Made by a program: the position numbers and the translations under genes
NCBI GenBank assembly: GCA_964019415.1
Contig: OZ025869.1
Coordinates: 4,466,765-4,530,764, forward strand
Length of the DNA: 64,000 nucleotides
Direction of reading: 5' to 3'
DNA from: Ianthella basta
Taxonomy: Eukaryota > Porifera > Demospongiae > Verongiida > Ianthellidae
Part shown: positions 1-64,000 of the stretch, one piece after another
Position numbering within the stretch: position 1 is the stretch's first letter
Layout: every line of letters starts with the position of its first letter
The notes under the pieces: generated by a model
What the model saw: the letters and a program-made list of their open reading frames with translations, nothing else
What the model was told of the DNA's origin: nothing
Databases searched by the model: none

Positions 1-312
1 CTTTTATAACTCTGCTTAGATACATTACAGAGATGCTGCTGTGTACATGCACCCTGTCACCATTCAGTTTTCACCCTACCCTGTCAATGTTCAGCGGGGC
101 ATCTCGGTGTTTGCACAGCTGTCTGAATGTCCTCTACTGCTCCTTGACCGCAAATGATTCCTATGGCCTCAAAGACACTCTTCCACATATGATCCTGGCT
201 CCCTGCTCCAAGAGACTTCTGCATCTACTTGACACATATCTCTGGGTCGATCTGCTAAACACCAGGCCCACATTCAAGGTATGGTGAAATACGTTCAAGG
301 TGAGCTTGAAAG

Positions 313-747
313 CTATTGGAATGCATGCATATAAAATCCTGGGTTAAACATATACCATTGTAGGGGGCAGTTGTTCAGCATCTCGAACAACACAGCTATC
401 TTGCTGTGTTTGTGCACTCTAAGAAGCATTACATATGCTGGTTTGCGGTTTGTACAGTTTCTGGCAACACACTTAATGCTGCTACACATTCTTTCATGTG
501 CTTCAGTATTCAATGATCTCAAATTGGTGATAGGACTATGAATTAGAAGCGCATGGAAGTACAGGTCAAAGACTTGGTGCCAGCTAGCCAAATGTGAAAA
601 GAGAGTAAGACATGGCTCATGGTAGAGCCAGCACCTATTGTACAGCTGCAGGATTTGTTGTGAAATTCTATTAGATTCATTAGCATACATGTTCTCAGAA
701 ATGTTCACAACAGTTTCCATTAACTGCATTACTTGTGTCCACACCAC
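313..747 (-). CDS. Uncharacterised ORF, possible exon
   Basis: A 144-codon minus-strand frame whose composition looks protein-like rather than repeat-derived. It has an internal stretch reading EAHERMCSSIKCVARNCTNR with several Cys residues, followed by a basic, hydrophobic tail. I do not recognise the family. The style (a His-Glu-Arg core followed by Cys and basic residues) resembles C-terminal parts of some transposon-encoded proteins in invertebrates, but that is only an impression. No splice partners or promoter were identified. The flanks (1-312 and 748-970) show nothing I can name. Confidence 0.3.
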   Translation of the reverse strand: MVWTQVMQLMETVVNISENMYANESNRISQQILQLYNRCWLYHEPCLTLFSHLASWHQVFDLYFHALLIHSPITNLRSLNTEAHERMCSSIKCVARNCTNRKPAYVMLLRVHKHSKIAVLFEMLNNCPLQWYMFNPGFYMHAFQ

Positions 748-1160
748 GACCAGCTTTACTCATATTATTTAAGGCAGCAAATGCCCTAACTGCACACACT
801 CGGAGATCCACTCCAGTGTGTCCACCATCTTTACTATTTGCGGTAATTGTCTTACCTTCAACACTATAAATGTACTTTAGCCTTATGACAGCAATTTAGC
901 ATATGATTACAGTCTGTATCATTTCTCATCACTTATGACCATAAACTATAAACTAACTAACTAACCATAGACAGCGGCTGAAGGGAGCAAGTAGTAAACA
1001 CTGCAAGATAGCAGCCAGCAGGTCACCAACTTGGTTGCTAACTATTACTACTAATAATTTATACTATTACACTCTACAAATTAATGTACACACCACACTG
1101 TAAAGGCCTGAGTGGCTAGGTAGGGTCATGCTGATATTTCTAAGACACTAGCCAAAGGGG

Positions 1161-1209
1161 ATCAGATATCAGACATTTCAGCAGCACTACGGCTGCCTTC
1201 ATCAGTGAT
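1161..1209 (-). ncRNA. Hammerhead-like ribozyme motif, left foldback arm
   Basis: On the minus strand the order is 4-bp stem I, CTGATGA, a GC-rich stem II (GCAGC/GCTGC with one bulged G), GAAA, a short stem III of about 4 bp with a CTG loop, then ATC as the cleavage triplet and the return strand TGAT. The catalytic core is intact. The stems are short, as in the minimal hammerheads known from Penelope-like elements (established family knowledge). Activity is not implied. Confidence 0.55.
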
Positions 1210-1532
1210 TACAATGACACAAGCAGGTGCATAAATAGGGGGGTGGTCACGTGAGGCACTGGTGTTTACAGGAATAAGCATACATCATGCAATGTCTCTA
1301 GTGTTTACAGGAATGAGCATACATCATGCAATGTCTCTAACCGGAAAAATGGGTTAAAATGATAAGTGAAAATGTAACCACCTATCCATTATTAGTATTA
1401 TTTCAATTTCACTTATTATTTTAACCCATTTTTTGGTTAGAGACATTGCATGATGTATGCTTATTCCTGTAAACACCAGTGCCTCACGTGACCACCCCCC
1501 TATTTATGCACCTGCTTGTAAGTGTCATTGTA

Positions 1533-1581
1533 ATCACTGGTGAAGGCAGCCATAGCGCTGCCAAAACGTGTGATATCTGAT
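1533..1581 (+). ncRNA. Degenerate hammerhead-like motif, right foldback arm
   Basis: Mirror copy of the left-arm motif. Here the core reads CTGGTGA and the GAAA box reads AAAA, so the bases needed for catalysis are altered, while the 6-bp stem II GGCAGC/GCTGCC is perfect. It is most likely inactive. Confidence 0.5.
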
Positions 1582-1708
1582 CCCCTTTGGCTAGTGTCTT
1601 TCAGAGATATCAGTACACACCACACTGTTGTTGTCTGTTGTGAATCATTATAGTGAACATTAAACATTACTTAACCTCGTTCAATATCATGTGCTCGTAT
1701 AACTTTTA

Positions 1709-2062
1709 CTACATTTTACTTTCATGAGTAAGCCGTCGCTCATGAACAGAAAATCCATTGGGCATCCCCAAGCTTGCTTTGGATAGGTATACTGCTTGAG
1801 GTAATTGGGGGCCAAACTGTGCCTTCCTCCAGGGTTTTCTCATATAGCAAACACCTGTAGTTCCTATCCTTTCCCACCAACAGTTGCAGAGCATCATGGG
1901 CTTGTCATACGCCTTCAGCTTCCTGGTTACAACTAGGTACCTCCTCAGCTTTTTGGATTCGTCAGTTGTTATGACAGATGCTTTCAATGTCTTTTTGTGG
2001 GCCCTTGCAAATGCTTCACAGTCATCCAACAATGATGTGGTATCTTCCTGCTGTTGAACCAA
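1709..2062 (-). CDS. Uncharacterised ORF
   Basis: A 117-codon minus-strand frame with normal amino-acid composition: acidic N-terminus, a central basic segment, then a Trp/Cys-containing stretch (LCNCWWERIGTTGVCYMRKP). It begins just past the dispersed repeat. The frame remains open upstream of the Met, so this could be the last exon of a longer gene. No domain recognised. Confidence 0.35.
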   Translation of the reverse strand: MVQQQEDTTSLLDDCEAFARAHKKTLKASVITTDESKKLRRYLVVTRKLKAYDKPMMLCNCWWERIGTTGVCYMRKPWRKAQFGPQLPQAVYLSKASLGMPNGFSVHERRLTHESKM

Positions 2063-3838
2063 CTTCCTCGCTACTTCATTACGATCAGTTCAATAGGTAT
2101 TAAAGCAGTACATGTATAAGTTTCTATTTCATCCATCAATTATATATATCTGTATATGATAATATTCTTTACAATGTTTTTTAGTAAAAGGGTACTATGA
2201 TATCTGATGCATCAAATGGGCAGTGCACAGCACCACCTATGCAATATTATAATGTTGCATACTATATAGTACTATCTGTATATTCCCTGCTTTTTCAACG
2301 CATCTAAGAGAAAGGTTGCCTCATACGAGGCAAGGAGATTGCAATTTAATAAGAAAGTTAGGGAAAGAAATTGACACAGAAATGAATTCAGTAAATGTAA
2401 TCAGTCTACTAGTTATGGCCTTCTGCATAGCTACATATATTCTTATAGATCAGATTATCTGCATTATAGGTGAATCCAGGAGTTGATTGCGTTAACACAC
2501 ATTAAACAGCGTTTAGCGAAATGTTGCACGACTGAAGTCGTGATCACTCCCACTAGGAACGATATTTTGAAAGAATGCCGCGCTCCTGTGCTCAACCCAC
2601 GTCGACCTGTTCACTCTCGTACCTTGAAAGAGGTGTCATGCACTCGCTAAACTTGCACAGATCAGCATTTGCCGCTGCAACCCCACTACCGCATAGAGTG
2701 TGTTTTGTACTGCCGTTGTCCATCGTCCTCTAGCTCGCCGCCTCCTCCCTCTCCTTGTGCACAGCCAAAACAACACCAGGATTGAAAGCAGCTCTTCAAA
2801 CGCCGGAAATTAACCGTTCACCAGCAGCGAAAATTGTCCGTGTGAACACAAACCGGATCTAATCCGGATGCGAATCCGGTTCTTAAATAATGGTCCGTGT
2901 GAAAGGGGTAATATTAAAGCAGTGGCAGAGGAAAAAAATCTGGAGAGTCAACAATAGGAACTGGGTAATGATTCAAAGCTGAATTACACGATTACATCAT
3001 AGGTTGATACTGCAAGTGCAGATTTGTAGAACCAGCTGATATTGTAAGGAAGAAGCAGCCACCAATGTACATTTTGAGATGAGGCATGATAACAGATTGT
3101 GAATAGCAGGCTCACATGAGGTTCTATGCCACATAATCCAAAGCACAGGTCATTGCAAGCTTGGAAATGTAATAATTTAAACCTAGCAATTCAGTTTAAA
3201 TTTACGTACATGATCTATTATCGTTTCAAACACATTCAATGTTATACAGGCTATTTTGATGGGAAATCTAATGGCTAATAATTGTTGGTCAAATTGTCCT
3301 GTTCACCAGTAAAGAGCACATTTAAAGACTACAGCTTCTGTGAAGAAATTCCATTCATTACATGAGTATAGCTACAAGTATTTGAAAGTAGAGTTAATGG
3401 AACACCATAGCTGTGTCAAACTTGGTGAGGGCACATCAATATCAGATAATATGGCAGCAGCTACACAATAGCACGAGATCTAGTGGAACTTATTGCCAGT
3501 AGTTAATTTGCCCCAATTGTGTATTGAGAGGACGCAAATAACGATACGGAGCTGTGGACTCTGGCACTGATAATTTGGCCAACAGAAGTAACCATTAAAA
3601 TAGTGTTTGCGCTAGGTTCAAGAATTGTGACTTGGTCATGCAATCTTGTCACATTTCTGTCACTACCTAGATTACAGTAGCTACGAGCAATATACTCTGC
3701 AGAAAATAGAAATATTGATTCAGCCAAAAGGGAAGCAGCTGGACCAGTTCCACTGAGCCTGAAAAGATAAAATATTATTTTTTTCCAAAGTATCCAGGTC
3801 ATATACGTAAACAGTACAACAAAACAACACACTGAAAA
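2063..3838. other. No gene seen; CpG-rich island-like patch at 2560-2910
   Basis: Mostly AT-rich DNA without a convincing frame. The patch 2560-2910 is richer in CG and ends with three CCGGAT words in about 30 bp arranged as AACCGGAT...ATCCGGTT, then GTGTGAAAGGGG. It could be a promoter or the end of an unrecognised DNA transposon. I cannot tell which. Confidence 0.3.
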
Positions 3839-6800
3839 TTGATATTATTGATGATCAATGGGAGAGAGGCATATGATGATGGGTCGGCTCAGGTGGGTGA
3901 CGTCCCTGAGCGTCGCGCAATTCCAACAGCGCCGGTCGAGAGTGGTTATGGAAGAAAGCCTAAAGTGTTTTGTCCAAGAATCGTCACCAACATCGCGACT
4001 TACAACGTTCGCACTCTAAAGGCCAAGTGGAGACAGCAAGAGCTAGTTGGATTTCTAGAGAAGAAGAGAATCGATGTGTGTGCTATCCAAGAACACAGGA
4101 TTTGTCTTTCAAACAGCAGTAGTCCAAGCTCCTACAGTAGAGTTTTGCATTTACCAGGCGGATGGAGGTTAGTTACTCACACTGCGGATGATGGTGGTTC
4201 AGGAGGTATAGGGTTTCTGGTGTCTCCAATAGCCTTCAAATGTCTTGATAGAGTAGAATACAAGTCAGATAGAGTCATGCGACTCCAATTTTCTGGCCAC
4301 ACTAAAGGAGCTCCTAGGACTCATCTGGTTTGTGCCTATGCCCCTACCAATGTAGCTGACTCGGCTACTAAAGATCTCTTCTACTCACAGCTACATCAGA
4401 CCATAGATCCCTTACCTAAGAGAGACCGTCTCTTTGTTCTTGGTGATATGAATGCACGACTTGACTCCCGTTTCTGTAAGTTCCCAATACACTCAAGTGC
4501 CTCTGACAATGGAGAACGAATGGCTGAGTTTATGGAGGAGCAGGGTCTATTCTCTGCCCAGTGTGCCAAGGATAAACCTCGCAGACAGTGGTACACCCAT
4601 TGTGGACCACAAGGATTTCAATCCAGAATCGACCATTGCCTCACAAGACGTAAGTTTGCTAGCTCTGTACTTGACTGCCAACTATACCGTGTGGTTGCTC
4701 CAGCATCAGACCATCGACTAATGAAAATTAGAGTGACCATGAAGTTAGCTACTCCTAAGAAGACCAACAGGGTGCCCTCCTTAGATTATGCAAGGTTGAA
4801 GGAGGCCCCCATTGCTGAGTTAGTGGAGTCCGATGTTTGTGCTGCCACTGGGGATACACCATCTTACGAGCTATTTGTTGCTGCTGCCAAAACTGCATGT
4901 GAAACTCATCTTCCAGTCAAACCACGATTTGTACGCTCCAAGCCTTGGTTAGACACTGACATCATCACAGCGCGTGATCTGGTAGCGGAGGCTCAAAGAA
5001 CATACAAGGAGGTGAGAAGTGATGACTCAAGGCAAAAGATGGCTGATGCAACAAAATCTCTAGCACAACTGTATGTAGACAAAGAGGAGGTGTTCTATGC
5101 AAGTATGGCCAGTGAGGTGGAGCAGGCTAGCAAGGATGGAAAGCATAGTGCTGCATGGAAAGTGATTGATCGAATGACAGGGAGGAAGTGTAGACAAGTT
5201 TGTAGCATTGCAGCAGACTCTCAGCAGGACAGACTGACTCTGTGGCGTGACCACTTCATGCAGCTTTTAGCATCTAAACCACCAGATGTTGCTCTGCCAG
5301 TGCTGCAAGTGCATGAGGGTATGCTGCCTATTGATGAGGGTTCCATCTCACTAAATGAAATAGCGACTGCCGCCTCACAGTTGAAGACAGGAAAGGCCTG
5401 TGGCATGGACTCTATTCCACCTGAGCTGCTTAAGCTCACTGGCATACACGAGATCCTGTTGCCAGTACTGAATCAAGCATTTGAGACTGGAGTGGTGCCT
5501 GATGAATGGAAGGTGTCTGGCATCATTCCCATCTTCAAGAAGGGGGATGCCTCAGTGTGTGCAAACTATCGGGGTATTGCACTCATGTCACTCGCTGCTA
5601 AACTGTACAACAGGATATTGCTCAATCGTATCCAACCACATGTTGAACCCTTGCTGCGACCCAATCAGAATGGGTTTCGCGTAGGCAGATCTACCGTCCA
5701 ACATATCCTAGCCCTACGGCGAATCATTGAAGAGTGTACGGTGAGGCAGGAATGCCAGTGTGTGGTTACTTTCATTGACTTTTCAAAAGCATTTGACTCC
5801 ATCTCGAGAACCAGAATGGAAGAAGTCCTGTACAACTACGGTCTCTCCACCAAGATAGTAACTGCAGTAATGTCGATGTACTCAGGAACAGCCGCACGAG
5901 TGGTGACTGCAGATGGTTGCAGTGCAGACTTTCAAGTAGAAGCAGGTGTCCTACAAGGTGATACACTGGCCCCCTATCTGTTTGTCATTGTTGTGGACTA
6001 TGTCCTCAGAGCTGCTATTCCAGATGACAGTGTTGGATTCATGATCCAAAAGCGCCTATCGCGTCGACACCCAGCCAAATATGTGACAGATTTGGACTTC
6101 GCAGACGACATCGCCCTCCTGTCTGGCACCATGGCCAACGCACAGACCCTACTCACAGCAGTTGAGGAAAATGCGGCTGCTGTTGGCTTGCACATCAACA
6201 TGAAGAAGACCGAGTACATCAGAATAGGTGACTTTTCTGGCGACACTCACCCTACACTGAGAGTGAGTGGTGGGGAAATTGCTGAGGTAGCCGATTTCAG
6301 GTACCTTGGCAGCTGGATTATGTCATCAAACAAGGACTTTGTGGTACGTCGTGCATGTGCATACGAAGCAGCAAACAAATTGTGGAGGGTGTGGAAGTCT
6401 GGGTGCAGCCGTAACACTAAGATCAGAGTATTCAAAGCCACAGTAGAGAGTGTTCTGCTTTATGGAGCAGAAACCTGGACCTTGACTGAGCAGCTGACAT
6501 CGAGAATCTGTGGCACCTACTCTAACTTGCTGCGCAAAGCCCTGAACGTGCACTGGAGAGATCGCATCACTAACGTAGAGCTGTACGGAGACCTACCACG
6601 AGCAGATGACATCATACGAGACCAGCGCCTACATTTTGTTGGGCATGCTGCTCGCTGCATCAAAGACAGATACCAACCAGTGGCAGACCTAGTATTCTGG
6701 CAGGGCTCAGGTCCTATGCGAAGGGGGCAGGGAAACAGAAGGACATTCCTCAAAACAATCATTAGTGATCTGGGAGGACATATGACTGCTGCAGAAATCT

Positions 6801-6847
6801 CAAGATGTGCTGCTGACAGAGACGAATGGAGGAAGCGAATCAACTAG
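3839..6847 (+). CDS. LINE ORF: APE-type endonuclease plus reverse transcriptase (RTE-like)
   Basis: A single uninterrupted frame of 1002 residues. The N-terminal EEP endonuclease shows N56 (ATYNVRTL), E85 (AIQEHR), D203/N205 (LGDMNARL) and D291-H292 (ASDHRLM). The reverse transcriptase follows: FKKGDASVCANYRGIAL, motif A around D647 (FIDFSKAFDS), motif B QGDTLAP from residue 706, motif C FADD at 754-757, and YLGSWI (motif E). The C-terminus has the HFVGHAARC-type tail usual in RTE/CFDP2-like elements. There is no separate ORF1 and no RNase H. The frame looks intact and every expected catalytic residue is present, so the copy is young or selected. The N-terminal 45 residues are unremarkable and the true start could lie slightly downstream. 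The RTE assignment is by motif style; CR1/L2-like is less likely. Confidence 0.9.
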   Translation: MILLMINGREAYDDGSAQVGDVPERRAIPTAPVESGYGRKPKVFCPRIVTNIATYNVRTLKAKWRQQELVGFLEKKRIDVCAIQEHRICLSNSSSPSSYSRVLHLPGGWRLVTHTADDGGSGGIGFLVSPIAFKCLDRVEYKSDRVMRLQFSGHTKGAPRTHLVCAYAPTNVADSATKDLFYSQLHQTIDPLPKRDRLFVLGDMNARLDSRFCKFPIHSSASDNGERMAEFMEEQGLFSAQCAKDKPRRQWYTHCGPQGFQSRIDHCLTRRKFASSVLDCQLYRVVAPASDHRLMKIRVTMKLATPKKTNRVPSLDYARLKEAPIAELVESDVCAATGDTPSYELFVAAAKTACETHLPVKPRFVRSKPWLDTDIITARDLVAEAQRTYKEVRSDDSRQKMADATKSLAQLYVDKEEVFYASMASEVEQASKDGKHSAAWKVIDRMTGRKCRQVCSIAADSQQDRLTLWRDHFMQLLASKPPDVALPVLQVHEGMLPIDEGSISLNEIATAASQLKTGKACGMDSIPPELLKLTGIHEILLPVLNQAFETGVVPDEWKVSGIIPIFKKGDASVCANYRGIALMSLAAKLYNRILLNRIQPHVEPLLRPNQNGFRVGRSTVQHILALRRIIEECTVRQECQCVVTFIDFSKAFDSISRTRMEEVLYNYGLSTKIVTAVMSMYSGTAARVVTADGCSADFQVEAGVLQGDTLAPYLFVIVVDYVLRAAIPDDSVGFMIQKRLSRRHPAKYVTDLDFADDIALLSGTMANAQTLLTAVEENAAAVGLHINMKKTEYIRIGDFSGDTHPTLRVSGGEIAEVADFRYLGSWIMSSNKDFVVRRACAYEAANKLWRVWKSGCSRNTKIRVFKATVESVLLYGAETWTLTEQLTSRICGTYSNLLRKALNVHWRDRITNVELYGDLPRADDIIRDQRLHFVGHAARCIKDRYQPVADLVFWQGSGPMRRGQGNRRTFLKTIISDLGGHMTAAEISRCAADRDEWRKRIN

Positions 6848-7600
6848 CTACATAGGCCATGCAACTACCAACTTACTGATATTGCACAACTTTCATTGGA
6901 CATGTGTACACTATAGCTTCTTGTATGTAGCCCCGGTGCTGTAATAGGCCGACGTATGTATGATTGGTCTCCAGCTGGGTACCTACTGCTTTCAGGGAGG
7001 GACTATGTTAACTGAATGTCGGCTTTGAGGAGGTGAAGGAGCAAGTCCCAATTCTGACCGTCTTTCCTGTGGTGTTTGTTTTATACGACATCAACCGTTG
7101 AATCACTGTGGTACACAAATACATTCAACTTTCCCTACTGGTGACATTGATCTTACGGCTTATAGAGTATTTCATTCCACAAGCAACATACAACTCAGCC
7201 CACACTTACGTCATTACCACACCACAACACCAATTTGTTAGATTTGTGAAACTCTACATATGTAAGCAAACAGTAGCATGACACTCAAGATGTCACTGTG
7301 GACACACAAAGACTCTACATGATAAGTGTGACGTGGTGCCCAGGGAGATGGCCATGACAACTTGGCTGCACTTTACGTACAACTAAACACATAAAGCAGC
7401 TGAGGATATGCTGTGTATCCATTTACCTGCAAAAAGCTTCGTCTTCTCGGTCTGAAGTCCATGTTTGAACATTTTGCAGTTTTAATTTTGCAATTCCCAG
7501 AATGTTATGCCATTTTACAGCACTTTGATATTCCTAGCTGTAAATTGGAGAGACAACCAGAAGTGTTGCTTTCACTGTTGCACATGCTGACGCAACTTAT
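6848..7600. other. Probable LINE 3' region, then unassigned DNA
   Basis: Sequence directly downstream of the LINE stop. No clear poly-A or short tandem tail marks the end, so the element boundary is unresolved. Beyond about 7100 nothing is recognisable. Confidence 0.35.
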
Positions 7601-7614
7601 GGCTCTTCTCTACG

Positions 7615-7905
7615 TAGGCCTTCACTTCTGCATTGAGTTCTTCGCTGAGCAATAGCAGGCACTCCTTTTGATTGGGAAGCTCTGTAATGGGCCCGCTGCC
7701 TCGCTCTTCCATAATTCGGCAAAGTACTTTAACTTTCAACTCCTGACGGTGATTTCCTTCAGATCAATGCTCCATAGCTTGTTATACTTTGAAATTCCCC
7801 TGTTATTTCCTGAATCCATTGCATATCTAGCAACTTCAGCACCTTGCTGTGATATAAACTTCTGATATGAGACACACTGCTGCTTGGTACTGTTGCCTTC
7901 AGAGC
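7615..7905 (-). pseudogene. Pogo-like transposase N-terminal fragment
   Basis: Read on the minus strand, the fragment gives QQGAEVARYAMDSGN, then ITVRSELKVKVLCRIMEERG, then LLLLSEELNAEVKAYVEK before a stop. This pattern (AEVARYA..GN..., a helix-turn-helix, then L..EL...V..Y) resembles the N-terminal DNA-binding part of pogo/Tigger-type transposases seen in sponges and cnidarians. The reading shifts frame once near 7760, and the catalytic domain is absent. It is a broken fragment with a tentative family call. Confidence 0.4.
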
Positions 7906-8139
7906 TGCACGAAGCGAGGATGCTTGAGACTTTTTGTTAGCCTTCTCTATCACCTCTGGCTTCACTTTGGCCAACAAGGGTCCATACACATTGGGAGAGA
8001 TGCAGAACAAGGGGAGAAGTACTTTAGCAAAGCCAGCGGAGCTATAACAGGTAACAACACTCTCAGTATACTTGCTGGTATGACATTCCAGGCATACACA
8101 ATAGCACAAAGAACAATGTACGATGGACAAGTGTGAATC

Positions 8140-10050
8140 AAAAATCTCTACACATACCCATAGGTATTAGAGGGAGGTAAAAAGGTTTTCCACAAAAACA
8201 AGGAGAGATGTAGGGATGGTGCCACGTGCCTCTGAAGCCCACGTGTCCTTGCATGGAAAACTGTCTGGTGAAAAAACTGCAGGAACAAGGAGTACCATTC
8301 CATGCCCAGCCCATAGTACCATTCCAAGAAGGGGTACCATTCCATGCTCAACAACCCAAGTGAGCATTATGCAGCGTCATATTTCAATGACACTCTGCAT
8401 GGATACGTCACCATCCCTACATCTGGCACCATCAGTGGTTGGTCAGGCACAGGTTGTCCAAAGTTGTATCACTGACATTACTATAAGTCTGAAGTGATGG
8501 TTAATTAAATGGTACTGAAAGATGGTCTGTGGTTGAGCTGTATTTCATGATACACAGTGCCTAGGGGTATGTATAGCCTTGGGAGGCTGAAAGAAATACA
8601 CTGTAGTCTAACAATGGAGCAGTCAGGCTGAATAACGTCATGAGGTGTAGCTGTTGTATGAAGCTGGAAGGGTTGAGTTGGGGGTTCAGAGGCGGGTCAG
8701 GATCGATAAGAGGGTCCTGGGATCTGTGTGCTTTGTGTATACCCGTTTTCATTTGTGTGGTTGGGATATGTGTGATTCAAGCGTGTCTTCTCCTTGTAGG
8801 GTTGTGTTCAAGGCCCGGGGTCTGTGGAGTTGAGGGGGAGCAGTAGGTAATGGTTAGGATAGGGTGACTGACTGTATACTGTTTGTATTGTTGTGATATT
8901 ATATGATTTTTGTACATTGTAAAGTTAGTTGTTGTAATTACATGTTGTAAGTGATGTGTTTTGCGTTGTAGTTATGTTGTTCAGTGACTGTTGTTGTCGT
9001 TAGGAGGGTTGTGTTGCGGTGATTGTGTCTGTCGATAGTGTGTCCAAAGCTCTTTAGTAGTAGTTGCCCTTCCTGGCGTTCGTGAGAAAATGGCCGCAAT
9101 TTTGGATGTAACATATTTGTTAGTAAGTTTGTGATAGGTTCTCTAATAGTGTTCCTCGTATAATTTGGGTATATTTCATAGGTTGGGGATTTGTGGGGGC
9201 TAGTTTGTGGTTGGTTAGTTTGTGTGTGGTGTATATTTTTATTAGTTTGTGTAGTAGTAGGTTATAGTCCGCCATTTTGGCAGTTCCACATGGTAGTTGT
9301 CATGGTTTAATTTTTGGACAATGGCCACCGCCACGTTTTCCGTCAACATTAGGTGAGTTATCACCTGTTTCGGCCTGGTTAGGGGTTTGTGTGGGGGCTG
9401 GTTTGTGGTTGGTTAGTTTGTGCATACTGTATATTTCCATTGGTTTGTATAGAGGTAGGTTGTAGTCCAAAGCTCTTTAGTAGTAGTTGCCCTTCCTGGC
9501 GTTGGGTTAGTGGTGGAGTTCAGTACTTCGGGATTGATTTAGGGGTGGATTTCTACTCTCCATCCTTGTTGTAGTTAGGTTTGCCTGTTTCGGTCAGGGT
9601 AGTGTATAGGGTAGGACTGCTTAGTGTTTCAGGTGGGTGTGGTTTGGCCTACTAGGTAGGCTACTTTACACCCTTCGCCCTCAGTGGGCACCCCTTAGCG
9701 ACTGCAGCAAGTCCTAAACGGTATTACCTGGGTTAAGGTTGGGTTAAGGTTGGGTTCTTGGGGTTTATGTGTTGCCGGATCAACTAAAGAATGTGATCGC
9801 AGCCATTTTACAGCAATGATCACATCACATGACGTCATACGTCATTTACACCATTCCTTTCTGGTGACTTCAGCGAAACGAATCATGAACAGGAGGGCGA
9901 AGAAGAGAGCTTACAGGGACTGGTACTGGATTGTCTACAAATGCAATAAAGAACTCAAAATGCGCGATGACTACAGATTTCTAGGGCTCTAAACTGGATA
10001 CTGTGTGGCTATGTCTCTCAGCAGGCTTGCAAAAATGGCAGATGATGACC
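8140..10050. other. TG/GT-rich non-coding DNA with an internal duplication
   Basis: No convincing gene. 8290-8350 has three loosely tandem copies of GTACCATTCCA. The block around 9041-9275 is partly repeated at 9385-9500: TTAGTAGTAGTTGCCCTTCC occurs in both, and a TTTGTGGTTGGTTAGTTTGTG-like stretch precedes the second. Both copies are on the same strand, so this is an approximately 420-bp spaced direct duplication. Confidence 0.6.
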
Positions 10051-10069
10051 CTCTGTAGAAGTCTTTCCA

Positions 10070-11060
10070 CATAAATTCATCCAGGTAAGAGGAGATGAAT
10101 TCATGCTTGCACCCTTTCATCTTCTTAGTTTGCTTTTTGCGCGCTCCCAGTAAATTTCTACATTGTTTGTATGCACCCCAGCTACTGGATCTTTGAAGTG
10201 GAGACTGTGGTTCACAGTGGAGTGTGACGAGACATTAGGTAATGCAGTAACTTGACTGTAGGCACTCCACTGATCCGAGTAGATGATTGTCCCAGGTTCG
10301 ACATGGGCCTGTATAATTGGTAGCAAAGTTGCTGCATCTCTCTGTGGAACAACCTCCATGTAGCCATGCGCAAGAGTGGTGGACGTGTCGACCATTCTGA
10401 ATACCCACACTTCTCTCTGGGTGGGTGTCCCCGATGATGCTGTATCACAGGGCAATAACAGACTATTTAATTACATTGTACTATAGGTATGTACTGTGCA
10501 CTTTGTTTGTTTATTATTACTTTTACCATAATTATTATTGCTTTTACTGTTAATATATCCATAGTTAGTCATTACAGCACCCAGAATAATTGCTTACTTT
10601 GTATTTGTGTACAAATAGCAACTCATCTATTTGTACCACCACACCGTCTCCCCCAAGCATTGTTGGACCATCATTTATCAGCCGAGTAGAGCAGACATCT
10701 CTGCAGAACTGGTACACATCTACTGCTGTAACCTGTGATATCTCAGCTTGGAGTGCAGCAGTGCACACGCCCACATCCAAGCTCCACAAGTAGAGCAGGA
10801 AGATCCACTTGTTCAGTGGCAGCTTTGATTTAGCAAAAAAGCTTCCTGCTCTGATCGTCTTCATGGTGTAACACTGGGGGAGCGCCAAGTGTAGCCATCC
10901 TTTGACCCCCCTGTTCTGTTTGTTCTGTCAAGACCATGGCAGTGCCATTATTGCACTTCGTGCAGTCCATCCTGGAGGCCAGCAATCCCTTATTTTTCAT
11001 CCACTCAATTAACTTGCTTTTGTCTCCAAAGATTATAGCTCCCAGTGAAAACAGAGACAT
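10070..11060 (-). pseudogene. Merlin (IS1016-like) DNA transposon transposase, broken
   Basis: Minus strand, N- to C-terminal. First a zinc-ribbon-like start (LLASRMDCTKCNNGTAMVL, 10990-10920). Then TMKTIRAGSFFAKSKLPLNK and the first catalytic Asp in VVQIDELLF (about 10625). Next come the second Asp in IIYSDQWSAY (about 10285) and the Glu in HTNNVEIYWERAK (about 10155). These are the ISXO2-like DDE landmarks of Merlin. An intron with donor GTAAGC follows HKYK at about 10605. The frame shifts near 10880, near 10415 (HHRGHPPRE into REVWVF) and near 10120 (KLRR into KMKGC), so it cannot make a full protein. Merlin elements normally leave 8-9-bp target duplications. I could not fix the ends of this copy. 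Confidence 0.85.
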
Positions 11061-11269
11061 TCTTCGCAGTTTAGTCTCAAATCTCTCGCTAAACCAACGC
11101 TAGCACGTGATTCGGTGCACAGGTGAGTGTATGATGATTGTAACATAATTCAGTGTTGTTTCCTTAGTGGACAGTGCCGACGGTGATGAGCAGCATATTT
11201 TATAAATGCGGTTAATTATAGCTGTGTGCAATTTTTGCTACTCATTCCCTTGCTGCTTATTGAGTATAC

Positions 11270-12275
11270 TAGTAAGGATGGATGGGAGTGGTGTTGGTCT
11301 CTGGTCTGTTTTGTTGGATTTGGGGTTAGGGTTGTGGTTGGGAGTTGTGTGTGGGGCTTATTGTTGATATTGTTTGGGAGTAGGGCTAGGGTTGTGTTTG
11401 AGGATTGTGTGTGGGGCTTCATATTAAGGGTAACTCACATCTTGGCTGCTGGCCAATCTTTTTGCCATGCTTGGTCACTAGTTGATGTAAAGACAGCACA
11501 GGGTTTGGTTCGCACTTCTCACTCTTGCCTCTATACAGGTTATGTTGTTGTTGGCTTGCCAGAGCTTTTTTATATGCTGGTTAAGGTGTGGTTGAGTTGT
11601 GTTTTGGTTGTATGGTTCTTATGTTTTCAAATTAGTATTTTGGTTGGGATATTTAGTATTTCACATTTTGAGTGCTGATTTGTGTGTTTACCATTGGTTG
11701 GTCTATTGTATATGTCTTGTGGGTTGGGGCAGTGGTTGTTGTTGGTTTGTGAGTGTTGGTAGGCTTCTGGCAGTTCTTTGGTGTTCAAGGCAGGGTTCTG
11801 GGGAAGTGTGGGTTTCAATGTGGGTTGAGGTTAGGGTTGGGGTTAGGGTTGGGGTGGGTTAGGGTTTGTGTAGGGTGCACATTGCATTGGCTTTGTCGAT
11901 GGCTTGTCCAGGTGGTATCCTGCTGGTCGCTGGGGGGTGTTAGGGGGTCTCCTGGGGGTTCAAATTGGTAGGGGTGGGTTGGGGCTGGGGTGGTGGGGTA
12001 TTGCGGTCCACTTCTGGGTTATTTGGCGTGTTCTGGTTGTGGTGGGTTGGATTAGGTTGAAGTTAAGGTGGGGCTCTCTAGTCATCCCAGTGATCTACTA
12101 GGTTAGGAATAGGGGTTGGTATTCTGGTTGGGTTAGGGTCTGGGTTGGGGTTAGTCATTACATTATGTCTGTCGGGTTAGGGTTAGGAATAGGACTTATG
12201 GGGTTGGTTAGGGTTAGGGATGGAGCTTGAGGGGTTGGTTAGGTTAGAGTTAGGGTTTAGGGTGTATTGTAGTCA
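11270..12275. repeat. G-rich tract with degenerate TTAGGG-like repeats
   Basis: The plus strand is strongly G+T rich with many GGTTAGGG and GGGTTGGGG words, densest at 11815-11875 and 12100-12270. The array is interrupted and not in register, unlike a functional telomere. It is consistent with an ancient interstitial telomeric or subtelomeric-type repeat. Open frames here (Gly/Val/Trp-rich) are composition artefacts. Confidence 0.65.
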
Positions 12276-14390
12276 TGCAATTCCCCACGTCACCACATGT
12301 TTAACAATGTGAGAGGTAAAGACGGGAATTGAGACAATTTCAAGAATGCACAATCTTCAATGTTGTTGAACAACAGGCACTTGTAGTGGATTGACATGAT
12401 TTGACATGCTTTCATATGTTAATTGCAAACTGTGTACTGTTTCATATGTTTTGTGTAATGTTTCTGTGAAGTGACAGGTTAACAGATCTTGACAGCTTCA
12501 TTTGGTTAGAACCAGTCAAACCAGTTATACCAGTTAAAACACTGATCTGTGTATAAATAAGAACATTATTTTAGTCTGTGTCTTGCTTGCTGTAGTTGTG
12601 GCCTTGTCCTGGTCTCTGGTTGTTCCAGGTTGTTCCATGGAGCTTGGGATGGAGGTCCTTTGTGGTGCATGATATACCACAACATCATTTGTTAATTAAT
12701 AGTCAACACTTTCTGTGCATGCCTTGGGAGTGCAGGAGTATCTTTCAGGAGGTTCTGATCCTTTCTTCATCTAGTTGTTCAAGATTCATTGCCTGTTTGT
12801 TGTCCCTGAGGCAGGTTTTCATTGAGGCCACATCTCTCAATGCGATTTGAAGTCTGGGTTTCTGCTGCACTCCTCCACCAGTTTATTCTCCTTCAAAGAA
12901 TCTTTGGATGTACTTGCTGGTGAGATTTGGGTGATTATTCCGGCTGGTCACAACTGGTGACCTATATGATGTATTTCTTCGATGAATGGCTCAAGGGAGG
13001 CTGAAAGTGCCTCTATACTTTGTCACTGTCAGAATACCACTGATATCTGTGGCTTCTTGTTTGATGAAAGATACCATGTGCATCACATGGCAGCAATAAT
13101 ACATAATGGATAAATGTTTCATTGCAGCATCAACAACAGGAGCCTTTGCAGGAGCAGTCTGGACAATCGTGTATAGCACTGAGGTAATTCTTGTCAAAGC
13201 CGGGCATATTGGAGCAAATCCGGTCATCGTGTTGGAAGTAGTGAGGCTGGCTGCGCATTTCAGTTCAGCCGCGATGGCATCCTGCTTGAAGCAAGGGATG
13301 CATGCATTCATTCTGTTCTCTTTACATTATTGGTTTACATAGCATGAGCCTATACCACATTACAGGCACCAGGTCATATAATAATTAGTCAAATCTTATG
13401 TAAGAATGTTCTGTCATTAGTAATGGGCTGTAAAAAATCATTGCTGTTGCTGCTGTTCCTATAGCTACTGTTGAAGATAGGCCTTGTCCGTTCTTGTCCA
13501 GACTACGTCATACTTACCAGCCTTTGATGTGTGGGTACGTGTCGACCTTCAAACCATAGAGCTGGCCATCATCAACAACACTGTCAACATGTACCCACAT
13601 CAAGTGCTGCACATGTGGGTTGTAGCAGTGTAAACAATGCAGGTGCTGCGCGCAGCTGATTTTTTACCTCCATATAATTGCTTATATCTCCTGCAAGCTT
13701 TGTTCAATCGACGTCAGACGAGTACCAAAAGAAGAACAGACTTAGCCCTTTTATGTCTACATACGATATCTGTTGATGGCCCCTTGCCTCACTGAGCAAT
13801 GTCGCCACTAACGAAGCCATCAGATTAGCGGGAAATATCTTTCTGGTTATCGGAGGAACGTTAATTTGTTCATACACATACGATCTAGCTTTTGCATGCA
13901 TGCATTGTTATTAAACTAATCCTATCCAAAGTTACAACTTTTTCTCTCTGACCAACTTCTGCGCCTTGTAACTCCTCACAGGAAGCGAGAACAAACAATT
14001 CATGCATGGAAAAGTTAGATAATTTCCCAACGTGCCTCTACCTAGCAATACCGATAGCCGGAAGATCTTATTGCGAACAACCGTAACAGCCAGCCTTCAG
14101 GGGCGATGTCTCGTGACGTCTTTGTGATATTTCTATAAAATGGTTGACAGCATTATAGCACATTGCGCGGTTTGACAATTTTTGTTCCAACAACTAGATC
14201 AAGTCTGCTCAGCAAGGCTAGTTTTCGTCCTTAGGTACATACCTAGCTGCCAGATAGGACGATTTCTATCCTAAAATAATCACAGATCATGCACACATCG
14301 CATGACATTGTGTGCGTAGCCGCGTAAACAAACTGCCATAACCTACAAGCGTGGTCAATCATGCCCATATATAGCACACCCCAGGCCTAC
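12276..14390. other. No gene recognised
   Basis: Ordinary-looking DNA. Overlapping open frames on both strands at 12991-13342 are about 80-106 codons long and unrecognised. 13690-13905 has a 65-codon minus frame of unknown meaning. None shows a domain or paired splice sites that I could support. Confidence 0.3.
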
Positions 14391-14395
14391 CACAC

Positions 14396-14680
14396 AAACA
14401 CACATTCATTCCCACATTAGGTGCAATGTGCACAGCCATAAACCTATGTAATTGCACACACAAACACTCGACAGTTAAACGTATGCACCCAAACACAGAA
14501 TCTCACAAACATACATACAATTCACTAACAATTGACCTCAAGTGAGACGCTTGCAAGGGTACACTCAACACATGCACACCACAAACAACATACATGTGTA
14601 CAAACACAGCACATGCATAGAAATGATTCACACACATGCACCCCAATACATGTACACCCACAGTCGTGTCTCACCCCTTC
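14396..14680. repeat. Solo fragment related to the inverted repeat of transposon B
   Basis: CA-rich DNA matching the inner part of B's right arm in order: an AAACCTAT / TAATT / CACACAAGCACTC-like stretch at 14440-14470 parallels 28815-28860. The ACACTCAACACATGCACAC stretch at 14561-14580 parallels 29040-29060, followed by ACAACATAC. It is probably a remnant of a related element. Confidence 0.55.
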
Positions 14681-15139
14681 ATTTGTCTCTCATGGTCGCA
14701 CAAGCTGTGTGCAAGTAGCTGCTGCTTTAGTCTGAGCAGAAATACACCTCATCTTTCTTGTCCGTAGTTGAAGCCCAAGAACGCACACTGCGTAACAAAT
14801 TGGTGAATGACAAACACTGCATCTTCCTGTAGTACTGCACCAGTAGTTCATCTACATTGTCGCATTTCAGGGCCTAGAAAAGGCTCGGAGAGTAACAAAA
14901 TGTGATGTTATGCTTAGTGGCACCATGCGCTAACGCAAAGAGTCCAGGCTGGGTCCAAATAGGCTGTAGAATGTAATGGATTACATTGCACTACACTACT
15001 TACATCTTACATTGTCATTCGAGTGAAGGAATGGCCAGAAAGCACAAAAACATAGTGTGCAATATTCTTCATATGCGCAGCAATTTTAAATTGACACTGG
15101 GAGGTATGGCGCAAATTTTAAACTACGGTGCTATAGGGT

Positions 15140-17760
15140 TAAATAGGAAAGATTGACATCTTGTATTGCTGCGAATACACATACAATGCCAATCTACTAG
15201 AAGTGCAAATTTGTACTTTTGACGAAGCCTTATGCACCAAAGTGGAATTGACATAAAGGCCAGTATTCCATTCAAGGTGTACCATAATGTGTGGGCGTTT
15301 CCTTTGAGGTGGTCAGGTGAGCATTTGACTAAGACACCTCATTAGGTATTCATGCAGCTGCAGGGCCATTGCCTGCAGGTGTCTTACTAGTGATCTCAGT
15401 GTTTACACCTTCACTTCAAAATCAGTGTACAAGGACGGGGGTGAGGGTACTCTAACATGATAGCAGTGACGAAACAGAGACAATTTGAGGAAGCAGAAGG
15501 AGGCACCAACTGCATGACAATGGCAATGCCAACAGTGATGGCGCAGATGACAGCAGGGCAGTAGCACAAGGAGGAGCTTGCGGAGCTGACGGTACTCGAA
15601 GAAATGCTGAAACATCAGCAGAGGAGATAGTGGAAGTGACGGAAAAGATGATGACTTTGACGGCGAGAAATGCAAACTGAGGAAAGTGCTTGGGAGTAGT
15701 TACAACTTGCGAGAATGTGTTCCAGGGTTCATCCATTCTCAAGAACACGGGGACGCACGAGCTAATACAACTTTTCTGGCTACAATTCATTTTTCTATTG
15801 CATCTGCTGCTAATGCAGTGGCTTACACTGTTCTTACTTGTTGCTAAGGATATTAATCTGCTGTGAAAGACAGCAACTCTCAGTGTCCTTGGCTTACAAC
15901 TGACTGATCATGTGGCAGCCATATTGACAGGGTCATTGGTCAACACTTCCACATTTTGGTACACGTAGATTATACTATTCTGATTGGGTCATTCTCATCC
16001 TCATTGTATAACCTATACATAAATTCTTGATAACTGGTTGCGTAGGAATTGATTGCATTCCATAAACAAATCTTACTGTGGATTGCATCCCCAGTCTTGT
16101 TTAATACTGTGTTTCCTTGGAATGAGAAAGCGTCTACAGTCTGTGGGTTTGGGTTAGTGTCGCTGAGCCTTGGGGTTGACGTCACTGGGCTTGAGGTCAA
16201 TGTCACTGGGCTTGTCAACATCACTGGGCTTGGGGGTCTTAAAGGCATCTGTCCCAGGATGCCCAAATGGGCAGGCCTGCAGCAGTGCTTCTTTGTTGCT
16301 GGGGGCTTCTCTGCATCTGTAAACGTCACACTTCCTGATGGGATAACTTCCTTGCTTTGGCAGTTCTACCCCACACACATGTACTGTGTTGGTGCCTCCA
16401 CATATCTTCATACTGCTGTCCATTTTTGCCTTTTTCTCTCTCTCTCTCTGGAATGATGTGATTGTGTTGGAGGTGTTACTTTTATTCTAATTCATGGTAC
16501 AATCTCTAATTATACATCTCCATTTCATTGGTTAGTTAAGCTGAAATTTCATTGGCTGATGACAAGCACACAGGTATCCACTACGTAGCTACACCATGGT
16601 CCGCTTGTGTTAGAAGGCTACGTATCTGTAGCTATACTTGAACAGAGGTGATCGGTGATACCACTTCGAGACAATTAGTCTATTTATCCCCTGGATAATA
16701 GTGTGCATACAGCCGATGCCTCCATTTACACGGTTACGCAACGTGCACTGCCATCTTACCCAGCAGCATTCAAAGATAAAAGAGAATTGATTGTTGACAG
16801 TGAAGACCACACAAAAGTACGTTTTGCTTGTGACAAAGTGGGTTTCCTTTAATCACGCTTTGTGTGTGTGTGTGTGGGCCTGGATAGGGAAGAGAGAATA
16901 GCAGTTGATGATTAGAATAGCAGTTGATGATTTGGTCAACCATACATCCCAACTGCTAGGTCACTGTCAATGTTCTATTCGACTAACCTGGCCCTACAGG
17001 CATAGCAGGGCACCTCCCCCTGTGCCTGGCAAATAGTCACAATCTTTGACTTCATGCAGTACAAGCAGTGTGGCTCTTTTATGCTCAGATGTCCAAAATT
17101 GGTGGGAGTACTGAAAACTTCCACCTCCTGAACAGCCATTCCTCCTTCCCAGATTCCAGTGTGTGAGGAGCTCTGAGGAAACTCAGGATGGCTGCATCCA
17201 ATGTCAAATACACAACCACTGAACCCAGTTTATTCCTAGTGGGTAGTACAAAGAGAGCATGTAGGAGGGATGGTAGCATAGCACCTCTTTTGTTACAGCT
17301 CCTGGGGGATTTTCCAATGAGGCGTCCCCATGCAAGTCATGTGTGCAACCACAAACTGCAAGTCAGAGGTTCATATCACATGTGTCTAATGCTCTGAAAC
17401 TGGACTTCCCTTTCTCTTTCTGCTTTGACATTTTGGGAGAAATGTAAACAATGGTCATTGAGTGCCAGCAAAGGGGAAAAAAGGAAGTAGAAGGCTTGTA
17501 TAGTCAATGCAATCTCAGCCACCTTAACGTATCCTTTCAGGTGGGTCTTTCTTGGAGTAGAAGATTTATTCACATTTCATTTAGAACTTCACTAGGACTT
17601 AGCAAGCCATGGCAAATGACTTTGGGGTGAATGGAGTACTAGGAAGGGGTGACAGCAAACAGCCAGATCACAAGGAAGGCCCCCCTGCCACCTTGTGGCA
17701 CTTACAATTCTGCGTAGTTGTTCAGAGTAAGGCAGAGATCATCAAGTACTTGTCAGGAAC
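15140..17760 (+). repeat. Long dispersed repeat, copy 1 (copy 2 at 54960-55990)
   Basis: Landmarks occur in the same order and orientation in both copies. These are ATCTTGTATTGCTGC (15159; 54977), AGAAGTGCAAATTTG (15200; 55034 onward), TTGCATCCCCAGTC then TGTGTTTCCTTGGAA (16082-16122; 55279-55320), CAGGTGGGTCTTTCTTGG-type sequence (17538; 55740) and TGTAGTTGTTTAGAGTAAGG-type sequence (17715; 55950). Copy 1 is longer because the landmarks are spread by extra DNA. A minus-strand reading FSFQGNTVLNKTGDA at 16110 has a counterpart FSFQGNTGFNMTGDA at 55310, so part of it may once have been coding. Function unknown. Confidence 0.7.
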
Positions 17761-17877
17761 CCATACAAGCATGTGTGGCAGTTAGTTAAAACAGAAACAA
17801 CTGGGACTGCAGTAGACATTTCTGGTTCTTCTTGAAATCAAGGAAAGCAAATTCTGGAGGATTTGCTAAAGCCCCAC

Positions 17878-18072
17878 TCAGCTCTTAGGCATACTTGGCT
17901 CGTTGATTTGTTGAATGCTTGCTCTCCTGCCATTAGATGTGCACCACAAAAAGGGGCCAAGATGTTTGTAGTGCAGGAAGTCCTTCAGACGCATGGGGGC
18001 AATGGAATGGAAAAAACTGTATTCCAGCCTCCATGAGGCATCCAGTGCCCGTTTCAAATCCATGTTAGCCAC
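17878..18072 (-). other. Unrecognised short ORF
   Basis: A 64-codon minus frame of ordinary composition between the long repeat and transposon A. I could not assign it and it may be spurious. Confidence 0.2.
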
Positions 18073-18344
18073 GTACTCTGCCTAATACTATAATATTATT
18101 GTGACCACTGTTGCATGCATGCTGTAGCAAGTAAATTTACTTTATCTTATTAAATATTTGCTTTCTGCAATTCATTTATTACATGCTATATGTATGTAAT
18201 TTGACACATTATTATTGTTTTTTTATTGACTCAAACTTTCCAATATTTATACTACTTATCTGTAGTATACTGTGGCCGTGCAGACCTTCTAGGTAGGGTA
18301 AAAGCCACGATTTGATGTCATGGATCCAGTCAACCCTCTCAATC

Positions 18345-19269
18345 TCAATTTGAGGCGTGTATGAGTTCTTGATGGCTTATTGAAGCCCTTGTGGTGGTAA
18401 ACTCTAGTTCTCGTACGGCTCTTAGAGATGTAGATATAGGGTCTTCTCCAAATGTTGAAGAAAGAGTGAGCTCACCACCCATATCATGGTAACTGGAAAT
18501 GGCTTCGTCAGAGGTTGGAATAATGTGGGGAGGGACTTTTGCCGTCCTATTGTCCTGATTCATCCTAACATTAGGAATCCCCTTTCCTGCATTGTATTAT
18601 GAGTTCAAAGACATACGAGCATTATTATGTAGATTCATAGTACAGAGCATGTAGCATAAACACTGAACAGAGTATACAGTCTGTGACAATAATCATGCAT
18701 TTTCATTTAGATAAGGAGTTTCATTGTCATGCAGACCATAAATTGCACAATGTCATATGCATGTGCATGTCTTTTCAGAGTATTTCAGTGCATATTATTA
18801 CTTGGTATAGGATGCTCATTCCAGACCTGTACAGTCTGTGCTGCACCAAATTTTGCCACATGTAAAGCAAACCATGATGTGCAAAAACGATCTACTGGCG
18901 AATCCATATCGATGGCACCTTCTTCCATTTTCACCAATATCTGTTTGATGGGATAGTTAACACGCTTAATGAACTCTACCCACAGTCGTTCTACAGGATG
19001 ATTCTACAAGGATGAGTGTAAAATACATGACTGTTACAAGTATATGCATAATATACAGTACAAGGTAGTATCATGCAACATGCAACAGAATTTAGTATAA
19101 TTATAGGTTTATAATGCTTGCCTGTTTGGAAGTAGTCTGCAAATGAGGATCTCTCGAAGTGTTTGTGCGATGACTTGCAAGCTGTTCTTGGATATACAAA
19201 CCCAAGACCCACTCTATTCCCTTATCCGTCCGCACTTGATCCCAAAGTCCATATTCAATCATCATCGGT
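18345..19269 (-). pseudogene. Integrase-type transposase, 3' half (transposon A)
   Basis: Three minus-strand exons can be read. Exon 19269-19122 has GLWDQVRTDKGIEWVLGLYI, with the second catalytic Asp. Exon 19003-18802 has NHPVERLWVEFIKRVNYPIK, with the catalytic Glu. Exon 18586-18345 runs from GKGIPNVRM to a stop and includes IIPTSDEAISSYHDMGGELT. The splice sites fit, the first exon using a GC donor (GCAAGC). The last bases of the preceding exon (VYKHLFR, ending at a donor near 19420) remain. The N-terminal helix-turn-helix and first catalytic Asp are gone, replaced by unrelated sequence, so this is a truncated relative of the complete gene at 23193-25141. Confidence 0.8.
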
Positions 19270-19434
19270 CTACAAATGGGGGCATATAGGTCCTAAGGAA
19301 GTGCATGTTATTACAGTGATATCCATAATATACATTCACACAACATTAAAATGCGATTATGAACTGTATTTACTAGTGAAATATAGCACTCATAACGTGT
19401 ACTTGCATTATACCTGAAGAGGTGCTTGTATACT

Positions 19435-19690
19435 GTAGCCTTAGCCTGGGTTGAACTGACTGGCATGCAACTGAGGGTTTTCTGGCTACAGAGGCTGGTT
19501 GAAGTCAAGGTGTAGAAGGGTTGTAGGCTTCTGTTGTCAATGAAGCCTCTGCAGCCGACTTGAATGGCGGGTATGGTAACAGCTACCCTGTTACTGCGGG
19601 TTTCTTTGAGCAGGTGCAGGTACTCCTCTCCTTCCTTTTGCCTTGCACTCTCAAAGTTGGCCTCCCAACACACTGTTAGCTTGAACATGT
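19435..19690 (-). other. Retroelement-tail-like coding fragment
   Basis: A minus-strand reading with AIQVGCRGFIDN resembles the short domain that follows reverse transcriptase in some retroelements (VEVGCRGF-type). It abuts the truncated integrase of transposon A. The family is uncertain and the fragment is a fossil. Confidence 0.35.
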
Positions 19691-20060
19691 GGATACACAT
19701 CCACACACCCACACACCCACCCACACCCACACCCACACACACACACACACACACACAAACATGAACACACACGTACACACACGCAGACACACACACCAAT
19801 ACAAACACACCCACACACATACACACATGCATGCACACATACACAGATGCAAATACAGATACTGCAGTTGTATATACATGACCATTCAGTCGAAATTCCC
19901 CATACCACCATGCAAAGCCAACCAGTGTGGATGGATGGGACTGTATGGCTCCCTTGATACCCACCACACTACTGACTTCACCTGGTGTGCATGGGTCAAA
20001 GCCACAGAACACACACACACCACTGGTGCACACACACACACATTCACACACGCACATGCA
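19690..20060. repeat. CA-rich microsatellite and diverged B-like internal sequence
   Basis: 19700-19860 is (CA)n with interruptions. 19870-20010 matches 27885-28000 inside transposon B (CCCATACCACCATG followed by AACACTACTGACTTCACCTG-type sequence). This shows that A and B share subterminal DNA as well as the integrase. His/Thr- or Cys/Val-rich frames across it are artefacts. Confidence 0.7.
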
Positions 20061-20229
20061 CATCATTGTTACATCGATACATCCACCAAGCCTGTCACAC
20101 ACAAGGTTGGCTCTGATCGCTTAGTGAAAGGCCTTGGGTGATCCACCCATTGAGGAATGGAACACGGTCTGGTGCACAAGGAGGTGCGCCTTTCCAGTTG
20201 CTTCTTGTTTAGAGTCATCCTCCAGATAG

Positions 20230-20716
20230 ATCAATTCCACGTCTCATATTCCTAGCTAAGTTCGTACAACGCACACAAAAACACCCGGTTTAAGGAAGAG
20301 CTGGAAAGGCAACACACGTACACACAGATAGCGCACATATGCACAAGCATGCAAGCGCACACCCAACGCGTACGTCTTCCACGCGCTCACAGGCTTCCAG
20401 ATCATGATCAACGTCGTTGAACAGGCGGAGTTGCTACGCGATGGCGCGGTAACACTTGAAGCCAAGAGTTGCAGTGTCCAGGTTAGGGGTTGAGCTCTTG
20501 CACAAGGGCAAGAGAGCTAAGCGCCGTGACCCAGATGCCACAGAAGCGCCTCTCCAGCAGACCCGAATTTGGTACAAAACAAGGAGGCTTGCGGTCCCTT
20601 CCATTTTGTCACTATACACTGATTTCCCAATTCTACAGTCATTGCAAATTGAACTGGGAACGCAATCATCCGTTTTTCGATTTTTGGAAAATTGAATGGC
20701 CGAAAGGTACCCGGAC
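20230..20716 (-). mobile_element. Transposon A, right terminal region
   Basis: The right end reads ...AAAATTGAATGGCCGAAAGG and finishes ...CCCGGAC at 20716. This is the same terminal pattern as B (...ATTGAATGGACCAAAGATCC...CCACGGAC). Further in, the GCGCTTAGCTCTCTTGCCC-like and CAGAAGCGCCTCTCC blocks also match B's arm. The left end of A was not found. Confidence 0.7.
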
Positions 20717-21320
20717 CGAGTGGCAAGTTCTTCTTCAGCGTCCAGAGAAGAATGCTTAAGGTAAGAGGTAGCATCATGGGGATATTCGTACAGATCCACA
20801 AAGCAGAGTGGCTTCTTCCCATGTGGACACTGTGTGTGAACTAGGCATCCTGGGTGGATTACATGATAATGTAGAGTACTAATGTGTCGATGTTATGTAT
20901 GTATGTACATATAGTTCTTCTAAAATGGCACTAGATATAATAACATACCTGTCAAATGTGTCTTTATTTGCCATAAGTTTTGAGTAGATTTGCTCTCAGT
21001 AGATGGCTTTGGCAAGTTTGTCTTGGACTGATCCATCCCATCTATGATGAGTGTGGTGTTTGTGTGGCTCTTCCCAAGCTTTCTGACGGCGACTATTATA
21101 CTTTGCTCTCTCTGAACTGCGAAGTGTGTGTACGCAATGCTCTTAATCCTGTAAAACCCTCATATGACACATGCCCTAATGTAATATAAACCTTGATTTT
21201 GTCTTTGTCGAGGTTCAATAAGCTGACATTGACAGTACATCACATCAGATAGTGTGAAAAACTACAATCAAGGATAATGTGTGTTATAAAGTAGAATGAT
21301 AATGGAAGTCATCATACAAG

Positions 21321-21844
21321 GTCCGTGGATCTTTGGTCCATTCAATTTTCTAAAAATTGCAAACACGAAAATCGCCTTCCCGTTTCAATTTTCAATGACA
21401 GTGGAATTGGAAATCACGGTAATTCCTCGTTTAATGCAAGCCCTCTAGTTCTTTGCCAAATTCCGGTCTGCAGGAGAGGCGCTTCTGTGGTACCTAGGCC
21501 ACGGCGCTTAGTTCTCTTCCCTTGCGCAACTCCTCTAACCCTAACCCTGGATAGCACAGAGCTTTGGCCACTTCCAAGTAGCTACGTCTACTCCGGTGCC
21601 ATCGCGTGGCAGGTCAGGTGCTGTTCGTCGTGCGCGCTGTCTGTGGCGTGCTGGCCTCTCTACAAAACGTCTGCTGACAGGTGGAGTGGTAAAAGATGCA
21701 GCAGCAGGCGATGATCGCCTCCTTGTGCACCAGACTGTACAACCCTTCTTCGGTATGTGAGTTGTCTTTCCCATACAGCCAGATCCCTTGGTGCCAATGT
21801 GTGTGACATGGTTGTGGGTGTATTCATAGGTGTTTGCGTGTGTA

Positions 21845-21916
<72 letters not shown>

Positions 21917-22801
21917 TGTGTGTGCGTGTGTGCGTGCGTGTGTGTGTGTGTGTGTATGCATGTGTGCGTGTGGTACATGCATGTATGTGTGTTTGTGTGT
22001 ATTTCTGTGCCTGTTTGCCTGTCTATGCATCTGCCTGTGTGTGCATGCATGCGCATGTTTCTGGGTAAGGGTGTGCATGTGCAGTGAGTGCAGTTATGTA
22101 TTTATGTGTTTCTGGGTGTGGTGTGGGTGTGCAATCTTCATGTGGAGAGGGTTGTTTGTGCATGCACACCTTTGCATGTTGTGTATGTGTGTCTCGTGCA
22201 TATTGTGTGTGTTTGTGGGTCTTGTCTGTGCAAGTATTGTGTGTGTGTAAAGGTATGTTGCTTGTAGTGTGCATGTGTTGAGTGTGCACGTGCAAGTGTT
22301 CCACATGATCATGAGTGTCCAAGGGTGCTGTGTGTGCACACATGTGAGAGTATAATGTGTATAATGTACACTATGTCATTCATTTGCATGTGAGTTACAG
22401 TGTTTGGGTGAGTTACTGTGTTTGCATGTGAGTTACTATATTTGGGTGCATATGTTAATTACTGTGAGTGCTTGTGTGTGTGGTGCATGTGTAATTACAT
22501 ATATAATAGGTTTATAGTTGTGCGTATTGCGCCTAATTTGGAAAGGGCATTGATGTGCAGTAGGCCAGGAATGTCATATGGATGGTCCAGTGGGTGCCTG
22601 TGAATGGTATGAGCAATCTGGTAGATGTTTTGCTTGGCTGCACTGTACTGATGAGGGCCAATAGCCCGAAACATCCATCTGGATGGATGTCTGCAGTTTG
22701 CCATGATGGAAGGGAGTGAAGAGAATGTGAGTTAGGGAGGAGGGAGAATATGTAGGAAGGGAGAGGGCCGGCTTTTATTCAACATTCGCTGCAGGATGTG
22801 G
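21321..22801 (+). repeat. Left terminal inverted repeat of transposon B
   Basis: About 1481 bp, mirrored by 28525-29985. From the outside in: a conserved terminal block, CTCTAACCCTAACCCTGG at 21532, a long (TG)n tract at 21846-21935, a TG-rich zone, and the hammerhead motif at 22642-22697. Identity to the other arm stops at 22801 (GGATGTGG). Peptide frames that appear twice in the window in opposite orientation are this arm and its mirror, not genes. Confidence 0.9.
22642..22697 (+). ncRNA. Hammerhead ribozyme motif, left arm of B
   Basis: The core is complete. Stem I is 22642-22647 with 22692-22697 (6 pairs, one G-U). CTGATGA is at 22648-22654. Stem II GGGC/GCCC has the loop CAATA (22655-22667). 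GAAA is at 22668-22671. Stem III is 8 pairs (ACATCCAT/ATGGATGT) with loop CTGG (22671-22690). The GTC cleavage triplet ends at 22691. All invariant hammerhead core positions (CUGANGA, GAAA, NUH) match. Stem I is the open helix (type I). Such motifs are known in Penelope-like elements and retrozymes. Finding one in a DNA transposon's inverted repeat is unusual. Confidence 0.85.
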
Positions 22802-22842
22802 TGAATGGGTGTATAGGTGGGTGTGGATTGCTAGGGGTATAG

Positions 22843-22856
22843 TGTGTGTGTGTGCT

Positions 22857-22923
<67 letters not shown>

Positions 22924-22927
22924 TTGT

Positions 22928-22967
<40 letters not shown>

Positions 22968-22990
22968 ATTTGTCTGTGTGTATGAGTGTG
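22843..22990. repeat. (TG)n microsatellite
   Basis: Long TG run with few interruptions, just inside the left arm of B and outside the mirrored region. Open frames here encode only Cys/Val or His/Thr runs. Confidence 0.95.
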
Positions 22991-23192
22991 TATGTCTGTG
23001 TGTGAGTGAGTGTGTGATGTGGATGTGTGTGTGTTACTGTATGTGTATGTATGAGTGTTTACATACGTATTATCATTGTGTACAATTTGTTTGTGACACT
23101 GTGATCAATAATGCCTGCACATACTGCGTATAGTATATATACTGCAATTAGTTTGTAATCATTGATTTTGGATTAGGACACTCAACTTAAAA

Positions 23193-25141
23193 CTAGTTTT
23201 GATGGATAGTACTTGAAAGTCTTTCTGTGATGCTAATAAAATAGAGCAAGGACTGTTTGAAAAGTGTACTGTCATTATTTACAACTTGGTGATAGATGGG
23301 TTCCAAGGATGGGAATCGCTCAGCAAAAGCATCATATCTACATTGTTGCAGATCCCTTCTCCCATCCAGTGGATCTTTGCCAAATTCAGAGATCATGTGT
23401 AGTCGCCCTCCAGTCTGGTGGAAGTCTGCCACTGCTTCATCCGGGGTAGGAACTAGCACTGGGTTTACCCTAGCTGCTCTGCTAGTCCGCGCCATTTGAT
23501 TTGGTATTCCTTGACCTAATGAGATGAAGTACAAACAAAGATGCATGATGACGGCAAAGTCAGTACCACCATCTATGCATATATACGGAATACCGGTTGT
23601 ACTTATGCATAATATGATGTACATGTATAATTAATCCCCTTTTGTGAAGATGACACACCTGGTATATGATGGTCATTCCAGGCCTGTACCGCCAATGTTG
23701 TCCCGACTGCAGCCACTCTTATTGTAAACCATGAAACACAGAAGCAGTGTGTAGGGTCCCTTTGGTGTTCGGTTCGGATGTCATGATTGTTCTGCATCTG
23801 TACAAGAACATTCTTGATAGGGTAGTTCACCCTCTTATTGATCTCGACCCAGAGCCGTTCAATTTTGTGGTTCTAACAATGGCAGAAGTATAATGTAGGA
23901 GTATAATATAGGAAATCCGCAAAAGTGTATATTCATTGTACATGCATGGCTAGTGTGGATGCTATATAAATAGCTAATAGTGAGCATTGGCATTATATGG
24001 TCATTCATCCATCAATGAATGAGCGTGATGGGACATCTGTGATGCCAACAGTGCAATTAACACAGACCTTCTTGGAAGTGCTTTGTAGATGAGGTGGCCT
24101 TGCTGTGTTAGTTCGCAAGTGGGCCAATTGTTCTTGCACAAACAATGACAAGACCCACTCCTTCCCCTGGTCTACTCTTACTTCGTCCCATAGCCCATAC
24201 TCTACAATGAGAGGCCTGTTGGGTATGATAAAACACAGTCATTGCATGTGTGTCCCACTAATCATGCTCAGTATATTCCATCATGCTTGCTTGTACGTAA
24301 TATATATAAGTATTTCCGGTTATATGCATGTGTGGAGTTACCTGAATAAATTTGCATATATTTCAACATTGTTCTTCACAGGCATAGATATGAAGCCAAC
24401 AATTTTGCTGCTGAAGCCATCTATAGCTGCAATGTGTGTAACTCCGAACATTACCAGCTTCTCGTTCTGGTCAATGTGAATCTTGTGCCCATAGTACTCG
24501 GCAAAGTATGGATGAGGATTAGTTTCACTCTCCACCTGTTGCACCCTTCGATAATGGTACTGAGGCTGCACTTCAGCCAGAGCATGGCCAACCTGCTTCT
24601 CACCAGCTGATATGCCTTGTGACCGCAGTAAACCTGTCATAGTTTTTCGGCCATAAGTTGGACCCACCTAGATAAGTAAGAAATCCTGAATGACATCCCA
24701 CTCAAGTAAATGCATTTTCTGTTGTTGCATTTGGTTAAGGACGATGGATCAGTATGTGTGTAAACGCACATAGAAATTGTGTATAATTATTAATGTGGTG
24801 CCAACCAGCCTCTCTCGCGCCCGCGGGGAAGATCGAAGCTGACGCACATGGATTAGGGGATAACAAGCGGCATGGCAAGGTGCATCACGCTGTTCTCTTA
24901 CTTGGCTTACGGCCGTTGCAACGACTTTCCTCAGTTCGTTGTGGCTCAAGCGTGAGCTTCTTCGGATTCCATGCTCCTCGCAGAAGCGTCGGACGCTGCG
25001 AATACTGAAACCCCTCTGGCCAGGATACTTCGTGCAAAGCTCTTCACTTATTTCTGCATATGTGCTCCCTTCTTCTCTTCGCTTCAGAATTAGCTCTTCC
25101 TGATCCAAAGAAGGAATGTCGTTCAAACTCGCCATCGTCAA
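23193..25141 (-). CDS. Integrase-type DDE transposase of transposon B, five exons
   Basis: My exon model is 25141-24902, 24667-24342, 24215-24068, 23872-23659 and 23515-23193. All have GT-AG borders and together give 1251 nt, an exact 416 codons plus stop. Exon 1 holds a helix-turn-helix DNA-binding region (YAEISEELCTKYPGQRGFS...RSVRRFCEEHGI). Exon 2 starts VGPTYGRKTM and has the first catalytic Asp (GHKIHIDQNEKL) and AAIDGFSSKIVGF. Exon 3 has the second (VRVDQGKEWVLSLF). Exon 4 has the Glu (NHKIERLWVEINKRVNYPIK), followed by VQAWNDHHIP. Exon 5 is GQGIPN... and ends with a conserved C-terminal domain (VPTPDEAVADFHQTGGRL). The fold matches rve-type integrases (about DD38E). Start at 25141 or the in-frame Met at 25135. 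It cuts and joins the transposon ends. Likely functional as read. Confidence 0.88.
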
Positions 25142-25191
25142 CTTCGCGCGCGCTATAATATTATACGTACGTAGGCGGGAAAAGGGGCCAG

Positions 25192-25258
25192 CTGACAGCC
25201 TAGTCTGGAGACCAGACCCTAAGCGCCCTAGGGTCTGGTCTCCAGACTACTGACAGCC
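25192..25258. mobile_element. 49-bp perfect palindrome with 9-bp target duplication
   Basis: The insert 25201-25249 is two perfect 21-bp inverted arms (outer end TAGTCTGGAGACCAG) around the 7-nt loop AGCGCCC. CTGACAGCC sits at 25192-25200 and again at 25250-25258. It lies about 50 bp upstream of the integrase start codon of transposon B. It looks like a minimal MITE or hairpin insertion. 8-9-bp duplications are typical of Merlin elements, but no Merlin end can be shown. Confidence 0.85.
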
Positions 25259-25603
25259 AAAATTGGTAGCCATTTTCACAATTGCAAATCTCCATGATTG
25301 TCCCAATGGCATATATAGGTGTTCATATCCAGGAGAATTGGGATTTTTTATTTTGGAATGGGAATGGAATCTTGTAGGAAGTCAATGCAAAATCATACAG
25401 CACAACTCAAGGAAAACAATTAAGATCATCTGCCTCCGTGCCATGGAATGGAAAGAAATACAAGTGAAGAGAAAAAAGAAAGAACTCAAGGACCTGGTAG
25501 CTATTTCAGAAAATGCGTAGCTGTATAAGGCGTTCCAAGCTAGCTATATGCAACTTGACACATCGCAAACAAATGTTGTCTATCTATGATAACAGATGTA
25601 CGT

Positions 25604-26953
25604 TTATGATGACCGGCTCCCAGCTACTTGCTCTGGCTCAGGATTTTGGCTTCCAAGTTTCCTTACTTCTTCAATGAAGTCATCCAGTCCATGTAGTCTA
25701 GCAGTCTGGGCATATCCCCTTGCCTGCTGACAAATGGGACAGTTCTTGCTTAGCCCATCAGCACCCGTGAACCATTGATCAACACAGGTTTGGCACCCTA
25801 CGATGTTGGTGCAGCATCGAGCCAGAATGACCGGCGGAATACAGGGTGCGGTGTGGCATATTTTGCATCGAAATGCATCCTCGGCCCCTGTCTTGAATGT
25901 GATAGGCATGGCTCCGCTGTTAGCCCAAATGGCTAATTGCATGTCTTCGATGCTTTTTTTCATGCTTTTCAGTTCTTCCACCACTTGTTGCTGTTCAGAA
26001 GAGGACTGTGTGATGACAGTTGATTCTTGGGAGTTTGCCGTGGTGTTTTGGACAAATGTAGCTTTGCCCCTTAACTCCTGTTTGTTGACTGCAAATAGCT
26101 TCCTACTAGGGGTCTTCCAAAACTTCACACCTGTGAGGAAATGTAATGCATGTGAAATCATAAGTTAATTATGAGACACAATGTCATAGTATTGCCACAA
26201 CGATCATTCCTATATGATATGTACCTGCAATGATTGCAGTGTTCATGCTATACATGTACAAATTGGTAGCCATTTAATAGCCCAGATGCCTAAATCCACT
26301 CCCATGGGTAGAGTATTACGTAACCAACTACTTCATTGGGAACACATCAAGCTGTACATACCTCTTGTTCCAGGCCCATCCTTTATTTCAAGGCCATCAT
26401 TTGAAACAATTATGTAGTCAGGTCCAAACTGCTCCCGTACCGATCTTAACATTGCAGGAAGGTCTGCATTGTCTTCATGGACATCAACAAAAATGACATC
26501 CACGCTGTTAAAGATAGGCTTGCCATTCTGAGCATATGACAAATGCGCCCGAACGACCTTCACCCTGGTTCCCGTTTTTCTGCTTGATACGGAGTGGAAG
26601 ATAGGTCTTCCGTGGCTGGCAGTTACTGGAGTTACAGGAGTTATCACTGTAGTGCTACCGCCAATTGGTGATATCTGCTCTTGGGTCTGCGGGGTGGTAG
26701 GGGGAACACCGTTTACTCTGACTCCGTACGCGATTGCGGATGCGTCCAAAGCGAAAGAGCCGCTTTCATTCGGAATGTAAATTCTGCTGCCAATTGTCTC
26801 TTGAAGCCACACTGTGTCTGGGTTGAGGTTGAATATGAGCGCAATTGCAGAAGCCGTTACCTGGGAAACATTGATCTCCACTTCTCTGCTCTCGCGTGCC
26901 AACGTTATGCTACTGGGAACACCCGATCCTGATGTACTGAGAAACGGCTCCAT
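25604..26953 (-). CDS. RING-like zinc-binding accessory protein of transposon B, two exons
   Basis: Exons 26953-26362 and 26130-25604 (GT-AG) join in frame to 372 residues. Exon 1 encodes an N-terminal domain of unknown fold (TVWLQETIGSRIYIPNESGS) followed by a Pro/Thr/Gln-rich linker. The exon then ends with a compact domain (HSVSSRKTGTRVKVVRAHLS...VSNDGLEIKDGPGTR). Exon 2 starts GVKFWKTPSRKLF, then a likely coiled segment (QQQVVEELKSMKKSIEDMQL), then a RING/U-box-like cluster: CKIC, ARCC, GCQTC, CPIC, and RGYAQTARLHGLDDF at the C-terminus. The same architecture occurs at 31878-33081, so it travels with this transposon family. Proteins of this design accompany integrase elements in fish and cnidarians as I recall them. 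A ubiquitin-ligase role is only inferred from the RING-like cysteines. Confidence 0.8.
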
Positions 26954-27619
26954 TACTTATAACTATAGCTCCGACTACGGGTAACTACGGCTTACTGTCA
27001 CGTAGCTGTACCAGATCATTAATTTTGGTCACGGACTGAATAGGTCGGCTCGACTCGACGATTAGAAGTCACTTTTCCCATGATTTGGCGCCGAAATTTA
27101 CCAACGCCACCTGTTTTCCCGCGTACATGCAACTTTAAAGGAAGTGCTATAATATGTTTGCACCTTGCACTATCAATAAGGCTAGGCTAGGCTAGAAGTA
27201 TACGTAATTATAATTTGTTCTTTTATATCTATGCTGTTGAATAGGTCAATATACAGCAAATCTTGCTTGAGGGTGCACTAAATGGAACACCACCACTACC
27301 GTGGTAAAGCTTGATTCTGGATGCAGCTTCAAATACAAAAGACAGCCCCCAGCTTATACACAGAATGACTAGTTCACACATGTACAATCGTTTCAGGGTC
27401 TCTAGAGATGCTCGCACACTACACACTACAATAGCTCACATCAATATACGTAGTTATGAGTATGAATTTAGTATAATAGCTAGTTCAGGGGTTGGCAAAG
27501 TCACTTCACTGGAATCAGTTGTGGGGATTCACTTGATCCTTCTGTGGTATATTTTCCCTCTTATCCCTATTCTATTGTACACAATGACAATACGTATGTA
27601 AACACTCATACACACACAT

Positions 27620-27662
27620 ACAGTAGCACACACACATCCACATCACACTCACTCACACACAG

Positions 27663-27735
<73 letters not shown>
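27620..27735. repeat. (CA)n microsatellite inside transposon B
   Basis: Near-pure CA run at 27663-27733 with interrupted CA before it, in the interior of B between the RING gene and the right arm. 27740-28520 downstream is non-coding, with a short match to 19870-20010 of transposon A. Confidence 0.95.
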
Positions 27736-27737
<2 letters not shown>

Positions 27738-28524
27738 AACAATCACTGTGGCATTGTGTGGCTCAAGAAAGTATTGTAAAAGTTCATGGGTGACCAAGCT
27801 GTTGGGGCTAATAGCTCTCCTACAACGTACACATTTGCTACTACATACGCAAGGATACACCATGTCGTAGATAGGCATGATTGGTAGATAGTGCCCATAC
27901 CACCATGGAAAGTCAGTCAGTGTAAGTGGACAGGATCGCATGGATCCCTTGTTGCCCACAACACTGTTGACTTCACCTGCTGAGTATGGGACAAAACATA
28001 TGCAGTTAAGACCGCAATCGGCACAGATGCATACACACTCAAATGAACATGTGCACCACCAGCATGTATAACATTCAAGTATGATGTGTACAGTACAACA
28101 CTTGGCACACAGATATACATACACTCACGCACAGTGCACACACACCACACACTGACGTCAATTCAACCAAACATGGGTATACACATACATACATACAGTA
28201 AATGTAAAATGTAATTAAACCTATATCTCCATGATATAGGGTCTGGAAGTGAGACTGATCGACTGATCCATGTGACTGTAGTACAGTGTGCTATATCTCT
28301 GTGTACATTTGTTAGCCTCTCCAGCTGTTCATTAAAACACACACGTACACACAACATGCAGGCACACACACACACACACACACACAGACACCCCACACAC
28401 ACAAGCAATACACACCCACCGACCCCCCCACACACATTATACTCCTGGCTAACCATACATACATCCCATATACAGGCACACACAGTGAATCAAAAGTGCA
28501 CATGTGCACACACAAGACAATTTG

Positions 28525-29413
28525 CCACATCCTGCCGCGAATGTTGAATAAAAGCCGGCCCTCTCCCTTCCTACATATTCTCCCTCCTCCCTAACTCACA
28601 TTCTCTTCACTCCCTTCCATCATGGCAAACTGCAGACATCCATCCAGATGGATGTTTCGGGCTATTGGCCCTCATCAGTACAGTGCAGCCAAGCAAAACA
28701 TCTACCAGATTGCTCATACCATTCACAGGCACCCACTGGACCATCCATATGACATTCCTGGCCTACTGCACATCAATGCCCTTTCCAAATTAGGCGCAAT
28801 ACGCACAACTATAAACCTATTATATATGTAATTACACATGCACCACACACACAAGCACTCACAGTAATTAACATATGCACCCAAATATAGTAACTCACAT
28901 GCAAACACAGTAACTCACCCAAACACTGTAACTCACATGCAAATGAATGACATAGTGTACATTATACACATTATACTCTCACATGTGTGCACACACAGCA
29001 CCCTTGGACACTCATGATCATGTGGAACACTTGCACGTGCACACTCAACACATGCACACTACAAGCAACATACCTTTACACACACACAATACTTGCACAG
29101 ACAAGACCCACAAACACACACAATATGCACGAGACACACATACACAACATGCAAAGGTGTGCATGCACAAACAACCCTCTCCACATGAAGATTGCACACC
29201 CACACCACACCCAGAAACACATAAATACATAACTGCACTCACTGCACATGCACACCCTTACCCAGAAACATGCGCATGCATGCACACACAGGCAGATGCA
29301 TAGACAGGCAAACAGGCACAGAAATACACACAAACACACATACATGCATGTACCACACGCACACATGCATACACACACACACACACACACGCACACGCAC
29401 ACACGCACACACA

Positions 29414-29461
<48 letters not shown>

Positions 29462-29985
29462 TACACACGCAAACACCTATGAATACACCCACAACCATGT
29501 CACACACATTGGCACCAAGGGATCTGGCTGTATGGGAAAGACAACTCACATACCGAAGAAGGGTTGTACAGTCTGGCGCACAAGGAGGCGATCATCGCCT
29601 GCTGCTGCATCTTTTACCACTCCACCTGTCAGCAGACGTTTTGTAGAGAGGCCAGCACGCCACAGACAGCGCGCACGACGAACAGCACCTGACCTGCCAC
29701 GCGATGGCACCGGAGTAGACGTAGCTACTTGGAAGTGGCCAAAGCTCTGTGCTATCCAGGGTTAGGGTTAGAGGAGTTGCGCAAGGGAAGAGAACTAAGC
29801 GCCGTGGCCTAGGTACCACAGAAGCGCCTCTCCTGCAGACCGGAATTTGGCAAAGAACTAGAGGGCTTGCATTAAACGAGGAATTACCGTGATTTCCAAT
29901 TCCACTGTCATTGAAAATTGAAACGGGAAGGCGATTTTCGTGTTTGCAATTTTTAGAAAATTGAATGGACCAAAGATCCACGGAC
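28525..29985 (-). repeat. Right terminal inverted repeat of transposon B
   Basis: Mirror of 21321-22801, about 1461 bp. The main differences are the length and phase of the CA/TG tracts (29371-29460 here) and single substitutions such as CGCACAAGG at 29577 versus CCTTGTGCAC at 21720. It contains the second hammerhead motif on the minus strand. Confidence 0.9.
28629..28684 (-). ncRNA. Hammerhead ribozyme motif, right arm of B
   Basis: Exact mirror of the left-arm motif. CTGATGA, the GGGC/GCCC stem II, GAAA, the 8-bp stem III and GTC are all unchanged, with the predicted cleavage site at 28635 on the minus strand. It points inward and lies upstream, on the sense strand, of both genes of B. A transcript started in the right arm would therefore carry it in its leader. 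Confidence 0.85.
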
Positions 29986-30725
29986 CATACAAGTTCTGAA
30001 TAATGTTTTTGACTTTAGTCTATAATAGGATCAGGGATGTCACCGGCCAGAATACAAAGGTGGAGCTCTGCCAGATCCTCTTCTTTTTTATACAAAGTTA
30101 TGTTCTGTCTTCTCTTCTGCAGACAAGCTCTCACAATCACTCCTGATGGGTGCAAAGATGAATGTATATAAATGCTATCGTGCAACAAATGTCATAACTA
30201 CTGAAATATTAGTTTCATGCGATCTAAGTTGAATTTAAAGTTTTTCAAAGTTTATACATTTGGGTTTCGGGGAATGGTCCGTGGATCTTTCCGCCATTCG
30301 ATTTCTCAAAAATTACAAAATTGAAATATTAGGGTGCGACTTCAATTCCCATATCGCTTCAAAATGGAAGTTGGCCTTTGCTTGCATTTCTTCAACAAAC
30401 GGCTTTACTCGTAGTTTTCGAGGAGACGAACAAGCCTACTGTTCAGGCGCGCTTAGCTCTCTGTGTAGCCGCCCACCCAGGAGCAATCTCCGTTCCAAAT
30501 CTGGGCTGGAAAGCCGTTCATTTTGCTCAACATCTCCAGCAAAGCAGAGGAGCTTTCTACACACTGCACTGCATTGCGCTGAGGAGGCCGATCGTGACTC
30601 CCCCCTGCTGGTGGCACTGTTGCTTCCCATGTAGTCGATGACGAGTGACCTCGAGTTCGTTTGCGTAGCGCGCTGCATTGCAGCCTTCAATTTGTAAGTT
30701 CTGTTTGTGTGTCCTGTAGGAGTAA

Positions 30726-30926
<201 letters not shown>

Positions 30927-31021
30927 ATGCATACGTGCATTTGTCTGTTGGGCAGCGAGTGTGTACAACTGCACCGTCATATGAACAGTATTGACAACAA
31001 GTGTGACCACATTCGCTCCCA

Positions 31022-31076
31022 GCAAACCTGAAGATGGCCTGGTATTGGCCAAAACGCATATTTGTGCGTCATTTGC
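31022..31076 (+). ncRNA. Hammerhead-like motif in transposon C
   Basis: CTGAAGA (fits CUGANGA) at 31028-31034, stem II GGCC/GGCC, stem III ACGCA/TGCGT with a 6-nt loop, GTC ending at 31070, and 5 pairs of stem I after one mismatch at the junction. The conserved G of the GAAA box is A (AAAA at 31051-31054), so it is probably inactive. It occupies a position comparable to B's ribozyme, inside the terminal region. Confidence 0.55.
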
Positions 31077-31136
31077 ATTGGAGTGTCTATGTATATTGCA
31101 TCCTCTTGGACACAATGACAAGTATACATGCAGTGG

Positions 31137-31180
31137 TTGCAACTATATAGGTGATTTGTCAATGTGTGTGGTGTGGTGTG

Positions 31181-31243
<63 letters not shown>

Positions 31244-31262
31244 TGTGTGTGTGTGTGTGTGT

Positions 31263-31298
<36 letters not shown>

Positions 31299-31440
31299 AT
31301 CTGTGTGTGGTGTGATGTGATGTGTCAGTGTGTGTGGTGTGTGTGGTGTGGTGTGTCAGTCAATGTGTGTGTGGTGTGGTGTGATGTGTGTCAGTGTGCG
31401 TGTGGTGTGGTGTGGTGTTGCAACTATATGGGTGATTTGC
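31137..31440. repeat. TG-rich block between direct repeats
   Basis: GTTGCAACTATATAGGTGAT-type sequence at 31136 recurs at 31418 as GTTGCAACTATATGGGTGAT. Between them is TG/TGTGG-rich DNA with several GTGGTGTGGTGT runs. Confidence 0.8.
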
Positions 31441-31877
31441 GCCTGTCTGTACAATCACATACGGTGTACACTTAGTCTTTATGGCGGCTGCTTCTGTCAT
31501 ATTGGTTACCTGGATATTGATTGTGTATGTACATTATATGTAATTATGTACATTGGCATATGCATGTGCACGTGCATGGTGTTTGGCATGTAAACAAAAC
31601 CGCACCGGGTACGGTGCTGATGAAACAGATGAGTCAGCTGCATCTTCTGATCATGTGCATGTCACATGCACACACTACTGTCACGAGAATTTGCCCTGCC
31701 ATATAAACTGGAACTCAACTCAAAAAGTACATGCGATAAAGCCAAAAGGAATGGAAGTCAGAACAGAAATAGCTACAGAATGTTTTCAAAGTAAAATGAT
31801 TGAAATCAATGTAAGTACAAGTCTGAAGTGTATATCTAAATTTTGGGTTGAGCCTTAGTGCTAGCTACTGGTCCTCT

Positions 31878-33081
31878 TCATTCCTCTGCGTTGTCAAGGA
31901 GCTTGGATGTGTCCAGGAGTTCATCAATGCCATGGAGGCGCAATGTGTTTGCATAACCCCTGTCACACTTGCAGATGGGGCACACTTTTGTTAGAGCTTC
32001 TGGCCCCGAGAACCATGCATCCATGCATGTCTGGCAGCCTAGAATATTGGAACAACATTTGGCCAGTATGATAGGCAGTGTGAATGGGGAGCTTTGACAG
32101 ATCTTGCATTTCAAGCAGTCCATCAGACTCTGTTTCAAAGCTGACAGAAAATTGGCAGACATCCCCCACATACAAGCCTGCAACGCTTGTATGTCTCTGC
32201 GCAAGGCATTAACAGTGCCTACAACTGTTTGCTCGTCCTCTTGGGAGTTGCTGGCCGTGGTTACTGGAGTGGGTCTGTGGGCCTTCCCTCGAAGTTGTTG
32301 AGAATCGACGACATAGAACTTGCGGGCAGGACTTCTCCAAAATGTGAAGCCTATCAGGGAGCAAACAAGTGACTGTCAGAACACATTCATATATTAATTA
32401 AATTGGATTATTAATATCTATCTATATGTAGTTGCTTCATTATAGCTAACAAGTCTTAGAGTGAACATGACTAAAAAACATACCCCTTGTTGCTGGGCTG
32501 TTCTTTATCTGCAGACCATCGTTTCCAACAATGGTGAAATTCGGTCCATATTCACTTTGAACTAGTGCCTTCATGGAATTTACGTCGGCATTGTCATCAG
32601 TGAGGTTGACAAACATAGCATCTATGTTTGTAAAGATGGACCGACCATTCCCTGTGTACGCTACATCTGAGCGTACAAATTTCACTTTCACCCTGGTAAC
32701 GTTCTTCCTGCTGGTGACGGAATGGAAGAAAGGCGGCCTCAACGCAGAAGTTGATACGCTAGATACAGTGACCGAGCTGTTAGGCGTGCTAGCGTTCTGT
32801 GGCTGTGGCGTTGTCGACCCATGTTGACTGTTAACCCCATTTACCGTCACACCATGGACGTTTGACGAATGTCTGGAGAGACCCTCGAACCTTCCTTCGT
32901 CGTCGGGGATATAGATACTGCTGCCTATGTGGTCTTGTAGCCAAACAGTAGCTGCATCAAGGCTGAATACAAGTGCGATACTGGTTGTAGTTATTTGTTC
33001 CACGCTCATTTCTACTTCCTTTGTACCGAAGTGCAGGGTGACAGTTTGACTGCCGGCACTGAAATCATCCTCGTAATCCAT
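31878..33081 (-). CDS. RING-like accessory protein of transposon C, two exons
   Basis: Exons 33081-32484 and 32350-31878 join in frame to 356 residues. They parallel the 25604-26953 gene domain for domain. The landmarks, in order, are AATVWLQDHIGSSIYIPDDE, FHSVTSRKNVTRVKVKFV and NDGLQIKNSPATR. Exon 2 then starts GFTFWRSPARKFYVVD and ends in the cysteine cluster CKIC, AKCC, GCQTC, CPIC followed by RGYANTLRLHGIDELL. Sequence identity is only moderate, yet length, splice positions and all cysteines are kept, which argues for selection on the protein. It looks intact. Confidence 0.78.
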
Positions 33082-33225
33082 TGTACCGTGGCGTGTGAGA
33101 TCCAGTACACCTCCTTGGTGAGCAGTTCTCGATTCTTCCTGAGATTTGGCGCCAAAACCACCGCTGATTTCAATTTCCTCTCACGTTATAAGTATATAGC
33201 TAGCTATGTAGAGTCTATTCGTGAA
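33082..33225. promoter_or_regulatory. Divergent intergenic region of transposon C
   Basis: About 144 bp separate the RING-gene start (33081, minus) from the integrase start (33226, plus), so both must be driven from here. The sequence includes TATAAGTATATAG at 33187-33199, a possible TATA element for the integrase. Inference from layout only. Confidence 0.45.
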
Positions 33226-34250
33226 ATGGCTGCAGGCTTCTCCATAGAGGTTCAACAGTTTATCAAGGAGTCGAGAGAGAATGGGAAGACGCATCAAGGG
33301 ATAAGTGTCCGTTTGCAGGAATTGTACCCGGGTCAGAGAGGGTTCAGTGTAAAAAGTGTAGAGAGATTTTGTCAGCAGCATTGCATCCCCAAAATGTCAC
33401 AACTACGAGTTTCTGAACTTCGGCGCATGGTTGCTACTGCTGTTAGCCAAGTAAGTACCAGTTTATCTTGCAATCATAGTGATTTAGTTAAGCTACTAGG
33501 TAGCAAGAGTTCAAAGCTCACTCAACCAGGTAGCTAGGAGTTGTGATAGTCCCATGTAGGCATCACCTGGGCTTAGCGATGACAGGTTTCACTGTAGTAG
33601 AACAAAGGTATGTATGTCAGTTCGAGTGATTGCTGCATGTGTACTTGCATGCCAGGTATATTTCAACTACAGACTGTCTTATATATGCATGCACAGGTTG
33701 GTCCAACCTATGGCAGAAAGACAATGCAAGGTTTGTTGTGGTCCCAAGGGATTGTTGCTGGAGAGAAGCAAGTTGGACATCCGCTAGCGGAAGTGCAACC
33801 AGATTATTATTTAAGGCGCCTCACAAGAACAGAGTCAGAAATGAATCCTCATCCCTACTTCTCACAATATTTCGGTCACAAACTGCACGTGGATCAAATT
33901 GAGAAATTATCCATGTTTGGAGTGACTCATGTAGCAGCGATAGATGGATACAGTAGGAAAATTGTTGGATTCATAACTTTACCTGTCAAGAATAATGTTG
34001 AAATGTACAACCATCTTTTCAGGTAGGTTAAAGGCCTAGGTGAATGTACTGATATTTGCTGTAGCTGCATTATCATAGCCTATTCTTTACTTGCTCTGAT
34101 AGACCTATTGTGTTAGATTATGGATTATGGGATGAAATCCGTGTTGATCAGGGGAAAGAGTGGGTTCTCTGCTTGTTTGTGCAAGAGAAGCTGGCTCCTT
34201 TCCGTACAAATCAGGAAAGACCACCACATCTTCAGAGCACTTCTACCATG
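33226..34250 (+). CDS. Integrase-type transposase of transposon C, first three exons
   Basis: Exons 33226-33450, 33697-34022 and 34103-34250 give 233 codons in frame. Exon 1 has the helix-turn-helix (LQELYPGQRGFSVKSVERFC). Exon 2 has GPTYGRKTMQGLL, the first catalytic Asp (KLHVDQIEKLSMFG) and AAIDGYSRKIVGF. Exon 3 has the second Asp (GLWDEIRVDQGKEWVLCLF) and ends at donor GTATGC. The exons that should supply the catalytic Glu and the C-terminal domain were not found before 35 kb, so the gene is 3'-truncated and cannot be catalytic alone. Confidence 0.82.
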
Positions 34251-34285
34251 GTATGCACATTCCACTGTATACATTTCAGTGTACT

Positions 34286-34320
34286 AGCAGGGAAGCCTGC
34301 CTTCGGCAAGCTTCCCTGCT
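34286..34320. other. Hairpin just after the last integrase exon of C
   Basis: AGCAGGGAAGCCTGCC and GGCAAGCTTCCCTGCT pair as a 16-bp stem with one mismatch around TTC. It lies 36 bp past the last recognisable exon, where homology to B is lost, and may mark a breakpoint or a small insertion. Confidence 0.6.
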
Positions 34321-34734
34321 CCGGCGCAACAATGATGGCATGCTGGCGCCTGTCTGCGGATGCTAGCATGTTGTGTCATGGTGCGTTGATGTCAGCTGGG
34401 CAGTATGCTGGTATCTGCAATGTCATGTGTGCATGGCATGTGAGTATGCAAGGGGGAGCATTAAGCAGATTGTACCATTATTATATAGCATGGAGTGCCA
34501 GCAAGTGGAGCACATGCTAGTGCACATAGTAAGGGACAATGCTATGCCTGCAATTTAGTGTATGTAATATCATGTTAAACATACTGGCTAAAGGCATGCA
34601 TGTGCATGGTGGTGATTCATGTATGTACTGAGGATGAGGCTGTGCACCGATATGGTGTATAGCTATGTAGATTGTCTGTCTGAAAGAGCATGTGTAATTC
34701 CTTAAATTAGTCACATTGGCATGCACCGATGCTA

Positions 34735-35160
34735 ACAGGAAGTGACGTCACATTCTTGTGGCGGAATAAAATACTGTACATTGTCAAGGGCTGCAAGAGT
34801 GATAAAAAATGGCGTCTTGGGCCGCCAAAACATAAGGAAGCGCGCTCTTCGGCTGCAGGGCAGCTAGGTGACCGGCACCCCTCTAAGCTCGCGTTCCCTT
34901 AACTGGCATGGCTCACATCAAGTCTGCCAATGACCGGTAGTGGAAAGGCCAGTTGATAGTTGTAAAAAGGGCGTGTTGCCTGCGGAGCACGGACGAAGGA
35001 CACCTCGCTTTTCGGCCATAAGGTAGCTAGGCGAACGGCACCCATCTAAGAAACTGTCCCCCAAGTCCTTCAACTGGCGCAGAGCGTCTCGAACCGATTC
35101 CCTGCAAGGCGCCGATTTTATGAGGTAACAAACAACATAAAAATCCAAGATTCAATGCAT
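34735..35160. other. GC-richer segment with CRE-like site and internal repeat
   Basis: TGACGTCA (CRE palindrome) at 34743-34750. GCAGCTAGGTGACCGGCACC (34860) is echoed by GTAGCTAGGCGAACGGCACC (35023) about 164 bp later, each preceded by a CG-containing stretch with CTTCGGCTG or TTTTCGGCC. Could be a promoter or a short repeated element. No gene assigned. Confidence 0.4.
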
Positions 35161-35455
35161 TATAGTAAGATACTTTCATATGTCAATGCTGATGGTAATC
35201 AATACAGTATAGTAATTCTGTGAATATGATTTTGTTATGTATAATGTATAATCTGAATGAGAATGAATGAGTGAAGATATATTTGTCATGGCTAAATCGT
35301 TGAGTGGCTAATTTAAAGTATACATTCGCCCCTGACTGTACATTCATCTTGTGGATGACCTGCAGGTTAAAAGAAGAAAAGTATGTTACATGGAAGCTGC
35401 ATGCACTTGCATTTGTGTCTGCATGGTATGCTCATATTTCAATTTCAGTGTGATA

Positions 35456-35842
35456 ATTACCTGGCTTTTACCATGGGATCTTCTCCCCCGCCTGCCAGGA
35501 GGGCCACCCTTCAGGCGATCCTGGGCTGTTCCTCTAGGTGTGCTACTTTCGTAGCACACCTCTCGGATGCCAAAATTATAAAAGTAACACCTACATGTAT
35601 GTAAATTGAAAAGCAGTACACCCGCATACACTAGCATAATTATATGTAGCACCTAACTTACTCTGAGCAGTCCCAGCCTTTCTTCCACTGTTGGCCTGCT
35701 TTGGGGGGCTTAGCCAGGGACTCCCCAACTGCTGGGGACCCCCCCTTTGGTGCCTGCCCTTCTGGCTTCTTGGAAGGTGAGGAGGAGGGAGGGTCAGAGC
35801 TCCCCTTCATAGGTTCTGTCTGGTTCATCTCTTTGCCCTGTA
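35456..35842 (-). CDS. Two exons of an unrecognised gene, copy 1
   Basis: Exon a (about 35842-35665) encodes a Pro/Ser/Lys-rich low-complexity stretch (SSSPSKKPEGQAPKGGSP, then KPPKAGQQWKKGWDCS), with acceptor TTTACAG and donor GTAAGTT. Exon b (about 35570-35484) ends at CAG/GTAATT. The same exons and splice sites recur at 40143-40532, so they belong to a real spliced unit duplicated with the repeat. In this copy exon b starts at a perfect 10-bp hairpin (GGTGTGCTAC TTTC GTAGCACACC). No domain recognised. Confidence 0.4.
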
Positions 35843-36676
35843 AACGCAGAACAAGTTGTGTACAAATTTAAGACAAACACTAAAGTGCACCTAGGTAGCT
35901 ACGTACGTACGTACCCGTATACGCCGGCGCCTGTGGATGCAACTCACAGGAACTTTCTCTGTGCTTTTGCTCATGGCAGCTTCTACCGCATGCAAGAGTC
36001 ACTATGTGTTGCGATAACAACAACTGTACCACACTCTGTATGTGATTGGGCACTTCTTACAGTTAAAACGGTTAATTGTTGGCATAATGATATGCAAGAT
36101 AGCGCAACTACAATGTTTATGAAATGCAAAATGGCCGGTATAAAGAGCCTTAATGCTGTCCTCCGGTGTGCTAAAATATTACGCCAAGACTTCCCCCGTG
36201 GCCCAAACGGACGGCCCCTACATATTCGCGGGATTTTGGCAGTGCGTGCACGACGTGCTCATTGCCGTAACAACTTCCTCTGGAATTCTTTGGAGGATGG
36301 ACTTTTCGTTCAGTGACATGGTTGGGGGCCTTTGCCCTATTCTGCGTAACAGTGTTCATCAGCACTATGTTTCTCCACCATGGTTTCATCACAGAGCCCG
36401 CGTTTGTGCTATCAAAGCCGTCCTTGGGGTGAGTCTCCTTGGCTACAGTAGCTTTGTGCATCGTTCATTAGAAATGTACAATTATGGTCTGTCCAAGTGC
36501 TCGTCGGGAATTTCGCCTGCCTCTTATTTTAACTGCTATGAAACTGTTTACACATCTACCTGTTGTATTGTATGGCCAAGAATTGTTTATTGAGATACAT
36601 TATATATGTGTAGCTGTTTAAGGTAACTGTATATGTGTTTGTGCTTGTGCACGTGTATGCATGCATGTCTTTCTCG

Positions 36677-36677
36677 A

Positions 36678-36726
<49 letters not shown>

Positions 36727-36738
36727 GTGCGTGCGTGC
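36677..36738. repeat. (TG)n microsatellite
   Basis: Pure TG run with GCGTG variants. The equivalent tract in copy 2 is 41381-41428. A further (TG)n lies at 38632-38672. Confidence 0.95.
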
Positions 36739-37394
36739 AGACACCATTATGGTAGTGGGTCTCTTCACAATTCATGCAGGGTACAGGTCTTAGGGTCAGG
36801 CTATCCAGGAAACATGAAAACAAGAGAAAAGTGAAGAGAAGGAAAAGAAGGGTAAGTCAGGTCAATCGTCAGAAGGCATGCATGTTAAATGTAATCAAAA
36901 TTGTGCATAATAAGTAAGGTTAACATTCATTGCATTTGACATTTAATTCCTTCTTCTGCACTACAGTTTCAAGTTAATCTTCAACACAGAAAGACTACAG
37001 CCGAGTAGCGTGCGGCGAAAAACCTCCAAACGACCGTCCGCCATCTTGGATTTACGGAGAAAATATATGGTTTTCTGCGCACGCTCCTATGCTGCCACTA
37101 CAAAAGAAGAACCCCCCCAACCGTTGTTCGTGAACTCCTCTCACGAGTGTCGATGAAATGTGCCAAAACGTTCCCAGCCGTGGCACGCTGTACCTCACAT
37201 CAATATAAGGTGGTAGACGTGCTATAATAAGTTGCTGCCGAGGAGCGCATGGTGAAAACCCAGGCTGAACTGACTGTCCACCATCTTGGATCTACGAAAA
37301 ACGTACAGGACCCCACTACAGGAAGCACTCAACCACTCTACAGTATACACTGGACCCTCCTACAGGGCTTGCCGAACCCCTTGGATGAACAAGT

Positions 37395-37607
37395 ATGCCG
37401 TATCCTAGGTGTTCGCATTGTTTTGCCATGTCGATCAACAATGCCCAAGGCCAAAGTTTGATAGTCGCTGGGCTATACCTTGAACCACCCTGCTTTGCTC
37501 ATGGTCAGTTCTATGTGGGTTGCTCTAGAGTTGGCTGTCCAAACAACCTATTTATTTATGCACCTGGTGGTGAGACCAGGAATGTTGTTTATAGAGAAAT
37601 ACTATAG
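37395..37607 (+). pseudogene. Helitron helicase C-terminal fragment
   Basis: The frame reads HCFAMSINNAQGQSLIVAG, then CFAHGQFYVGCSRVGCPNNL, then TRNVVYREIL before the stop. FAMSINxxQGQ and HGQxYVxxSR are the last helicase motifs of Helitron (Pif1-like) Rep/helicase proteins, and N-V-V-Y is their usual end. The Rep nuclease and earlier helicase motifs are not present upstream, so only the tail survives. 37610-38350 beyond it shows nothing recognised. Confidence 0.75.
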
Positions 37608-38814
37608 TTATAAACATAAGCATGTAGCTACACAGTTACATCTATTGATGTCTTTGTGCACATAGAGCTTTCCTTTGTGCATATAATTAAACCTTTCTTT
37701 TGTACATTATATAGCTTTCTATTGCAGAAAGTCTGCATACGTACGTATATTCACACAGAAATCATCAGCTTCTTACAACTATCCGTTGTATGTTTACAGT
37801 GATCTTCCATATAAATTGCATGCACACATGGTAGGTCAGTCACGCTAACATCACCAAGCCAGCCTGGACTATCCTTTGCCAGAGCATGCATGACCAGCCA
37901 GTGCATTACTAGCTGGGGCCTGAGTAGCAATGGCATTACCAGCCTGTGTCCGACCAGCTGGCATATGCCGAGCACGCAGAGAGACCTGCCCAAAGGGTGG
38001 GTCTGTCCGCCTACCTACCGTTGTACATCAACAATTACATTTATATTGAATGTATTGGGCGAAGTATTGGGTATAGGGAATTTATATTGTCAGCTATTTT
38101 ATTCAGCCGGAAGTGGACTGTGTGCGAGGCCAAAGGAATTTGAAAAACGGCTTCTAAACGACATCTTAGCGAAACTTTGGACATTCTCTTCCACCTCTGA
38201 TCTTGGAACAGACTCCTGCAGCACATCTGGTTGACAGGCAGAGACAGCTTCGAGACACCACCCAACAGGTCATCGACTTCGCCCCGTGCCTTCTTTGACA
38301 ATGGCCGCGTCCACCTTGGAGGACTTCACTCCACCGCCTGGAACACATGACAGGAGCAACGTAGAAACTGGTGAGCGCTTTGACATGTACACGCTAACAT
38401 TCTTCAACCATTTGTAGCGTTGAAAAGCTTAACTCGCACGGTTGCCCTTCTAAATGCTCTTCAGAACCTGGCCCACCCATACTGTGCTGTAGCAAACTTA
38501 CGTAGCTTTTGCCATCACAGACCACTAGCTACTCTGGTGACTGTGGGTTCCTTGGTACATTGTTTCTGAAATTATTCACTGTAAATGCATGTGATATAAG
38601 CAGTCATGTGTCTGTCTTTGCTGGAGATTTCTGTGTGTGTGCGTGTGTGCGTGTGTGTGTGTGTGTGTGTGTAGTGTAGTGTGGTGTGTGGGTGTTTGTG
38701 TGTGGGATGGGCATGGGTGTGTGGGTGTGCATTTCTGGTGTGTTGCATGTTTATCTCCCTCCCTCCCTACCTCCCTGACACTATGTCATGCTTACCTATG
38801 TTGAGTGACAGAGC

Positions 38815-39030
38815 AGCGACTGAAATAGGCAAGTAAACACTGCAAGATAGCAGCCAGCAGGTTGCCAAGTTGGTTGCTAACCATTACTACTACTAATACA
38901 TACATGTACACTCTACAAATTAATGTGCACGCCACACTGTTGTTGTCCATTGTGAATCATTATAGTGAACATTACTTTACCTCTTTCAATATTTGTGTGC
39001 TCGTATAACTTTTACTACATTTCAGTGTAT
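38815..39030 (+). repeat. Empty-site relative of the 970-1720 repeat
   Basis: Continuous across the point where the other copy carries the foldback insertion (ATGTGCACGCCACACTGTTG here). It adjoins the start of the second duplication copy. Confidence 0.8.
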
Positions 39031-39261
39031 ACTTGCATATATCAATGCTGACGGTTAATCAATACAGTACAGTAATTCTGTGAATATGATTTTATGTATA
39101 ATACAATGTATAATGAGAAAATGAGAATGAATGAGTGAAGATAAATTTGTCATGGTTAAATCGTTAAGTGGCTAATCTAAAAGTATACATATGCCCCTGA
39201 TTGCACATTCATCTTGTGGATGACCTGCAGGTTAAAAGAAGAAAAGTATATTTGTTACATG

Positions 39262-40065
39262 AGGAAGCCATACATCAAAGCAAACTGCAGTGTGCTAATT
39301 TCGCATAACGCCGCTGTTTACGCTTTCACACCTCATAACACACTGTGTCGAGTGGGGCTCTTATTTGCTAACCCAATCACATTTTAGCCTTAAACAAACG
39401 TTTTGTTTACTGCTTTAGCAAAATGCCTTTGATATTCATCACCTTGTGAACTTTCTCATGAACATTGGCTCTGGAATGATGAGTGCTTGACACTTGGAAG
39501 CATGGTCATCACATAAATTTATGCCTAGCACACGTGTATTTTTATAGCAGTGACATGTAATTGTGCATGTAATGTCCTTAGTGATAGAGAAACCAAGATT
39601 CCCTTTCCCGAGTTCACTTGATTGATCAAATTGAAAGTAGGTCTCGCCACTCCCAAGTTCTCCAGTCTTTTAAATCCTAGTACACTCTCTAAAAAGAAAG
39701 TTCTCCCTTCATACGCTGCTTGTAGGACTTCTAATCGTCTGCCCTAGTGCAGACTCAAGCGGTGCCGACGCTTTATTCAGTGCGAGAGGCCGCTGACAGC
39801 CTTTTCTTGCGGCGCTTCTCGCCTTTCGCCTTGTGCTTCAAGAAAAGCGTGTTCTCTGGTTTCTATAGTAACTTCAGTCAGATTCGTTCGGTAAATTCAT
39901 TCGACAGCGAACGAATTCAAGCGCTAATCGCTGCTGTTTGAATCGTAACAAGTCAGTTATAACACGGCCGCTCGGGCGCTTAGCTAATTTATCGCACTCG
40001 GACGCTTTGCACCCTCGTGTGATAAATCAGCCAGCGCCCTCACGGCCATGTTATAACTAGTACAT
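39262..40065. mobile_element. 804-bp insertion with 8-bp target duplication
   Basis: GTTACATG stands at 39254-39261 and 40066-40073. Copy 1 has a single GTTACATG (35390) at the same point, so the inserted DNA is exactly delimited. The ends are not inverted repeats. The last 104 bp (39955-40058) form an imperfect palindrome with about 50-bp arms (GTTATAACACGGCCGCTCGG...CGGCCATGTTATAAC). A 64-codon frame at 39747-39941 is unrecognised. Superfamily unknown. Confidence 0.75.
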
Positions 40066-40142
40066 GTTACATGGAAGCTGCATGCACTTGCATTTGTGTC
40101 TGCATAGTGTGCTCTTATTTTAATTTCAGTGTGATACTTACC

Positions 40143-40532
40143 TGGCTTTTACTGTGGGATCTTCTCCCCCGCCTGCCAGGAGGGACACCCTTCAGGTGAC
40201 CCTGGCCGATCCTCTCGGTGTGATACATTTGTAGCAAACCTCTCGGATTCCAAAATTGTAAAAGTAACACCTACATGTATGTAAATTGAAAAGGCAGTAC
40301 ACCCACATACACTAGCATAATTATATGTAGCACCTAACTTACTCTGAGCAGTCCCAGCCTTTCTTCCACTGTTGGCCTGCTTTGGGGGGCTTAGCCAGGG
40401 ACTCCCCAACTGGCTTCGCTGGGGACCCCTGTGGTGCCTGCCCCTCTGGCTTCTTGGAAGCTGGACAAGGCGAGGAGGAGGGAGGGTCAGAGGTCCCCTC
40501 CATAGGTTCCATCTGGTTCATCTCTTCGCCCT
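40143..40532 (-). CDS. Two exons of an unrecognised gene, copy 2
   Basis: Exon a 40532-40342 (acceptor ATTACAG, donor GTAAGTT) encodes EEMNQMEPMEGTSD, then Pro/Ser/Lys-rich sequence ending KAGQQWKKGWDCS. Exon b, about 40250-40143, ends CAG/GTAAGT. Splice borders are the same as in 35456-35842, but exon b here contains an in-frame stop near its end, so this copy may be decayed. Confidence 0.4.
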
Positions 40533-41375
40533 GTAATCACAGAACAAGATGTGTATAAATTTAAGACAAACACTAAAGTGCACCTAGGTAGCTATGTACG
40601 TACCCGTATACGCCGGCGCCTGTGGATGCAACTCGCAGGAACTTTCTCCCTACTATTGCTCATGGCAGCTTCTTCAACCTCTTCTAAGCATGCAAGAGTC
40701 ACTATGTGTTGCGATAATGACGACTGTACCCCACTCTGTATGTGATTAGTCATTTCTTACAGTTCAAACGGTTTATTGTCAGCATAATGATATGCAAAAT
40801 AGCGCAACCACAATGTTTGTGAAATGCAAAAATGGCCGGTGTGAAGAGCATTGACGCCGTCCTCTGGTGTGCTAAAATATTACGCCAAGACTGTCCCTCA
40901 TGGCCCAAACAGATGGCCCACGACATATTCCCAGGATTTTGGCAGTGCGTGCACAATGTGCTTATTGCCATAACAACCTCCTCTTGAATTCTTTGGAGGA
41001 TGGACTTTTCGTTCAGTGACTTGGTTGGGGCCTTTGCCCTATTCTGCATAACAGTGTTCATCAGGACTATGTTTCTCCACCATGGTTTCATCACAGAGCC
41101 TGCGTTTGTGCTAATAAAGTCGTCCTTGGTGAGTCTCCTTGGCTACAGTAGCTTTGTGCATTGTTCACTAGAAATGTATAATTATGGGCTGTCCAAGTGC
41201 TCGTCGAGAATTTTGCCTGCCTCTTATTTTAGCTGCTATGAAACTGTTTACACATTTACCTGTTGTATTGTATGGCCAAGGATTGTTTATTGAGATACAT
41301 TATATATGTGTAGCTGTTAAAAGTAACTGTATATGTGTTTGTGCTTGCGCACATGTATGCGTGCATGTCTTTCTC

Positions 41376-41429
<54 letters not shown>

Positions 41430-41682
41430 CGTGACTGTGTGTGAGTGTCTGTGTAAGTGTGCCTGTGCAAGTGTGCGCAATCATGTGTGCATAATGTGAA
41501 TGTAGATGTTTGTGAGAGTGTCAATGCGGGTACCTGTATGGTTAGTCATGCATACACACCTGAGCTGATATGATATATAGCTAATGACACTAAGTCGGTC
41601 CAAAGAAATTGCTTTGATATGTGGACACCATTATGGTAGTGGGTCTCTTCACAATTCATGCAGGGTACAAGTCTTAGGGTCA

Positions 41683-42786
41683 GAGCCTCTCTGCTATCTC
41701 TTGAGGTGAGAAGCAATGCTCCAAGTCCATAGCTTCCATACCAATTTACATTCCTTGAAACTGTGACGTATTGCCCAAGTCCAACCAATCATCTCTGCAG
41801 TTCATTCTTGAAGTAGCACTGTAAGTAGTACCATCCGAGTGGCAGTGAATCAGGGTTAGGGTTAGGGAAGAGACTTCTTTCCATTCTGATACCACCAGTA
41901 TCCATCAGCCTTCTAGTCTTCTGTAACTGTAACAGACAGTTTTGAATCATTAATTTCAGTTTGTTTGTTTGCACTTTGTAACATGTGTCGTAACTGTATT
42001 CATGTATGTATTATCTGATCATGCGTCAGACAATGAATGCATGATATTCTAAGTATACGCATACTATCTATGCATAAGCAATAAGCATGTATAGCCAAGT
42101 ATGTATGTAATATTATTATAGAAACGCACGCTTGCACACACACACACGTGCACACACATACCTTCTTTTCCAGTGTTATTTCCACGCACACAGAGTGGTG
42201 GTATAGGAATAACGACAGCCTTGTCTCTAGTTTGCAAGTAGTGGCAATATTTCTAGCTGGATGTTCAGTTGAGGAACATGCTCATGCAAGCAAAGTAAGT
42301 CCTAATTTCGCACTTCTTATTTCAAGATTGCCATCACTACAAAAAAAAAATAGTTTACACCACGATGAGTGTCAAATCACGTTTTAGGAGACCCACAGAA
42401 ACATGTGCTTCACTTCTTTGTGCAGAGCTTGCACATGTGCATGCATGTATTGGGTTGTGCAGAACTAGTGCGAGACTACTTCACATCACCAGCTAACATG
42501 TACATTGTGTGACCATGGTCAGAAATTTATACCAGTGGTTAGACATTAATGCAGATTACATAATAACTCCGAATTGGTCGGTCTGTTCCAAATTGTTCCA
42601 AAGAATATAGCTGACCCCTGTGACTACTGCTCATTATTTTACACATTGCTTCGAAGCTCTGGTGAAGGAAGTCAGTCATAAAGGGTTCCAGGAAACCCAT
42701 AGGTGAGGTGATGGATTTTTTCTGGAGCAGTGAGTTTCAACTGTGAGGATCACCACATGTTCGTTACTTGTGGTGAATGAAAGATG
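41683..42786 (+). repeat. Second direct duplication, copy 1 (copy 2 at 51872-52956)
   Basis: About 1.1 kb of high similarity in the same orientation, starting at GAGCCTCTCTGCTATCTCTT and ending GTGGTGAATGAAAGAT. It includes CAGGGTTAGGGTTAGGGAAG, a telomere-like word present in both copies. The minus strand of copy 2 carries a coding-like frame (51767-52084). Confidence 0.88.
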
Positions 42787-43204
42787 CTCCAGACTTGGAT
42801 ACCAAAGTAGGTAACCAGTCAGCACCTGATCTCATCAATAGGTGCATCTCTGTTAGGGGGCCAGATGAAAGGGTATGAGGAGAATGAACTTACATCTACC
42901 ATCCTCCATGTTCAGCAACACAAGCACATTTCCACAGTTAGAAAACTTCCAAAACAAAGCAATAATGCTGGTTTATCTTCCCCAGACCCTTGTTGTCAAA
43001 AACCTAAGTAAGGAACAATGATGATGCAGGAAACAAGTAGCAGATTACACGATAAAAATGGAGTGAGGGAGAAGGGAGCATCAATGCCTACAACCCTGAT
43101 CTCTTTGCATGGCAGGCCAACATGGACATATGGCTAATAAAATTGCATCACAAAATTTGAAACTGGGAAAAATACAATAATAACAGTACAGCTGTGGCAC
43201 ACGC
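42787..43204. other. No gene seen
   Basis: Unremarkable DNA between the duplication and the repeat-encoding ORF. Confidence 0.4.
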
Positions 43205-43927
43205 ATGTGCGTGTGCATCTATGCAAGAAAATCATTTATCGGTAGTCATAAATATTGTCATTGTCAGTTCTCATGCATGTCCCCATCATTGCAGCTGTGT
43301 TCCCCCTTTGCACAGCTACAGCAATCCTCTGTTGCCTCTGCACAGCTACAGCAATCCTCTGTTGCCTCTGCACAGCTACAGCAATCCTCTGTTGCCTCTG
43401 CACAGCTACAGCAATCCTCTGTTGCCTCTGCACAGCTACAGCAATCCTCTGTTGCCTCTGCACAGCTACAGCAATCCTCTGTTGCCTCTGCACAGCTACA
43501 GCAATCCTCTGTTGCCTCTGCACAGCTACAGCAATCCTCTGTTGCCTTTGCACAGCTACAGCAATCCTCTGTTGCCTCTGCACAGCTACAGCAATCCTCT
43601 GTTGCCTCTGCACAGCTACAGCAATCCTCTGTTGCCTCTGCACAGCTACAGCAATCCTCTGTTGCCTCTGCACAGCTACAGCAATCCTCTGTTGCCTCTG
43701 CACAGCTACAGCAATCCTCTGTTGCTTTTGCACAGCTACAGCAATCCTCTGTTGCAGGTAGTGGCGTGACTGGGGCTCTCCCGTCTTCACTCGCAAGTGG
43801 CATCCCACCTCTGGTGTCTCCCTATCCCACAAAGAGTACCAGTACTACAAACTCCTCCCAATTTACATCTGGTGCTTCTGTGGTGTCTTCAGGCACACAA
43901 CAACTGATGTGCTGCTTGATTCCTTAG
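43205..43927 (+). CDS. Gln/Ser-rich repeat ORF
   Basis: A 240-codon frame: a short N-terminus, about 15 copies of the decapeptide AQLQQSSVAS, then a Ser/Thr/Pro-rich tail (SLASGIPPLVSPYPTKSTST). A different frame downstream (43895-44010) continues with protein-like sequence (DVLLDSLDGLPISLDYDQLP) to a stop, so an intron or frame change near 43890 may join them. Composition resembles a transcriptional activation region, but there is no DNA-binding domain. Because the 30-bp unit keeps five of six frames open, the ORF could equally be fortuitous. The non-repetitive Ser/Pro tail is the main argument for coding. Confidence 0.4.
   Translation: MCVCIYARKSFIGSHKYCHCQFSCMSPSLQLCSPFAQLQQSSVASAQLQQSSVASAQLQQSSVASAQLQQSSVASAQLQQSSVASAQLQQSSVASAQLQQSSVASAQLQQSSVAFAQLQQSSVASAQLQQSSVASAQLQQSSVASAQLQQSSVASAQLQQSSVASAQLQQSSVAFAQLQQSSVAGSGVTGALPSSLASGIPPLVSPYPTKSTSTTNSSQFTSGASVVSSGTQQLMCCLIP
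43307..43755. repeat. 30-bp minisatellite, about 15 copies
   Basis: Unit CAGCTACAGCAATCCTCTGT followed by TGCCTCTGCA. Copies are almost identical; the visible variants are CTTTGCA at about 43545 and 43725. This homogeneity implies recent expansion or ongoing unequal exchange. Confidence 0.97.
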
Positions 43928-44010
43928 ACGGCCTGCCCATCTCCCTGGACTATGACCAGCTTCCCGCTCATGCACCTTCTCTCCCAGACATTACATACAC
44001 CATCATCTAG

Positions 44011-47000
44011 CCGCCTTGAAAACTCCCATAATCCTCTGTGTAGCTGTTAGATGTGGTATTACTTGTATATGGCATGAATTATGTTCTTTTCTATTCTTAC
44101 CTATGGTGAATGACAGACAGATCAGTAAGCTAGCTTTATATTGCACATTCGTATTTATATTACTGTAGCTAGAAAATGTCTGATGTTGTTGCATAAGGTG
44201 CTGGTGACTGAAGTGCCTTACACAATGTCATGCTTACCTATGAGTGACAGAGCAGCGACTGGAGGGAGCAAGAATTTTGAGTTGGGGCAGCAGCCCCACA
44301 AGTTCTAAACTGGAAACACTTGTTTCTTTCATTCTTGTCAACTACTTAGTCCCTGTATCCCATAGCCTGTTCCACCGCTGCTTGCACCTATCCTCACTGT
44401 GATCCATCTGAATGGAAACTAATAAGACTAATCAACTACTAGACTAGCTTTCACAGAGCAGCCATAGCTAGCTACAATAGCTAGCTACAATTTCTAACCC
44501 CCTTTTCTACTTTGGCCCAAACATTGTTCCGGGCCCTTTGATCCTTACAAGATTCATTCATTAAGGGAATAATTGCCATGTAAACTGCTTCTGGGCACAA
44601 AGGAAATTCACCATGGGTGATCTTAGAGAAGCGCTCAAGGTTAGTCGAGTTCCCCAAGTGTTATGGTTCCCACGGGTGTTCAGGAATTTCTTCTCTACGT
44701 CCTAGGTGCTATTTGTTGCTGCTATGTGGTGAAAATAGTGCCTTCAGCACTATAGCAGTGACAGGATACTTGAGAACTCTCTACTTATCTATACACCCTT
44801 TGCCAACAGCACAACTTATGATGATAGCATTGCAAGTATATGCAAGGTTTAGTCTTATTTTTAGTTGTTCATTTCTATGCACACCAAAGGGTATCCTGAA
44901 TCTGATGGAAAGATTGCTTCCCAGAAGACCTGCAACCATGTGTAAGCATGGCAGAACATGTCAGCATGGTAAAACATGCATACCAATTGATGTTGGTTTG
45001 TGGCATGCAGTAGTGCAACTGTTAGTGCTAGAATGGCCTGCAGTTAAGAAGGCAATTGGCCACATCATTGTTACCTTCCTTGCCTTGTGTCAAGCTGCAC
45101 TGGGAGCTGACTGTCCATCAACATGCTAGGCCCCACCACTTAACTTAATCAGAACAACAAGTGAATGATGGAAATCAGGAGTTCAATACGTCAGCTATTT
45201 CTGTTGCTTAAACAAGTATGATCATGATATCTGTCACACCAGATGGAACTGAAGAGCTACACAAAGGCATACCTGTTAAGCAACAACAGGTACATAAAAA
45301 ATACAAAACTGAGGATCCAGATGATTGCAAACAGTGCCTGAACATAAAGAGAAATATGGATCAGGCTGCACTTTCCAAAGGCAATGAACAAGATTATGGC
45401 ACCTCAGCTGCAAGGAAGAGGAAATCTCTATTTCTCTACTGAGCACGGCTGCACAGAACACCAGGCAGTGGGGGCATCGAAATGGCCCTGGGACACCGTT
45501 TTCATCATCCTAAAGCCACTACTCACCCTTTCGTCCTTTGTAGCAATTTGTCGTGTTCTTGATTGGCTTTCTCTGTGCTAGGAAATACTCTCCTGTAAGT
45601 TAGAGCACCATTCAGATTCTGACGGATGTACTAGAGTGAGCAAAGTGGTTATTGCTAGAATATTTAGACCAAAAAACAGCAAAATGGCAGGTAGGGCATC
45701 AGTCACAATCTGAAAGGTGTTCTATCTTACAGAAGAATCTTACCAAGCACAGAAAAATACAATGAACCCTGCCAACAGCTGCTGGCCATCACTTCTTCAG
45801 ACTATCGCTCTCGCTCTTTGTGAAATGAAGCAGCGACCGTTGCCTCCGCCATAGATCTATGCCTCCACTGGCCCTACTACATCCTCCATCAACACATTTG
45901 TGATGCATCGGAGTGATTTCATCAGCAAGAGAGACGTGAAAGCCAGTCGGTGATTGTCTTCCCACGCGGCGTGTGACCCATTCAAGCATAGACACAAGTG
46001 TACAGCAAGCCTACTGTGATGTCACAGCAATATGGCAGATTTTTTTGGACGATATTCCAGAAGTGAGCCATTAGCCCTCTACTAGGGAATTTTGAAGCGC
46101 TCTAACAGCAATTTTCGGTGGTTCTGGACAATAATCTATTATATAAAGGCAATTTGTATAACCGTAACATTGGACCTTTAATCCTCTGTAGTTCATCATA
46201 ACATATGTATTTGCATGCGTATATAAGGAGCTATTCCCTTTTGTAATCAGTACCCCTCTTGTTGGTAGTCTGAACTGTTGCATTGAATCGTGACTAATGT
46301 GTCCACTGTTTTCCAAGGATGCAGAGGAAAGCCCAATAAGATGTTAAGGAATCTGGTATAGTTAGGAGTAACACAATGACAACTGTAACAACTGTATCTT
46401 GATGAACAAAATGGATTTGGGAAGTATTTCCCTTAGATTATATCCAAGCCCATGTCATGAGTGCAGATCCTAGGTGGGCACAACATGCCTCTTTTGGACC
46501 TTCATAATGACTGCAATTGCCCTCTGAACACAAGCAGAAACCCGTTGCGACCTGGTTGGAGCTGTGTCAAAACTCTTTACCACACCATACTCACTAAATT
46601 TGTTGGACACAGATCCAGTGCACCCGTTGCGACCTGGTTGGAGCTGTGTCAAAACTCTTTACCACACCATACTCACTAAATTTGTTGGACACAGATCCAG
46701 TGCATACGTGACCGCTCAAACTATCTACGTGAGTCCATCTGGTTTATCATCCCATCTTCCAGCCTCTTCAAGCACCACAGTATCTCTAAGGCCTGTCTGC
46801 TTTGGAAACATTCTCTTCATCAGAGTCTGTGATGTGTGAATGACTTAATCATCTAACTTCTGTTCATTCAGAATCATCTGATTACATCATATGATTGCAT
46901 ACACACATACACTCTTACTTACTATGCTCTTACACATACAGGATAGGTTATACCCAGTATGCTATAATATAGCTACTTTAACTTACTCAACTGCGACAAA

Positions 47001-47040
47001 TTTGTCAGGTCCATTAGTTTTGCCCTTTTTGGGAGAGGTT
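44011..47040. other. Mostly unassigned; unrecognised ORFs and one tandem duplication
   Basis: 44617-45129 (plus, 170 codons, Cys- and Leu-rich) and 45218-45442 (plus, 74 codons, Lys-rich) are open but match nothing I know. 46541-46622 and 46623-46704 are two near-identical 82-bp tandem copies beginning CCCGTTGCGACCTGG. No other structure seen. Confidence 0.4.
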
Positions 47041-47042
47041 GA

Positions 47043-47285
47043 TCATGGGATGAACATGGGCTGGGAGACACAGCAAAGTGTTAGTGGGCTGGTTGTCTCG
47101 AGAGGACTGACCAGCTCCTCCACCACTTGGTCATGACCCTTAATAGTTGCCTCTATTAAAGGTGTTGTGCCATAATACCCACCTCTGGTGTTCACATTGT
47201 GGCCCTCTTTAATTAACTGCCTCACTTTCAACAAGCCACCCTCTCTACAAGCACTCCAAAGAGCCATCTCCAATTCTCTCCAATA
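47043..47285 (-). CDS. Ankyrin-repeat exon
   Basis: From a Met at about 47271 the frame reads ALWSACREGGLLKVRQLIKE, then GHNVNTRGGYYGTTPLIEAT, then IKGHDQVVEELV. This is one complete ankyrin repeat and most of a second (A...G....V..LI..G..VN....G.TPL..A...GH..VV..L). The reading continues through TTSPLTLCCVSQ to a stop near 47043, so the gene either ends early or is spliced: the ankyrin consensus breaks after VVEELV (SPLETTSPL), and a donor there is plausible. It lies divergent from the 47618 exon. Host-type gene; partner unknown. Confidence 0.65.
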   Translation of the reverse strand, partial: YWRELEMALWSACREGGLLKVRQLIKEGHNVNTRGGYYGTTPLIEATIKGHDQVVEELVSPLETTSPLTLCCVSQPMFIP

Positions 47286-47454
47286 GAAGTACAAGTGAAG
47301 GTGTGACCTACAGAAGACACAACGGACCAATGGTACTCTCTTATATTGTAAAGAAGGTACGGTACATGTCACAAGTAAGTAAAATTTTTCCGCTAAACTT
47401 CGCGGTTGGCCAGCGCGGTAGCCAGTGAACGTTAGCAAAAATTTCCGCCGAGCA

Positions 47455-47545
47455 AGCGTGAGCAGTCTGCGGAGCATGTACGCCCTGTCTGCGGAGCGTG
47501 TGTGCCCTGACTGCGGAGCGTGTGTGCCCTGACTGCGGAGTGGCC
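47455..47545. repeat. 22-bp tandem repeats in a divergent intergenic region
   Basis: Three to four copies of CTGCGGAGCGTGTGTGCCCT(GA) between the ankyrin exon (minus) and the 47618 exon (plus). A loosely similar CG-rich tandem (GCCAAGTGAGCACTCTGCGG) occurs at 50930-51035, near a relative of the plus-strand exon. Confidence 0.75.
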
Positions 47546-47617
47546 ACACAAGCGAAATCGTAGTCACTTTTCGCTGAAGTGCCTGCCTGTAACGCTACGT
47601 GGCTCGTACGTACGTAC

Positions 47618-47745
47618 GATGGAGCTCATGGAACCGATTCAACTCTTGCGCGAAGATGGCATTGCTGGAAACAGCCGCTACAACACAAGGTCTGCTGACG
47701 ATTTGGAGTTACGAGAGCAGAAGGGCAACGCTGGATATCTCGTTC
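47618..47745 (+). CDS. Possible first exon, relative at 50750-50825
   Basis: ATG at 47618 opens MELMEPIQLLREDG, then AGNSRYNTRSADDLELREQK. The second locus (50750-50825) has a related NTWSADDSGLRER-type reading, so the exon or its DNA is duplicated. Unrecognised; no downstream exon found. Confidence 0.35.
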
Positions 47746-48030
47746 TGATATATACGTACGTACATGTGCGTATAGACTACTACGTACATACATACGCGTG
47801 CATGGTATTTGCTCTAGACGCTTTTGGAAGAAGCCAAAGACGACGATTCGAGACTGAGACGGCCGGGGTGAGGGCTACGTAAGTTCATAACTCAATATGA
47901 TGGCGAAAAAACATAGTACCTCGTACCAATATACCAACATTTTAAAATTTCAATAACCATGAGAAACTGTCATACCGTACAGAAAGGTAGTCATGCACCA
48001 TACAGGTAAAAAAGTACAAGTAACAAGAAA

Positions 48031-49112
48031 CTATGTATAAGTCATGTTTTCAGGTTCAGCTGCAGCCATCGTTCTTGTCTTTCTGCACACCTCGTCCACT
48101 GCATTTCGCATATTTTTATCGGCACTCTGCTGAGTTTCCATTCGTTGCAGCGGGAAGTGCTGCATACACACTGTGAAGATGGTTAGTAGCTTCCCTTGAT
48201 CCAATGGCGACTTTCCCTGTTTTCCACGACAGTTGCTGCTCATCTTCTCCCTCATTGTAAACACCCTGGCGGCCAGCCAACCGGCCAGGTTTCGTCTTGA
48301 GTGACAACTCTGTAAGGTGAGGGTCATCACGTCGTTGGAAATGGTGTAGCAGCCGACAGGGGGGGTAGCCATATTAGCCCGAGTAGAGACGTCTTGCAGT
48401 ACAATAGGGGCCATCTGGGTGTCTGGGCAGTTTTCTCGGGCGTGCCAGTAAGGCATTGGTCCTGGGGTTGACATCTCCTGAGGCGGTAGAGGAGCTGTTG
48501 GGAAGCAGGCTGCAGTGAAGGCGGTAAGGGCGGGTACTCCAAGGACGGATATGGAGCTGGTGGGATGCAGGGCTGTAGCACTGGCGGTGAGGGCTCTTCC
48601 TCCAAGGACTGAGGTTCAGGCTCTGGTATAATGTTGGGCTGCAGCTCCGAGGACTGGGGATGAATGCACCTTTCCCTGACTTCCTCCTTTAGAGCTGTCA
48701 CTTCTTCTTCTAGCGTCTGTAGTCGGCACAGTAGAGCTTCCACTCTGGAAACAGCGTCCACAAGCACGTCTAGCTTGTCCAGCTTGTCCACGAGAGCGGC
48801 GACGATTCTGTCCTCTTGCTGATCCTGGAGTACAGGCGTAGGTGTAGCACTTGGAAGGTCCATGGCCTGAGTTGCAGATGCTGAGGCTGCCAGCTCGAAC
48901 ACAAATGGCTCTCCATTGCTGGCGTTTTGTCTTGAGCGAACTCCACCGTTGACATCAACTATTTCTGCGTTGAAAGTCCTCTTTGTCTTACCCCATGCAA
49001 CCATGACTTTCTCCCCGACCGCAATGGTGCCCTTCATGATTGCGCTTCTCTTAACCAAAGAGGTTGTCCCCTTGGACCTTCCATCGCTCCACCGCACAAG
49101 CAACTTTTCCAT
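48031..49112 (-). CDS. BEN-domain protein
   Basis: It starts at 49112 with a small chromo/Tudor-like fold often placed ahead of BEN domains (LLVRWSDGRSKGTTSLVKRS...AVGEKVMVAWGKTKRTFNAE). A coiled-coil (KLDKLDVLVDAVSRVEALL...LQTLEEEVTALKEEV) and a Pro-rich linker follow. The C-terminal part, in a different frame (48440-48060), reads VMTLTLQSCHSRRNLAGWLA, then CRGKQGKSPLDQGKLLTIFT, then NAVDEVCRKTRT, which fits a BEN domain. The frame changes within the Pro-rich linker near 48480-48530. Either a short intron (acceptor CCGCCTCAG at about 48475) or a frameshift explains it. BEN domains bind DNA and recruit repressors. Most likely a host gene, although BEN domains also occur in transposons. Confidence 0.7.
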
Positions 49113-49251
49113 CTCGACTGACTGACTGACTTGACTGACTCACAAAGGGCAGGATCGAACTCGAAGCTGAAACCAGATATGGTGCATCAAGTTGGAACGG
49201 CTACGTATTTATAGCAAATGCACTCGAGGTGCAAGATTATTACGCAGGATA

Positions 49252-49348
49252 GTTTCGCCAATCAAATTACCGTTTAATATTACACTTCGGTCCGTATCAA
49301 AACGGACCAAAGTGTATAATATTTAACGGTAATCTGATTGGCTGAAAT
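49252..49348. repeat. Near-perfect 97-bp palindrome
   Basis: Arms of about 45 bp (GCCAATCAAATTACCG... mirrored by ...CGGTAATCTGATTGGC) around a short ATCAAA centre, including TTCGGTCCGT/ACGGACCAAA. It lies 140 bp upstream of the BEN gene and 94 bp upstream of the Tc1 frame. The outer parts carry inverted CCAAT boxes. Probably a foldback MITE. Confidence 0.8.
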
Positions 49349-49441
49349 CTGTTCAAAGGTATCCTCCCTAATAGTATAAGAATTAAATGATTGATTGTGT
49401 GATTCACCAACTTTGGTTTGCAAGTGTGACTGACGGAGAAG

Positions 49442-50470
49442 ATGCCTTTAACGAATTACCAGAGAGAAAGAGCTGTTGTGCTATGGGCCCAATCTAGACA
49501 CAAAGCAACGATTGCAGCGATTAAGAGAGACCTGGCCTTGGAAGGGATTATTGCCACTCACAAGACAGTTGGGAACACAATTTCTAGATGGTGTGCAACA
49601 GGCAGTGTGTGTGACCATCCAAGGGTCCAACCAAGTTCATTGCGCAGCCTAGCAATGGTTCTTGTACCATACTTCACATTCTCTGCACCAAACTTCTTCT
49701 TTAGGATGTCCTTCAAGGAAGAAGCAGTCAGCTCGTCATCATGGGTCATCGCGTCATCGATGCAGCGGTAATGGGCTTCAGGTACTTTCGTCGGAGGCCC
49801 ACCCCTTTCACTACGGCAAGATATTGTCAGGCAATTCGTGATCTCAACAAGGAGAAGAGACTTGCATGGTGTAAACAGTGCTTGGATGAGAATGAGCGTT
49901 TTGAAAATGTCATATTCACAGACGAGTCCACTTTTCAACTGGAGAGCCACCGCAGGAAGTGCTTCCGAAAGAAGAAGACCCCAAGAAAGCTTAAATACAA
50001 GCACAAACACCCACCAAAAATTCATGTCTGGGGTGGAATTTCAAAGCGGGGAGCAACTCATCTGGTCATGTTTGGTGGGATAATGAATGCCACAAGGTAT
50101 GGTGACATCCTTTCAGCCTCTCTTGTGCCCTTTGTCAGGAAGACATATCCAGATGGCCACCGACTCTACCAGGATAACGATCCTAAGCACACAAGCAAAT
50201 ACATTCAGAGTTTTTTTTCTGCAGAATGGCATCACCTGGTGGAAGAGCCCGGCTGAAAGCCCCGATCTGAATCCCATTGAAAAAGTTTGGGGATCCATGA
50301 AGACATATCTTCGGGACAAGTACAAGCCGAGGAACCTTCCACAGCTGAAGGAAGGTATCAAGACATATTGGAGCAAGCTAACACCTGAGCAATGTGCCAA
50401 GTACATCGACCACTTGCAAAAGGTCATGCCCATTGTCGTCCAGGAAGAGGGACGCCCTTCAGGACACTGA
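49442..50470 (+). pseudogene. Tc1/mariner-type transposase with an internal inversion
   Basis: The N-terminal helix-turn-helix (TNYQRERAVVLWAQSRHKA) starts at 49442. From about 49626 to 49803 the sequence is inverted: the minus strand there reads GGPPTKVPEAHYRCIDDAMT through RTIARLRNELGWT, which is the missing middle of the protein. The plus strand resumes TTARYCQAIRDLNKEKRLAW. Catalytic residues are FTDEST, YQDNDPKHTS and SPDLNPIEKVW (DD34E-like). A second defect is a frame change at the T8 run near 50215. Terminal inverted repeats were not identified. It is clearly dead. Apart from these two lesions the sequence is well preserved. Confidence 0.88.
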
Positions 50471-51230
50471 TGAACTATGTATCTTATTCTAAGGAAGAAC
50501 AGTTTACTGTGTGTGCTAATGTAATATAATGTTAAATTTGTGACTCAGTGTGTTGCGAGTGTATTGCTTCATTGAATATTTGTTATAATTGGATGACACT
50601 TGACCTTTTGCGTTGTTAAATAAACATTGCGCTGTTATGTATAAACATTGCGGTGAACCATAATCCCTGACACCTAAGCTATATACTCACAAGCGGGTGC
50701 CAGCGCCAGCACTAGTCGGATACCGTATCGATTCGTCTCTTGCGCACAGAGTCGAAAAGATGTCGGGGCTAGACGGCCGCTGGAACACATGGTCTGCTGA
50801 TGATTCGGGATTACGAGAGCGTCCTGTCATACACAGATAAACCGATTTCGTTGTGATCGCGAACTATGTATAGCATCGTACGCAAGTTTTCTCTCTCCGG
50901 GGGGAGCCAAGTAAAGTACTACGTGCGTACGTACGTACATGGGTGCCAAGTTCTCTCTCCGCGGACGCCAAGTGAGCACTCTGCGGGCGCAAAGTGAGCA
51001 CTCTGAGGGTGCCAAGTTAGCATTCCGCAGGGCGTTCATGGTAACCAACGACTTGCCGCTCAGCTATACGCGGATACCAAGCGCGGCGGGCCTGTGGAAA
51101 AATTATAGTTACTTGTGACATGTACCATACAGTTCTGTACCTACAAGTGTGTTTTGTGGAAGTTATTAGGCATGCTGGGTAGGTAATAGCTTGATTCTTC
51201 TCTGGACAATCGAGCACACCATGAACACTT
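50471..51230. other. Unassigned, with CG-rich tandem and a relative of the 47.6-kb exon
   Basis: 50700-50825 resembles 47630-47740 (TCTGCTGATGATT, TACGAGAGCG). 50930-51035 is a degenerate CG-rich tandem repeat. Otherwise nothing seen. Confidence 0.45.
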
Positions 51231-51244
51231 GTCAATTCAATGCA

Positions 51245-51280
51245 ACGTTTCGCCCATCACGGGCTTCTTCAGGCATACAA
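51245..51280 (-). ncRNA. Hammerhead-like core
   Basis: On the minus strand: GC|CTGAAGA, a 4-bp stem II (GCCC/GGGC after one unpaired A), then GAAACGTTGCAT. The CUGANGA and GAAA boxes are intact. Stem III would be minimal, and AACGTT is self-complementary, as in the dimer-forming minimal hammerheads of Penelope-like elements. GTT would be the cleavage triplet, with GCAT pairing back to ATGC. No flanking element recognised. Confidence 0.45.
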
Positions 51281-51766
51281 AAGTGTGTTTTGTGTATGTG
51301 TGGGTGGGTGTGGTGTGTGGTGGTGTGGCAGTGGTGTGGTGTGGTGTGTGCATGTATCACATCATCATCTTATGCATTCAATAATTATTACCTTCTTGTC
51401 TCTACCATCAGGTGCTACTTTGACCTCATCTTCTGCCAATGGCTTTTTTCTTCCTCTGTTCGTGCTGCATTTTGGCTGTGTTTCTTCCCAATTGGGTCAT
51501 TGTTATCCTATTTTGCCTTCTCCCTACATCAATTCCCAAGTACAGCTTTGCTGTCAGAATGTGGTAGCACTTATTCTTGGCCAAACAGGTGCACGAGTTG
51601 TTAGGAAACAGCTTCACTGCATGAGCCTGTGAGGTACCTTGAACCAAGAAAGCCTTCACCTTGGGATTATAGCCACAATGGCTGCTGATCAATGATCATT
51701 TGTGCCCTGGTGATTTGGCTTGCTGGTACTGTATCTTGGGGAATTCATGGACATTGTGTGGAGGCT

Positions 51767-52084
51767 TTACCCTTCATCAGCATTTTCTTCACTCTCGTCC
51801 TCTGCCAGCTCTTCAGGTTTGCCAGTGCACTCTGTATCATTGCTCTCGTGCTTGCTTCTGCACATTTGTGTGAGCCTCTCTGCTATCTCTTGAGGTGGGA
51901 AGCAATGCTCCAAGTCCATAGCTTCCATACAAATTGCCATTCCTTGAAACTGTGACGTATTGTCCAAGTCCAACCAATCATCTCTGCAGTTCATTCTTGA
52001 AGTAGCACTGTAAGTAGCACCATTCGAGTGGCAGTGAATCAGGGTTAGGGTTAGGGAAGAGACTTCTTTCCATTCTGATACCAC
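51767..52084 (-). CDS. Coding-like ORF, unrecognised
   Basis: A 105-codon minus frame of protein-like composition (NCRDDWLDLDNTSQFQGMAI, then LEHCFPPQEIAERLTQMCRS) ending in a strongly acidic tail (EELAEDESEENADEG). It starts inside the 1.1-kb duplication, but copy 1 (41683-42786) does not keep the frame open to the same end. It could be the last exon of a host or transposon gene. Confidence 0.4.
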   Translation of the reverse strand: MVSEWKEVSSLTLTLIHCHSNGATYSATSRMNCRDDWLDLDNTSQFQGMAICMEAMDLEHCFPPQEIAERLTQMCRSKHESNDTECTGKPEELAEDESEENADEG

Positions 52085-52956
52085 CAGTATCCATCAGCCT
52101 TCTAGTCTTCTGTAACTGTAACAGACAGTTTTGAATCATTAATTTCAGTTTGTTTCACACTTTGTACATGTGTCGTAACTGTATTCATGTATTATCTGAT
52201 CATGCGTCAGAGAATGAATGCATGATATTTTAAGTATACGCATACTATCTATGCATAAGCTATAAGCATGTATAGTCAAGTATGTATGTAATATTATTAT
52301 AGGAATGCACGCTTGCACACACACACACGTGCACACACATACCTTCTTTTCCAGTGTTATTTCCACGCACACAGAGTGGTGGTATAGGAGTAACGACAGC
52401 CTTGTCTCTAGTTTGCAAGTAGTGGCAATATTTCTAGCTGGATGGTCGGTTGAGGAACATGCTCGTGCAAGCAAAGTAAGTTCTAATTTCACACTTATTT
52501 CAAGATTGCCATCACTACAAAAAATAGTTTACACCACGATGAGTGTCAAATCACGTGTTAGGAGACCCACAGAAACATGTGCTTCACTTCTTTGTGCAGA
52601 GCTTGCACATGTGCATGCATGTATTGGGTTGTGCAGAACTAGTGCGAGACTACTTCACATCACCAGCTAACATGTACATTGTGTGACCATGGTCAGAAAT
52701 TTATACCAGTGGTTAGACATTAATGCAGATTACATAACTCAGAATTGGTCGGTCTGGTCTGAATTGGTCCAAAGAATATAGCCGACCCCTGTGGCTACCG
52801 CTCATTATTTTACACATTGCTTCGAAGCTCTGGTGAAGGAAGTCAGTCATAAAGGGTTCCAGTAAACCCATAGGTGAGGTGATGGATTTCTTCTGGAGCA
52901 GTGAGTTTCAACTGTGAGGATCACCACATGTTCATTACTTGTGGTGAATGAAAGAT
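51872..52956 (+). repeat. Second direct duplication, copy 2
   Basis: Matches 41683-42786. Similarity stops at 52956, 43 bp before a perfect hairpin (52999-53036). Confidence 0.88.
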
Positions 52957-52998
52957 TGCAGATGATGCAGCAGTGTACACCACTACCCTTAAATGCCT

Positions 52999-53036
52999 TT
53001 GAACTCTCTTGCTGCCCAAGCAGCAAGAGAGTTCAA
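52999..53036. other. Perfect 17-bp hairpin
   Basis: TTGAACTCTCTTGCTGC and its exact complement flank the 4-nt loop CCAA. No target duplication is evident. It could be a terminator-like or insertion-derived structure. Confidence 0.85.
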
Positions 53037-53082
53037 GCATCAAGTGAAAATCAAGGGGCTGGTAGTAGGTTAGGGGGTCTGC

Positions 53083-53388
53083 TTGGGCAATGATTCCTGT
53101 TGTTGGGGTTATTTGCCCTCTTGCAGTTGCCTGGGCAATACACTCTGCTACTGGGGTTATTCATCCTATTGCTTAGACAGCTGCAGAGCACAGTATTGCT
53201 GGGGTTACCATTTCAAGAACAGCTGGAGTTATGCACTATTTGGCTTGCAATTGGGTCAGTCACACGGTTGCAACAACTTCCCATGTGGCTGGCAAGGTGG
53301 AAGGTCTAACTCCACTGCCTGTGAATTAAGTGAAATAGTCATGCAGATAGTAGTGAATGCACATGATACGAAACTTAATGGTGTATGA
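53083..53388 (+). other. Unrecognised Cys/Trp-rich ORF
   Basis: 101 codons made partly of degenerate TTGCTGGGGTTA-like repeats (CCWGYLPSC, CYWGYSSYC). Probably repeat-driven rather than a gene. Confidence 0.25.
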
Positions 53389-53513
53389 TTGCCACTGTAA
53401 CACATGGACTATGTCATGGCCATTACACTGACATCCATATACAGTATCATGGCATTCCAATGAGGCATTACCCATTGGTGAGCATTCTGAAATGACCATG
53501 GTTCAAGTGTTCA

Positions 53514-54581
53514 TTGCGATACCTGCTGTGCAGAAGGCACTATTGTAAGCGCAATATTCACCTAGCTCGTGCATTGAGCCTGTTGCTACTGTTAGGAGGA
53601 GACGTTGAATTGAACCAAGGGCTGTGGCAGAATCATGACAATAAAAACGATGGTAGCGTGCCTGCACCAGTTGTGAGTGAGATTGCTGTTGACACTGGAA
53701 AGGTAGCAGGTGTAAATTTGGAGAGTTTGGAAAAGAGACATTCCAGACTAGCAATGCTGTCAGACTGTCAACAGAAGCAATTGAACTCTGAAACTAGTGA
53801 TGATCGTAGAGAAAGACTGGCTGTCCTCTGTGATAATCAGAGAAAGCATTTGCAGTCTGAAACATGTGAAGAACGCAACGAAAGACTGGCTGTCCTCTGT
53901 GATAATCAGAGAAAACGTTTGCAGTCTGAAACATGTGAAGAACGCGACAAAAAGTTTGCTGTTCTCTGTGATAATCAGAGGAAATGCTTGCAGTGTGAAG
54001 TGAGTGAAGAGCGTGATGGAAGACTTGCTGTCCTTTGTGATAATCAGAGGAAGTGTTAGCAGTCTGAAACATGTGAAGAATGCAATGAAAGGCTTGCCAC
54101 CCTCTGTGATAATCAGAGGAGACAACTCCTAACAGAATCAGCTGAAGAGCAAGAGCTGCGATTGAGCAGAAGCCGGGAGTGGAAGAAGGCAAGGAAATTG
54201 AATGAATCAATGTGCTATAAAAAGAAGGAGAAGGAGCAAGCTAAGCTGAGAATGAGAGCAATGAGGAGACGAAAACAGCAAATGTCTGCAAAAAAGGGAT
54301 CCTTAGCTGAGGACCCCGAAGCTGATAGCATTGCTGGAGTCAGACTTTCAAATGTAACTGTCACCAGCTGCAGCATAAGTTCCACTTGTGAGTCCTCAAA
54401 AGGATTAGATGATAAATCAAAGTGGATTGGTGTCGAAAGTGACATGCATACCTACGTGTATGCATGCAAAGATTTAATTCCCTTTCTATTTTGGGCTCTA
54501 GTACCACGTAATTTTTATTCTGTAGTATGTAATAACACCATCTGCTATAAACCGTTAAAATATTTTTTATCGAATATATAG
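53514..54581 (+). CDS. Coiled 22-residue-repeat protein with 2A-like N-terminal motif
   Basis: The N-terminus reads ALSLLLLLGGDVELNQGL. Hydrophobic residues followed by GDVELN resemble the 2A-like DVExNPGP peptides at the start of some LINE and NLR proteins in sea urchin and sponges, but NPGP is replaced by NQGL. About six 66-bp repeats (LAVLCDNQRKxLQSETCEER) follow, then a highly basic helical region (YKKKEKEQAKLRMRAMRRRK). One in-frame TAG at 54057 splits the frame (53514-54059 and 54162-54581 share it). Arg/Glu-rich repeats of this style are found upstream of Helitron and LINE proteins, so a transposon origin is likely. Confidence 0.5.
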
Positions 54582-54959
54582 TTATTTTTATTGCATTCCG
54601 TGCACATCACATATTTTCAGCAAAAACTCACATTATTTATCATCTGTGTATATTTCTTTCAATGGTGCAAGACAACTTCAACATTATGGTTTAATCTGTT
54701 GGGATACATTGTGAGTACAAGAAATGATAGATAGTGGAGGAGTATTTGTAAATGATGCAACAGTAGCTGTCTTAATCTACACTGTCCACTATACACACTG
54801 CATTTCTTCTTCCAATTCTGCTGTTTCTTCCTCATCTTTGCCTTCTTGATGCAGATAATCTGCAATACTACCAGTGGCTGTTGCACAGGCATCAGGATCA
54901 GTGAAGAAAACTATGCCATTGCGCTCCCCTTTAAGGCAGGCAACAGCAAAGCGACCTTA

Positions 54960-55990
54960 AAGAGAAAAAGAACAACATCTTGTATTGCTGCAATAATTAT
55001 ATGCACAGTCAAACAATGCTATAATCTGTACAAGAAGTGCAAATTTGCACATGTACTGCCAATCTGTACAAGAAGTGCAAATTTGCACATGCAGTGCCAA
55101 TCTGTACAAGAAGTGCAAATTTGCACATGCAGTGCCAATCTGTACAAGAAGTGCAAATTTGCACATGCAGTGCCAATCTGTACAAGAAGTGCAAATTTGC
55201 ACATGCAGTGCCAATCTGTGCAAGAAGTGCAAATTTGCACATGCAGTGCTAATCTGTACAAGAAACAACTCTTACCGTTGGTTGCATCCCCAGTCATGTT
55301 GAACCCTGTGTTTCCTTGGAAACTGAATGTGTTTATGATGCTGAGCAGCAAATCATCCTGATTTGTATGCTCAAACACATTAGAAACTTCCCCCCTGATG
55401 TGCTGGGCGCTGAGCTTTCCATTCTGAGCCTAATGTGCAACCGTGATTAGGCTTAGAGCCTGGGTCATTGAGCGACCCGCTGATAAGTTGTTGGCTGCAC
55501 AGAAATGTAAACAATTGTATGGCATTATGTAATGTGTATGTATTTGAATGAGCAGCACTATCTTTTACATGCATTCGTTGAATGACTTGATCACTGCTGC
55601 TACCCTAGGTAAGCTGATTCCAGAAGTAATTGTAACTGGCCATCATGTTCTTCCCGGGCACACAAATGAGCCCTAAACAGACCCAGCAGCTTGTGTACAA
55701 TGGCTCTTTGGACCATGCAACCATGCTAACCGATCCTTTCAAGTGGGTCTTTCTTGGATTAGAAGATCTACTCGCGTTTGCTTTAGGACTTAACTAGGAC
55801 TTAGCATTCCGGCGCGTCAGTCTGCTAGTGTATGTAATAGTTAAATGCCGCCCAAGAGGCGTCTGCGAGATTTAGAGCACGAAGATCGAGGGCGCGAACA
55901 GCCAGGCCAGGAGGAAGGGCCACCTGCCGCCTATTGTCCTTTACTATTTTGTGTAGTTGTTTAGAGTAAGGCGGAGATTCATGACAGCCA
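54960..55990 (+). repeat. Long dispersed repeat, copy 2
   Basis: Colinear with 15140-17760; see that entry for the landmarks. Here the single AGAAGTGCAAATTTG word has been amplified into the minisatellite at 55023-55262. Confidence 0.7.
55023..55262. repeat. 38-bp minisatellite, about 6.3 copies
   Basis: Unit starts at 55023, 55061, 55099, 55137, 55175, 55213 and 55251 (AATCTGTACAAGAAGTGCAA, then ATTTGCACATGCAGTGCC). Each unit holds the palindrome GTGCAAATTTGCAC. Because 38 is not a multiple of 3, several long overlapping frames arise by chance on both strands. Confidence 0.97.
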
Positions 55991-56196
55991 CTTTTAGTAT
56001 GACATTTACGAAGACTTGTTCAACCAGTACGCAATGCCATCTTTACACCTGCTAGGTAGTCTCGCACTCGTCCCCAGGCCACTTCCGGCCGCCATTTGCA
56101 AACGGGTCACAGGATCGGCCATTTTGTCCAATCCGTATTTGCTCATTCGCATTCTGGACAGCTGTGTGTAGTGGATTTCACAGCTGCTGCCAAGAT

Positions 56197-59100
56197 GATC
56201 AGATCGGCCAACATCTATGAAGATCGTGAGTCATTAGTGGCCCAAGTTAGGTAAGAATCAGTATTTAAAACATTTTGTACATACGTACGTGGATCTTTAT
56301 TGTATTAGTTGTAAGCTACGTAGCTAAGTATTGGGAGACTTACCTAGGCTTCCTGTGGCCTCCGTGTTGTACGCGTACGCATGCTCCACTGAATCAAAGC
56401 AGTTTAGGCTCAGTTGCACCTTCTCCTTCTCTTCCATGTCCGATAGAAGGACGAAATTGAAGCTCTCCATATGCGTCCATAGCCTGTTGACTTCCCTGGC
56501 AGTGTATGACTGCCACCACAAGATTTGCCCCACAAAAGTCAGGCAGGTGCCTTTTAAGATGCTCCCCAGTCTGCGATGTGCTGTCCATTTGTAACAGCGA
56601 TAGCGAAGAGCCATCTTTGGTGAATGTTGTCATGATGGCAGAGTCCATAGGCGCTGACTCGGCCCACAGCATGGCACTGCGGCAGTAGTCTTTGAACACT
56701 GAAGGCAGCCCACCTGTTAGGAGAATAAATGTATCGTGTAAGTTTGCATCCTTCATAGATGTAAATTATTAGATAGTGATAACATGAGATGTTTTCTACT
56801 CACCAGCGTGCAAACAACCACTGCCTTCCCTACATAGACAGCACTACCGTGCTGTCTGATACTCATTTAACTAGTTAGTACATTATAGTATTTTACTTTG
56901 GCAACCATGGGAATGGGATCCATAACCGAATATAATGCCATGTGTACCTTTAAAGGAGAGGTTGGTAAAAGTCTTTAGTTATATACTATATGCAGAATTG
57001 GTTACATGAACTTTCGTGTAGTCAGTTTAACTGTATACTGTTTCACAAATGGGAAATACAAAACATGTATAATGACAGGAACTACATGATACTCATGCAT
57101 GATCAAAACAAAGGTAATAAACTCTGTCTGTGTTTCTGCCCGGGTCCAAACAGCAACAGGACATCAGCGATCGGCAGACAGGAATGGAAACTGACAATGT
57201 TAGCTATGAAAACCGTACTGCAACAGCTGACAATGCTAGCTACGAAAACTGCACTGCGACAGAAGAAGTGGCTCTCAGCATCATGGATTATGATGAGTAC
57301 AGACTGGTAGAGCTCGACACCTGTAGTGAGAGCAGTGAAGAGAAAATGGAAGTGATCAGTCAACAGCAATCAAAGCTGGTGGAATGTTGCGTAAAAAGAT
57401 GCATGGCACAATTCAGCATGATAGAGCTGGAAAACATAAAACTAATATTTCAGCAGAAGTCCCAAACGGAGCAACGGCAGTTCATCATGGACCAGCTGAC
57501 AGTAGCTCCTGTGCTATCAAGTTCCAGTGCCCTTTCTCAAGTAAAGCAGTTGCATCTAATGGGGATGTTGGCACCTCTCACTCCCGGCTCAAAAGCATAT
57601 ACGATGCATTGCAGGGTGGTGCTAGGAAGCTTCCGGGCAGAAGGAAGTCACCAAGATGCCTCTCAGCAAAACACACCACTATGGTTGCTTGGCTCGAGGA
57701 TTATGCTCACCGGATGGGGGAGAAGATGCCACATCTTGATCAGATCCATCTTCCTCACTTTTTGACCAAGAAGGCTGTTTATGGAATAACGAAAAGTGAG
57801 TGAGAGAGCACAGTCCAAGATGAGCATATACAGCTCACTAACACACAACGCATACAGTATATGACAATTTGTCGCATACATCAAAGGAAGAACATGGTGT
57901 TATTTTTAAACAACAGCTCACTGTTTACACTTTAGCACAGTGTTAATACAAATGGGCTGTTACTGATACAGCTAGTCAGTGACACTTTCCAGCCAATCAA
58001 TTTTGCAAATGTTTTGTCTATAGCTTCATGGTTAGGGTTAGGACAACTTGCTCTAAGGGTAGATCCAAAACTTTAGCTCACGTTCAATTCTTGCTCAGAT
58101 GGCACTGTATATGTAGCACACTGTGATGTAGGATGACAATGTTAAGTCATGTGAGAAAGATGCTCTCACAGACAATAAGGGACTGGACAGTAAGTTTGCT
58201 GCATATCAACTGGTGAAATGTGCCTCAATAACACAAATTTTCGCTACCCTAGACTACTTAACTCAACAGAAAGGCATTTGTACACGTCATCGGCACCTCA
58301 CATTGTGTCACTCATATGCTCACATGCAGAATCACTCTTGGAAGAAGGGCTCGTTCCTGAAGATATCATCTCCTTCCAGCACTTTGTCAAAGTATGAAAC
58401 AGTGACTTTAAAAAGATAATAATTCCTAAGGTACGTCGGTAACTGAGTCTACTAGGGCACAAAGATATAACTAATGCATCTTTGAAGCTTTGGTAATTTG
58501 TTCACATTACCTCACCGTATGCAGATGAGTCGGTTCATTATGCTGGTGAGTGATGAAAGTCTGTGGGGACAGAGAGAGCAAAACAGCTTGAGTCCAGCTA
58601 CAGCAAGCATCTAGGGCATGTGTTGTAAGTGTAGCAAACATACACATTACATGCATCAGGCTACCACTACAGGCAAGTGCAATAAATCAAGATTCCATTT
58701 CTTAAAATCTACAGTACAGAGAGGAAGAAGTACTACAAACATCGCAAAAAGACTCGCAACCAGCCAGACAAGTACTTGTGCATTATCATTGATGGTATGG
58801 ATCAAGCCAAGACGAATGTCCCACAGATGCCTAAGGTGGCTAAATCAGTGCAGAACTTGTGGCGGCTTCAAATTCACGTGACTGGTAAGTGGATTCCCTT
58901 GCATGATTCCTAAATTTGAAGCTGATACATATGTCATGCAATGTTTTGATTTCTGTAGGTGCACTAGCACACACCTAGAGCTAAAGGGGGGGAAAAAGCC
59001 TATGCCTTCATTGACCTACACCAGTGGCCGTCTACCAGCAACACCACCATAGCTATTTTACTGCATGTCATTCAGCAGCAGGAACAATTGTCTAAGGTTA

Positions 59101-60065
59101 GTGATAGGAGCGCACAGTTACTCCTTCAATTGTCAATTTCACTGGTTACCAAAATTACTGAGACAAAATGGATACATAGTGAAAATAAATACTACTACCA
59201 TCATTACATTTGGTATTAAAGGACAATGTCTTGAGACTTTCTGAGTCATGCCTATGAGCAAAACACCATTTGGCAATGCAGTGACTTCAAAGCCTGTGTC
59301 AATTTTCCATCAACTCCTTATGTTATGACCCAGCCTAATGCAGTAGGGTCATTACTTGGCAGCATAGCTTCACAAACTGTAGAAGTTAACTTGTGCACCA
59401 TTCCATGTGTCTAGGCTCTCCTGCCTTGCTGTACAGTTGGCTGTGATTTTATCTACCCCAGCCACCTTCCAGATGTTGTTGCACTGTTGGACAGTGCGGT
59501 ATGTAGTTCACTTGAGGTATACACACAGTCTACTGTAGGTATCAGCTGACAATTCCACACTATCCCTCATTTCTGGAAACCTTTAGAGCCCTTTACCCTA
59601 TACTTGTATTGCACCTTGCATGGAGGATGATGGCCCCAATACCCATAACTGTCTAAAACAGGTAAAGATTAGAATTATTGACATTGTGCACTCATCCGTT
59701 CTCTTCACAGGTTTTGTACCTCCAGTTAGACAACTGCTACAAAGAAAACAAAAACCGATACATGCTGGCCTTCTGTGCTTTGCTGGTAGAGCTGAAGATC
59801 TTTCGAAAGGTGAGTGTAATACATAACTCTTACAATCCCACCACATCAATGACTATCCCATCAACTATCAAAAGAGTTAAACTGCCTGCATTACCACTGC
59901 CTTTGTTCCATAGGTTAAATTGAACTTTTTGCCTGTGGGACACACTCATGAAGATATCGACCAGTTTTTCTCACATATATCATGTCAGCTTGACAAGACA
60001 GGTGCAGAAACCCTTACAGGTAAATATACACACACACAGACAGACAGACAGACAGACAGACACAA

Positions 60066-60150
<85 letters not shown>

Positions 60151-62345
60151 GTAATATTTTAACTACTAGCATATTAAGCTGTTTAAATTTGATGATGTTG
60201 CAATAAATGTCAAGGTTACATAATACATGAGCCAAAAGCTGAGTACATCTCACAATCATGCATGACCTTCTTGATCCCTTTGCATACATTGCAAATCTTT
60301 TGTCATATGCTACACTTAGCACTGACTAAAGCGATTGAAGAGAGCTACAGTCTGCAGCCATCTGTTGTCATAATGAAACACTTATTTGAAGCCAAAGAGT
60401 GGTTACAGGACAGCATTGAAGAAATCCATGGTCACTCAGAGCCACTTTGCTTAAATTTGAGCTTAATAGTGGTGATAAGGCCGAACTGTTTACTGCAAGA
60501 TGGTCAGACGGACCATGGAAAAATCATGGACAACTACTGAAGGTAAACTGATAAAGCACATTTATGAAAGATAATGTTTGGAACTACACATGGTAAGAAA
60601 AAAGGACGGGCTCTGGATAGAGCCCGCCCAGTTCGGTATATAAGGGGGGAATGGATTAGTGGCTGTTGGTGGTGACAAATGACCCGGCTGCTAAAGGGTC
60701 GGCTATCTGGAGGTTGAGATCTGGAGGTTGCCAGTGCTGGTCTGGTTCACTGCCATTTCCCTACCCAACTCTTTCCTTACCATGTGTTGTTCCAAAAATT
60801 ATCTTCATTTGTGTCACCATGGTACATAGACCATCTTAAAAAGCACATTTAGTCATACGTTGAATGATAAAATCAATGGTTATCATGGTTGTTATACCTC
60901 AAAACATTTACATTTTTTGACATTTACATTTTAAAATCACCCTTAAAGCTCACCTAGATTGACTGCATCATCCTTAGAAGCCATCAATTTAAGTTGTTGG
61001 AATCTGACATCCAGAAGTGGCTACCATGGCTGTCCATCGCAGCACGCAGAGTGGCACATTTTTTTTTAAATCTGGTGCCTGAATTTGGTACTAGCGATCC
61101 AGAAGCATCATGGCTGTTGGAAGATTTAAAGGCAACATCAGACAGCAGGAGGCCAGAAACTGTTCCTCTACATGTACCAGAATCAGACATCTTCGCGTCT
61201 GAAAGAGCAATTGAAAGCCATGTAAGCAGATTCTAAACAGCATTTCTGTTACTAAATGATCTATATTGATTAGAATTCGCTAGCAAAATTAGTGTAACAA
61301 TGCTTACTCGCTACTTTTAGCGTTAGCTTCAGCAGCTGTCCTTTGCCATGTGCGAAAATGGTGGCTTACCGTTACTTCCGCTATTACGCAATGATTCTAT
61401 TGATTGAGCAATGGCACCAAGTACAAACTTGCACATCATCTTAACTGAGTGCAAATTTGCACTCCTTCCAGCAGAGTGCAAATTTGCACTCCCTGCAGCT
61501 GAGTGTAAATTTGCACTCCCTCCAGCTGAGAGCAAATTTGTACTCCTTCCAGCAGAGTGCAAAATTGCACTCCCTTCAGCTGAGTGCACATTTGCACTCC
61601 TTCCAGCTGAGTGCAAATTTGCACTCCCTTCAGCTGAGTGCAAATTTGCACTCCCTTCAGCTGAGTGCAAATTTGCACTCCCTTCAGCTGAGTGCAAATT
61701 TGCACTCCCTTCAGCTGAGTGCAAATTTGCACTCTATCCAGCAGAGTGCAAATTTGCACTCCTTCCAGCAGAGTGCAAATTTGCACTCCCTTCAGCTGAG
61801 TGCAAATTTGCACTCCCTTCAGCCGAGTGCAAATTTGCACTCCCTTCAGCTGAGTGCAAATTTGCACTCCCTTCAGCTGAGTGCAAATTTGCACTCCTTC
61901 CAACTGAGTGCAAATTCGCATTTCTTCCTTACCATGTACATACAATTGTGTTGTTCATGCTTGTTTAATGCCATCAATCCACTTAGGTGTACATTGGACC
62001 CTACCAGCCTCGCCAGAATCTAGTCACTACAGTGGAAAACTGTAGTGACTTGAGATTGGGCAGCTAGTGGCAGTTCTTTGCGAAGATTGTCCCTCATAGC
62101 CTGCAATTGGGGAGTGTGTGGAGCTTGGTACAGAAGAAGTAGAGATTCGGTGGCTGGAAGGGACATATTCCACATCATGGACACCATCAAGGGTACCAGA
62201 CCCTCATGACAAGCACAGAAAGGTGGACTGGAGACAGACAGTGCCCAGAAAATCCATTCTTCTGCACAATTTTACTCTAACTACTACTAAACGTCTTAGA
62301 AAGCACACGGCTTCATCCCTTACAAAACTTTATGATCAATCATAG
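56197..62345 (+). CDS. Multi-exon transposase-like gene (DUF7869-type)
   Basis: Possible exon 1 is 56197-56252 (MIRSANIYEDRESLVAQVR/GTAAGA). The clearer exons run 57151-57796 (acidic start, then LKSIYDALQGGARKLPG and HLDQIHLPHFLTKKAVYGI) and 58328-58390 (LEEGLVPEDIISFQHFVK). They continue through about 58717-58883 (DKYLCIIIDGMDQAKTNVPQ) and 58960-59097 (KAYAFIDLHQWPSTSNTTIA). Next come 59711-59811 (VLYLQLDNCYKENKNRYMLA), 59915-60019 (FLPVGHTHEDIDQFFSHI), about 60340-60540, about 60985-61220, about 61987 and 62105-62345 (EIRWLEGTYSTSWTP, stop). IDGMDQ, QLDN..ENKN and GHTHEDID fit a DDE/RNase-H-like core. The frame shifts near 57500 and at a G6A5 run near 58990, so this copy is damaged or the sequence has errors there. 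Confidence 0.7.
56324..56714 (-). other. Coding-like minus-strand segment, unrecognised
   Basis: After an acceptor-like TTCTCCTAACAG at about 56715 the frame reads GGLPSVFKDYCRSAMLWAES, then MDSAIMTTFTKDGSSLSLLQ. A second frame lower down has NRLWTHMESFNFVLLSDMEE. Both look protein-like but overlap in different frames, so one shift or an intron is needed. It lies in the first intron of the opposite-strand gene. Identity unknown. Confidence 0.35.
60017..60150. repeat. (CA)n microsatellite directly behind a splice donor
   Basis: Begins a few bases after the donor GTAAATA at 60020, first as (CAGA)n then pure CA. Intronic within the transposase-like gene. Confidence 0.95.
60577..60796. mobile_element. 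220-bp MITE-like insertion in an intron
   Basis: 21-bp terminal inverted repeats with one mismatch (TTTGGAACTACACATGGTAA / TTTGGAACAACACATGGTAA). Inside are a short hairpin (GGGCTCT GGAT AGAGCCC) and a TATATAAGGGGGG stretch. No coding capacity. Superfamily unknown. Confidence 0.75.
61447..61915. repeat. 27-bp minisatellite, about 17 copies
   Basis: Unit GAGTGCAAATTTGCACTCCC then TTCAGCT. Nearly every unit preserves the perfect 16-bp palindrome AGTGCAAATTTGCACT. It lies in the intron between the exons ending near 61220 and starting near 61987. The unit is a multiple of 3, so long frames on both strands are artefacts. Confidence 0.97.
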
Positions 62346-64000
62346 ATGTAAACTGTTTAGTAACTTTACTGGGCTGTACATGAGTTCTGCACATTTAATG
62401 TACCAAATCACTCCATCCACTTGTGGAAGTTTATTGTTATGCATTTTACTATAATCCATGTACTGCTGTCTGAGCTATGATGTGCAAGATAAATGATAAA
62501 AATAGGAGAACAATGATTACTGAGTCAATACATTAGCATAAAAGGGTCACTTTCTTGCACTTTTCAACCACATTAGCAAACGCATGTGGGTTATGGCAAC
62601 ATTGTTTACATAAGGGTGAACTGTGTGGTAATATCACATTCTTCTATGTTACCATGGCTACGCATGTGACTGGGCGTGATGTGCGTGTGATTTGAGAGTC
62701 TGGATTGAGCAAAAATGCAGAATTCACCCTTCTTGTCTGGGGCATTTACGAAGGAAAGCGTTCTTCGTTGCAGCAAAACGTCTGCGCTCTGCTGGAAGGT
62801 GCGCGGTCATTTTCGAGGGCTTTGTTTGAACGAAATTATGACGTCATTGATAGAAGTCATGATATTGTCACGTGATACGCCTTGTGAAGTGGATATTTCA
62901 CCATTGCTGTCACTAAACGGCTGTGCCATAGCCGTCGAGACGTTTTTTTCGTGGAATGAAGATTGAAATGGTTAGTCAACTGAATTCTCTAGCTTCTCCA
63001 TGTGGGCAAATGCTACGCAAGGTTCCTATCTAGAGTTACATGACCCTAAATGTTTCTAACCAGCAAGTAATCGCAGTTTTCTTATCATAGCTTCATGGCG
63101 GAATGGTTTAACAACTTTGCCCACATGGAAAAGTTAGATAGCACAAATGCGCATCGAATGATGCCATTATCTTTAATCTGAGACTTTTCCTTCAGTACGG
63201 CAACGGCATTTACCTCTATTTTAGTGCCTTCGTTATCGTCGCTATAACTCTCTCTAGTAAGGGTCTATTAACAAAAATCGTGCACAGCGTTACAAAGGGG
63301 TTCTTTGCCTCTACCATGGTACTTGTCTTGTTCTCATCCAGCTGCGCCTGTAGGAGATATATGCGAAAATACGAAGGTCAAAATCGGCCACACGCAGCAC
63401 CCGCAATGTTTACATAGCCATAACTCACATGCAAAGAATTTTAATCCATTTGTAAACAAATATTTTAACGCTTTATAGCTGATTGTGTTTAATTGTGTAG
63501 TGACTCTTCTATATATACATGTTCTGTTGAATGGTTAGGCTATAGTAATTTTGCTGTAGGTACTTTACTTACCTGTACACACTCATGCTATTATACTTCA
63601 ATGTAAAAAAACAAAAAAAAATATATATGTGCTTAGTGACTATTAAAGCTTGTGCATCGCACATATACATACACACACTTGCATCCAAACAACTGAAAGT
63701 CAACAGTTACTGTATACACATATAACATCTTGTGCATTTTGTTGGTGGTATGTACACTGCAGATTTGAACATGGTGCAATGCGTATCTGCCATTGTCATT
63801 GGATTCAATGAAGTGCCTGCTGCATGTCAGCTGGGACACAACTTTATCGTACAGCACAGTGACTGTGCAATGTGGCAGGCAGTGATCAAAAAGTTCAGTA
63901 ATGAAGGACAAACTGTGATGATGCAGCTGAACCAGGTACAATGTGACGTAACACTGATCTTTGGGAAAAGCCACTCCCAGTTTTTTAGATCTTCAAATGC
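62346..64000. other. No gene recognised; small MITE-like repeat at 62988-63138
   Basis: 62715-62966 is an 83-codon plus frame followed by GGTTAG, possibly a first exon, unrecognised. 62988-63138 is 151 bp with about 23-bp imperfect inverted ends (TCTAGCTTCTCCATGTGGGC / TCTAACTTTTCCATGTGGGC). The rest shows nothing. Confidence 0.45.

Follow-up and report, generated by a model that had tools for sequence, protein, structure and literature searches.

Our analysis of the 64-kb window (the whole stretch of DNA under study) places a predicted type I hammerhead ribozyme in both terminal inverted repeats (TIRs) of a DNA transposon, here called B. Sequence comparison across the genome shows that the motif is a recurrent, structurally constrained part of the long TIRs in a lineage of DDE (rva_4, IS3-like) transposons with a RING-like gene. 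We propose, with a probability of roughly 0.6, that a recurrent TIR hammerhead making a single cut in inward RNA, which would free the element body, jointly explains the observations. The features of the window are as follows.

21314..21319: left target-site duplication ATACAA, directly before GGTCCG
21320..29986: whole transposon B, with inverted termini GGTCCGTGGATCTTTGGTCCATTC; copies L012 and L013 cease matching at 21320
21320..23086, plus strand: left TIR, with GT repeats in its inner part
22634-22703, plus strand: type I hammerhead of the left arm, predicted to cleave after C17 (C 22691)
23196..25135, minus strand: transposase gene of about five exons, with a Pfam rva_4 integrase core
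25604..26953, minus strand: RING-like protein gene of two exons, about 26953-26336 and 26161-25607
27574..29986, minus strand: right TIR, with CA repeats and additional sequence towards its inner side
28623-28692, minus strand: type I hammerhead of the right arm, a mirror copy, predicted to cleave after C 28635 with a new 5' end at 28634
29987..29992: right target-site duplication ATACAA, directly after the right end
30276..34243: neighbouring older element of the same kind as B, with a terminus at 30276
31028..31080, plus strand: decayed hammerhead-like motif in an arm of the older element, read by eye
33045-31896, minus strand: RING-like gene of the older element
from 33241, plus strand: transposase of the older element

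An earlier, sequence-only reading had confined B to 22642-28684; the ATACAA duplications and the copy boundaries extend it to 21320-29986. The arms are about 1.75 kb long and about 98% complementary over two outer stretches (28520-29986 in the right arm). The transposase exons lie roughly at 25135-24812, 24667-24341, 24238-24094, 23872-23630 and 23522-23199, with splice sites placed by eye. Three joined exon translations scored 61.4 bits against Pfam rva_4 (cut-off 26), and the D, D and E residues, also located by eye, fall in conserved motifs. No reverse transcriptase match was found in the seven B exon pieces scanned. With its inverted repeats, target-site duplication and DDE transposase, B has the features of a cut-and-paste element, and the placing of a hammerhead within the inverted repeat of a DNA transposon is supported. 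Exon 2 of the second B gene reached no Pfam cut-off and gave no RING match, and its homologue in the distant relative H resembles RING families below the Pfam cut-off; we infer the label 'RING' for the B gene.

A type I hammerhead has the core CUGANGA, GAA, the A15.1-U16.1 pair and H17, with three helices and an open stem I. The B motif has each of these core elements, and the computed fold gives three helices with stem I open. From the CTGATGA that starts at 22648 (plus strand) and 28678 (minus strand), it comprises a 4-bp stem II (GGGC/GCCC, loop CAATA) followed by GAA, an 8-bp stem III (ACATCCAT/ATGGATGT, loop CTGG) and a 6-bp stem I (ACTGTA/TGCAGT, including one G-U). Beyond an internal loop (TGC/TT) lies an extra outer stem I helix, TGGC/GCCA. 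Minimum-energy folding of 22632-22706 gives precisely the hammerhead together with this outer helix (-25.6 kcal/mol), with a modest folding z-score of -2.03 and equally good folds in 7 of 200 shuffles. A strict descriptor (core, 4-bp stem II, 6-bp stem III and 6-bp stem I) matched twice in the window, both times at the B arm hammerheads, and had no match in 300 approximately dinucleotide-preserving shuffles. Fold and descriptor thus bear out the complete type I hammerhead reported earlier for both arms, in which the outer helix and internal loop had been overlooked, and confirm, as a predicted structure, a well-formed, inward-facing motif.

An Rfam scan of the whole window gave no match at gathering thresholds, which are curated scores and no chemical criterion. 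Below threshold, the 131-base left arm scored 21.3 bits for HH9 (cut-off 52) and 21.9 bits for RAGATH-1 (cut-off 56.3). The covariance-model check suggested earlier, for which the lack of a hit was to count as refutation, thus gave none at these thresholds, and we consider this outweighed by the recurrence of the motif across the genome and its compensatory changes.

Genome-wide, the core pattern with up to three mismatches occurred at 47 sites and a gapped version at 61, against none for the reversed pattern in either search; these counts rule out a single-copy insertion. The sequence-only reading had taken copies lacking the motif as the sign of such an insertion, and the copies carry it: it is present in all five B arms that reach the place, with an identical sequence in each, and in 12 of 12 arms of H. 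Each of the nine elements read in both arms (two B, six H and one of the relative C) has an inward hammerhead in both arms, and seven of the eight C copies have the motif in only one arm. Target-site duplications (AACTCC, AGGAAA and AAACAG) flank three of the six H copies, and none was seen in the other three. Core-pattern sites within 6 kb were sought around 28 transposase loci: 20 loci have one of their own (by area, 0.08 would be expected), two, both in the window, have B's own site nearby, and six have none at that distance (a four-copy family, C2:7914423 and C4:1339842). The core pattern is missing from the C5:7987192 family. No such site lies within 6 kb of any of 31 distant transposases.

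The arms have diverged far more than the motif. Apart from the ribozyme core, B and H arms have no more in common than the terminal 24 bp and GT-type repeats, and the only significant match between H and C arms, in a comparison from which the C ends were absent, is the 30-base core. Between B and the arm of locus L017, identity is 90-95% at 22600-22719, 62-75% in the following 80 bases and mostly 0-60% elsewhere, except for the outer end and simple repeats. Stem I of H differs in sequence (GTTGCA/TGCAAC) and its stem III is long, and both remain paired. Across 16 sequence types, pairing holds in 293 of 304 cells (reached by none of 2000 column shuffles) and 8 of 19 pairs show two-sided change (reached by 47 of 2000). 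Since this set includes the CTGAAGA sites of family I and the H-like sites L102 and L103, the test was repeated on the six types with a transposase match no more than 6 kb away: pairing holds in 110 of 114 cells (0 of 2000 shuffles equal) and two-sided change occurs in 7 of 19 pairs (1 of 2000). Both tests placed stems by maximising pairing and left out the decayed motifs at 31028, L030, L032, L044 and L057; the sequences are related to each other, so that much of the two-sided change represents one B-like/H-like split, and within ten B-like sequences covariation was no higher than in shuffles, which is uninformative. While the stems vary, unpaired parts are kept, the internal loop NGC in 15 and loop II CAAYA in 11 of the 16 types; these are the parts through which loop II might touch the internal loop of stem I.

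We propose that inward RNA across an arm, whether it starts within the outer arm or in the adjoining host DNA, would cut itself once after C17, separating the element body from the outer arm and flank. Each RNA would carry one active copy, since the arms are inverted and the 3' arm supplies only its complement. Retrozyme LTRs are direct repeats, unlike the inverted B copies, hence no B transcript would contain two active hammerheads; a single active copy would give one cut per transcript from either side and no circles. The likeliest use, at what we judge somewhat less than even odds, may be to make the element body independent of transcripts that read in from outside or arise in the outer arm, remove their cap and split off the 5' arm. 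Removal of the 5' arm could avert folding of both arms of one transcript into long double-stranded RNA. Since some 395-445 bp of arm still lies inside the cut in B and H, arm-arm pairing would be prevented only in part. More tentatively, an animal DNA transposon lineage may use an inverted-repeat ribozyme as a symmetric transcript cutter that shields element or host from read-in, capped antisense or double-stranded RNA; transposase relatives were found in fish, cnidarians and other sponges, and such kin may share the device.

The strongest alternative is that the promoter lies in the arm and that the ribozyme trims the 5' leader of the element's mRNAs, setting their 5' end or lowering the transposase dose. 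The sequence-only reading had suggested leader trimming for both B gene transcripts, and in B and H the two genes do lie in tandem, with one arm's ribozyme upstream in sense. However, the distance from cut to first ATG is 1.7-2 kb (about 1.7 kb for the right-arm cut of B), and the gene starts in B, C and H have E2F-like or GC-rich stretches nearby, a promoter reading that rests on short motifs, with one E2F-like match each in H and C also inside a gene. In C, the transposase and RING-like genes diverge from the middle and the hammerheads nevertheless face inward; thus no gene has an arm immediately ahead of it in sense, and each points away from the arm that carries the ribozyme in its own orientation. 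Leader trimming of gene mRNAs is therefore doubtful and not well supported, although spliced leaders from the arms are possible.

It is considerably less likely that the motif is a passenger. On this view it would derive from a hammerhead captured long ago from a Penelope-like element, a retrozyme or a subtelomeric repeat, and arm homogenisation would have kept the copies alike. The genome does contain other hammerheads (18 RF00163 matches, and further pattern sites near contig ends), decayed arms occur, and the arms of a single copy can be homogenised (99.9% within one H copy). Yet B and H arms are otherwise almost unalignable while the core is kept and its stems change compensatorily, and homogenisation within a copy is unable to preserve one motif between families. 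Of the capture from a retroelement proposed earlier, the recent, single-copy form is ruled out by recurrence, and the ancient form survives at these long odds. A still slighter chance attaches to a transposase or host-factor binding site that resembles a hammerhead by coincidence: the motif is in both arms, and about 50-60 bp upstream of it is also conserved among B-like families, but H does not share this stretch, and stems that change on both sides, a stem III loop ranging from 4 to 64 nt and preserved internal loops are what one would expect of an RNA rather than of a DNA site. Chance resemblance, for which the unmet Rfam scores and modest z-score might speak, is contradicted by the shuffles and by the 61 pattern sites against 0, and is negligible.

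The papers searched, as far as titles, abstract openings and text passages go, hold no description of a hammerhead in a DNA transposon inverted repeat, in agreement with the sequence-only reading; they link animal-genome hammerheads either with satellites or with elements copied from an RNA template, namely retrozymes and Penelope-like elements. The L1Tc retrotransposon reportedly uses an HDV-like ribozyme to cut its RNA from an upstream co-transcript. A similar ribozyme is described as freeing R2 element RNA in this way (PMC3414825). Both differ from B in the HDV fold and in being retrotransposons that need RNA as template, whereas a DNA transposon needs none. Penelope-like elements/Terminons resemble B in having a type I hammerhead inside terminal repeats, stated in passages of two papers to be conserved (PMC7761336, PMC6431247). 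Their hammerheads are described as minimal, without helix III or tertiary loop contacts, and tandem (PMC7761336); B, unlike these retroelements, has a full monomeric motif, a DDE transposase and 6-bp duplications, and its copies are inverted, not the direct repeats of Penelope-like elements and retrozymes. Retrozymes, like B, are mobile with a hammerhead in terminal repeats, and are described as having circularised RNA (PMC4918200, PMC9695139). The W-elements of Schistosoma mansoni are repeated, putatively mobile, satellite-like DNA with hammerheads of demonstrated function, in which the authors found no complete transposase ORF; passages of that paper place no hammerhead in transposon arms (PMC8490949). 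IS3EU/GingerRoot elements resemble B in several respects: their DDE core is described as of integrase type and lacking HHCC, their duplications, as in B and H, are usually 6 bp long (PMC10045372), and their TIRs exceed 30 bp (PMC12730594). Their termini are TA..TA, occasionally TG..CA in GingerRoot (PMC10045372). Against that rule, B and H end in GGT..ACC, and B further differs in its RING-like gene and arms over 1.4 kb. The word 'hammerhead' has no occurrence in PMC10045372, nor 'ribozyme' in PMC12730594. If a conserved hammerhead does sit in both arms of DDE transposons, self-cleavage would also serve transcript control in DNA transposons; a further suggestion is that the arms of DNA transposons may account for some of the orphan hammerheads in genomes.

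Decayed and unrelated sites were also seen. The motif at 31028..31080 in the older element, whose right end was not found, mostly keeps stems I-III, has AAA in place of GAA and gave no covariance-model match. Stem II is lost in L044, the C14 arms L030, L032 and L057 have broken cores or stems, and the stem II closing pair is mismatched in the L034, E-left and J sites. L045 and L046, places similar to L044, had no core match, and L065 had no hammerhead beyond its stem I-like stretch. An exact core scan of viral and prokaryote contigs gave no match. Of the other genomic hammerheads (loci L001-L008 among them), those read by eye have a different, very short stem III, and the genome also holds sites like 'GAGTGCACTGCACTGATGA'. 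Family I (11 sites) folds as a hammerhead and includes one inverted pair 4.05 kb apart; it was not counted as this transposon because no transposase match lies nearby. Six further H-like motif sites were found; the two retrieved, L102 and L103, fold as hammerheads. The cluster at C2:8335-8350 kb is nested.

Matching of the transposon B copies elsewhere in the genome ends at window position 21320, and the termini of B, GGTCCGTGGATCTTTGGTCCATTC, are inverted and flanked on both sides by ATACAA; B is therefore an 8,667-bp element with long inverted arms. Two genes lie on its minus strand. One, which is spliced, encodes the transposase and matched Pfam rva_4 with 61.4 bits (cut-off 26) over three core exons joined together; the other has a homologue in the related element H that is RING-like, below the Pfam cut-offs. 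A near-perfect palindrome, CTAGTCTGGAGACCAGACCCTA...TAGGGTCTGGTCTCCAGACTA, lies just upstream of the transposase start (window ~25200-25250). The two arms contain the following motifs:

22634-22703, plus strand: left-arm type I hammerhead (sequence and fold)
28623-28692, minus strand: right-arm hammerhead, mirror copy (covariance model, 99 bits; not an independent score, since the model was built from B's own motif family)

The sequence-only reading had described a complete type I hammerhead in both arms. Sequence, fold and a strict descriptor agreed with this, and an outer helix had been overlooked: in the fold of the left-arm motif, stem I resumes as TGGC/GCCA on the far side of a TGC/TT internal loop. 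The descriptor (core, 4-bp stem II, 6-bp stem III and 6-bp stem I) matched the window, 64 kb out of a 209-Mb genome, only at the two arm sites, and had no match in 300 approximately dinucleotide-preserving shuffles. The proposed Rfam check was borne out only in part, as no hammerhead was reported in the window at the gathering level and two Rfam hammerhead families matched the B motif weakly. Two more copies of B are found on contigs C5 and C1. The motif is identical in all five arms that reach its place in the three copies, and the concern that other copies might lack it is thus removed. Because the C5 copy is unmatched over the outermost ~370 bp at one end and the C1 copy is known from a single arm, the window holds the single complete copy seen. 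We conclude, with a probability of about 95%, that the hammerhead in the transposon arms is real and conserved.

The same genome contains related elements. H has six copies (C2, C3, C6, C14, C15 and C22), the same gene pair as B and the ends GGTCAGTGTACC; it is ~9.17 kb long in the one copy read through, with arms of 1.47 kb that are 99.9% alike. All 12 H arms carry the motif, every one inward. By eye, six-base duplications were clear in three H copies (AACTCC, AGGAAA and AAACAG) and not seen at the other three. Family C has eight copies in a DNA search of the genome: one, read with both arms, has the same two genes in divergent order, and in each of the remaining seven a single motif site was found. 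In element J (C2:8343-8350 kb, with similar sites on C21), known from pattern sites and a transposase match, the transposase is flanked by two core sites per side at a mirrored spacing of 461 bp, and the closing pair of stem II is A.A or C.A. At C1:6421443, another relative combines a transposase with a single inward motif. In a cluster of nested relatives at C2:8335689-8350620, some sites are H-like or B-like and others carry a double motif. Relative A (terminus GGTCCGGGTACC) has left remnants of an end and of a transposase in the window at 20216-20717 and 18435-19292 (-), in which the covariance model found no hammerhead.

A gapped core pattern has 61 sites in the genome (none for the reversed pattern). 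By our own clustering there are 28 transposase loci of at least ~45% identity, and 22 of them have a core-pattern site within 6 kb, with 0.08 expected by area. Two of the 22 are B's neighbours in the window and rely on B's site, so that 20 of 28 have their own; these are not 20 independent cases, since the H copies, and likewise the C copies, are near-identical. No core-pattern site was found within 6 kb of six loci (C59:27589, C5:7987192, C2:5169901, C2:9309011, C2:7914423 and C4:1339842) or near any of 31 distant transposases, and because the pattern is strict, divergent motifs escape this count. Conversely, a transposase of the 28-locus set occurs within 6 kb of 35 of the 61 sites and is farther away from the other 26.

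Apart from the ribozyme core, the B and H arms have nothing in common but the terminal 24 bp and GT-type repeats, and the H and C arms nothing but the 30-base core (the ends of family C fall outside the comparison). B-like families have ACTGYA/TGCAGT as stem I and H has GTTGCA/TGCAAC, the outer stem varies (GGC/GCC, GAG/CTC, GTC/GAC, GGG/CCC, AGA/TCT), and distal stem III differs in sequence among types with its pairing kept. Of the 304 cells compared in 16 sequence types, 293 are paired (reached by 0 of 2000 column shuffles), and 8 of 19 pairs are changed on both sides (reached by 47 of 2000). A transposase match occurs within 6 kb of only six types (B, L015, C, L031, H and E-left); the others are linked to the transposon via arm homology to B or H, except I (the CTGAAGA family), L102 and L103, which have no link. 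For the six alone, 110 of 114 cells are paired (0/2000) and 7 of 19 pairs are changed on both sides (1/2000). The shuffles of both tests take no account of the relatedness of the types, of the placing of stems by best pairing, or of the single B-like versus H-like division that makes up much of the two-sided change. Covariation within the B-like set alone (10 sequences) shows no excess. Decayed versions are present at loci L030, L032, L057 and L044 and in the window at 31028-31080 (+), where GAA has become AAA ~750 bp inside the end (terminus 30276) of a neighbouring element of the same kind as B.

What the elements share is the inward orientation of the motif, while gene order varies, being tandem in B and H and divergent in C. 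An RNA running inward across an arm would be cut by that arm's hammerhead, and such cutting is, on balance, the probable working principle. The sequence-only reading had instead suggested that the right-arm copy could trim the leaders of the B mRNAs. We favor the cutting of inward RNA over leader trimming, since orientation is constant, gene order is not, and short motifs suggest that promoters adjoin the genes. Retrozyme-like circles are excluded, as each inward RNA would contain one active copy. Cutting of inward RNA could uncouple the element from read-in RNA and may partly prevent arm-arm duplexes, although the 395-445 bp of arm remaining inside the cut count against the latter.

Of the named proteins, the one most similar to the B transposase is from the sponge Amphimedon queenslandica (64%). 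Among 120 of 277 matches listed, further relatives at 45-56% come from the sponges Corticium, Dysidea, Oscarella and Halichondria, many fish, cnidarians and one brachiopod. By the features described in passages of PMC10045372 and PMC12730594, the nearest transposon group is IS3EU/GingerRoot, but B does not have the TA..TA termini of that group and is therefore not assigned to it. Passages of PMC7761336, PMC6431247 and PMC8490949, together with the abstract beginnings of other papers, describe the hammerheads of animals and plants as belonging to Penelope-like elements, Terminons, retrozymes and satellite-like repeats. Word searches gave no occurrence of transposon, transposase or inverted repeat in the review PMC6155905, or of inverted or transposon in PMC7229834. 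Among titles and abstract beginnings, with subscription journals scantly covered, no description was found of a hammerhead or self-cleaving ribozyme in the inverted repeats of a DNA transposon.

Other hammerhead-like sites occur in the genome. Several sites close to the ends of contigs (e.g. C2:15727864, C7:9566567, C19:29067 and C23:25468) carry the core CTGATGAGGGCAGAAGAAGCCCGAAACA and perhaps represent a subtelomeric, Terminon-like family. At locus L004 (C17:2836979-2840023), three hammerheads, facing both ways and each with a very short stem III, are packed into 1 kb. At window ~51272 (-), CTGAAGAAGCCCGTGATGGGCGAAACGTTGCA resembles a hammerhead core with stem II but shows no clear stem III, and locus L006 contains a similar site.
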